NCBI GenBank assembly: GCA_020793565.1
Contig: DQIP01000230.1
Span: 1-48,074, forward strand
Source: Candidatus Methanovorans sp.
GTDB taxonomy: Archaea; Halobacteriota; Methanosarcinia; Methanosarcinales; Methanosarcinaceae
Length of the DNA: 48,074 nt
Direction: 5' to 3'
Shown: positions 1-48,074 of the stretch, in pieces
How the letters are laid out: the number at the start of each line of letters is the position of its first letter
Numbering within the stretch: position 1 is the first letter of the stretch
Position numbers and translations under genes: made by a program
The notes under the pieces: model-generated
What the model saw: only the letters and a program-made list of their open reading frames with translations
Databases searched by the model: none
Told to the model about the DNA's origin: nothing

Positions 1-88
1 GAATAGTGGGCACAATATAGATGAATGTTGAGAAGAGGTTTATGTGGTTCGCTACATTGTGGATATGAAAAGTTATAAATTATATACA

Positions 89-150
89 ACGAGAAAATCC
101 TCCCTGCGGTCGAATTAACTCGGACTACATAATCCTACAGATTATGTACT
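89..150 (+). repeat. 62-bp repeat family member
   Basis: GAGAAAATCCTCCCTGCGGTCGAATTAACTCGGACTACATAATCCTACAGATTATGTACT matches units near 47.4 kb. Confidence 0.85.
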
Positions 151-187
151 ACAAGAAAACGATACATATCCAATTCACCATTTTCAA

Positions 188-1021
188 CTACGCCAGTTTA
201 CTTTGAACCTTCTTATAGAACCCGCTGATCGTTGTCCTCACAAAACGTGCGGGATGTTCTGCCTTTGTTAACGTGATCACATCATGCTCAACGACGGCAT
301 AAGTGTGCTGTCCGTCAATGACAATAACCGCTTCCTTTTCAGGATTTGTCAACTCAACCCTGATAGTACTATCTGCAGGAACGACCCAGGGTCGTGACGA
401 TAACCTGAACGGTGCAAGAGGCACGATCAATGCAGCATCCACGCGCGGATCGATGATCGGTCCGCCTGCGCTCATCGCATATGCGGTTGAACCCGTAGGA
501 GTTGCAAAAACCACACCATCCGCGCGCAAATCATCAAGTTCACATTCATCCACACTGATCTTGTAAGAAAGTATCTTTGCAGGTCGGGCTGTAATGACCA
601 CCACTTCATTGGTAGCAGACGGGAGCGTCTCACCATTTAATGAAACCGCTAATCTCGCTCGCTCACCGTACTTGAAACCAGCCAGCACATTTTCGATAGA
701 AGCGATGGCATCTTCAGGATTTATGTCTACCAGAAAACCAAGTGTACCCATGTTTATTCCAAGTACCGGAAGGGGATCATCCATTTTAGAGATATTACGA
801 AGTACCGTACCATCCCCGCCAATCGAAATTATGAGTTCAACGCCTATTTTCCGCATCTCATCCACAGGTGACACATTACTATCTTCAAGACCCAGTGCAC
901 AGGCAGTCATTGGCGCGAGAATAATATCGATCCTGGACCCGAACTCATCCAGGATCGTTTTCACCATCCCAAGAGCGTCCACATGGTCGCATCTTGACAC
1001 AATACCAATCTTGTTTACCAT
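188..1021 (-). CDS. nadK: NAD kinase (ATP-NAD/polyphosphate kinase family)
   Basis: GGDGT motif (IISIGGDGTVLRN), NMGTLGFL, TPTGSTAYAMSAGGPI motifs in 277 aa ORF. Confidence 0.95.
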   Translation of the reverse strand: MVNKIGIVSRCDHVDALGMVKTILDEFGSRIDIILAPMTACALGLEDSNVSPVDEMRKIGVELIISIGGDGTVLRNISKMDDPLPVLGINMGTLGFLVDINPEDAIASIENVLAGFKYGERARLAVSLNGETLPSATNEVVVITARPAKILSYKISVDECELDDLRADGVVFATPTGSTAYAMSAGGPIIDPRVDAALIVPLAPFRLSSRPWVVPADSTIRVELTNPEKEAVIVIDGQHTYAVVEHDVITLTKAEHPARFVRTTISGFYKKVQSKLA

Positions 1022-1857
1022 TAAATTTCCCCCCTTGAGATCAATGCTAAAATATCCATGTGGGCATATCCATTGGATGCGATCAGGTCCACACGGTTCA
1101 TAAAACCATCCGGCAGTTTAAGCGAGGCACCAAGTCCATTTGTAACCATCCCTCCTGCCTCTTCCACGATAAAGTTCCCTGCCGCAACATCTGTAAGTCG
1201 CAGAGCCCTTCGAACATCAATAAATGCATCCATCCTGCCGGAAGCGACATAGCACAGTTCCAGGGCCACACTGCCAAGTATTCTAATACGCCTGGCCGCT
1301 TTATATAACCCAGCTGTTCGTTCAACATAAGGACGGTAACCATACACACTTATGCAAAGATCATGAATATCAGAATTGCCGGACGGACTGATGGGATCAT
1401 TATTCAAGAATGCGCCCATGCCTGATTCTGCATGATACACCGCACCGTCAGCAAGATTTTTGACATAGCCGAATGAAGTGCCTGAGAGGTCGGGTTTTGC
1501 GATTGCAATGGATACACCATAGAATGGAATGCCAAAAGCCGCATTATATGTCCCGTCAAGTGGATCAAGTATGACTGAGAATTCAGGTTCAGCCTCCTTA
1601 CCATATTCGTCCCCTCTTTCCCCAACAAATATATCCCCTGCCTCTTCGCTGAGGAGACGCATCGACCTGCCATCATCCTTTAAGACAGAAAGTATTGCAT
1701 CCTCGGCTGCCGCGTCGATCTTTTTTGTAGGAGTTCCGTCAGCTCCCATATACACGGTGCCGTAAGCATCACTGCTGCCCACCATGTCTTCAATAACATC
1801 TGCTGCAGTCCGTGATGCGAGTTCACACAATTCCAAAAAACCTGTATCTGATGTCAT
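1021..1857 (-). CDS. Inositol monophosphatase / archaeal fructose-1,6-bisphosphatase family protein
   Basis: ILDPLDGTYNA metal-binding motif, LTDVAAGNFIVEEAGG; abuts NAD kinase on same strand. Confidence 0.92.
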   Translation of the reverse strand: MTSDTGFLELCELASRTAADVIEDMVGSSDAYGTVYMGADGTPTKKIDAAAEDAILSVLKDDGRSMRLLSEEAGDIFVGERGDEYGKEAEPEFSVILDPLDGTYNAAFGIPFYGVSIAIAKPDLSGTSFGYVKNLADGAVYHAESGMGAFLNNDPISPSGNSDIHDLCISVYGYRPYVERTAGLYKAARRIRILGSVALELCYVASGRMDAFIDVRRALRLTDVAAGNFIVEEAGGMVTNGLGASLKLPDGFMNRVDLIASNGYAHMDILALISRGEI

Positions 1858-1929
1858 AATGATGGGGCAGGAATAATTGGTTAAACCCGGGATAAAAGGT
1901 AATGAGTTATAACCAAAGCAAGAGGCATA

Positions 1930-2937
1930 TCAGATGCCCATTGCCTTGTTTGTTTTTGCTATTGACTTTTCACCGTCTGATTCTAGCCCCATCATAGCAC
2001 GGATAGCATCCACATTTTCAGGTATCACATCGGATTCCTGGTGGATAGCCTGGAAAAAGTACAATTCGCCTTCATACATGCTTATGGATTCGTTCCAGAC
2101 GCAGGTTTCCCACATATCACTTCTCGGACGGTCAAGATCCCTTGCAAGTTCCATTATCTCGGCAGTTGATGTAATTCCCTGCCCGACAAACCTGATACGT
2201 GACTGCTTTGCAAGAACAGCCTCAACATCCTGTGCCGTGCACTCATCCCTGAATTCCATGTTAAGAGTGTGCATGTGCATAAGGGTAGTTGGAAGTTTGA
2301 CAGCCATTGTCGCAATATCGATGTGCGGCAGGATCGTCTTTACATCAGGACCGTGATGTGACGGCAGTGTGATCGGATTCGGTATGATCGCATTAATCGG
2401 ACCGTGTTTAATGTCTCCAGGATCGGCTGCCCTTCGAAGAAGGGTCACTCGCATTTTGTTGATACCGAATTCCTTATCAAGAGGCGATATCACCCTGCAA
2501 AGTCCGGTTGTATTGCATGAGACTACCCTGACAAAGTCTTTTCCAAGGGATTCACTGTAATTTGCATCGGCATTGAAAGAGCAGCCTGCAAGATCATGGT
2601 CTTCACCGCCCTGCCATATTGCTTTAACACCTGCCTTTTCATAGAGGGGTTTGTTCCTCTCCCCAATGCCACCTGGTGTACAATCGATAACAATGTCAGC
2701 ACTGTTGATCATGTCATCCACGGTTCCAGCCGCTTCTATGCCTGCTTTTTTGAAATCATTGACCCTGTCAGAAAGCGTGTAGACATCATAGCCTTTATCG
2801 TGTGCAATAGCAGCCTCGAAATTCGGTCTTGTCTTTGCAATTCCTATTATCACCATATCATCCTGCAGGCGAACAGCATCTGCAACTCTCTTACCTATAG
2901 TTCCATATCCATTTACCGCAACTTTTACTTTTTCCAT
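1930..2937 (-). CDS. gap: Type II (archaeal) glyceraldehyde-3-phosphate dehydrogenase
   Basis: VAVNGYGTIGKRVADAV Rossmann N-terminus, VVSCNTTGLCR active-site Cys, 335 aa. Confidence 0.95.
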   Translation of the reverse strand: MEKVKVAVNGYGTIGKRVADAVRLQDDMVIIGIAKTRPNFEAAIAHDKGYDVYTLSDRVNDFKKAGIEAAGTVDDMINSADIVIDCTPGGIGERNKPLYEKAGVKAIWQGGEDHDLAGCSFNADANYSESLGKDFVRVVSCNTTGLCRVISPLDKEFGINKMRVTLLRRAADPGDIKHGPINAIIPNPITLPSHHGPDVKTILPHIDIATMAVKLPTTLMHMHTLNMEFRDECTAQDVEAVLAKQSRIRFVGQGITSTAEIMELARDLDRPRSDMWETCVWNESISMYEGELYFFQAIHQESDVIPENVDAIRAMMGLESDGEKSIAKTNKAMGI

Positions 2938-2961
2938 TTAAAATCCTCCTGTATGTTACAT

Positions 2962-3150
2962 TCACTTTCCGAGTATCAGGGTTTCCCCTTTTGTAAAATC
3001 AACTTCTTTTATCGAGCCGGAAACATTGATCCGATCCCCGAATATCCCCGTAAGCTCGATAGAATCACCATCAACAACCATTCTTGTTACGGATTCCATT
3101 ACCAATTCCAGCTCACCCCCGCGATCGAGTATTACTTTTAGTTCACACAT
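2962..3150 (-). CDS. CooT-family small (predicted nickel-binding) protein
   Basis: 62 aa beginning MCELKVIL with conserved Cys2 and CooT-like LVMESVTRMVVDGDSIELTGIFGDRINVSGSIKEVDF. Confidence 0.75.
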   Translation of the reverse strand: MCELKVILDRGGELELVMESVTRMVVDGDSIELTGIFGDRINVSGSIKEVDFTKGETLILGK

Positions 3151-3172
3151 ATTTCAAACCCCACTTTAATGA

Positions 3173-4051
3173 TCAGGCATTCACCAATTTCGCAACCGAA
3201 TAACCCATTTTAAGACCCATATCTTCCGCTACGCTTTCGCACTTTGTGCGAAGCATGTAAGCAATCGGCCCTATGTTTCGCTCTGAAAGGGTCTCATAAT
3301 TTGCCATGCCTTTACTTATAATAAGGGATGCATTATCAAATGCCTCCAAAAGTTCCGGTGGCGCTTCATCAAAACAAACGCCAATTGCATTTGAACCGGT
3401 GGTAAGTACCCGATCTACAATTTTATCGATCCCAAATTCATGTACATCATCCATCGTTGCATCATTGAGTATGGGAGCACCACGAACCACCAGGGTAATA
3501 TTTCCACCTGATTTTTTGATAATATCAAATACCAGCATATCAAGCAGTATCTCACCACAATTATCAGTAATATAAACTACATCATCAAGCATACCAAACA
3601 TTTGTGATGTGTCATCTACATCCAGCCCCCGTTTGTATAGTTCTTTAAACGTTTCATCGAAAATAGCCGGTGCAACGTCAAATCCCATTACCCCGTAATC
3701 GAAATAGTTTCCAACCACAGATGCAAGCACAGCGCGTTTGAATATTTCCCCATTATCAGGATTACCTTCATATATTCGTTTTTTGGCGATTGGAAGCACT
3801 TCACTTGCGACCTTATTGCTAATTTGTTTTAGTTCGAGATATGGATCAGCATCATCCAAGACCTCATACGCCTTTCGGTGCATTGCCGTGGAAACAAAAC
3901 CGGCCGAAACACCTGGTTTGTACGTGCGATTGAGTACATCAATGCTTGCCATGAGAGTTTCATGTACCAGTTGTTCATCATCGGTCGATAATACTGCTTC
4001 GTAGTGTATTCTTGATAGCAGGCAATGTGGACAGCGTGCGTTAATTTTCAT
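3173..4051 (-). CDS. DUF89 / ARMT1-like damage-control phosphatase family protein
   Basis: N-terminal RCPHCLLSRIHYEA, YITDNCGEILLDMLVFDII, VVRGAPILNDATMDD motifs. Confidence 0.88.
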   Translation of the reverse strand: MKINARCPHCLLSRIHYEAVLSTDDEQLVHETLMASIDVLNRTYKPGVSAGFVSTAMHRKAYEVLDDADPYLELKQISNKVASEVLPIAKKRIYEGNPDNGEIFKRAVLASVVGNYFDYGVMGFDVAPAIFDETFKELYKRGLDVDDTSQMFGMLDDVVYITDNCGEILLDMLVFDIIKKSGGNITLVVRGAPILNDATMDDVHEFGIDKIVDRVLTTGSNAIGVCFDEAPPELLEAFDNASLIISKGMANYETLSERNIGPIAYMLRTKCESVAEDMGLKMGYSVAKLVNA

Positions 4052-4192
4052 GTGATTGTTCCTTTTGGTTTCCTTTATTGTTATTTGATAATATAAACAA
4101 CCGCATCTAAAATAAGTGTAACCTTAGTAAAAAGTCCCCCTTTATCACTATACGATGAGGAAAGTGTATTCCATTACGATTAAACACTACGA

Positions 4193-5323
4193 TTAATGTT
4201 TGACATTCGTATATTTCGGACTATCAAGCCCAATGTCAATGACAAACCCATTTTTCACCATGTCCGACATATACGATTTTGCCCCATGATCGTTAAATCC
4301 ACACGTTGTCACCAAGTCATTTATTGTGAAATCTTCCTGATCATCAACAAGCAATCGAACTTTATCATCAAGTGTCACCCTTGTCATGTCAGTGGAGTGC
4401 CAGAACTCGAAATGTTCTGCAGTTTCCGATGTTTTGTTGAATATAAGCGTATCATTTTCCAGTTCATACAAAAACAGCGTCATACGTTGGTGAACAAAAC
4501 CTTTTGCCCATTTCTGTATCTCGTTGTTCCATGTGTCATTTACAAGGCACAAACTCACGTATTGGTTCTTTCCGATTGCATTTGCTTCAGACTGTACGAT
4601 CTGTAAGGCATCTCGCATTTCATCTAACGGATACCAGTATGTTTCAAAAATGAGTGACGTTTTCAACATCCTGTTTTTAATTGTTCCACGAATGCTTTTG
4701 TCAGTCAGTTCGATCTTCCATTTTCTGTTTCCAACATAGTCGCCTTTATTCGATATTTCGGGTTGGTATCTTGAGTATTTTTGTTCAAGGATGTTTTTGT
4801 AATTATAGAGTTTTGACAGAACGGCTGTATCCAATTCAACATTGGGTGCACTTCCAAGAGATTCCTCTTGTTGCATCTGGTTATGAGATTCTATTTGTAG
4901 TTTCTCATATTCATTTAAATGTTTTTTTGTGAGGACGATTCGGTTGTTGAAAATCGTCTCCAATGTATCGGATGAACTTCCGATTGCATATGTATCCACC
5001 GATTCATTTGATTTCAGCGCACTTTCAACTGCATTTAGAAATCTTGTTGAACTTTCGATGAAACGCTCCTCGACTTCGTAAAACTCATCCAGTGTCCCCT
5101 CTCGTCCGCTGAATGTGTCGATATCTATGTTTTTCATATCTGAAAGAAGCGCAGTAACCTTTGTCCTGGTCTGGCGGAGTGTTGAACTTGCAATTGTATC
5201 CTGCTGCTGATAGGTTTTATTCATCAGTCTTTCGATTATAGCATGTGTATCTTGCAGGTTGTTGATAGCAGTCTGGCGGTTTGTTTGCTGAAGTGTCTTT
5301 GGATAAGTTTCGTTGTCAGTCAT
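4193..5323 (-). CDS. Hypothetical protein; helical N-terminal half, possible C-terminal winged-helix segment
   Basis: 376 aa ORF with Gln/Asn-rich helical N-terminus; C-terminal FTINDLVTTCGFNDHGAKSYMSDMVKNGFVIDIG resembles wHTH. Confidence 0.6.
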   Translation of the reverse strand: MTDNETYPKTLQQTNRQTAINNLQDTHAIIERLMNKTYQQQDTIASSTLRQTRTKVTALLSDMKNIDIDTFSGREGTLDEFYEVEERFIESSTRFLNAVESALKSNESVDTYAIGSSSDTLETIFNNRIVLTKKHLNEYEKLQIESHNQMQQEESLGSAPNVELDTAVLSKLYNYKNILEQKYSRYQPEISNKGDYVGNRKWKIELTDKSIRGTIKNRMLKTSLIFETYWYPLDEMRDALQIVQSEANAIGKNQYVSLCLVNDTWNNEIQKWAKGFVHQRMTLFLYELENDTLIFNKTSETAEHFEFWHSTDMTRVTLDDKVRLLVDDQEDFTINDLVTTCGFNDHGAKSYMSDMVKNGFVIDIGLDSPKYTNVKH

Positions 5324-5419
5324 GTTGAGGTCACCATCTGTAATTTGGCCAGAGTGTTGAGTTAATATTTTTTAATCTACTGTTTGATAAAAGTTCACCA
5401 TGATACTCTGCAACATTTT

Positions 5420-6844
5420 TCAATTTAATACACAGAGGTCATCTAGATCGAAAGCCATGATCTCATTTTTCCTTAATTCGACTTTGTTTTCGATCTTTTT
5501 TGCAGCAACGGCGAAATATTCTTTCCGCTCTTCATTGTTCCAATAAACATATCTTGATTTTTCCTTCAGGTCATTAATGATTTTTTTTGCATTATTATTA
5601 GTTAGAACTTGCCATTTACATTCAACGAATAAGATATCTTTTGAACTCTCATTCAGTGCAACAAGATCGATCTCATACGTGTTTTTCCCTTTTTGTTTTC
5701 CCTTGATATTGCCCCACTGCCGCCCGATTCTTTCAAAAGCAATTGGCAATTTATTGGAAACGTTTCGGTCGATGAGATATTGTTTTACGATGTCTTCGAA
5801 AATATGACCAAGATATCGGTCATATGTATTGTTTATTTTTGAGACTACAGCACCCCTGTTTATTTCCAATATTGATCTTGTCGGATACACGTATGTATAC
5901 CAAAACTTCATGAAATTATCTGATATTGCGTAGATAGAACTTGTTCTTATGTCATGTGTTTTTTTTAGAACTATGGGGCACTCTTTAGTTACGAATCCAA
6001 GGCTTATGAGAACACGCAGATATTTCGGAATATTGTTTACAGGTATGCCGGTTTCGTTTGATATCCCGGAGACTCGATTCTTGCCCCTGGAAATTGCTTC
6101 AAGGATTAGTTCGTATTTGGCTGGTTCTCTTAGTTCTTCTTTCAGCAGGAAAGTTGCTTCATCATAAAAGAAGGTTGCCCTGTGAAATATGTTCTTGTTT
6201 ACATTATCAATGAACGAAAGATTATTATCGAACTTGTTAAGATATGCGGGCACGCCCCCAAGACAACCATATGTTTGCACGATTTCTTTTGGGGTTTTTT
6301 GCGGGAAGAAATGTACAATGTGTTTGTATTTTAGTGGCTCGACTTTGATCTGCCCGCTCCATCGGCCATAGAGAGGAGATTTGTAGCCAAGAACTTCATT
6401 TTCCATCATGCCGATGCTTGAACCAAGAAGAATGACCATTACGTTGGCATCTTTAAGATGTAGGTCCCATGCCGCCTGAAATGCTGACATGGCTGCATTG
6501 CTACCTCCTATTAAGTACGGGACTTCGTCGATTATGATAAGTGGCTTGCCCTTTCCTTTCATCTGCTCGGCAATGAATTTAAGTGCCCCGTCCCATTTTG
6601 TAATCTTTGGTTGGTATATATCGATCTGTTCGGATGTCTTTTCCAGAAAGTCGTCAACCTGCTGTTCAAGATTCAATTTCTGGGCCAGATAGTATACCAA
6701 TGGTTTTCCTGCCCCGAATTTGAGTGCAAGCTCTGTTTTACCAACACGCCGCCTTCCATAGATTATCACGAGTGATGACGAATCCTTTGCATATTCGGAT
6801 TCGAGAAAGTCAAGTTCTTCGGTTCGGTTGATGAATAGACTCAT
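5420..6844 (-). CDS. Archaeal AAA ATPase with C-terminal DUF234/nuclease-like region
   Basis: Walker A YGRRRVGKTELALKFG, Walker B LIIIDEVPYL, C-terminal EIDLVALNESSKDILFVECKW. Confidence 0.9.
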   Translation of the reverse strand: MSLFINRTEELDFLESEYAKDSSSLVIIYGRRRVGKTELALKFGAGKPLVYYLAQKLNLEQQVDDFLEKTSEQIDIYQPKITKWDGALKFIAEQMKGKGKPLIIIDEVPYLIGGSNAAMSAFQAAWDLHLKDANVMVILLGSSIGMMENEVLGYKSPLYGRWSGQIKVEPLKYKHIVHFFPQKTPKEIVQTYGCLGGVPAYLNKFDNNLSFIDNVNKNIFHRATFFYDEATFLLKEELREPAKYELILEAISRGKNRVSGISNETGIPVNNIPKYLRVLISLGFVTKECPIVLKKTHDIRTSSIYAISDNFMKFWYTYVYPTRSILEINRGAVVSKINNTYDRYLGHIFEDIVKQYLIDRNVSNKLPIAFERIGRQWGNIKGKQKGKNTYEIDLVALNESSKDILFVECKWQVLTNNNAKKIINDLKEKSRYVYWNNEERKEYFAVAAKKIENKVELRKNEIMAFDLDDLCVLN

Positions 6845-7025
6845 AATACTTAGTATTGCGAGTCTAATGATTTAAGCGTTTCTATTGTTTGGTTTCACAA
6901 TCCGGACAGTATCTTTTCAAATTCCACTGCGATAGTTAGGGCGAGCCAAGGGTGCATAGATTGCAGAATAGGGGTGTGCAGGGATTGTGGGTTAAGGTTG
7001 TATTGCAGGAAGTGTAAAAATGGAT

Positions 7026-7520
7026 TTATGTATCATCAGCAAAAATTCCTTCAGATCGTGTTATTCTCGTCCTGTCATTTTTTTCAATTTCACAGATCAA
7101 AGTTTCAATTTCTTTTCTATCTAGCAAGCACTTGAGATAGCATAACCTTAGCATGTCGATAATATCTAACCACTCCACACCAATTTCTTTGCAATATATC
7201 TTCGCTTTTTTATCGTTGGTCGCAAAATCCATTCCCTCTTTTTTACATAACAGGATGGATGTCAGTTCACCCGCATGGACACCTGTTAATTTTTCTTTCA
7301 TCTGTTCATACTCCAGAGTTAGATCAGAGTCCAGATGAATTATTTTGAATCTTTGCTTTAAGATATCGTCAACAAAATTATACCCAACTTCCTTTGCTAT
7401 TAAAAGTTCGTTGTACACTTCAAAAGTAATTAGTAAATTTGTTTCCGGAAACAATTTTCTCAACAAATCGACTCTGCCTATCTTGCCAAATATGCTCAAA
7501 ATATCTGTATCGAATATCAT
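7026..7520 (-). CDS. PIN-domain-like protein, putative toxin
   Basis: MIFDTDILSIFGKIGRVDLLRKLF ... HAGELTSILLCKKEGMDFATNDKKAK acidic PIN-like residues; adjacent to UPF0175-like ORF. Confidence 0.8.
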   Translation of the reverse strand: MIFDTDILSIFGKIGRVDLLRKLFPETNLLITFEVYNELLIAKEVGYNFVDDILKQRFKIIHLDSDLTLEYEQMKEKLTGVHAGELTSILLCKKEGMDFATNDKKAKIYCKEIGVEWLDIIDMLRLCYLKCLLDRKEIETLICEIEKNDRTRITRSEGIFADDT

Positions 7521-7522
7521 GT

Positions 7523-7828
7523 TCAGAGGTATTTTTTAAGTTTCCGATCCATTTCTACAGCTGGTCTCGCTTCTATCTCCCTTATGATACCCCGTTTACT
7601 TAAGATGTCTTTAAATTCGATAGTGGTCACTCCCGCCATCTCAGCTGCTTTACTCAAGGACACTTCCTCTTCTTTATACAGTTCTATCGCCGCATTAACC
7701 TTAAGTTCTGCGTTTTCCCTGAATAGACTTCTTATGGCGTCTTTTATTACTTCTAATTCACTGGAATAATACCCCGCATTTACCAGTGCCTTTACTTTCC
7801 GATCCACACCAATTGTCAGCGCTTCCAT
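7523..7828 (-). CDS. UPF0175-like putative antitoxin
   Basis: EVSLSKAAEMAGVTTIEFKDILSKRGI HTH; directly upstream of PIN gene with 2-nt gap. Confidence 0.75.
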   Translation of the reverse strand: MEALTIGVDRKVKALVNAGYYSSELEVIKDAIRSLFRENAELKVNAAIELYKEEEVSLSKAAEMAGVTTIEFKDILSKRGIIREIEARPAVEMDRKLKKYL

Positions 7829-8075
7829 TTTATTTACCTCTTTATTATGATATGATTATTTTTCTTATGATAAAATCTTTTCCTTTGTCAATCAAGAATC
7901 CCTATTTTTCGGTGGTTTCAAATTTCATACTTGGCAAGCCAAAAGCGCATGAATTGAAGGATGATGGCAGTTATACTTCGGACAGGGCAAAACCGCTTGA
8001 TATTCGTGTACTTCGTGCGATGGTTGGGACTTCACTTGTCAAATATGGAATCGCATCGCCGGAATAAATTGGACA

Positions 8076-8135
8076 GGATGAACAGGATCGACAGGATACA
8101 AATGGCTCGCCCCATCCTGTTAATCCAGTTCATCC
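8076..8135. repeat. Imperfect inverted repeat (GGATGAACAGGATCGACAGGAT / ATCCTGTTAATCCAGTTCATCC)
   Basis: 22-nt arms with 3 mismatches read directly. Confidence 0.85.
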
Positions 8136-8168
8136 CCTTCGACAAGAAGTTACATCATAAATTGCCTT

Positions 8169-10324
8169 GTGCTGCCCCTTCCGTTTGGGGCAATCCTACT
8201 GAGGGATGCGTCAGCAGTAATGCTGGGGTGTAAAGTCCTCAGAACAATATGGAGAAATTTGATAGTCTAAATTAAACAATCTGTTAGGATAAGAACACCA
8301 CGGAGAAACGAAAGTTGAATCATTGTAAGAGTCGTTACTGGAAATAAGCGAAATGGACTGAAACGCTTACACCAAAAGGTACGGAATCAGACCATTATGG
8401 CTGGGATGACATTATGGGAAATGGACAAACGGTTCTCGGCTTACAGATGGCTCCTAAAGTGTTCACAATTATTTATGGTGTAGAACTTGGTAAGCCCTAT
8501 GTGCTCCCGAATTTTCGGGAAGAAACCTCGCAAGGGGCGACGATGGCACAGAGGGTATAGGAAATGGTAAAAAGCAAATGACAATTTGTAATGAGTTGTA
8601 TAGAGGTTCAAGATTTGCCTTAACTCGAAAGGGTGCTGACTTACCGAAGGTGTTTCATTGTATGAATGGAGGCAAACCATGAATGTGAGATACTCAACGA
8701 CACCGATAGGTGAGAGACTTACAGACACACGACGACAAATCCAATGGAAATATATCAATTGGAAAATAGTCAATGATAGTGTTAATCGGCTGCAAGTCAG
8801 GATTACAAAAGCAGTGAATAAAGAAAAGTGGCAACTGGTTAAAAGATTACAATATATGCTAACCCATTCGTTTTATGCGAAAATGTTGGCAATAAGGAGA
8901 GTAACTCAAAATAAGGGTACAAGAACAGCGGGAGTTGATGGCATAAGGTGGATAACACCTGAAGCCAAAATGAATGCTGCTCTTAATTTATCTGACAAGA
9001 AATACAAAGCCAAACCATTACGTAGAGTCTATATTGAGAAATATGGCAAGAAGGAAAAACGACCTTTAAGCATCCCAACCATGCACGACAGGGCAATGCA
9101 AGCATTATATGCATTTGCATTAAGCCCAGTCGCAGAAGCAACTGCTGACAGAACATCGTTTGGTTTCCGTAAAAACAGAAGCACACACGATGCATATGCA
9201 CAGGCCTTTAACTGTCTGAGCAAAAAGAATTCTGCTCAGTGGTTGCTGGAAGGCGATATTAAGGGCTGTTTCGACAACATCAACCACGAATGGTTACTGG
9301 ACAATATCCCAATGGATAAGTCAATACTCAAACAATTTCTCAAAGCAGGTTTTGTGTATAATCGACATCTAAATCCTAGTAAATCAGGGACTCCACAAGG
9401 AGGTATTATTTCGCCTATACTGGCAAATATGGCATTGGATGGAATTGAAGCATTGATTGCATCCAAATACTATACCAGTAAAAGCGGGAAAATATATAAG
9501 AGGTACGACCGCCACAAAGTTAATTTTGTACGGTATGCCGATGATTTTATCGTGACTACTGATACAGAAGATACTGCTAAGGAAATTGCTGAATTGATTA
9601 AATCATTCCTGAAGGAAAAAGGTCTGGAACTTTCAGAGACTAAAACTCTGATTACTCATATAGACACTGGTTTTGACTTTTTAGGTTGGAACTTCCGAAA
9701 ATACAAAGGGAAACTCCTGATTAAACCATCAAAGGATTCCATTGGTAAAATTACTCAGAAAATGAGTGATGTTATCAAACGTGGAAAAGCATGGAAACAG
9801 GAAGATATTATTTCCATTCTCAATCCTATCGTCACTGGCTGGTCGAATTATCATCAATCAGCGGTATCTAAAGATATATTCAGTAAATTAGATGATAGGT
9901 TATGGGGTATGCTCTGGAGATGGGCTAAAAGGAGACATCCTGAAAAGTCCAAATCGTGGATTGTTAAGAGATATTGGCATGAAGCGAGAGGGCGGAAATG
10001 GATATTTTCAACGAAGGAAAAGGAACTTAAACGTTTCTCTGATACTAAAATTGTCAGACATCCAAATGTTAAATTGGACAAAAACCCTTATCTTGATAAA
10101 GAATATTTCGATTTACGAAGATACAAAATCAGTCTTCGTAGAAAAACCAACAAATCTTTCAGTAAAACGATGATTGCATAAACATTGTAGTCAAAAAAAA
10201 ACCTAAATACCACAAAACTTAAAACTGCTGCCCGACAAGGGTTATGAAAGGCTTGAGCCGTATGCGGTGAAAGTCGCACGTACGGTTCTTAGAAGAGGGA
10301 GAGCGAGTAATCGCTCTTTCTTAT
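8169..10324 (+). mobile_element. Group II intron with intron-encoded protein
   Basis: Maturase/RT ORF plus domain V GAGCCGTATGCGGTGAAAGTCGCACGTACGGTTC at 10254-10287 followed by a domain VI-like hairpin ending ..TTAT; proposed 5' end GTGCT at 8169 is less certain. Confidence 0.8.
8658..10181 (+). CDS. ltrA: Group II intron reverse transcriptase/maturase
   Basis: RPLSIPTMHDRAMQALY, SFGFRKNRSTHDA, GDIKGCFDNI, GTPQGGIISPILANMALDGIE, FVRYADDFIV; maturase X-domain region. Confidence 0.96.
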   Translation: MYEWRQTMNVRYSTTPIGERLTDTRRQIQWKYINWKIVNDSVNRLQVRITKAVNKEKWQLVKRLQYMLTHSFYAKMLAIRRVTQNKGTRTAGVDGIRWITPEAKMNAALNLSDKKYKAKPLRRVYIEKYGKKEKRPLSIPTMHDRAMQALYAFALSPVAEATADRTSFGFRKNRSTHDAYAQAFNCLSKKNSAQWLLEGDIKGCFDNINHEWLLDNIPMDKSILKQFLKAGFVYNRHLNPSKSGTPQGGIISPILANMALDGIEALIASKYYTSKSGKIYKRYDRHKVNFVRYADDFIVTTDTEDTAKEIAELIKSFLKEKGLELSETKTLITHIDTGFDFLGWNFRKYKGKLLIKPSKDSIGKITQKMSDVIKRGKAWKQEDIISILNPIVTGWSNYHQSAVSKDIFSKLDDRLWGMLWRWAKRRHPEKSKSWIVKRYWHEARGRKWIFSTKEKELKRFSDTKIVRHPNVKLDKNPYLDKEYFDLRRYKISLRRKTNKSFSKTMIA

Positions 10325-10425
10325 TCGGCGTCCGAATTGATCATTTGAATTTACATCAATTCCAATTTTCCTCCATCCTGCAGACACTCTCGTTTCCTAT
10401 CTTGTTGCAGATTGTGGTAAATATA

Positions 10426-11484
10426 CTACACATTTTGATTATCCGTATTTGTTGATTCTTTGCCGGTTAATTTTTCCACTGTTTTTCGCAGCTCTTCATC
10501 GGCTTTGTTTGCCTCAATCATATGTCGTTTATTTGAAAATACATCATATTCAACATGAACCAGTTCCCTGGCGATTTCACTGGAGATACGTCCGGCATTG
10601 GAGAGGATATCCCGATCATTGAGCTCCAGAAAAGCATCCAGTTTTGTTTTCCAATTCGCCATGTACATTATCTTGTGTTGCCGGGCTTGCAATTCAGCGA
10701 AATCGAGATACTGATTGACCAGCAGTTCCAGAATGCTGATTTCTTCTTTGTTCAAATAATTCTTTGCGATTTCAGTATCTTGTTTGGTAAATTGTCGTCT
10801 GCGTCCCGCCCCTTTCCAGGTAGTCAATCCCATATTGGGCTTGCTGGCATCGGCACGGCTGTGAATTATCTCTGCTGCAGTCATTCCGGTTACGGCATAT
10901 AGTATTTTGTTCTGCACAGTTGCAAAGAATTCCTTGCTGAGATGATAAACGGGGTCGTAATCAGCGCTAAGTGCATAAATGTCCCGGATTTTTTGATAAA
11001 AACGCTTTTCTGATGCCCGAATAACCCGGATGCGGTCAAGCAACTCATCAAAGTATTCAATGCCGTTTGGCTCCGATAATCGTTCATCATCAAGGGTAAA
11101 ACCTTTGACAATATATTCCCTGAGGTTCTCAGTGGCCCATTGACGAAATTGTGTTCCACGATGGGAACGAACACGATAACCCACGGCAATAATGACATCG
11201 AGATCATAAAAATCCACTGTGCGTGAAACCTGCCGTTTTCCTTCGGTTTGAACTATCCGGAATTTCCGGATAGTTGCTTCCGGCAATAATTCACCTTCAT
11301 CATATATGTTTTTGATGTGCTCATTTATTGTTCGCACATCTTTATGGAAAAACTCTGCTAAAAGACGCTGGCTGAGCCAGACAGTTTCATTTTCCAGCCG
11401 TACTTCAATGCGCTGCTTACCACCTCCTGTCTGATACAGGAGAATGCTGCTTTTTGCTGGCATATCGTAATCTTCAGCCATCAT
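10426..11484 (-). CDS. RhuM-family (virulence RhuM-like) protein
   Basis: VRLENETVWLSQRLLAEFFHKDVRTINEHIKNIYDEGEL ... FYDLDVIIAVGYRVRSHRGTQFRQWATENLREYIVKGF. Confidence 0.92.
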   Translation of the reverse strand: MMAEDYDMPAKSSILLYQTGGGKQRIEVRLENETVWLSQRLLAEFFHKDVRTINEHIKNIYDEGELLPEATIRKFRIVQTEGKRQVSRTVDFYDLDVIIAVGYRVRSHRGTQFRQWATENLREYIVKGFTLDDERLSEPNGIEYFDELLDRIRVIRASEKRFYQKIRDIYALSADYDPVYHLSKEFFATVQNKILYAVTGMTAAEIIHSRADASKPNMGLTTWKGAGRRRQFTKQDTEIAKNYLNKEEISILELLVNQYLDFAELQARQHKIMYMANWKTKLDAFLELNDRDILSNAGRISSEIARELVHVEYDVFSNKRHMIEANKADEELRKTVEKLTGKESTNTDNQNV

Positions 11485-11508
11485 TCTTCCACCACCACAC
11501 GCACCCAC

Positions 11509-12240
11509 TCATGCCCGCCTTATCCTCTCGATCCACTCTTGCACCTCCCCGTCTCCGCGCAGCGATCCGTACACATCCCCGACCATCTGGATATTGGCTT
11601 TCTCAAGCGCCGCAAGCTTTTTCGCCCCGGCGGCGGTGAGTTTTTCATCAAGCTGGTTCTTCCAGTAAAGTTCCGACCAGCGGTCGTAGTTTATCAGCTC
11701 GATGTGTTTGGAGACGATATCTAACAGGTAATATTCCGACTCAGGGTAGAGACCGCCTGATGTGAAATTTGACGAGCCCAAAACAGCCAGATCAGGCGAT
11801 GAATATTCTTCTTCAGGATTTGTTAGAAACAAATACAATTTTGCATGCAGTCTTGATTTGTTAAAAAACTTTACATCAATGATGTTGTTAGCAACGAAAT
11901 CTTTCAGTGTTGATAGTTGCCGTATCTGGTCTTCGCCAAGTTCCGTTGTCTGTAGATCCCCCATCATCCGTTGTTTGAACAATTCCCTTAGATTATAACC
12001 TGCAACCATTTCTTCTTTGGTCAGGTAAATTGTTTCGTTTCCTATTACAATCTTAAGAAAAGGTGAAGCGTCATAATTATCAGGAAAATCCTCTTTTACC
12101 AGTGAAAAACCGCTCAGGAAGAAGTAGCCTATGGCAAATTTTGCTTCCTTTGTTTTTTTGAGCTGATCCTTTACGACCTTTATTAACTCCAGATCTGAAC
12201 TGTTATCTTTTATGTTAGGTGCGATCTTATCATTACTCAT
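11509..12240 (-). CDS. Phospholipase D-like domain protein (resembles the N-terminal part of PLD-helicase proteins)
   Basis: FAIGYFFLSGFSLV, FFNKSRLHAKLYLFL, AVLGSSNFTSGGL (HxK and GSSNFT); 243 aa only. Confidence 0.8.
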   Translation of the reverse strand: MSNDKIAPNIKDNSSDLELIKVVKDQLKKTKEAKFAIGYFFLSGFSLVKEDFPDNYDASPFLKIVIGNETIYLTKEEMVAGYNLRELFKQRMMGDLQTTELGEDQIRQLSTLKDFVANNIIDVKFFNKSRLHAKLYLFLTNPEEEYSSPDLAVLGSSNFTSGGLYPESEYYLLDIVSKHIELINYDRWSELYWKNQLDEKLTAAGAKKLAALEKANIQMVGDVYGSLRGDGEVQEWIERIRRA

Positions 12241-12475
12241 ATCATTTCCACTCTTAAAGATGATTTACAAGATTTACTCTTTGAAACTAATATAAGATTT
12301 AAAAACAGGATCCGACTCCCTAAACCGGAAAAAAATATTTCCTGTGCCGATATCCCATCCATCATCATCCCCCCATACACTTGAAATAAGATATCATTAA
12401 CTATATAATACCTTTTGGCAAGTGGAGTGAAAGTGTTATTCAATATATTTCCCTGATAATAATAAAATTGAGATC

Positions 12476-12600
12476 ATGAATGCAATGGTTGCGGCTGTGG
12501 GAAGTGGAAAGGTGACTGCGGCACATGACATGTAGCTTGGTGGTCTTGCGAATGCAATATGCGAAATGTATAGTGCAGTGGGTGCGCGCAGGATGTTGAT
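12476..12600 (+). pseudogene. Possible remnant of an AIR-synthase/PurL-like C-terminal domain with an in-frame TAG
   Basis: Translation MNAMVAAVGSGKVTAAHDM*LGGLANAICEMYSAVGARRML resembles AHDxSxGGLA motif of PurM/PurL/HypE superfamily. Confidence 0.4.
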
Positions 12601-12640
12601 TTATAACATTCCGTATCACAGTACCCACTTACAATTCCTA

Positions 12641-13435
12641 TCACATAAGTCCAATTACGATCTTGATTGCCATAACCCACAGAACAACACCAAACATCTG
12701 TTTGATGGTTTTTGATCTAATCTTGTTGTACATGAGATGCGATCCGACCTGTCCTCCGATGAACGCGGCTATGGCTGTATATATCATTAATTCTACATCC
12801 ATGTAACTTGATCCAAGGTGTCCCAAAAAACCGGAAACCGATGAGAATACTATGATAAATCCTGATGTCGCTGCTGCACGCTTCATCCCGAATCCAAGTG
12901 TGATCAGTATCGGTACAATAAATACACCTCCGCCAATGCCAAGCATTCCGGCAGCCACTCCGATCAAAAAACCAAGCCCTGCTCCAATAACTGTAATCTT
13001 TTTTGAATCCAGGTTTGGAGTCTCGCTTCCTTCTTTAACGGATTTTGAAAATATTATTCTTGCACCTGTAAACACAAGTATAACACTAAAAGTCCAAAGA
13101 AGGGTTTCCACTGGTGTGAACTGTGTAAAATAAGCACCAACAGGTGCACCAATTGTTGATGATATTATGAATGGTGCCGCAGTGTGCAGATCAACCATCT
13201 TTTTTCGAACATATGTAATCGCGGCTGAACTTGAAGTCACAGCATTCAGCAAAATAGCTGTTGGGATTGCAATAAGCATATCGATGCCAAGCCAATAGAA
13301 TAGCGGCACATACACAAGACCACCGCCAAGTCCTAGCATTGAGAATACCACTGCAACAAAGAATACTATTACACCAATTATAATGGGTTCCATTCGATCA
13401 TATCCTGCACAAGCAGTTACCTGACAAATAGGCAT
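12641..13435 (-). CDS. TauE/SafE family sulfite exporter-like permease
   Basis: Multi-TM protein with GLGGGLVYVPLFYW and GMLGIGGGVFIVPIL repeats. Confidence 0.9.
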   Translation of the reverse strand: MPICQVTACAGYDRMEPIIIGVIVFFVAVVFSMLGLGGGLVYVPLFYWLGIDMLIAIPTAILLNAVTSSSAAITYVRKKMVDLHTAAPFIISSTIGAPVGAYFTQFTPVETLLWTFSVILVFTGARIIFSKSVKEGSETPNLDSKKITVIGAGLGFLIGVAAGMLGIGGGVFIVPILITLGFGMKRAAATSGFIIVFSSVSGFLGHLGSSYMDVELMIYTAIAAFIGGQVGSHLMYNKIRSKTIKQMFGVVLWVMAIKIVIGLM

Positions 13436-13441
13436 ACCCTA

Positions 13442-14134
13442 TTATTTGACATACTGCTTTTTAAATGCAGCCACCTGCAGTTTGCTTCCCACCACCGCCA
13501 TAATATCCCCGTTTTTGATCACTATTGAAGGATCAATGTCAGTAATTACCTTTTTATCGCGTTCAATTCCGATAATTGTGCATCCTACAGTATGCCTTAT
13601 GTCCAGTTCTGCCACAGATTTACCAATGAGATCTGAACCCTTGTGCACATGGTGTTTTTCGATATCGATACCTTCGTAGAGCATGATATCCTCATCAATA
13701 TCCTTACACACGCAACCCAGGCATGTTGCAGTTATTTTTGCAAGCATCTGACCCGCCACAATTGACAGGGACGCCACATAATCCGCCCCTGCCTTGTATA
13801 TTTTATCGATCGATCTCTCTGAATTCGCCCGTGCAAGTATGGTAGACTCAGGGTTTAGGCCTCGTGAGATGAGCGTTGCAAAGATCACATCCGTATCACT
13901 GCTCAATGTGACGATCACTGTTGATGCATTTTCCAATCCTGCTTTTTTTAGAACCTCTTCATCTGCACCATTGCCAATCACATAATCAAAATTTGCACCC
14001 TCAAGTACATTTTCACTCATGTCAACAACTACAAAACGAACATCACTGTCCTGAAGTACAGCCACGACCTGCTTGCCTACATCCCCATACCCGAGTACGA
14101 TCAGGTGTCCATTTTCCATAATTATATCCGCCAT
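13442..14134 (-). CDS. Stand-alone RCK/TrkA-N + TrkA-C protein
   Basis: LIVLGYGDVGKQVVAVL Rossmann motif, C-terminal TrkA-C-like. Confidence 0.88.
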   Translation of the reverse strand: MADIIMENGHLIVLGYGDVGKQVVAVLQDSDVRFVVVDMSENVLEGANFDYVIGNGADEEVLKKAGLENASTVIVTLSSDTDVIFATLISRGLNPESTILARANSERSIDKIYKAGADYVASLSIVAGQMLAKITATCLGCVCKDIDEDIMLYEGIDIEKHHVHKGSDLIGKSVAELDIRHTVGCTIIGIERDKKVITDIDPSIVIKNGDIMAVVGSKLQVAAFKKQYVK

Positions 14135-14156
14135 TTAGAATCTTGTATGTCAGTAT

Positions 14157-15191
14157 TCACCTTGTCAAATTCTTCAATTTTGATAATTGGTCTGTAGTGC
14201 CAATTGCAAGAAGTACGGAATTATCTTTTATGATATATTCTGCATCCGGATTAAAAGACAGACTGCCAGCTTTCCATATTCCCACAACGTTTGCACCGGT
14301 TCGCCCATGGATTGCAGCATTTTCCAAGGTCATTCCTATCAATGAACTCTTTTGGTATATCGGGAATTCCACAATGCTGACTCCCTCAAAAAATTCGGTT
14401 GTACCGGTTAACCTGTTCACAAAGGGATCTACCGCCTTTTTACCAATAAAACGGCCTATCAGGGATTTTGGGGAAACAACTTTGCTTGCTCCTGCATATT
14501 TCAGGTATTTTGCCTTGGATGTATCCTCAATTATTGCAATAACTTCCACATCAGTAAATTCGCGTGCTGTCAACACAATATTTGCATTTTCCTCGTCTGA
14601 CTTATTTGTAATGACAATTTTCGCTGCATCGATACTTGCATTTTCAAGGACTTGCTCATCACTTGATGAACCAAATACGCAGGGTATGTCCTTTTCCATT
14701 AATTCGTGTATCAGGTGTTCATCGTCTTCAACAATAATAAAAGAAATGCCACGATCTTTCAGTTCATCGATCAATGTTTCCACAATCCGGTTGTAGCCAC
14801 ATATAATAATGTGATCGGTCATGCCTTCCGGTGCATGTGTTGGCATCTTGATCATCATCGTTCTCTCAAGCCAGGGGATAACTACAAGTGGAAACAACAG
14901 GCCGAATATCATTACCACGCCAGATACCTGGACAAGTATGGAAAATATCATGCCGGGATTTGAAGTTAAGGTCACATCTCCATATCCCACTGTGGTCATA
15001 CTGGATATGACCCAATAAACACCGGTTAGAAGGTTTGCATGATCAGTCTGGTGTTCCATCGTTGCCAGATAAATGAAAATAAGAGCATAAATAATCGTTA
15101 AACTGATCACAGTTGCAATATATACGGCAATTGGCTTGTGACTTCCAAGTTTTGGAAATGTCATGGCATCATTCCTATTTTTATATTGCAT
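14157..15191 (-). CDS. Potassium channel protein with RCK (TrkA) domain
   Basis: SSMTTVGYGDVTL selectivity filter, two TM segments, IIICGYNRIVETLIDEL TrkA-N. Confidence 0.93.
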   Translation of the reverse strand: MQYKNRNDAMTFPKLGSHKPIAVYIATVISLTIIYALIFIYLATMEHQTDHANLLTGVYWVISSMTTVGYGDVTLTSNPGMIFSILVQVSGVVMIFGLLFPLVVIPWLERTMMIKMPTHAPEGMTDHIIICGYNRIVETLIDELKDRGISFIIVEDDEHLIHELMEKDIPCVFGSSSDEQVLENASIDAAKIVITNKSDEENANIVLTAREFTDVEVIAIIEDTSKAKYLKYAGASKVVSPKSLIGRFIGKKAVDPFVNRLTGTTEFFEGVSIVEFPIYQKSSLIGMTLENAAIHGRTGANVVGIWKAGSLSFNPDAEYIIKDNSVLLAIGTTDQLSKLKNLTR

Positions 15192-15256
15192 CCAACATTA
15201 GATTATCGCTCATATTATAAATATTACTTTTGCGATATATTTGGATAAAGGCATGT

Positions 15257-16960
15257 TCAAAACCCGTGTACAATATAAGGTCCAAATATCATCAGCAGGA
15301 ATGATGCGAGTACCACCAGCGAAAATGTTCCTGCGATCGCACCGGATAATCGCTGTGCTTTTGTTTCATCACCTGTTATACGAAGTATAAATGATTGCAT
15401 ATAGTCCCTGAAGACATGTCCGCCATCAAGCGGTACGGCTGGCAGGCAGTTGAAAAGTCCCACATAGAAGTTCAACCATCCAACCCAAAGAAGCGTATTT
15501 GCGATCCAGAACAATCCGATTCCAAGCGGTTCACCCCATCCCACAGGCTGGTAGAACTGTGCAAGTGTACCGCTAAACCCAGGGAACCCTTCACCTGCAA
15601 AGCCAATGATCGGAAGTCCGAAAATTATGATCCATCCGGTGACTCCATCCAGCATTGAGGGTATACTTTTGAGCATTTGTAGATATGTATTTGCAGGAAA
15701 CTCCCCGACAGAAATTCCAAGAGGCGTGCTTTTTACACCATCCGAACCATAGTATATACCAAGGAAACCTTTTTCATTCCCCCCATTTGGATATGGGGCC
15801 AGTTCGACGTCATACCCGATCGTTGAACCCTGTTCAAGTGTCTGGTTTACCGGCAGTACCTCAACATGGATCGTCTGTCCTGGCCTGGTGGAATTCATGA
15901 AGAAAATGAAATCTTCGGCAGAATGCATTGATGTATTGTCAATTTTCACCATGTGCATCCCTTCTTCAAAACCTGCGTCCTCTGCAGGTGATCCTTTGAC
16001 AACGCCCTTTGCATATATACCAGTGATATCTTCTTCTACATTTTCAACTGTTTTTATATCATATACTGAAGTAACCATGTCTTTCGCGGCATGTACTTTT
16101 ACAATTGAATTCGGCTCGACTGTGCTAGTGTATAAAATAATATCACGTGCACTTTGAATTGATCTATCATCGATCTGCGTGATCACCATTCCTTCCCGCA
16201 ATCCTGCATTGAATGCAGGTGAACCTGATGTAACATTAACGACCATCGTATCACTCAGGGGTTCGATCGCTCCAAGAACGGGACCAAAGAACAACAGGAA
16301 TGCTATAAATGCCACTACAAAATTTGACATAACCCCTGCTGCCAGAATCCGTGCACGCTGGTTGCGGGTTGCTACTTTATCCGGATCGATAACGGTCCGT
16401 ATTTCCCCATATTCATTTTCCTCTTTGCTGACCCCGAACAGTTCTTCCTCATCAGGTTCGGCAAATCCCCCAATAGGTACAATAGCAACAAGAAGTCCCA
16501 TTGATTTTACGCGTATATCTTCCACCCTGCATAGAATGGCATGCGAAAATTCATGGACAACAAGCGTAACGATCAATGCAATGAGTCCCCACGTGAATGG
16601 GATGAACTCATTGACGCCAGGAATTAACAATAGGTTTCGCGGTTCATTGAATTTCCCAGGCTCCGGCATCATATTGTTGCCAAAGGACGAGATCAGGGCT
16701 ATATCTGATAGTATTAGTATCAAGAACATCGCAGCCATGCCCACAAACATGAGTGGGATGCCAATATTTGCAAATAATCTCCAAAATCTCTTTGGCCTGG
16801 CCAGTGTGTTTAGAAGATCCTGGCCGCGCTGGGTTCGTATCATGAGCACAGGACCATATGTGCTTATGTTATATTTTTCAAGTGTGCCGCGCTTGTCAAG
16901 GACTGATACAATTACCCAGTAAAAAAGAAATATTGCCAATGCAATGCTTGTGTCGTTCAA
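15257..16960 (-). CDS. Site-2 protease family (M50) membrane metalloprotease with PDZ domains
   Basis: LVVHEFSHAILC (HExxH-type), two PDZ-like segments, NCLPAVPLDGGHVF. Confidence 0.94.
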   Translation of the reverse strand: MNDTSIALAIFLFYWVIVSVLDKRGTLEKYNISTYGPVLMIRTQRGQDLLNTLARPKRFWRLFANIGIPLMFVGMAAMFLILILSDIALISSFGNNMMPEPGKFNEPRNLLLIPGVNEFIPFTWGLIALIVTLVVHEFSHAILCRVEDIRVKSMGLLVAIVPIGGFAEPDEEELFGVSKEENEYGEIRTVIDPDKVATRNQRARILAAGVMSNFVVAFIAFLLFFGPVLGAIEPLSDTMVVNVTSGSPAFNAGLREGMVITQIDDRSIQSARDIILYTSTVEPNSIVKVHAAKDMVTSVYDIKTVENVEEDITGIYAKGVVKGSPAEDAGFEEGMHMVKIDNTSMHSAEDFIFFMNSTRPGQTIHVEVLPVNQTLEQGSTIGYDVELAPYPNGGNEKGFLGIYYGSDGVKSTPLGISVGEFPANTYLQMLKSIPSMLDGVTGWIIIFGLPIIGFAGEGFPGFSGTLAQFYQPVGWGEPLGIGLFWIANTLLWVGWLNFYVGLFNCLPAVPLDGGHVFRDYMQSFILRITGDETKAQRLSGAIAGTFSLVVLASFLLMIFGPYIVHGF

Positions 16961-17740
16961 ATGAATTCTCCGGTCGAGCAGTGGGATCGTGTTGTCAAAA
17001 TTAATATAAAATTACTGTTATTGTGAATGTGTTGCTATAATGTTCACAGTTGTATATATAACTGCAGGAAACACTAATAAGGCGGAAGAGATTGTACATA
17101 TGCGCGTATCGAACAATATTACATCATGTGTCAGCAATTTCCGTATTATCTCCAACCGAATTTTTTTAATGTCACTTGTCGAGATTTAACCTTATATTAG
17201 GCGTTCATCATGCAAAATATGCGCAAAACATAAATTTTGACTTGATACTTTGTATTTGCATAGATGGTTTCGATAAAATCCAGATGCACAGCCCATATTG
17301 CAAGACCCCGCGCAGCAATACCGCCGCAGGCGGCGTATTCCAAACATTATAAAAAAGTACACCTCGATCGAATAAACCTGTATATTTTCAATATATTGGT
17401 ATGTAAAAACGCTATGATGCATTATTCCATATTTAAATATATGTTGAAATGCCACGAAAACGTCATCGTTCGCGCCAGTGGTTTGAGAATGCACGCTTCT
17501 GGTGTATTACTTCGGTATCAAAGATCTTTAAACAAATACGATAATTTAAATTATTATCACCAAAAAAGCCATACATGGAGATACAGGTTGGTGGATCACC
17601 ATGGAGACAATAATGGTATGACCACATCTTGTCAAATTTCTATGCAGGGACCAAGGATGCCGATTTCATATGTGAATTTGTCCGGAGATACGAGACTTTT
17701 TAATATATTCCGGATAAATGGATTCTGGTAAAAAATATTC

Positions 17741-17809
17741 ACCGCAGAGAACGCTGAGAGGCGCAGAGGGGGCTTATTTTTCTCTGCGTGCCTCTGCGCT
17801 CTCTGCGGT
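17741..17809. repeat. Long imperfect hairpin (ACCGCAGAGAACGC...CTCTGCGGT)
   Basis: 28-nt arms at 17741-17768 and 17782-17809. Confidence 0.85.
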
Positions 17810-17873
17810 TTTCCGAACCATTCCAGAAGATAATAAAAAGTCCAGGAGATACTACCCTACATAACTAAAATTG

Positions 17874-17907
17874 TATAGTCTCGAAAATATATATGTAGTC
17901 CCGAAAA
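17874..17907 (+). promoter_or_regulatory. Two direct repeats TRTAGTCYCGAAAA spaced 20 bp, candidate operator
   Basis: TATAGTCTCGAAAA (17874) and TGTAGTCCCGAAAA (17894) about 40 nt upstream of HTH-CBS gene. Confidence 0.5.
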
Positions 17908-17949
17908 AATCCAATTACATTATATATCATAATTACTATCAGTAATAAT

Positions 17950-18507
17950 ATGCAACTTCCAACACCCGATGAACTTAAGCAAAAACGAACTGAACTTGGT
18001 CTTACCCAGAGCGGACTGGCAAAACGTGCAGGAGTCAGCCAGCCTTTGATCGCACGTATCGAATCGGGTGACGTTGATCCAAGATTATCCACCCTATGGA
18101 AAATAGTTGATGCTTTTGAAGCTACGGAGAAAGAGCACATGTTAGTGAAAGATATCATGCACTCGCCTGTGATCCACTCAACTCCTGATATTTCGGTGGA
18201 TGAAGCAGTGCGACTTATGGAAGAATACGGATTTTCACAGGTTCCTGTTATTGATAATGGTGTTCCTGTCGGAAGCATATCCGATGACCTGATCATAAAA
18301 TCGATGGCAAACAAAAAAACAGACATAATATCCCAGATGAAAGTATGTAACATGATGGAAGAATCATTCCTCACTGTTTCCCCGACAACAGATATCGGTG
18401 TTGTATCGCACATGCTTGAGAGTAATCCTGCTGTACTGGTGCTGGAAAAGGGACGGGTTGTAGGTGTTGTGACAAAGCACGATATAATCCGTTTGTTGCA
18501 TGCCTGA
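17950..18507 (+). CDS. XRE-type HTH transcriptional regulator with paired CBS domains
   Basis: LKQKRTELGLTQSGLAKRAGVSQPLIARIESGDVDPRLSTLWKIVDAF HTH; VKDIMHSPVIHSTPDISVDEAVRLM CBS. Confidence 0.94.
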   Translation: MQLPTPDELKQKRTELGLTQSGLAKRAGVSQPLIARIESGDVDPRLSTLWKIVDAFEATEKEHMLVKDIMHSPVIHSTPDISVDEAVRLMEEYGFSQVPVIDNGVPVGSISDDLIIKSMANKKTDIISQMKVCNMMEESFLTVSPTTDIGVVSHMLESNPAVLVLEKGRVVGVVTKHDIIRLLHA

Positions 18508-18713
18508 TCTTGTGCACAAAACAAAGACAACCGCAATCGCCAATTACGTTAACTACAATTATATAGTATATTGTATTACTGAGTGCAAACTGAATTGAGA
18601 TTAATATAATAAGCAAGAGTAATACCATTTCAATACGATCTTCATAGATTACCACATACATACACTACCATAATACATACACTACAAGATAATCGTAAAT
18701 TTGGAGAATAATT

Positions 18714-19868
18714 ATGGATTTGGAAAACACATTATTAATGATGCCCGGTCCTGTTCCGGTTGCACCAAGAACACTGAGGGCTATGGCAAAGCCAATGATA
18801 AACCACAGGGGTGCCGCATTTTCTGAAATGTATGATGACTGCCGTGAAATTCTGGCAGGTGTTTTCAAGACACAGAATGATATTTTTGTTATCAGCGGTT
18901 CCGGAAGTGCATCCATGGAAGCCGCTATTGGATGTACCATCAATAAGGATGATACGATAGTCACTATTGAGAACGGGAAGTTTGGAGAGCGATTCAAGGA
19001 CATTGCAGGCAGATACGGAAACGTGGTTCCCCTGGAATTTGAATGGGGTGAGGGTATCGATCTTGGAATTGTCGAGGAGAAACTATCGGAAGGCGCAAAG
19101 GCTGTCACATTGGTGCACAACGAGACCTCTGCAGGCATTATGAATCCGGCAAAAGAAGTCGGGAAACTTGCAAGAAAATACGATGCTTTGTTTATCATGG
19201 ATGGTGTGACATCCATTGGCGGAGATGTTGTCGAGGTCGATGAGTGGGGTGTTGACATTGCAGTTGTAGGTTCGCAGAAATGCCTGGCAGCACCGCCAGG
19301 CCTTTCGATGATATCAGTCAGTGAACGTGCATTCTCAGCAATGGATGATGTAGACCGGATGCCATATTATCTTGATCTTAAAGCATACAAAAAGAGTGCT
19401 GACAAGGAAAGCACGCAGACCCCATATACACCTGCAATCCCATTGTTCTTTGCACTCCATGATGCGCTTAACATCGTCAGGGAAGAGGGAATGGATGCAA
19501 GGATCAAACGCCACAGGACAGGTGCGGAAGCGATTCGTGCAGCAGTCGCTGCCATGGGAATTGACATGCTTCCAAAATTGAATGAACACAGTAGTTATTC
19601 AAATACAGTTTCTGCTATGAAAGCACCTGACAGTGTTGGCGGCAATAATATTAAGAAAGACATGCTTGAACGCGGAATTGTTATTGCAGGCGGCCAGGCA
19701 AGGTTGAGCGACAGGATATTCAGGATCGGAAGCATGGGTAACTTTACAGCACATGAAATACTGGTTACAATCCAGCAACTTGAGACCGTCCTTCATAAAC
19801 GCGGTGTTGTACCCGGCCATGGAGCCGGCATCCAGGCAGCAAGCAACGTGCTGGATACGCTTCTCTAA
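18714..19868 (+). CDS. Class V aminotransferase (alanine-glyoxylate aminotransferase family)
   Basis: MMPGPVPVAPRTLRAMAKPMINHR, GSQKCLAAPPGLSMISVS PLP-Lys motif. Confidence 0.93.
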   Translation: MDLENTLLMMPGPVPVAPRTLRAMAKPMINHRGAAFSEMYDDCREILAGVFKTQNDIFVISGSGSASMEAAIGCTINKDDTIVTIENGKFGERFKDIAGRYGNVVPLEFEWGEGIDLGIVEEKLSEGAKAVTLVHNETSAGIMNPAKEVGKLARKYDALFIMDGVTSIGGDVVEVDEWGVDIAVVGSQKCLAAPPGLSMISVSERAFSAMDDVDRMPYYLDLKAYKKSADKESTQTPYTPAIPLFFALHDALNIVREEGMDARIKRHRTGAEAIRAAVAAMGIDMLPKLNEHSSYSNTVSAMKAPDSVGGNNIKKDMLERGIVIAGGQARLSDRIFRIGSMGNFTAHEILVTIQQLETVLHKRGVVPGHGAGIQAASNVLDTLL

Positions 19869-19878
19869 GTGCAAGTGT

Positions 19879-19934
19879 CAGTTTACAGTTCAGTTTACAG
19901 TTCAGTTTACAGTTCAGTTTACAGTTCAGTTTAC
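19879..19934 (+). repeat. 12-bp tandem repeat (CAGTTTACAGTT), about 4.7 copies
   Basis: Four exact units 19879-19926 plus partial. Confidence 0.95.
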
Positions 19935-19947
19935 GTTCAGTTTATAG

Positions 19948-20439
<492 letters not shown>

Positions 20440-20549
20440 TATTTGCTCGGATAGGACAGCATTTTAAAACATTTCATATAAGTAATATATGAATATTTAA
20501 ATATAATACAGATATCATTTAAGCTGATAAAACTAAATGGAGATTATAC

Positions 20550-20954
20550 ATGGCGATTAATTTAGGATTTGTTGTGGCTGAGTTTAACAGGGATCTGACA
20601 TACCAGATGGAACTTCTTGGGATCGAGCACGCTAAATTTTTAGGAGCAGACGTCAAAAAGACAATTCTTGTTCCTGGCGTTTATGATATGCCGCTTGCGA
20701 TCAAAAAACTATGTGAGCAGGATGATATCGATGCTGTTGTCACGATCGGTGCAGTGATAGAAGGTGCAACAAAACATGATGAGATAGTTGTGCAGCAGGC
20801 TTCACGAAAGATCATGGACCTTTCACTGGAGTTCGGAAAACCTGTGACACTCGGAATTTCCGGACCAGGCATGACCCGAATGGAAGCACACCAGCGTGTG
20901 GATTACGCCAAACGTGCTGTTGAAGCAGCGGTCAAACTGGTTCAGCGTCTTTGA
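20550..20954 (+). CDS. ribH: 6,7-dimethyl-8-ribityllumazine synthase
   Basis: [45 protein letters not shown]. Confidence 0.95.
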
Positions 20955-20996
20955 ACTTATTACTATTCAGCAAGTATCCGGAAATACTGAAATTGT

Positions 20997-22148
20997 GTGG
21001 TTATCATGGCATCTTCAAGACTCAAGCGTGTAGAAGAATCGGCAACGATCAAGATCGCAAATATTGCAAACCAACTGAAACGAGACGGCATTGATGTCAT
21101 AAGTTTCAGTCTCGGCGAGCCTGATTTTGATACACCAAAACACATCTGTGATGCGGCAGCGGATGCAATGTACCGGGGAGAGACACACTATGCACCATCT
21201 GCCGGCATTCCTGAACTCAGGAGCGCCATTGCGGATAAATTGTGCACTGAGAACAAACTGGATGTTACCGAATCGGATGTCCTTGTAACACCAGGTGCCA
21301 AGCAGGCAATATTCGAGATCATGATGGCGGTACTTGATGATGGCGATGAGGCATTGCTGTTCGATCCTGCATGGGTATCATATGACCCATGCATCAAATT
21401 CGCAGGTGCAAATAGTGTATGGGTGCCAACTGATCCTGATAATGGATTTGCCCCGCATGATATCCAGGAAAGCATCACCAGCAAGACACGCATGATAGTT
21501 GTGAACAGCCCATCCAATCCTACCGGCGGCGTGTTTGGAAAGGAGATTCAAAAACAGATCGCAGACCTTGCTATCGACCATGACCTGCTTGTGCTTTCTG
21601 ACGAAATATATGAGAAGATCGTCTATGGCATTGAACACGTAAGTATCGGCGCGATGGACGGTATGCATGAGCGCACGATCACTGTGAATGGTTTTTCAAA
21701 GGCGTATGCAATGACAGGCTGGCGTCTTGGTTATGTAACCGCAGCACCTGATATTTTAAAGGGTCTGCTAAAGATACATTCCCATTCCGTAAGCAGTGCA
21801 ACAACTTTTGCGCAGTATGGCGGTGTTGCAGCGCTTACAGGTCCGCAGGAGCCTGTTGGGGAGATGGTGAAAGAGTTCAGGATCAGGCGCGATATTCTGG
21901 TTGACGGCTTAAACTCGATCGGTATCAAGTGCAAAAAACCGGAAGGCGCATTCTATGCATTTGCCGATGTCAGCGAATACGGCAACGGTGATGAAATTAC
22001 CGAGAAATTGCTTGCAGATGCGCATGTTGCTGTTACGCCCGGTTCTGCTTTTGGTGCAAGCGGCAAGGATTTCATAAGGATATCGTATGCGACCTCACAG
22101 GAGAGGATCCGGGAAGCGCTTGGCAGGATCGAAGATGTGTTAGTGTGA
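20997..22148 (+). CDS. Class I/II pyridoxal-phosphate aminotransferase (aspartate aminotransferase-like)
   Basis: FSLGEPDFDTPKHI, NSPSNPTGGVF, NGFSKAYAMTGWRLGY. Confidence 0.94.
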   Translation: MVIMASSRLKRVEESATIKIANIANQLKRDGIDVISFSLGEPDFDTPKHICDAAADAMYRGETHYAPSAGIPELRSAIADKLCTENKLDVTESDVLVTPGAKQAIFEIMMAVLDDGDEALLFDPAWVSYDPCIKFAGANSVWVPTDPDNGFAPHDIQESITSKTRMIVVNSPSNPTGGVFGKEIQKQIADLAIDHDLLVLSDEIYEKIVYGIEHVSIGAMDGMHERTITVNGFSKAYAMTGWRLGYVTAAPDILKGLLKIHSHSVSSATTFAQYGGVAALTGPQEPVGEMVKEFRIRRDILVDGLNSIGIKCKKPEGAFYAFADVSEYGNGDEITEKLLADAHVAVTPGSAFGASGKDFIRISYATSQERIREALGRIEDVLV

Positions 22149-22227
22149 GTTTTAATTGCCCGGGGGAGGGTACTCAAGGATCTTGCATTTCCGCAGTTGT
22201 TCTTGATTTCGGTTTTATTTATTATCT

Positions 22228-22358
22228 GAGACTGTCGGAAAAGTCCATATTTAGGGGGGGTTGTAACTTATTAAATAAATTGCTTACAACGCAGCATAGC
22301 GTTTTACTTACAAATATTAATTAAATTGTTTCGATTTCACCACTTTTCCGACAATCTC
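22228..22358. mobile_element. MITE-like element with 17-bp terminal inverted repeats
   Basis: GAGACTGTCGGAAAAGT (22228-22244) and ACTTTTCCGACAATCTC (22342-22358), 1 mismatch; no ORF inside. Confidence 0.65.
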
Positions 22359-22390
22359 TGTCTTTCTTTTTTATGCATCAAAGCATACCA

Positions 22391-24144
22391 TCAGAGTATT
22401 CTCCTTCTTGAAAGCAGTATTATTAGAACTAAGAAGACCACTCCTAAAAATTCAAAACCGGGTATGGATTTTCCAGGGCTTGTTTGGATATTATCTGTGA
22501 CATTATTATCTGTGACATTATTATCTGGTATAATAACCTGGGATTGTGTAGTATCTACCTCCATGCCTGCAACTTTTACCAGCCAGATATCATGCCCTCC
22601 AGACCCATATGATTCCGAGGTTCCTGCAATTACATATCCACCATCTGATGTCTGCTGAACAAAACTGGCCACATCTCTCTTCAATCCCCCTATGGTCTTG
22701 CTCCACTCAAGATTGCCGTTGACATCAATTTTTAAGAGCCAGGCATCAAAATTACAATAATGTATCTGACCTTTAAAATCAGGATTCTTAGCTGTGTCGA
22801 TTGCACCTGCCATTACATATCCTCCATCTGAGGTCTGCACAACAGAATAAGCATAATCATGCCCATCCAATCCAAAAGTCTTGTTCCACTGCTCATTGCC
22901 ATTTGCATCGGTCTTCAAAAGCCAGGCATCACCTCCTGTCCCATATGACCTCGTCTCACCTGCGAGAATATAGCCACCATCCAACGTATTCTGGACAGAA
23001 TACGCAAAGTCGGAACCAGCTCCGCCAAATGTCCTGTTCCACTGTTCAGTTCCATTTTCATCGGTTTTTAAGAGCCAGGCATCTTCAGGATACGAGGCAT
23101 CTCCTGCCAGTATATATCCTCCATTCGGGATCTCCCGAACAGAAGATATTGTACCAGACCCGTTTAATATAAGGGTCTTACTCCACTGTTTAGTTCCATT
23201 TGCATCGGTCTTTAAGAGCCATGCATTACTTCCGGTCCTATGCGCCCCCGTCGTCATACCTGCAAGAATCAAGCCGCTATCAGAGGTCTGCTGAATTGAT
23301 TGAGCATTTCCAAGATCAAAAAAATATTGTTTAGGTAGATGATTTACATTCACATCAGTTTTGACTAGCACAGTAAAACTTTTTATAATCTTTTCAATGC
23401 TCACTAACATATAACCGCCATCATGAAGATGTAAAACGGAGGGGATAACCCTGAAATCTACAAAAGTCTTGTTCCATTGTTCATTGCCATTTACATCAAC
23501 TTTTATTATCAATGCATCATTCGAATACATTCCTTTACTATCTAGACGCTTAATAGTACCTACAAGAATATATCCGTCGTCTGAAGTCTGCTGAACAGAT
23601 CTCCCGGTGTCACCATATATTCCACCAAATGTTCGATTCCATTCTTCAGAAGGAAACTCAGTTGTTTTTGGATTTAGATTAGTAGAGACAAAATCTGGTT
23701 CAATAACAGTCGATCCGTCAGAATATTGATAAAAAGGTTTGAAGACGACTAGATTATTATGTCCGAGAAATATTCCATCGAACTTTGACTCAATAATTGT
23801 ATATTCTATTTTATCAATAGTTTTATTGTAATAAAAATAATTTCCTTCCTTTAGTTTCATGTTTTTTATAATTTTTTCATTCTTGTATAAAGTAAAGTCT
23901 GCTACAAAAGGATGTGAATACACCACATAATCCATTGATAATGAATATCCTTCTTTTAGTAATGTAGTACACGATATAGTTACTCCATATGAACTATCGT
24001 AGGGAATTATTATTCTAGAATCTAATATTAAATCTCCTACTGCTGCATTTGCTGGAATGGATGAAAATATTGAAAATAAAATACTTATTGTAAAAAAATA
24101 AGAAATCTCAACTTTTTTTCTTCCAAGATAGTATTATCATTCAT
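22391..24144 (-). CDS. Secreted beta-propeller-like repeat protein with C-terminal PGF-CTERM-type sorting tail; N-terminal signal peptide appears frameshifted
   Basis: Repeats WNRTFGGAGSDFAYSVQNTLDGGYILAGETRSYGTGGDAWLLKTDANG; C-term KSIPGFEFLGVVFLVLIILLSRRR; in-frame extension upstream of 23935 encodes ISILFSIFSSIPANA, but ATG at 24144 is in another frame. Confidence 0.82.
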
Positions 24145-24545
24145 TCTTTGTTGGCCGTCCATTCGAGTTATATAGTATATTCAAAGTAGAATCTATTTTT
24201 GTCTTGCATAAACTATCCATCTTACAACATAAATCATTTTCATCGCCGGTTTTTTCAATGTAGGATGTCTTTGCATCCTCTGTTATGACATTCGACAGGC
24301 GCCGCATGTATGGCATCGAAAGGCAGTCTATGAATATCGGGATGATCTCCTTATCGTCCTCAAACTCCATCATCACATTTTTGATAATGGATGTCTCACC
24401 AACGCGTCTTGGTCCAAGAACAGCAAGGTTTATACTGGCACCGTGTTTTACGCTTCTGATCTGGTCAAGGATCAATTATGTTTCCTTTCACGATTGACGA
24501 AATCGGGTTTGTTACAGGCTTGTCGTAGACGAAGGGTCTTATCAT
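24137..24545 (-). pseudogene. Degenerate archaeal AAA ATPase fragment
   Basis: MIRPFVYDKPVTNP / FVNRERKH / ILDQIRSVKHGASINLAVLGPRRVGETSI spread over different frames; Walker A Lys replaced by Glu; C-terminus missing. Confidence 0.8.
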
Positions 24546-24611
24546 AAGTATGGACTATGACAGTCTGGACTATATATAGGATTGCCTTGGTGTGGCCTTG
24601 GGACAAAATCA

Positions 24612-24932
24612 TCAAATCTGCAACTTCATTGCTTTACAATCTTCCTCTTTGAGCTTAACGACACGAGTAAAAAATTTCGCAGAATATTCTTTTAAAAATT
24701 TTAGTACTCTCTTTTCATCCTTCATCTGGACAATAATTACCCCCCGTATTAGTTTTTTGTATGCGATATCATCCAACAATCCATGTCTGCGGTATCTGTA
24801 TTTTCCCTGATGTGAACTTGTTTCTTGTCCATAAAATGCTTTAGCGAATGTACTTGCTTTGGTTTTGTCTTTGCCAGTAGGTACTGTGAATGCTATTAAT
24901 ATTCCTTCCATTAGATGGGCATATACACCCAT
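24612..24932 (-). CDS. Small conserved-looking hypothetical protein
   Basis: About 100 aa, Lys-rich compact ORF MEGILIAFTVPTGKDKTKASTFAKAFYGQETSSHQGKYRYRRHGLLDDIAYKKLIRGVIIV. Confidence 0.55.
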   Translation of the reverse strand: MGVYAHLMEGILIAFTVPTGKDKTKASTFAKAFYGQETSSHQGKYRYRRHGLLDDIAYKKLIRGVIIVQMKDEKRVLKFLKEYSAKFFTRVVKLKEEDCKAMKLQI

Positions 24933-25051
24933 AGATGTATATACTTAACGGTGAATATGGTATTATGGCCGCAGAATCTCGTACTGAAAATAAAAATAAC
25001 TGGAAAATTAGACTGGTCCATAACATCATCCCATAACAGACAGGATATACA

Positions 25052-26023
25052 TCATAAAAACAATGCCAGTGTAAATATTATCACAAGCATGATCGCGATT
25101 CTTATCGTAGTTGCTATTGCAAGTATCTGCAACCCGATCCTGGGACCAAATATTCCAACATAGTATGGTATCAGGAATTTCATTGCCATTGTAACACTCG
25201 ATAAAACATCACCAACAAGCAACGTCAAAATGATTTCTTTACTTGTGAGCACTCCGGTTGACAATAGGGTGCTGGCTGTCGAATGAGCTGCCATAAAATT
25301 TGCAAACTGTGCCACAATAATACTTAATCCTGCAGGTGGTATTGGAAAATATACACATACAAATGCCAGGTGGTCCGCAAGCACATCAAAAGCTCCTGCT
25401 GTTATCAGAACACATACAATAAAAAAAACAGGGATAGTCATACCCAGTATTCGCTTAAGGATACTTTTCGAGGATTGTAAACTAATCTTAAAAGCTTCTT
25501 TTATCCCCGGACGTATTTCTACCGGATGATTTACAGGCTCACAACTTGTTTTTTCCAGAAGGACCCTTCCTACCAGCATAATAAATAATGTCTTGATGAA
25601 TCCGATTAGCACCAGTATACAAAAGTAAATAATACCGGTCATACCCAGCAAAGGTATGAGCACTGGAAGCAGCGCACGCCAGTGCATTAAAATCGCCGGA
25701 AAAGATGTCATCATAGAAGCTATAAAAAGTTCCTTCTTCTCAATCAGTTTGTCATTGTGAAAAGAAGCAAGCATCGAATTGGCAGATGTCGGGGATATGA
25801 ATGCAGTCATGAAACTGGCTCCGCATTCATCTCTCAAATTGGCAAAATTCGAGATCGGCCTGGCAAGATATGCAACCTTATCCGTAACCTTCAAAGCAAT
25901 GATAAATTCTGCAAAAACCACACCGATTATCATAAACGGTACGGTTTTGCTGAGTAAACTAAACGATAGTCCTGCTGCACTGGTGAGTAATTGATAAATT
26001 CCGCTATATACCATCTGCATCAT
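25052..26023 (-). CDS. Nucleoside recognition (Gate) domain membrane protein
   Basis: Multi-TM with FMTAFISPTSANSMLASFHNDKLI; start overlaps CobN 3' end by 20 nt. Confidence 0.75.
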   Translation of the reverse strand: MMQMVYSGIYQLLTSAAGLSFSLLSKTVPFMIIGVVFAEFIIALKVTDKVAYLARPISNFANLRDECGASFMTAFISPTSANSMLASFHNDKLIEKKELFIASMMTSFPAILMHWRALLPVLIPLLGMTGIIYFCILVLIGFIKTLFIMLVGRVLLEKTSCEPVNHPVEIRPGIKEAFKISLQSSKSILKRILGMTIPVFFIVCVLITAGAFDVLADHLAFVCVYFPIPPAGLSIIVAQFANFMAAHSTASTLLSTGVLTSKEIILTLLVGDVLSSVTMAMKFLIPYYVGIFGPRIGLQILAIATTIRIAIMLVIIFTLALFL

Positions 26024-29000
26024 CTACAAAAGCAACTTTCTTCCATTTTTTCTCGATACCTGACATCTTAATATCCCATGATTCAACATCATCCCTGTTC
26101 AGGACTGTGATCTCGCCACCCTGAAAATCGCCGTCTATTACGCCAAGTTTTTCCTCCATAACACCTTCTATGTCAAGATAGGATTCCTTGAGTTTCTGTA
26201 GCGTTTCTTCATCAGGTTTCCAGAGTTCACGCTCCACTGCTTCTATCAGTCTTCGCGTCATTTCCTCAAGTGCATAAGGGTTGTTTTCCTCAAACCATTC
26301 CTTCATCTCTTCATCGAATACGAATGTCTCTGCGATGTCATCAAAAACCCATTTATCCACAAGTTTTGTTGTTGCGCTCCAGCCATATACGTGATCCACA
26401 CGTTTAGAGATATCGCCAGCACCCTTATATCCATGTCGTTTTTTACCATCGATCCATTTCGGATTGAGAAGCCTTGTTCGCACAACACGCTCGACCTCGT
26501 CCCCTACATCACGCACCACCGGGCGTTCAGGATCCCTGGTATCTCCAATATATGCTGTGACATCCTTACCGGAAATATGCTTTGCAGCAATCGTAAAACC
26601 GCCATGAAATCCAAAGTTACAGCAGCAATCAAGAATGTCAAGCTCGTCTGAGTCTTTTTTGTGGTAGGTAACATCAACTGACTTCAACAGGTCTGCAAAC
26701 TCTGCATGATTTTCTTCTCCAAATGTGCCCTTTCCATAAGAATATCCACTCCAGCCGATGAAAACATCTGCAAGGTCAGCGTCTTCCTTCCATGCAGATG
26801 CAAAGATCGCAAGAGTTACACCTATGCCATATGTACCCGGTTTTGCGCCGAAAACGCGGTACGTTGCAAGACGCTGTGCAGTCTCAGCATCATGATCACC
26901 AAGCAGCCGCCTCATCTTTTCAAGGGTATGTTTTCGCACGTAATTCATCTCATCGGGTTCATCAAGAACTGCGATCTTCTGCGCAGCATCATCGATCAGT
27001 TCCATAATATTCGGGCAGGCATCCCGCAGGACCCCGCCAACCCTGACTGTACAGTCGATCCGTGCCCGTCCAAGTTCTTCGAGTGGAATAACCTCTACAC
27101 TTTTTACTGTACCGTTTTCCTGCCATACCGGACGTGCTCCCATAAGATACAGGATCTGGGCAGCTTCCTCCCCGTCTGCACGGAAGATATCTGCGCTCCA
27201 GAGAACAAAACCGATATTTTCAGGGTACTTCCCTTCCGCCTCCATATAACTTTCCAATAAAACGCCGGCAAGTTTCATTCCGATATTCCATGCCGCCCGG
27301 GTTGGAATTTTCGTAGTGTCAATTGCATACATATTCCTTCCTGTCGGAAGGACATCGACCTTGCCGCGGGTCAAAGCACCACATGGTCCGGATTCAATAT
27401 AATTTGATTCAAACCCACGGAGAAGGTTGTTTATTTCATCTTCAGTCCCGTGAACGATTTTAGGGATGAGCGACATCCCAAACCTGACGACTTTGACCAA
27501 TATATCCCGTTTATCCCGATCAGCAATATCTTTGATGGATCTGCTGCAAATGTCAAGGATCACACCATCATCTAATTCATCATCAAGTTCAATACCCTTT
27601 TCAACATTATTTTCAACATCTTTTTCCATTTCCGATATAATCTCCCCCATGATCCTGACAGCCGTATCAGTGCTCTCATCCAGCAGTTCCCCGTTCGTCT
27701 TTCCTGATGTATTGAGCACGGTTGGGTTTTCGATCACATTCTCATACGAGAAGCCCATGCATTCCAGTATGCATCTTCTTATAGACGGATATGTACCAAC
27801 ATCGAACCTGAGTATCGAAACCAGCATGTTCGCAAGGTCCCTGCCAGTTGGCGCATTACCCAGTATATGCATTCCGTCCCTGATCTGGGTCTCCCGCAGC
27901 AGTGTTAACTGGCCGTGCAGGTCATCTACAACCCTGTCTCGTTCATCTTCTTCATGATGAGCCGGCGTTTGGTCATCCTTGATAAGATTCACTTCTTTTG
28001 CCTTATCAACTACCAGATGGAATATCGAGTGAAGCCTTGTATTATCATTGGTGACCTTTGCCTTCCCATATTCAGAAAGCAGGTCGCCCAGGTCTTCAAG
28101 TCCTTCATACAGTCCGGACGGTGCCATCACAGGAAGCAGGTGATCGACCATGGTAGCATATCCCCGGCGCTTGGCTATTGTTGATTCCATGGGGTTAATA
28201 ATATTATAGATATACAGGTGAGGTATGGTTCCAATTGAAAGCTGTGGATAGCATTCTGTTGATAAGCCAACTACTTTTCCGGGCAGGAACTCAAGCAGTC
28301 CATGTGTGCCAACATGTACGATCGCATCTGCCCCGAATTCATACTCGATCCATTTGTAAACAGCAAGCCATTGATGTGGCGGAGGACAGAGCGGGTCGTG
28401 GAGGATCTTGCAGACCTCCCCGTCACATTTTGCACCAGCGCAGCCTCTCTTTGGCTGGATCGTTATGAAAATATTCCCGAACCTGAGCCCGGGTATTACG
28501 ATGTTATCACCGTACAATCCCATACTGAGCTTTGCCCATTCCATATCTTTTAGATCGGATTCGGAGGATGTTGCTTTGCTTTTGTCAGAAAGATCGGATC
28601 GCGGGTCGCCCCACGTCTCGATGAGTTCTTGCTGAATACGATCCGGAAATCCGGAGAACCATTCGAGATATTTTTCACGGGGCAGCATGGTCGATCCGCC
28701 TTTCTGTACGATCTCGGACAGTGGGGTCCACCTGAATTCACTTATTGCTTTTTTTTCAAGGATCTCGTGGATCAGGTCATCTCCGCTCTCCGGAATATTA
28801 TCTCCAAGATCATAACCCTCATCTCTCATCCTGTGAAGGAGGCGAACGACACTCTCCAGTGAATCCAGTCCAAGTGCTGTCCCTATGGTGGCTTCCACGC
28901 CTTTGCATGGTGAATTGAGTAAAACGAGTGCAACCTTGCGCTCTGAATTTGGCATGTCCTTTAAATGAAGCCATTTTGCACATCTGGAAACCATGAATTC

Positions 29001-30032
29001 AACCTGCTCGGTTACAGGTACGTGTTTGTTGTACACTCCACCAACTGTTGGCTCATCTACTTTCTCCACCGCTCCGGTGATCGTAGGCTCGATCATTCCA
29101 TCGAACTCCGGCATTGCGATGTTCACCACAATCCCGGATGGATGAAGTCCGTCTTTACTCTCTCTCCATTCTTCTTCAGTTCTGTAGTAAGATGTTACTG
29201 CCTGAATGACCGGCACATTCAGTTGCTTTAGTATCTCAACACCATCTGTGGAATGTTCACTCCATCCTTTTATCGCCCTCGGGATCAGGAAGAACATCTG
29301 GAAGTTAACAAGAATATCAATTGCGGTTTTATTATCTTTGGTAAAATACCTATTCAGGATAACATCATTACCTTCGATTCCGGCATCTGTATTCTCGAAT
29401 CCGTGAGAGAAAACAGGGACCACATTGATGCCTTTTTGTTCAAACTCCCTGATAACCGCATCGTATACTGAAGTATTGCCTTCGAGCCATCCGCTACGCT
29501 GGAACAGGAGACCTGCGGTGTGTTCCCCTTTTTTCGGATACCATTTAAAATAATCATCAGGAGATTCGAATATAGCGGGAGCGTCCGGATGGTATATTCC
29601 ATGCCATGGCAACTCCTGTGGCGGTGACAATTCTGCTGTGGTTTTGCCACAGTAGTTTGATATAAAAAGTAAAAGATTCTCCATGTTTGCAGCACCGCCG
29701 TACGTGTAGTACTGCTGTGCCGATGCCAGTACATCGGCTGGAACATTGCTCAGTTGTGGCTCACTTCCGATGGAGAATACGGGTACAGTTACCTGTGCAA
29801 CAGTCTCTTTGATGGTTTCAAAACTCTCATCGCTCGCATTGATGTATAAAAATATCGCATCAGCCTCATTTTTGAACCAGTCCCAGAACGCATCATCGAT
29901 TTCAGTTGCCTGAAACCTCGCCTGTACCTCGATCGGGTATCCCTGTTCGTTCAACTCCCCTGTTACACTGCCAAGCAACTGGAGTACTCCTCCGGTATAT
30001 CCGGTTACAAATCCTATTTTTGTTGTTTTCAT
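26004..30032 (-). CDS. cobN: CobN-type cobaltochelatase large subunit
   Basis: 1342 aa; KVALVLLNSPCKGVEATIGTALGLDSLES, VHVGTHGLLEFLPGKVVGLS, CYPQLSIGTIPHLYIYNIINPMESTIAKRRGYATMVDHLLPVM. Confidence 0.95.
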   Translation of the reverse strand: MKTTKIGFVTGYTGGVLQLLGSVTGELNEQGYPIEVQARFQATEIDDAFWDWFKNEADAIFLYINASDESFETIKETVAQVTVPVFSIGSEPQLSNVPADVLASAQQYYTYGGAANMENLLLFISNYCGKTTAELSPPQELPWHGIYHPDAPAIFESPDDYFKWYPKKGEHTAGLLFQRSGWLEGNTSVYDAVIREFEQKGINVVPVFSHGFENTDAGIEGNDVILNRYFTKDNKTAIDILVNFQMFFLIPRAIKGWSEHSTDGVEILKQLNVPVIQAVTSYYRTEEEWRESKDGLHPSGIVVNIAMPEFDGMIEPTITGAVEKVDEPTVGGVYNKHVPVTEQVEFMVSRCAKWLHLKDMPNSERKVALVLLNSPCKGVEATIGTALGLDSLESVVRLLHRMRDEGYDLGDNIPESGDDLIHEILEKKAISEFRWTPLSEIVQKGGSTMLPREKYLEWFSGFPDRIQQELIETWGDPRSDLSDKSKATSSESDLKDMEWAKLSMGLYGDNIVIPGLRFGNIFITIQPKRGCAGAKCDGEVCKILHDPLCPPPHQWLAVYKWIEYEFGADAIVHVGTHGLLEFLPGKVVGLSTECYPQLSIGTIPHLYIYNIINPMESTIAKRRGYATMVDHLLPVMAPSGLYEGLEDLGDLLSEYGKAKVTNDNTRLHSIFHLVVDKAKEVNLIKDDQTPAHHEEDERDRVVDDLHGQLTLLRETQIRDGMHILGNAPTGRDLANMLVSILRFDVGTYPSIRRCILECMGFSYENVIENPTVLNTSGKTNGELLDESTDTAVRIMGEIISEMEKDVENNVEKGIELDDELDDGVILDICSRSIKDIADRDKRDILVKVVRFGMSLIPKIVHGTEDEINNLLRGFESNYIESGPCGALTRGKVDVLPTGRNMYAIDTTKIPTRAAWNIGMKLAGVLLESYMEAEGKYPENIGFVLWSADIFRADGEEAAQILYLMGARPVWQENGTVKSVEVIPLEELGRARIDCTVRVGGVLRDACPNIMELIDDAAQKIAVLDEPDEMNYVRKHTLEKMRRLLGDHDAETAQRLATYRVFGAKPGTYGIGVTLAIFASAWKEDADLADVFIGWSGYSYGKGTFGEENHAEFADLLKSVDVTYHKKDSDELDILDCCCNFGFHGGFTIAAKHISGKDVTAYIGDTRDPERPVVRDVGDEVERVVRTRLLNPKWIDGKKRHGYKGAGDISKRVDHVYGWSATTKLVDKWVFDDIAETFVFDEEMKEWFEENNPYALEEMTRRLIEAVERELWKPDEETLQKLKESYLDIEGVMEEKLGVIDGDFQGGEITVLNRDDVESWDIKMSGIEKKWKKVAFVDDADGI

Positions 30033-30136
30033 TTAAATGCTCCTAAAACCAAAAACCGGGCGAACACACCCTGTGAATTTTGTGTTGTGCATCATCCGTA
30101 TTTGTTTGTTACTGTGTTTCTACTGCTGTTATGTTG

Positions 30137-31402
30137 TTACGTTCCATCCGGGTGCTCATCCGGATAATACACGAATACGCCGTGCTCGTCCAGATCATAA
30201 TCCACTCCCATGAAATCGGTCATAAATTCCTGATGTATCTCCTTCGGATCTAAATCAAAGTAATCAGGGTGAATACATTTTGTCCAATGCGCAATACCTA
30301 TGGGGTAATCAAGCCCGTAATGAAGGTTAGCATCTACCACGTAAACCCTTCCTTCCTTCACTGCAGCGATTCCGGCAAATCCGGGGCGGCTCATGATTTC
30401 ATCTCTTAGTTCCTTCATTTTTGAGGAATTATCTACATCATATCCGGAATCTGCATATGCACCCTTTATAATAACATCAGGATTTCTCACCACAATCGCT
30501 TCGGGATCGACGACAGGAATGCCTTTTAGATCTGAGAATATATTTGTTCCACCAGCTAGACCGATCGATTGGTGTGCACCTGTTGTATAACCATAAGTTT
30601 TGTAAGGCTTATTACACTCTACGTAAACTTTTGGTTTCGCTTCATCTGACAAAACTTCGGTCTTTGCTTTGATGTAATCAATGTATTTATCGTGGAAATC
30701 ATCAATGTAATAACTCGCTTCCTTATTTTTACCAAAGATATAACCAAGCTTTGTTACTTCTTCGACCAAAATATGTGGTTTGGAAAATGATAGGTCAACT
30801 ACAGTAATACAATTCGGAAGCGTCTCATCAAGTTCTAAAATTGTTGGAGACCACCATGTGATCAGCAGATCCGGATAAAGGCTGATTATTGCTTCAAGGT
30901 CTGGATTTTTTGCCATACCGAGTGATGGTAATTTACTGAGATCCGGAAGATATGTGTTCTCTGTAATCGGATTGGAAATCCCAACGATTTTATCTTGATC
31001 TCCAAATATCTGTATTGCTTCAACACAATATTTGCTGAGTAGAATAACACGGTTTACCGGTTTTTTCACCGTCACGATCCTATCTGCAGTATCGATAAGG
31101 GTTAACTCATTTTCACTTCCGAGTATAATGAGTTCGATCTGTGTCAGGTCAAGGATGTCAATCTTACCGTCATACTTTGCATCTGCAAATTGTGTCTGCC
31201 CTTTGTCATTGAGGATGATCAGTTCGGTAGATTTCACATCCTGAACGTCTATGGTATCATCTTCGTTCGCATTACCAAAGATGCCGAGCGTGTAGTCGGA
31301 TGCTGCGGCTGGCAGCGTGCAGCAAAGCAGCAGCATGATCGCAATTCCGACCAGTATTCCTGCCTTCATAAAGTTAACCTCGTTTTTATTTATCCCCATC
31401 AA
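30137..31402 (-). CDS. Dockerin-domain plus BtuF/FhuD-type ABC substrate-binding protein (paralogue 1)
   Basis: Signal peptide ..LPAAASDYTLG; dockerin NANEDDTIDVQD and DAKYDGKIDILD; DRIVTVKKPVNRVILLSKYCVEAIQIFG periplasmic-binding fold. Confidence 0.88.
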   Translation of the reverse strand: MMGINKNEVNFMKAGILVGIAIMLLLCCTLPAAASDYTLGIFGNANEDDTIDVQDVKSTELIILNDKGQTQFADAKYDGKIDILDLTQIELIILGSENELTLIDTADRIVTVKKPVNRVILLSKYCVEAIQIFGDQDKIVGISNPITENTYLPDLSKLPSLGMAKNPDLEAIISLYPDLLITWWSPTILELDETLPNCITVVDLSFSKPHILVEEVTKLGYIFGKNKEASYYIDDFHDKYIDYIKAKTEVLSDEAKPKVYVECNKPYKTYGYTTGAHQSIGLAGGTNIFSDLKGIPVVDPEAIVVRNPDVIIKGAYADSGYDVDNSSKMKELRDEIMSRPGFAGIAAVKEGRVYVVDANLHYGLDYPIGIAHWTKCIHPDYFDLDPKEIHQEFMTDFMGVDYDLDEHGVFVYYPDEHPDGT

Positions 31403-32685
31403 ATCTCCTTCAGTGGCGGATAGGCAAACATCAGTTCCTCCGGATATTGCACACCCATGAACTGTTCAAGATATTCCCTGTAAATGTTTTCAGGATCAAT
31501 ATCAAGTTCAGGATGGAACCACTTAGTCATGTAAGCAATTGCAGACATGTCATCACATCCCCAGGAGATCTCGGAGCTGATCACGTAAAACCGGTTATTC
31601 TTCACCGCAGTTATCCCATCCCATCCAGGGCGGTTTCCGACAACATCGCTTATCAATCCAATCGATTCTTCTGTGTCATTCCAACCCCAGTTATCACCTA
31701 AACTTACATATTTGATAATTACATCCGGGTTCTCATTCAGAATCCATTCATAATCCACTTTCGGGTATTGTGGCAGTTCGCCGCATATATTTCTTCCACC
31801 TGCTACATTGCAAAGAGTATCACCACTACTGCCTCCACCATATGTGCTGGCCGGTTCCTTTGATCCCCATTCCATGAAAACCAGTGGTTTATCGTCCTCT
31901 GGCAGACTGCTGACAAAATTATTTATCTGGTCTTCATACCCTTCCCGCCAATCGATGTATGTAGCTGCTTCATCCCTTTTATCAAGGACATATCCAAGTT
32001 TTCGGACTTCCGATTTCACAAGGTCAGTCCTGTAAAAATCAAGTCCGATCACTGTAATACCGGCAGGCTTGAGTTTTTCCTCGAGTTCAACAATTCGCTT
32101 GCTATTCGCTGAAGTGATAACAATATCCGGTGTAAGACTGATAATTGCTTCATGGTCAGGTTTCATCCAGGATCCTACCTGGGGTAGATCTAACAATTCC
32201 GAAAAATAATGAGGACTTGATTTTAAAGCACTGTCAATTCCAACGATTTTATCACTTGCCCCAATGATCTTTACGCCTTCTGTACGGTAATTACCAAGAG
32301 CGATCACTCTTTCCACCGGCGTGTTCACTGTTACGATTCTGTCCAATGAATCTTTTAGTGTTAATTGATTCTCCTTTTCGAGTATGATCAGTTCAACTTG
32401 TATAACATCAAGGATGTCGATTTTGTCATCATACCTGGCATCTGCAAGTTCTGTTTTGCCTTTGTCATTGAGTATTATCAGTTCGGTATATTTTACATCA
32501 TGCACGTCTATTGTATCATCTTCGTTCGCATTTCCAAAAATTCCAAGTGTGTAGTCAGATGCTGCGGCTGGCAGTGTACAACAAAGTAGTAGCATTATGG
32601 TTATTCCAATCGATACAAATGTTTTCATAATCATCACCTTATTTTTATTAATTTTCATAAACTTTCCAGCGGCGGATATGCCCAC
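31399..32685 (-). CDS. Dockerin-domain plus BtuF/FhuD-type substrate-binding protein (paralogue 2)
   Basis: NANEDDTIDVHD and DARYDDKIDILD calcium-loop motifs; DRIVTVNTPVERVIALGNYRTEGVKIIG. Confidence 0.88.
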   Translation of the reverse strand: MGISAAGKFMKINKNKVMIMKTFVSIGITIMLLLCCTLPAAASDYTLGIFGNANEDDTIDVHDVKYTELIILNDKGKTELADARYDDKIDILDVIQVELIILEKENQLTLKDSLDRIVTVNTPVERVIALGNYRTEGVKIIGASDKIVGIDSALKSSPHYFSELLDLPQVGSWMKPDHEAIISLTPDIVITSANSKRIVELEEKLKPAGITVIGLDFYRTDLVKSEVRKLGYVLDKRDEAATYIDWREGYEDQINNFVSSLPEDDKPLVFMEWGSKEPASTYGGGSSGDTLCNVAGGRNICGELPQYPKVDYEWILNENPDVIIKYVSLGDNWGWNDTEESIGLISDVVGNRPGWDGITAVKNNRFYVISSEISWGCDDMSAIAYMTKWFHPELDIDPENIYREYLEQFMGVQYPEELMFAYPPLKEI

Positions 32686-33908
32686 ACGCCATCATACCCA
32701 ATACCGAGGTATCTTTCGAACCATTCTGCATGGATCGCTTCGGGGTTAATATCCCCAAACAATTCAGGATGCAAACACTTGGCAAAATATGAATGAAATA
32801 CGGATGCATGCGTTGATGATGCCGCCGTGCTGATGAGATACACACGTCCGTTCTTGACAGCATCAAGATGATTCCAACCGGGACGGTTCATAGTATCCGC
32901 TCTCAACTCCCCCATTGAACTGGTATTAGTCACACCATATCCCGAAGGAACCATTCCCTCGTGAATAGTTCTGATAATCACCTGTGGATTTTTCTCGATT
33001 GCAGCCTCAGGGTCAATATAAATCGTACCTGTCACATCTTCGAAGATGTTGATACCACCACAGGGAATGAGAACATCATCATGTAGATAACCACCGGAAC
33101 CGCAAGTTCGATAATCCAGGTAACTTTCCAAATACACACGTGGCTTTTGTTCATCTGTCAAACCCCGGATTCGATCTTCTATGAGACCAAGGTGCTCATC
33201 CTCAAAGTCGATAAGTTCATTAGCCCTTTCTCTCCTGTTCAGCAGGTATCCCATTGTCATAACTGCGTTGTGATGTGTTTTTGCCTTGTGAAAATCAATT
33301 GGAACCAATTTTATACCCGCGGCATTTAGTGTCGCCTCAAGATTCTCGGAATGAAGCTGGTAGTAACATGCATAAGAATGTACGATCTGTGGTTTTAGTT
33401 CCAGGATCTTTTCCACGTCAGGCGTTTTGGAACCACCAACCCCTGGTATATCTTCCAGGAAACTGTTGAGATGCGGAGCGTTCTCCTTTGCATAATCGGC
33501 AACCCCCACAAGTCCGTCTTGCACGCCAAAAGCGCAGAACGTTTCAGGACCATAACTCCCGGCAATGCTAATCACACGTTCCAGGGGCATATCGATCGTA
33601 ACGACTCTCTCAACATCATCTATGATCGTAAGTTCTTTCTCCATTCCAAATATGATCAACTCGGTCTGCGTCATGTCAAGGATGTTGATTTTGTCATCAT
33701 ACTCCGCATCTGCAAGTTGTGTTTGATTATTAAGTCCAAGAACAATGCGTTCAGTGTATTCTACATCCTGCAAATCTATGGTACCATCCTCGTTCGCATT
33801 TCCAAAAACGCCAAGTGTGTAATCTGATGCCGCTGCTGGCAGCGTACAGCAAAGCAGCAGCATAATTGGTGTTATTCCAGCCAGTATCCATATTTTCATA
33901 CAGACCAA
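32655..33908 (-). CDS. Dockerin-domain plus BtuF/FhuD-type substrate-binding protein (paralogue 3)
   Basis: NANEDGTIDLQD and DAEYDDKINILD motifs; ERVVTIDMPLERVISIAGSYGPETFCAFG. Confidence 0.88.
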   Translation of the reverse strand: MVCMKIWILAGITPIMLLLCCTLPAAASDYTLGVFGNANEDGTIDLQDVEYTERIVLGLNNQTQLADAEYDDKINILDMTQTELIIFGMEKELTIIDDVERVVTIDMPLERVISIAGSYGPETFCAFGVQDGLVGVADYAKENAPHLNSFLEDIPGVGGSKTPDVEKILELKPQIVHSYACYYQLHSENLEATLNAAGIKLVPIDFHKAKTHHNAVMTMGYLLNRRERANELIDFEDEHLGLIEDRIRGLTDEQKPRVYLESYLDYRTCGSGGYLHDDVLIPCGGINIFEDVTGTIYIDPEAAIEKNPQVIIRTIHEGMVPSGYGVTNTSSMGELRADTMNRPGWNHLDAVKNGRVYLISTAASSTHASVFHSYFAKCLHPELFGDINPEAIHAEWFERYLGIGYDGVWAYPPLESL

Positions 33909-33933
33909 AACCTTTTATTCATCATCATCAATT

Positions 33934-35256
33934 CTACGCCAGTGCCGGGTATACATAAATACCCTGATATGGCACTCCCTGGTATTTTTCAAGATATTCC
34001 TCATGCTTCGCCTGTGTATCAAAATCAGCGAAGATTTCGGGATGGAACCATTTCGTTAAGTATGCAACACCTACAAAGTACCTTGGCTTGGTCGTGACCT
34101 GAATTGAAATGCAGTAAACCCTGTTTTCCTTCACTGCTGTGACCCCGGCCAGTTCAGGGCGATTCATGATACTCTCTCTCACCGCTTTCAATCCGGATGG
34201 ATCATCATGTTCATAACCGCAACCCATACCAGTGAACACTTGCGCAACGATAACATCCGGGTCCTGTGTAATCACCCATTCGGCATCGATTGTTTTATAG
34301 TCATCAAAATCAGCGATGTTTTCCCCGCCTGCCATTGTAACTGTTTTATCTGTCCCTGTATTCTTGCCAATCGCCTTGTATTTGCTTTCAGGGTTCCATA
34401 TAGACTCAATATATACTCCAGGTTTCTCATTATCTGGCAGTTTCCCCACCTGCTCGTTGATGTTGTTGTCAAACTCCCTGTAAAAATCAGCAATCTCTCC
34501 GGCCTCGTCCCTCTTACCAAGGATATACCCGAGCTTTGCAAAGTCTTCGATCATGCGGTCAGCCCGTGTGAAATCCAGGTGAACTACAGTAATACTTTCA
34601 GGAAGACGTTCCTCAAATTCTTCTGGTTTTGGTAATGTGGCGTATGCAAGAACCATGTCTGGCTCAAGCTCGATCACACTCTCGATGTCAGGTTTGAATC
34701 CACTTCCAATCGTTGGTAGATTAACGAGTTCCGTGAAAAAACCGGCATGGTCCGTGACGAAATAAGTGGGAACGCCAACGATCCGATCTGTGGATCTTAG
34801 CGATCGCACCGCCTCGGTAGCATAGGTACTGAGAACGATCATACGTTCTACTGGCTTTTTGATCGTTATGGGCTTTCCATTGGGATCATTCCCTGTAACA
34901 TAATCATCCAGAAACGTAAGTTCCTTCTCCTGCCCCAGCATGATCAGCTCGATCTGCGTCCAGTCAAGGATATTGATCTCACCGTCATACTTCGCGTCTG
35001 CAAGTTGTGTTTGGTCATTAAGTCCCAGAACAATGTGTTCAGTGTATTCCACATCCTGCATGTCTATGGTGTCATCTTCGTTCGCGTTACCGAATATACC
35101 AAGCGTGTAGTCTGATGCTGCGGCTGGTACACAGGTCAGTAAAAGCACAGTTGTGACCAGTCCGAGCGAGAAGAATCTCCCTCCGGTCGAATTAACTCGC
35201 ACGATATACTTATAAAATATATGCAGTAAGAAACTATTACCTGGCATGTAACACAA
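33934..35256 (-). CDS. Dockerin-domain plus BtuF/FhuD-type substrate-binding protein (paralogue 4)
   Basis: NANEDDTIDMQD and DAKYDGEINILD motifs; KPITIKKPVERMIVLSTYATEAVRSL. Confidence 0.88.
   Translation of the reverse strand: MCYMPGNSFLLHIFYKYIVRVNSTGGRFFSLGLVTTVLLLTCVPAAASDYTLGIFGNANEDDTIDMQDVEYTEHIVLGLNDQTQLADAKYDGEINILDWTQIELIMLGQEKELTFLDDYVTGNDPNGKPITIKKPVERMIVLSTYATEAVRSLRSTDRIVGVPTYFVTDHAGFFTELVNLPTIGSGFKPDIESVIELEPDMVLAYATLPKPEEFEERLPESITVVHLDFTRADRMIEDFAKLGYILGKRDEAGEIADFYREFDNNINEQVGKLPDNEKPGVYIESIWNPESKYKAIGKNTGTDKTVTMAGGENIADFDDYKTIDAEWVITQDPDVIVAQVFTGMGCGYEHDDPSGLKAVRESIMNRPELAGVTAVKENRVYCISIQVTTKPRYFVGVAYLTKWFHPEIFADFDTQAKHEEYLEKYQGVPYQGIYVYPALA
35166..35226 (+). repeat. Diverged 62-bp repeat family member inside the paralogue-4 ORF
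   Basis: GCGAGAAGAATCTCCCTCCGGTCGAATTAACTCGCACGATATACTTATAAAATATATGC. Confidence 0.7.
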
Positions 35257-35258
35257 CT

Positions 35259-35840
35259 CTATGATTTCCTACTGGACCGAACCATACAGAAAACTGCGAC
35301 TAAACCCACAAGAGCAAACACTGCCCCAAATCCTGGTGTGGATTTATGTGCACCTGTTGCAGCAGTAACTCCCCAGTCCGCATTTATCTTGTTAGCCTGT
35401 GTGTTAACAAGTAATTCATTGGAAATGCCTATGGTACTGTCTCCGGGTCCTACCACTTCAAAATCGATTTTAGCTAACTGTCCTGATCCACTTATTCCGG
35501 TAACACCTTCCAGATTGAAGATCACCCTGATCATACCGGTCTCTATTGAGTTCCACTGCACGGGTATTTCGGTCCCCTGAATGTCTCCATTCCCAACATC
35601 GACAACTTTCAGGACACTTGAATTAAAAGACAGGTCAAACTGTCCTGCGTCAAGGTTACTAATGTTATTTATTTCTACTGTAGCATAACAGGTAGTTCCT
35701 TCTACCCATTCGGGCGCGATTATACTGACTGCTGGCTGCTGCGCCTGGGCGGGAAGCACCGCAAATACCATAAGAGCCGCAGCAAAACAGATGCCGGTTA
35801 TGAAATTTCTTTTCCAGTTCACATGTTTATTTTTGTTCAT
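35259..35840 (-). CDS. Cohesin-domain surface protein with C-terminal PGF-CTERM-like anchor
   Basis: Signal peptide; ATVEINNISNLDAGQFDLSFNSSVLKVVDVGNGDIQG...MIRVIFNLEGVTGISGSGQLAKIDFEVVG cohesin-like; STPGFGAVFALVGLVAVFCMVRSSRKS tail. Confidence 0.85.
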   Translation of the reverse strand: MNKNKHVNWKRNFITGICFAAALMVFAVLPAQAQQPAVSIIAPEWVEGTTCYATVEINNISNLDAGQFDLSFNSSVLKVVDVGNGDIQGTEIPVQWNSIETGMIRVIFNLEGVTGISGSGQLAKIDFEVVGPGDSTIGISNELLVNTQANKINADWGVTAATGAHKSTPGFGAVFALVGLVAVFCMVRSSRKS

Positions 35841-35987
35841 TCAATCACTTTTTATATCTTTCCATATAGTTCATATTTTTTATAGGTGTTTGCCAGATTT
35901 ACGGCACTTGAATTTCATCAAGGATTGCCAAAAAATAAGGGTGGAAGCATTCAAACTCCCGTTTGGCCAATTTAGTGTTGTTTGTAT

Positions 35988-37190
35988 TTATGCCATACTG
36001 CCTTCATACAACGTGAAGGTTACAGTCTCTAAACTACTGAAACCGTCAGCACTGCTGAATTCAATTGGTACTGTAGCAACAACCCTGCCTGTATCGGGAT
36101 CGAACCTGGCCCAGTTGACATATATGTACACATAAGCAGTCTTGATATCACCTGCATTAAAATCACCAACCGGATAAGTGTTGCTTATAAGGTATGCGTC
36201 CTGTGCATCAGAATTGCTTGCATGTTTGCTATTGAAAAGGGTCGAGGCGGTCACCCATGGTGTTTCCGTACCATCAACAGTGACTTTGCGAGCATGTTTT
36301 TCCTTGCCTTCTGCTGTGATGATCTTCCCAGTGAACATGAACACACCGTTATCACCGCTATAATAGCTTCCAAGATCTGTTTGGCGGTCTGGATATGTTA
36401 CAGTATCAAGATTTGATACATTGTAGATTCCGTTGTCGTTTTCTGCTGAGCCAAGATCGTAGTCTACAGGTACGGTGACAGTCATGAAATCACTGAGATT
36501 GAGAGTCGGTTTGCTACCATCGAATTTATAGGCATACCCTGCATCATCGAATGTTATAGCATCAGAGTTCGGAAGCAACTCTCCTACGAATTTCTTCCAT
36601 GAACTCGAAGTACTATCATAATACTGGAGTGCATAACCATTGCTGCGATCCAGATGTATACAGTATGGGCTGAAACCTAAATTTGGCATACTGCCACCGG
36701 CATAATAACTTTCTGTAACTTTCCTATTATCAAGGTCTACCTTAATTTTAACATCATGCAATTTGGCATTTGCTTTGAACTGAATTGGTATTTCGAGGAC
36801 AAAACGTTCATCTTCATATACCGTTGTATTTGAATCGTTATATGAAATACCTGTATAATACGGAGACGACGATGTATACCCTGTGTACGATATTAAACCC
36901 TTCTCGTCATACCCATCTTTTTTGTCATAGGTTGCACTTACATATGGAACATTCTGTGTTGTTTCTATCGTCACAACCATAGGTATAGTACTTGATTTCA
37001 AGACATCGAATTGCAAATCTGTGGAATTGCCTACCTGTTCCTGCGCACTTTCCTGAAACGTGTCGAACCAGAAATACAATCCAACACCGGCAGCCACAGC
37101 CACAGATAATACTAAAATGGTGGCAATGATCGGGCTTATGGCCTTTGTATTATTCCACAGTTTATTTTTTTCAATTTCAAACATTTTCAT
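35988..37190 (-). CDS. Large type IV pilin-like protein (archaeal pilin N-terminal domain)
   Basis: NNTKAISPIIATILVLSVAVAAGVGLYFWFDTFQESAQEQVG N-terminus followed by about 350 aa exodomain. Confidence 0.85.
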   Translation of the reverse strand: MKMFEIEKNKLWNNTKAISPIIATILVLSVAVAAGVGLYFWFDTFQESAQEQVGNSTDLQFDVLKSSTIPMVVTIETTQNVPYVSATYDKKDGYDEKGLISYTGYTSSSPYYTGISYNDSNTTVYEDERFVLEIPIQFKANAKLHDVKIKVDLDNRKVTESYYAGGSMPNLGFSPYCIHLDRSNGYALQYYDSTSSSWKKFVGELLPNSDAITFDDAGYAYKFDGSKPTLNLSDFMTVTVPVDYDLGSAENDNGIYNVSNLDTVTYPDRQTDLGSYYSGDNGVFMFTGKIITAEGKEKHARKVTVDGTETPWVTASTLFNSKHASNSDAQDAYLISNTYPVGDFNAGDIKTAYVYIYVNWARFDPDTGRVVATVPIEFSSADGFSSLETVTFTLYEGSMA

Positions 37191-37369
37191 GCCTTTCCGT
37201 TGTTCTAAATTTATGATCACTAACGGTACATGGGTAATAATTGATACTATTTAAGGCCTATGATTTAAGTTATTTTTACTATATTTTTAGTAAAAGATGC
37301 TACGATTTCTAATCATCGTATCATTACGGATAAAAAAATGGGTAGTCGTAACTCGAATGAAATTACGAG

Positions 37370-37390
37370 AAAGCACCCGAAGGGTGCTTT
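37370..37390. terminator. Stem-loop AAAGCACCC-GAA-GGGTGCTTT
   Basis: Perfect 9-bp stem, 3-nt loop, downstream of fae-like ORF (minus strand). Confidence 0.6.
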
Positions 37391-37509
37391 CTTGTACAGA
37401 GTCCATATCCATAGATTTAAAAGTTGTTTGACAATTATGTGCAATTAACTATTTGTGGACCATTCCACCAATCGATAACATTTATGCATGGCTGAACCGT
37501 TACAATGAT

Positions 37510-38014
37510 CTATGCAAATGGGTGTGTGGCAGTATCCTTCCTTGAAAGGGCTTCCTCGACCCGAGGTTCCCCTTTTATGGCTCGTTCGATGGCACATTTC
37601 GTTGTTTCGTAATTATATTCATAGATCTTGGCTTTATCCTCTGCATCCCATTCGATGAACACTGAAACAATTATCAGCAAATCCTCTGCATCATTTTTGT
37701 TGATAAGACCTGCTTCCACCGAGTCCATGACCGTCTTTGCCACAGCAGCCTGTGCGGGCCCGAACATGAAATTGCCTGTTTGGCATTCTTAATAGTTACC
37801 TTGTTTACGATTAAGGTCGCAGGTTTTGGCTGAAGGTTTGGTTCAAGGACTGCGAGAAGAGGAGTTTGTCCCTGCCTGGGCATTGCCAGTGAGCTCATAA
37901 ATGCTGTTTCAACAGGGCCGCCTTTTGGACCTATCACAAGATCAATATATGCAACCTCGCCCCTTCGGCCACAAACGCTTCACCGATCATACTTTTAACA
38001 ATTGTTTTAGCCAT
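37510..38014 (-). pseudogene. fae: Formaldehyde-activating enzyme (Fae) homologue with two 1-nt frameshifts
   Basis: MAKTIVKSMIGEAFVAEG / IGPKGGPVETAFMSSLAMPRQGQTPLLAVLEPNLQPKPATLIVNKVTIKNAKQA / MFGPAQAAVAKTVMDSVEAGLINKNDAEDLLIIVSVFIEWDAEDKAKIYEYNYE in three successive frames. Confidence 0.88.
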
Positions 38015-38218
38015 GTATGTTACCGACCACCTATTTGCATTGTGACATATCTTAAGTATTTGCTAATCACGCCCTGGAACAATATTATTCCGGATCTCAA
38101 TATGTCACGACATTTTTTGATGGATATATCACAAAAAACAACCTGCATACTCCAGTACTTATGTACAAATACCGATGAAAACAAAAAATTAAAGTATATG
38201 TTCTATTGAGATACGAAT

Positions 38219-40123
38219 GTGAAATATATGATATCTGAAAAGACGATCGATGAATCAGCGAAACCACTCATAGACAAAGCAAAAAAGGATAAAGTTGAAA
38301 TTGTCTGGGACCGCTTTGAAAAGCAGGGAAATAATTGCGACTTCGGTAAACTTGGTATTTGCTGTAAAATTTGCAATATGGGTCCTTGCAGGCTTACCCA
38401 TCCTTCTTTGCCCCTGCATCTTAGGGTAGGACCATATGCAACGAAAGCCATAAAAGGAGTCTGTGGGGCAAATTATGATACGATCGCAGCGAGAAACCTT
38501 TCAAGGGGGATTGCGGCAGGTGCTGCAGCACATTCAGATCACGGCCGGGATATAGCTCACACCTTGCTCCTTGCAGCAGAGAAAAAAACATCCGGATATG
38601 ATATCAATGATGAAAAAAAATTAATGACTCTTGCAGCAGAGTTTGAAATCGAGACTGCGGGTAAGGATAAGCATGAGATTGCAAAAGAGCTTGCACTTGC
38701 AATTCTTGACGAATTTGGGACAATAAAGAACAGGTTGCAGTTTATTAAGCGTGCACCCAGGGTAAGACAGGAGCTCTGGAATGATCTGGGAATTCTGCCA
38801 AGAGGAATCGACAGGGAGATCGTTGAGATGATGCATCGAACTCACATAGGGGTCGATAATGATTATACAAGCCTTATCCTTCAAGGACTCAGGACAGCAT
38901 TGTCAGATGGCTGGGGTGGCTCCATGGTTGCAACAGAACTTTCGGATGTTCTTTTTGGAACACCGAAACCGGTGATGTCTAAGGTGAATCTCGGAGTGCT
39001 TGATGAGAAAATGGTAAACATTGTGGTACATGGGCATGAACCGATCCTCTCCGAGATGCTTGCAGAAGCAGTAGAATATCCGGAACTTGTGGAACTTGCA
39101 AGGATAGAAGGAGCTGATGGTATCAATCTCTGTGGGATGTGCTGTACTGCGAATGAACTTTTGATGAGGCGGGGAATTCATGTTGCTGGAAATTTTCTTA
39201 ACCAGGAGCTGGCAATCGTAACAGGTGCAGTTGAGGCGATGGTTGTAGATGTGCAATGTATCATGCCGTCACTTGGAGAAGTTTCAAAGTGTTATCACAC
39301 ACTCCTGATCTCAACATCACCGAAGGCAAAATTCCCGAACGCTGAGCATATAGAGTTTGATGAGGCAAGAGGATTTGATATTGCAAAGGAAATCGTAAAA
39401 CTGGCTATTTTAAACTTTAAAAACCGCAATCCTAATAGATTATCTGTGCCATCAAATCCAGTCAATATGATGGCAGGATTCAGTGCTGAGGCAATTATTG
39501 CAGCACTCGGTGGAAGTTTAACACCATTGATTGATGCAATAAAGGAAGGGAAGATCATGGGAATCGTTGCTATGGTTGGCTGTAACAACCCCAAAATAGT
39601 GCAGGATAAGAACCATGTTGAGATGACAAAATCGCTGATCAAGAATAATGTTCTTGTGGTTGAAACAGGATGCAGTGCGATTGCATGTGCAAAAGCAGGG
39701 CTTTTACTTCCGGACGCGGTGGATATGGCAGGGGAAGGGTTAAGGTCTATCTGCAAACCACTTGGGATCCCACCTGTTCTTCACATGGGTTCATGTGTTG
39801 ATATAAGCCGGATACTTGTCGTTGCAGCTTCGATTGCAAATGAACTTGGCGTTGACATCTCTGATCTTCCGGCCGCAGCGGCAGCACCTGAATGGATGAG
39901 TGAGAAGGCTATTAGTATAGGGGCTTATGCAGTTGCATCCGGCGTATATACTGTTCTTGGGCTTCCTCCTGCGATTATAGGCAGTTCAAAAGTTGTGGAA
40001 CTTCTAACAGGAAGTGCAGAGAATTATGTTGGTGGTAAGTTTGCAGTTGAGAGCGATCCGATAAAGGCAGCCAAAATGATAATGGAAGTGATCAAGGATA
40101 AGCGTAAGGGTTTGGGGATATAG
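38219..40123 (+). CDS. cooS: Anaerobic carbon-monoxide dehydrogenase catalytic subunit
   Basis: CDFGKLGICCKICNMGPCRL Fe-S motif, GVCGANYDTIAARNLSRGIAAGAAAHSDHGRD, VVETGCSAIACAKAGLL. Confidence 0.95.
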   Translation: MKYMISEKTIDESAKPLIDKAKKDKVEIVWDRFEKQGNNCDFGKLGICCKICNMGPCRLTHPSLPLHLRVGPYATKAIKGVCGANYDTIAARNLSRGIAAGAAAHSDHGRDIAHTLLLAAEKKTSGYDINDEKKLMTLAAEFEIETAGKDKHEIAKELALAILDEFGTIKNRLQFIKRAPRVRQELWNDLGILPRGIDREIVEMMHRTHIGVDNDYTSLILQGLRTALSDGWGGSMVATELSDVLFGTPKPVMSKVNLGVLDEKMVNIVVHGHEPILSEMLAEAVEYPELVELARIEGADGINLCGMCCTANELLMRRGIHVAGNFLNQELAIVTGAVEAMVVDVQCIMPSLGEVSKCYHTLLISTSPKAKFPNAEHIEFDEARGFDIAKEIVKLAILNFKNRNPNRLSVPSNPVNMMAGFSAEAIIAALGGSLTPLIDAIKEGKIMGIVAMVGCNNPKIVQDKNHVEMTKSLIKNNVLVVETGCSAIACAKAGLLLPDAVDMAGEGLRSICKPLGIPPVLHMGSCVDISRILVVAASIANELGVDISDLPAAAAAPEWMSEKAISIGAYAVASGVYTVLGLPPAIIGSSKVVELLTGSAENYVGGKFAVESDPIKAAKMIMEVIKDKRKGLGI

Positions 40124-40240
40124 TGGGAAAATCCCCCCTACCAGATACTGCATGTACCGAAATGCTTTTATAGAAGTACAAACAATCATTTGTTGCACTA
40201 GGACGTCAGCTTTACGCGTTCCAGACGGGGATATGAATAA

Positions 40241-40777
40241 ATGGACAAGGAAAATATTGAAGAGAATAACATGGTTCCTGAATCGGAAAATGAAGGAGAA
40301 TGTGAACAAGTTGAAGAGCTATCAAGCGACGATGAGATCGCAGAGCTTAAAGACAAACTACTGCGTTTTGGTGCCGAATTTGATAATTTCAGGAAACGGA
40401 GCAGTCGCGAAAAGGAAGAATTCCGCAAACATGCGACTGAGAACATCATGGTGCAGATGCTTGAAGTTTGTGACAATTTCGAACGCGCACTGGATTCTGC
40501 AAAAACGGCAGATAAAAACAATATTGGATCCGTAGTCGATGGTGTTGAAATGGTGCTCAAACAGTTCATCTCGATCCTCGAAAAAGAAGGGATTAAAAAG
40601 ATCGAATGCAAAGGTGAAGAATTTGATCCGCACCTGCACGAAGCAATGATGCACATTGAAACCACTGATTACCCTGATAATACTATCATCGATGTTCACA
40701 AACCCGGATACATGCTACATTCAAAAGTTATACGACCTGTAATGGTCACGGTTGCGAGAAAACCGGAAAACAATTAG
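40241..40777 (+). CDS. grpE: GrpE nucleotide exchange factor
   Basis: [58 protein letters not shown]; directly upstream of dnaK. Confidence 0.95.
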
Positions 40778-40856
40778 AACAAGTCTGGAAAAGAGCAAAT
40801 CACGAATAACAACTAGCAAAATTATACTTACAAACAAACTAACAAGAGGTAATAAA

Positions 40857-42713
40857 ATGGCAAAGATACTTGGAATCGATCTTGGTACAACCAATTCATG
40901 CATGGCAGTAATCGAAGGTGGGGAGCCTACTATAATCCCAAATGCCGAAGGTGGAAGAACAACTCCATCAGTTGTTGGATTCTCAAAGAAAGGTGAGAAA
41001 CTTGTAGGACAGGTCGCTAAAAGACAGTTGATCGCAAATCCTGACAACACAGTAAGCTCTATCAAAAGACACATCGGAGAGCCAAACTACAAAGTAAATC
41101 TCAATGGCAAGGATCACACGCCCCAGGAAGTCTCATCAATGATCCTGAGAAAGATGAAAGAAGACGCAGAGGCGTATCTTGGCGAGACGATCACACAGGC
41201 TGTAATTACCGTGCCTGCATACTTTAATGATGCCCAGAGACAGGCTACAAAGGATGCCGGAACCATTGCCGGACTCGAAGTAATGAGGATCATCAACGAA
41301 CCGACAGCTGCATCACTTGCATACGGTCTTGACAAGAAAGAAGGCGACCAGAAGGTATTTGTCTACGATCTTGGAGGCGGTACTTTTGATGTCTCCTTAC
41401 TTGAACTTGGAGAGGGTGTATTTGAAGTACTCTCAACAAGCGGTGACACAAAACTTGGCGGGGATGACTTTGATGATCGTATCGTTGATCACCTGGTCGA
41501 AGAATTCAAAAAGGAAGAAGGTATCGACCTATCCACTGACAAAGCTGCACTCCAGCGCTTAAAGGACGCAGCAGAGAAAGCAAAGATCGAACTATCAGGT
41601 GTTCCTTCCACAAACGTGAACATGCCGTTCATCACTGCAGACGCGAACGGGCAGCCAAAACATATTGACGTTGATATCACAAGAGCACAGTTTGACAAGA
41701 TGACAGAAGACCTTGTAGATAAGACACTGGTTTCCATGAAACAGGCACTCAAGGACGCAAAACTCACGCCAGGTGATATCGACAAAGTGCTCCTGATCGG
41801 CGGTTCTACAAGGATCCCTGCAGTATTCAACACTGTAAAGAAGATCACGGGCCAGGATCCTTACAAGAACATCAACCCTGATGAGGCTGTGGCCCTTGGT
41901 GCTGCGATCCAGGCAGGTGTGCTTGCAGGAGATGTGAAAGACGTACTCCTGCTTGATGTGACTCCACTCTCCCTTGGAATTGAGACACTTGGTGGTGTTG
42001 CAACACCGCTCATTGAGCGTAACACAACAATCCCTACAAAGAAAAGCCAGGTATTCTCAACAGCAGCAGATAGCCAACCATCTGTAGAGATCCATATCTT
42101 GCAAGGTGAACGGGGAATTGCTTCTGCGAACAAGACACTTGGTCGGTTCATGCTTGATGGCATACCACCTGCACCTCGTGGAATCCCGCAGATAGAAGTC
42201 AAATTCGATATCGATTCCAACGGTATCCTGCATGTGAATGCAAAGGACCTTGGAACCGGAAAAGAACAGTCGATCTCTATCATGAAGCCGGGTGGATTGT
42301 CTGATGAAGAAATCGAGACTATGGTACAGGATGCTGAATTGCATGCCGAGGAAGATGCAAAGCGCAAGGAAGAGGTCGAAATACGGAACAGTGCAGAAGC
42401 ACTTGTGAATGCTTCCGATAAGATATTGAAAGAAGCTGATGATATCGCAACCGATGAACAGAGATCTGCAATTGAGGCAGCAACATCCGAACTCAAGGAA
42501 ACGCTTGAAGGTGAGGATATTGATGCAATCAAGGAAAAGACCGAAGTACTCCAGACTGCGATATATGAGGTCTCTGCTGCAATGTACCAGAAAGCCCAGG
42601 ATGAAGCATCTGCGGCTGCTGCGGAAAGTGACGAAGTTGCTCCTGAAGGAGAGGATGCATCCGCAGAGACAGTAGTTGACGCAGATTATGAAGTCGTCGA
42701 TGAAGATAAATAG
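40857..42713 (+). CDS. dnaK: Molecular chaperone DnaK (HSP70)
   Basis: [40 protein letters not shown]. Confidence 0.98.
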
Positions 42714-42821
42714 GCAACTTACACAGGTCAAATAGGAACAACATAAAATAAAACGCAGGATGATGCAACTTAAAATGCATTGTCCTGTATATTCTTCTTA
42801 TAGGTATACAAGGAACTTTTC

Positions 42822-43976
42822 ATGTCGACCAAACGTGATTATTATGAAATACTCGGCGTCTCCAAAGATGTGCCAGAAGCGGAGCTTAAGAAAGTATACC
42901 GCAAACTTGCCATGAAATACCATCCTGACAGGAACAAAGAAGCTGATGCAGAAGAAAAGTTCAAGGAGATATCCGAAGCCTATGCAGTCTTATCGGATAC
43001 GGATAAAAGGTCGGAATATGACAGGTTCGGACATGCCGGTATAGACGGTCATTATTCCACAGAAGACATATTCAGGAATGCCGATTTCGGTGGCGGGGTG
43101 GGTGATATATTCGACATGTTCTTTGGAGGCGGTGGAGGTTTTAGAAGCGGTGGCGGAAGACACCGAAGACAGGGGCCAGTGCGAGGTTCGGACCTGCGAT
43201 ATGACCTTTCGATCACCTTAAAGGATGCAGCATTCGGAACCGAAACAAAGATCAATGTACCAAGGGCTGAGAACTGTGATACCTGCGGTGGCAGTGGTGC
43301 AAAGAAGGGAACAGACCCTAAGAATTGCCCTACATGTCAAGGAAGCGGACAAACAAATCGTGTGCAGAACACGCCGTTCGGGCGTTTTATGACAACTGCA
43401 ACCTGTAATGTCTGTCATGGAAAGGGGCAGATCATCGAATCCCCATGTCCTGCATGTAAAGGTTCAGGTAAGATCAAGAAGGTTCGCAAAATATCTGTGA
43501 AGATTCCTGCCGGTGCGGATAACGGTATGCGCCTAAAGGTGCGCGGCGAAGGAGAAGCAGGAAGTCCGGGTGCACCGCCAGGTGATCTTTATGTGGTGAT
43601 ACACGTTAAACCACACGACAAATTCGAACGTGTTGGGGATGATATTGTGTGCGAGATACCTATATCCTTCACCCAGGCCGCACTTGGGGCAAATGTTATG
43701 GTAAATACCCTTCATGGCAAGGTCAAGATGCATGTGCCAAAAGGGACACAGACAGGTTCAATATTCAGGTTGAAAGGTAAGGGGATATCGCATCTTCACG
43801 GACACGGACAGGGCGACCAGCACGTAAGGGTGTTCATCAAGACACCGACCAAATTAACAAGTGAGCAGAAACGCCTGCTTGAAGAATTCGATAAGATCAG
43901 TAGTGGCAACAGCACACGATCAAGCAAAAGCGGTAAGGGTATATTCGAGAAAGTGAAAGGTGCATTTGAGGTATAG
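42822..43976 (+). CDS. dnaJ: Molecular chaperone DnaJ
   Basis: J-domain with HPD, Gly-rich region, four CxxCxGxG zinc repeats. Confidence 0.97.
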
Positions 43977-44344
43977 TTTTCCGTCAAATTCGATATTTTT
44001 TATTGTCTTCCGAATAAATGGATCGTGGCAAAATAATTCACTTTGGAAGACACTCACCTCCTGCGGAGTTGAGTATCTGCTACGTCTCGGGGTGTGCAGG
44101 CCGCAGAAAGGGCAGAGTTGCTTTGATTTTTAGTTTTTGCGTACTCTGCGCCTCCTGCATTTTTCCGAACTATTCCATAAAACAATAAAAAGTTTCCAAA
44201 TTCCAAATTATTATATTGTAGATATGGCGTTTGATGCCTGTTTTTATTCACATATTGTTTTTATTCGAATTGTTGTGTTTGTAGAGTAAAGTTTAAACAC
44301 TAATACTGATAATAGACGTATTCTGTAATATGGTGTATTTATTT

Positions 44345-44470
44345 TATAATTTGTAAAATTGTGTACTCAGGGTAAATCATGGCATTAATAAGGATTTTCT
44401 TGTAGTATATATTTTATAGAATTATGTATTCCGGGTAAATCCGGGCATTAGCGAGGATTTTCTCGTTAAT
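44345..44470 (-). repeat. Two diverged reverse-orientation members of the same repeat family
   Basis: AGTATATATTTTATAGAATTATGTATTCCGGGTAAATCCGGGCATTAGCGAGGATTTTCTCG resembles reverse complement of the 47.4 kb unit. Confidence 0.6.
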
Positions 44471-44497
44471 ATCATTTCATTGGTTCGAGGAAATATT

Positions 44498-45832
44498 ATG
44501 AAAGCTGTTATTATTGGTGCAGGTGAAGTTGGCTATCACATTGCAAAATCCCTTTACCAGACAATCGATGTTGTTATCATAGACATTGATGAGGATGCAT
44601 GTGAGAAAGCTGATGGACTTGATGTACAAGTGATCCATGGCAACGGCGCGAATGTGTCAATTCTTTCAAATGTTCTGGAAAATGCTGATCTTTTGGTTTC
44701 GGTAACTGGAAATGATGAAGTGAACATTGTTGCATGCATGGCTTCCAAACTTCTAGTGGAAGGTAAAAAACCAATAAAAACGATTGCAAGGGTGACGAAT
44801 CCTGATTACATTGACAGGCCTGTGGCAAAACGCACACAGATAGGTATCGATATCATGATCTGTCCTGAACTTGCCCTTGCATCAGAGGTGGCTGATGTTC
44901 TATCTATCCCTTCTGCCATTGATTCAGAGGTTTTTGCAGACGGTAAAGTGGAAATGATGGAATTTGTAGTCCGACCTGACAATATACTTGTCGGAAAACA
45001 GATGCAAGACCTCCAATTGTCTGACTGTTGTATTGTGAGCGCGCTATTTAGGAATGCAGAGGTTATCATCCCGCATGGGGCTGACACTATACAAGCAAAC
45101 GATCATATGGTGGTTATTGGAAAACCCGATGCTATGAAGGACATTCGCGGGCTTTTTGGCGAAGTTACCGGAAAGCGCAGCAAGATCTTGATCATAGGCG
45201 GGGGTGTTGTAGGATTTTATCTTGCAAAGTTGATCAACAAAAATGATGTGGACCTTAAGATGATCGACAACAACAGGGAACGGTGCGAGTGTGTGGCTGA
45301 TGAACTGCCGGAGATCCTTGTGCTACATGGCGATGGAACAGATGTAAACCTGTTAAAGGAAGAAGGTGTGCATGAAATGGACGTGGTCATCACAGTTACA
45401 GACAGCGATGAAAAGAACATGCTGTGTGCACTTCTATCAAAGCAACTTGGTGCGAAAAAAGTTATCGCAAGAGCTGACCGTTCCGAATACGTAATGCTTT
45501 TTGAAATGGTAGGCATTGACAGTGCAATCAGTCCAAGGGAAGCAACGGTTAATGAAGTGTTGAAATTAACAATGGGAACCGGTATAGAAGCGCTTACAAC
45601 CATTGAAGGTGAAAAAGCCGATATCATTGAATATACAGTATCAAATAAATCGAAGATTGCAGGTAAACCATTAAGAAAGATCAAATTTCCGGTAGGGGCG
45701 CTTATCAGCATGGTAGTTCACGAAAGTGAAACCATTGTACCTCGTGGCGATTATGTGATTTTGGAAGGGGACCGCGTAGTGGTATTTTCACTGCCGTCTG
45801 CAGTTTCTGATGTTGAGCGCCTGTTCAAGTAG
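44498..45832 (+). CDS. trkA: Trk system potassium uptake protein TrkA
   Basis: MKAVIIGAGEVGYHIAKSL and ILIIGGGVVGFYLAKLI duplicated TrkA-N/TrkA-C. Confidence 0.95.
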   Translation: MKAVIIGAGEVGYHIAKSLYQTIDVVIIDIDEDACEKADGLDVQVIHGNGANVSILSNVLENADLLVSVTGNDEVNIVACMASKLLVEGKKPIKTIARVTNPDYIDRPVAKRTQIGIDIMICPELALASEVADVLSIPSAIDSEVFADGKVEMMEFVVRPDNILVGKQMQDLQLSDCCIVSALFRNAEVIIPHGADTIQANDHMVVIGKPDAMKDIRGLFGEVTGKRSKILIIGGGVVGFYLAKLINKNDVDLKMIDNNRERCECVADELPEILVLHGDGTDVNLLKEEGVHEMDVVITVTDSDEKNMLCALLSKQLGAKKVIARADRSEYVMLFEMVGIDSAISPREATVNEVLKLTMGTGIEALTTIEGEKADIIEYTVSNKSKIAGKPLRKIKFPVGALISMVVHESETIVPRGDYVILEGDRVVVFSLPSAVSDVERLFK

Positions 45833-45837
45833 ATCAA

Positions 45838-47280
45838 GTGATTCTGATGAATTATAAGATAATCCTTAATGTCCTGGGTGGATTGCTCCGTTTTCTCGGA
45901 CTGATAATGATCGTTCCGCTATTTGTAGCATTTTATTATGGGGAATCATTGTACCCATTTATTGTTGCAGTTGCATTAACAGGTTTAACCGGCATTGTTC
46001 TTTCTCTTATGTATAAGTCAGACGAAGAATGGAAAAAGCGTGAAGGTTTTGCGATCGTAGCTCTTGGATGGCTCGCTGCAGCCGTGTTTGGTGCAATCCC
46101 TTTTGTGTTTGATGGAATTTCCCCACTGAATGCATTTTTTGAATCAATGTCAGGTTTCACAACCACCGGTGCAACTGTCTTTGTAGATATTGAAAGCCAT
46201 TCAAGGAGTATCCTATTTTGGCGCAGTATGACACAATGGCTAGGGGGCATGGGGATTATCATGTTATTTATTGCCATTCTCCCAAAACTTGGTGTTGCCG
46301 GACGCCAGTTGTTCCGTGCGGAAGCCCCCGGACCTACTGAAGATAAACTAAAACCCAGGATCAGGGAAACTGCAAAGATTCTCTGGATGGTCTATGTTGT
46401 GATATCCCTTGTTGAAGTCGCATTACTTTTACTTGCAAAAATGTCATTATATGATGCACTTACTCACACATTCACGACAATGGCTTGTGGTGGTTTCTCA
46501 ACATATACAGATAGCATCAAATATTTTAACAGCCCCATGATAGAGGGAATTATCACACTGTTTATGTTCATTGCAGGTGCAAACTTTGCGCTTCATTACA
46601 GGACATTATATGTAAACAAGAACAGTTTGGTGAATGACAATGAGTTCAGATTTTATGCAGCAATAGTTATTTTTGCAAGTGGCCTGCTTACTGTACTGCT
46701 GTGGCGTGATATGGATTACACGGTTTTTGATTCGTTAAGGTATGCAGTATTCCAGATAGTATCGATTACCACTACAACAGGTTTTGCCACTGTGGATTTT
46801 AACCTGTGGTCAGATTCTGCACGTATGATACTGTTCATCGTTATGTTTATCGGCGGTTCAGCGGGTTCAACAGCCGGTGGTATTAAGGTCGTAAGGATAT
46901 TATTATTGTTAAAATACGGGCGGCGTGAGCTGTTTAAATTGATTCACAGAAAAGCGATTAAACCGATCAAACTCAACAACAAGAGTGTACCTGATGATGT
47001 CATGCAATCCATTATCGCTTTCGTAGTTATTTACCTTATGATATTCGTCATCAGTGGAGGTATATTATCTGTACTGGGAATGGATATTGTCAGTTCATTG
47101 ACAGCATCTATTGCAACTCTTGGAAATATTGGTCCGGCGTTCAACCTGGTTGGTCCGATGGCAAATTATGACATTGTACATCCACTTGGAAAACTGGTGC
47201 TTATTGCAAATATGTGGATTGGACGGCTTGAAGTATTCACTGTTATTGTGCTGCTTACACCGGAATTCTGGAAAAAATAA
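45838..47280 (+). CDS. trkH: Trk-type potassium transporter membrane subunit TrkH
   Basis: FESMSGFTTTGATVF, WLGGMGIIMLFIAILP, FIGGSAGSTAGGIKVVR. Confidence 0.95.
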   Translation: MILMNYKIILNVLGGLLRFLGLIMIVPLFVAFYYGESLYPFIVAVALTGLTGIVLSLMYKSDEEWKKREGFAIVALGWLAAAVFGAIPFVFDGISPLNAFFESMSGFTTTGATVFVDIESHSRSILFWRSMTQWLGGMGIIMLFIAILPKLGVAGRQLFRAEAPGPTEDKLKPRIRETAKILWMVYVVISLVEVALLLLAKMSLYDALTHTFTTMACGGFSTYTDSIKYFNSPMIEGIITLFMFIAGANFALHYRTLYVNKNSLVNDNEFRFYAAIVIFASGLLTVLLWRDMDYTVFDSLRYAVFQIVSITTTTGFATVDFNLWSDSARMILFIVMFIGGSAGSTAGGIKVVRILLLLKYGRRELFKLIHRKAIKPIKLNNKSVPDDVMQSIIAFVVIYLMIFVISGGILSVLGMDIVSSLTASIATLGNIGPAFNLVGPMANYDIVHPLGKLVLIANMWIGRLEVFTVIVLLTPEFWKK

Positions 47281-47340
47281 TGGAATTTGAAGATACCTGA
47301 GGAAAGTAAAATAAAAGATGTACAAAAAAAAGACCTGTCA

Positions 47341-47464
47341 CCGAGTTAATCCTTCCTACGGTCGGATTAACTCGAAATACATAATCTTATAGATTATATA
47401 CTGCGAGAAAATCCTCCTTAAGGTCGGATTAACTCGAAATACATAATCTTATAGATTATATATT
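47341..47464 (+). repeat. Two tandem 62-bp repeat units
   Basis: 47341-47402 and 47403-47464 share GGTCGGATTAACTCGAAATACATAATCTTATAGATTATATA. Confidence 0.95.
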
Positions 47465-47512
47465 ATCAAAAAAGCGAGTGCAGGCAACATACATAAAACC
47501 CTGGTTTTACGC

Positions 47513-47932
47513 TTAAACAACCGTGACCTTTGTCATGATGTCGCCCTGCTTGATCTTGTTGACTACATCCATGCCTTCGATAACTTTACCAAAGACGGTG
47601 TGTACGCCATCAAGATGGGGCTGTGGGGAGTGTGTGATAAAGAACTGGCTACCGCCTGTGTTCTTTCCTGCGTGTGCCATCGAGAGCGCGCCAGCCAGGT
47701 GTTTTTTAGGGTTGATCTCACATTTGATCGTGTAGCCGGGTCCGCCTGTGCCGTCGCCTTTAGGGCATCCGGCCTGTATCATAAAATTCGAGATGACACG
47801 GTGGAAATTAAGTCCGTCATAGTATCCCTGTTTTATGAGTTTTACAAAATTGTCTACTGTTTTTGGTGCTTCCTTTTCGAACAATTCGAGGATGATATCG
47901 CCTTTTTCGGTTTCTATGATTGCTTTCTTCAT
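47513..47932 (-). CDS. Cyclophilin-type peptidyl-prolyl cis-trans isomerase
   Basis: [63 protein letters not shown]. Confidence 0.97.
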
Positions 47933-48074
47933 AATTGGTACCTCACTGGTGGAAGTAATAGTGTAGGGTTAATTAAATCCCAAGTTTGACAGTTACAATT
48001 AATACAAGTGTTCTTAGTTTTATTTTGTGTGATAATCATGCAAACAAAACTAAGAACATATGATATAATTCCAA

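Follow-up and report, generated by a model that had tools for sequence, protein, structure and literature searches.

Which task could a cohesin protein and a row of dockerin-bearing receptors perform together in a methane-oxidizing archaeon? Cohesin-dockerin pairing is known from cellulose-digesting machines, metal-uptake receptors are normally held by a lipid tail, and the role of non-cellulosomal archaeal cohesins and dockerins is usually explained as "adhesion". The window analysed here, a stretch of 48,074 nucleotides from Candidatus Methanovorans sp. (contig DQIP01000230.1), raises this question because it places the two kinds of module in one gene cluster. Gene order, absent self-anchors and co-variation point to a specific job, namely holding ABC receptors at the membrane. 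We consider it likely, at a probability of about 0.72, that these genes make up an ABC-importer receptor system for metal-chelate uptake, with receptors anchored in trans via predicted cohesin-dockerin pairing. Such tethering is suggested by fold searches, by paralogous loci in this genome and orthologous ones in others, by a survey of receptor anchors and by co-variation.

Organization of the cluster and its cohesin and dockerin modules

The preliminary description proposed a minus-strand cluster comprising, in order, a cohesin protein ending in a PGF-CTERM tail, four substrate-binding proteins (SBPs) that each open with a signal peptide and a dockerin, CobN and a Gate membrane protein. This layout is borne out by profile searches and by the open reading frames (ORFs), all of which were recovered at the positions it had given, with short or negative intergenic gaps. 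The SBP 1 ORF starts 2 bases past the cohesin stop and has a probable start ATG at 35247. The features are as follows:

25052..26023, minus strand: Gate-domain membrane protein (PF07670 4.3e-6, slightly below cutoff); 20 bp overlap with the CobN gene
26004..30032, minus strand: CobN-family large chelatase subunit (PF02514 1298 bits; NF004646 above cutoff)
30137..31402, minus strand: SBP 4 with N-terminal dockerin (PF01497 6e-23)
31118..31297, minus strand: predicted dockerin of SBP 4 (profile match)
31399..32685, minus strand: SBP 3 with N-terminal dockerin (PF01497 1.3e-26)
32377..32556, minus strand: predicted dockerin of SBP 3 (no Pfam match; family profile 110 bits)
32655..33908, minus strand: SBP 2 with N-terminal dockerin (PF01497 2.5e-20)
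33645..33824, minus strand: predicted dockerin of SBP 2 (profile match)
33934..35256, minus strand: SBP 1, with signal peptide, dockerin and Peripla_BP_2 domain (PF01497 3.4e-27; AlphaFold pLDDT 92; nearest folds YiuA)
34933..35112, minus strand: predicted dockerin of SBP 1 (15.5 bits; PDB profile search; helices 18-28 and 48-58 in the AlphaFold model)
35259..35840, minus strand: cohesin anchor, 193 aa, with signal peptide, one cohesin module, short linker and PGF-CTERM/TM tail (PF00963 6.5e-10; PF18204 3.3e-6)
35280..35339, minus strand: PGF-CTERM sorting signal, residues 168-187 (PF18204 and TIGR04126 above cutoff)
35421..35699, minus strand: cohesin module (PF00963 match)
35988-37220, minus strand: pilin with genuine type IV pilin N-terminus

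The pilin had been counted as a member of the cluster, but it lies 147 bp upstream of the cohesin gene and is missing from the paralogous loci, and we therefore place it outside the unit. No permease gene was found inside the cluster. The sole Rfam match in the window is a group II intron.

The cohesin protein exceeds the Pfam cutoffs for both PF00963 and PF18204, and Foldseek with its AlphaFold model (pLDDT 77) returned cohesins in all 50 matches listed, headed by A. fulgidus 2XDH, so that profile and fold agree with the original assignment. Archaeosortase A is encoded at two loci in the genome (TIGR04125, 272 bits), which together with the sorting motif suggests that the PGF-CTERM tail is processed and retains the protein in the membrane. 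The window cohesin and its paralogs each have a single cohesin module and no dockerin, and a linker of only ~20 residues separates module from membrane tail; one receptor per anchor, with the cohesin sitting at the membrane, would follow from these dimensions. They make it quite unlikely that the cohesin collects several SBPs in an array on the outer surface, as first envisaged, despite multi-cohesin proteins adjoining dockerin-SBPs in ANME-1 and ANME-2c-like genomes (L103, with four cohesins and six dockerin-SBPs, L092 and L095) and scaffoldin-like proteins reported in the main text of an earlier study for ANME-1, 2a and 2c (Chadwick et al., 2022; PMC9012536). What stands of that proposal is the predicted tethering of anchorless SBPs to a PGF-CTERM cohesin.

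The dockerins likewise received divided support. Against the curated Dockerin_1 cutoff (PF00404, 22.9 bits) three of the four score 14.0-15.2 bits and the fourth has no match, whereas a family profile searched against the PDB retrieved six sequences up to E 10, all of them dockerins (E 0.03-1.1), with C. thermocellum type I (2CCL/1OHZ) nearest. Sequence and AlphaFold model indicate two EF-like loops with a helix after each, the model confidence being high for both helices in SBP 1; on the other side, loop 2 has Lys, Glu or Arg at a customary Ca2+ ligand position. By family profile and model, the four N-terminal modules are thus predicted to be dockerins though they fall under the Pfam cutoff.

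Recurrence of the unit and proposed anchoring of the receptors

The genome encodes 14 dockerin-SBPs, and at four of its loci a cohesin gene is directly followed by one of them. At one of the four (C160) SBPs stand on both sides of FecCD and ATPase genes, while at C205 the cohesin precedes a dockerin-NikA and OppBCDF, making up a full ABC importer. The upstream regions of C160 and C200 are almost identical, indicative of recent duplication; a search for a shared operator upstream of the cohesin genes found none that was convincing, only a common ribosome-binding site. The cohesin-SBP unit also occurs in ANME-1 (with CobN-Gate), ANME-2, Ethanoperedens, Argoarchaeum (with ChlID-CobN-FecCD-ATPase) and cultured Methanosarcina, where cohesin and dockerin-SBP are followed by FecCD-ATPase. 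The arrangement, for which the preliminary description had called for a neighbourhood survey, is therefore conserved in relatives, contrary to one of the outcomes that the description had named as refuting it, and its view of nutrient uptake instead of an enzyme complex is upheld by ABC receptors as cargo and by permease and ATPase genes at loci elsewhere. Adhesion has been suggested in the ANME literature (PMC5244752, PMC10553843), and large cohesin/dockerin proteins are present in this genome, so that dockerin-SBPs could conceivably sit on big cohesin proteins at the surface and serve cell-cell contact or matrix formation. We hold that role to be very improbable here, given dockerins fused to ABC receptors, importer genes following at other loci, and the same cohesin-SBP-importer order in free-living Methanosarcina.

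The SBPs had been described as having a signal peptide but no visible anchor. A lipobox or C-terminal TM is present in 0 of 60 non-redundant receptors with a dockerin, versus 23 of 36 that have neither a dockerin nor an EF-like module (Fisher 3e-13, from automated classification). Inspection of the remaining 13 found three AGC lipoboxes, three N-terminal TMs and seven EF-hand-like modules; receptors free of any dockerin-like module thus carry an anchor of their own. LLTC lipobox matches in dockerin-SBPs were rejected, as they lie within the hydrophobic stretch and are followed by a signal-peptidase I site.

Dockerins are more conserved than the receptors that carry them (mean identity 69% vs 32%; higher in 78/78 pairs). 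Where fourfold residues are shared, their codons also coincide more often (56% vs 32% for the SBP part), and this partly synonymous conservation suggests that recombination contributes. In three genomes the SBP-side cohesins are 57-85% identical to SBP-side cohesins of other genera and only 40-45% to the Opp-side cohesin of their own genome. Dockerins track cohesin type (Mantel r 0.79), as does the loop-2 pair at known specificity positions (Fisher 0.001), both values being uncorrected for phylogeny; L061, Argoarchaeum L082 and Ethanoperedens L073, in which an Opp-like cohesin is paired with an SBP, are exceptions.

In the mechanism that we propose, the cohesin protein would be exported and its PGF-CTERM tail would keep it in the membrane, and the four SBPs would be exported and then freed by signal peptidase, each N-terminal dockerin plugging into a cohesin. 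The anchor would act as a one-place socket that holds one SBP at once, near the membrane and in reach of the importer, so that paralogous receptors could vie for common sockets and a small number of permeases.

Probable cargo of the receptors and proposed fate of the metal

All four SBPs match Peripla_BP_2 (PF01497, E 2.5e-20 to 3.4e-27), as the preliminary description had expected, and the AlphaFold model agrees with this profile in fold. The nearest solved folds of the receptor domain are the siderophore receptor YiuA, FepB, MolA and heme SBPs; by sequence and model the SBPs appear to resemble YiuA/MolA-type metal-chelate binders, and chelated transition metals, of siderophore, Ni or other metal-chelate type, are the most likely cargo. 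The basic triad of YiuA (Arg64, Arg165, Arg223) is not kept in the alignment of the four SBPs, where the corresponding residues are largely Tyr, Thr/His/Tyr/Ser and non-basic with an R/K one past position 165, and was discarded as proof of siderophore binding.

The SBPs had been proposed to capture corrinoids, with CobN acting on the corrin. The CobN gene is indeed adjacent, ANME depend on cobamides (PMC10553843), and the BtuF model NF002894 gives the four SBPs weak scores of 26-44 bits. Its cutoff is 234, however, the genome's top BtuF candidate is a PGF-CTERM type SBP without a dockerin (C171, 120 bits), the closest folds are siderophore and metal-chelate SBPs, and cobalt insertion in archaea is considered to take place early and independently of CobN, the function of archaeal CobN being called unclear (PMC12583661). 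We therefore judge cobamide or corrinoid capture unlikely.

CobN itself is a full-length superfamily member above the equivalog cutoff (NF004646, 1578.7 bits vs 1468), which confirms the family named in the preliminary description and does not imply the cobalt insertion that it attached to the name. Lacking a signal peptide and any TM-like segment, it is placed in the cytosol, and would probably act after uptake, putting metal into or taking it out of a tetrapyrrole, while the Gate protein, whose gene is found again in relatives as a neighbour of SBP, CobN and FecCD genes, probably carries metal or another small solute across the membrane. These two steps are the weakest of the proposed mechanism. 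One variant, in which imported metal-tetrapyrroles are demetallated by CobN and Gate moves the metal or the ring, we regard as possible though doubtful. HmuS of the same superfamily takes the iron out of heme under anaerobic conditions (PMC12583661), a protein annotated CobN1 in a methanogen increases under nickel limitation alone (PMC12350162), and CobN genes adjoin FecCD and Opp importers. Against this, the window CobN has neither a Met-rich insertion (at most 4 Met per 60 residues) nor terminal TMs, scores closer to CobN and ChlH than to HmuS (584, 554 and 368 bits, respectively), and belongs to a type of cluster that often includes ChlID, the ATPase that serves metal insertion.

Significance and comparison with known systems

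Receptor anchoring in trans, if true, would allow modular swapping of receptors on a shared importer and bear on Ni, Co and Fe acquisition by methane-oxidizing archaea. More speculatively, and rather doubtfully as a whole, cohesin-dockerin pairing might be a general exchangeable-receptor technology across Methanosarcinales and ANME, with one socket type per importer class (YiuA-like and NikA-like SBPs), many receptors on few permeases, receptor choice by socket competition, and a cytosolic chelatase fed with imported metal-tetrapyrroles. Since the unit is present in cultured Methanosarcina, genetics is possible there; ANME themselves are not amenable.

Dockerins on ANME SBPs of NikA/OppA and TroA types were described in the main text of Chadwick et al. 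(2022; PMC9012536), whose survey included the host genome, which matches ANME-3 "Ca. Methanovorans" HMMV, and dockerin-tagged ABC SBPs in ANME are common to both studies. That main text mentions neither a single-cohesin PGF-CTERM anchor paired with the SBPs nor the order of the operon, the lack of self-anchors, the co-variation or the presence in cultured Methanosarcina; in relation to it, the pairing with cohesin anchors and the occurrence in cultured hosts appear to be new. The cohesin and dockerin modules are homologous to those of the bacterial cellulosome (C. thermocellum type I), which has a multi-cohesin scaffoldin, a CBM and dockerin-bearing glycoside hydrolases; the window cluster has one cohesin per protein, no CBM and no glycoside hydrolase, and its cargo are receptors. 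The non-cellulosomal A. fulgidus cohesin 2XDH is the best structural match among those listed; in the window, the cohesin comes together with SBP genes and carries a PGF-CTERM tail. PGF-CTERM-anchored SBPs (TIGR04281) are related in their receptor domain and rely on this sorting signal too, but carry the tail on the SBP itself rather than on a separate cohesin protein. YiuA and other cluster A-2 metal-chelate SBPs are closest in receptor fold, whereas YiuA has no dockerin and an Arg triad that the window SBPs lack. Among the class I chelatases HmuS, CobN and ChlH, the window CobN is a full-length superfamily member free of HmuS-specific features.

Dockerin-bearing receptors and neighbouring cohesins

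All of the genes reported in the preliminary description were recovered in the window by ORF and profile searches. Against the Pfam profiles the cohesin and its PGF-CTERM tail scored above cutoffs, but the dockerins of the substrate-binding proteins (SBPs) fell below. Two EF-like loops are present in each dockerin copy, a profile made from twelve copies matched only six of 177,635 PDB sequences, all six being dockerins, and the high-confidence predicted structure has both dockerin helices in place, together showing that the SBP modules are dockerins. Loop 1 is canonical (N-A-N-E-D-x-x-I-D/N-x-x-D), and the third position of loop 2 is Lys, Glu or Arg, suggesting that Ca2+ binding there may be weak. 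The window also holds a group II intron (8173-10329; RF02012 and RF00029 above cutoff) that encloses an ORF (8658-10181) and, downstream of the cluster, a repeat-bearing, delta-60/SBBP-like surface protein with a C-terminal TM-like tail (22391-23935).

In the genome as searched (2,450,789 bases in 236 contigs, the window being C204), 14 of the 15 Peripla_BP_2 proteins bear an SBP-type dockerin, and the search for full FecCD permeases yielded only three. The exception, encoded on contig C171, lacks the dockerin, ends in a PGF-CTERM-like tail of its own and has the best BtuF score of the 15. Small window-like cohesins directly precede dockerin-SBPs on contigs C160, C200 and C217, and two further ones are truncated by contig ends. 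Both SBPs of C160 flank a FecCD permease and ATPase, and C184 encodes a partial dockerin-SBP, ChlID, CobN, FecCD, ATPase and Gate. On C205 the cohesin gene overlaps that of a dockerin-bearing NikA-like protein, followed by OppBCDF. Over the 240 bp that lead into the cohesin gene, C160 and C200 (L044, L045) have almost the same sequence, the product of a recent duplication. At about 29-54 kb of C171, genes for large proteins with cohesins or dockerins are packed closely together; these dockerins are canonical, above cutoff and of another type than those of the SBPs.

Membrane anchors of the receptors

A lipobox or C-terminal TM was found in none of the 60 complete, non-redundant dockerin receptors, as compared to 23 of 36 receptors lacking a dockerin or EF-like module (Fisher 2.7e-13) by an automatic rule that was altered over three versions, the contrast being strong under each. 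Post hoc inspection by eye of the remaining 13 identified three OppA with an AGC lipobox overlooked by the rule, three SBPs with an uncleaved N-terminal TM and seven receptors with an EF-hand-like N-terminal module. The same division is seen among OppA proteins of this genome, the dockerin-free ones having a lipobox and the dockerin-bearing ones none. The preliminary description had proposed a surface scaffold; we read the cohesin as a one-place membrane anchor, which would be processed by archaeosortase A, bind the dockerin and hold a single receptor.

SBPs with a one-loop EF-hand-like N-terminal module and no anchor of their own occur at L228, L229, L174, L179 and L190-L194, some of them in cassettes of four SBP genes with Gate as the last gene. 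No cohesin gene was seen beside them, and the module may be a dockerin of another type or one that has degenerated.

Dockerin-bearing ANME proteins are commonly SBPs, with multi-cohesin proteins in some clades (Chadwick et al., 2022, PMC9012536), and adhesion was proposed in earlier ANME work (PMC5244752, PMC10553843). The literature searched, main texts mostly from outside subscription journals, gave no account of a single-cohesin PGF-CTERM partner as anchor, of absent self-anchors in dockerin-SBPs, or of the unit in Methanosarcina.

Recurrence and cohesin-dockerin co-variation

A search of relatives with the aligned cohesins as query yielded 65 loci, the HMMV2 genome being among the nearest relatives found, and cohesins of the window kind were present at 1e-10 in 31 of 200 genomes sampled across the class. 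The neighbourhood survey upheld the arrangement described for the window, as a cohesin followed by a dockerin-SBP recurs in Methanosarcina, Argoarchaeum and ANME-1. In Methanosarcina, including cultured strains, FecCD and ATPase genes come next, preceded in some loci by Gate; at L062, a locus examined closely, a DUF4198 protein and a methyltransferase follow the dockerin-SBP. The order continues with ChlID, CobN, FecCD and ATPase in Argoarchaeum, and with CobN and Gate in one ANME-1 genome. Multi-cohesin proteins adjoin dockerin-SBPs in ANME-1 and ANME-2c-like genomes.

Receptor loci also repeatedly contain or adjoin genes for methyltransferases and DUF4198 proteins (L046, L049, L062), perhaps for chelator or cofactor modification. 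At a Methanophagales locus (L103:15-15218), a protein with four cohesins and six dockerin-SBPs in tandem are encoded downstream of a surface CobN that has a TM at its C-terminus. At L095:5419-6021 a signal peptide with a truncated dockerin is fused in a single ORF to the C-terminal part of a CobN, probably through a deletion or an assembly join that brought a dockerin-SBP gene and a CobN gene together.

Among the 13 complete SBPs of this genome, mean identity is 69% for dockerins versus 32% for receptor parts, the dockerin being higher in 78/78 pairs, and the same codon is used at 56% versus 32% of shared fourfold residues. Since this likeness is partly synonymous, recombination contributes to it, the codon sharing being a sign of exchange between paralogs. 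In three genomes that have cohesins both beside SBP genes and beside Opp genes (as at C205), the SBP-side cohesins are nearer to those of other genera than to the Opp-side cohesin of their own genome, and the dockerins follow the same pattern. At two loop positions that we take, by alignment, to be S45/T46 of the C. thermocellum dockerin (mutated together in 2CCL), loop 2 reads [IVM][LF] in 16 of 17 window-type pairs versus one of six C205-type pairs. Because the samples are related, P values for these comparisons are indicative only. Exceptions are L061 and L082; the SBP-side cohesins of Ethanoperedens and Argoarchaeum are of the C205 type.

Cargo, CobN and Gate

Among solved structures, the receptor model comes nearest in fold to YiuA bound to iron and a catecholate fragment, to FepB-like proteins, to MolA and to heme SBPs; the YiuA Arg triad, sought by alignment, is not conserved in the window SBPs. 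Of the metal-chelate or corrinoid cargo proposed earlier, the first stands as part of a likely metal-chelate or oxyanion class, while corrinoid is possible but not favoured.

Judged by sequence, the window CobN is cytosolic; its closest PDB matches are CobN and ChlH, with HmuS less close, and its relatives are paired with ChlID and importer genes. Gate genes repeatedly lie beside SBP, CobN and FecCD genes, and in four-SBP cassettes of two related genomes. We infer roles for CobN and Gate from these data; CobN may either insert or remove metal. A methanogen protein annotated as CobN1 is produced at high level under nickel limitation only (PMC12350162).

Methanosarcinales genomes contain large CobN paralogs (1400-2400 aa) with a membrane anchor, several of them encoded in tandem (L219-L221 and others). 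This genome also encodes a surface-type CobN of 1493 aa (L154:3306-9511; C160:39305-45510) with a signal-like N-terminus and C-terminal TM, directly after DUF2162, MotA/ExbB and DUF2149 genes, a set also present in L222, L224 and L227. Archaea are reported to lack complete hmu operons (PMC12583661); this archaeal set resembles hmuTUV-hmuS of Bacteroidota, with DUF2162 and DUF2149 as putative HmuT and HmuV counterparts.
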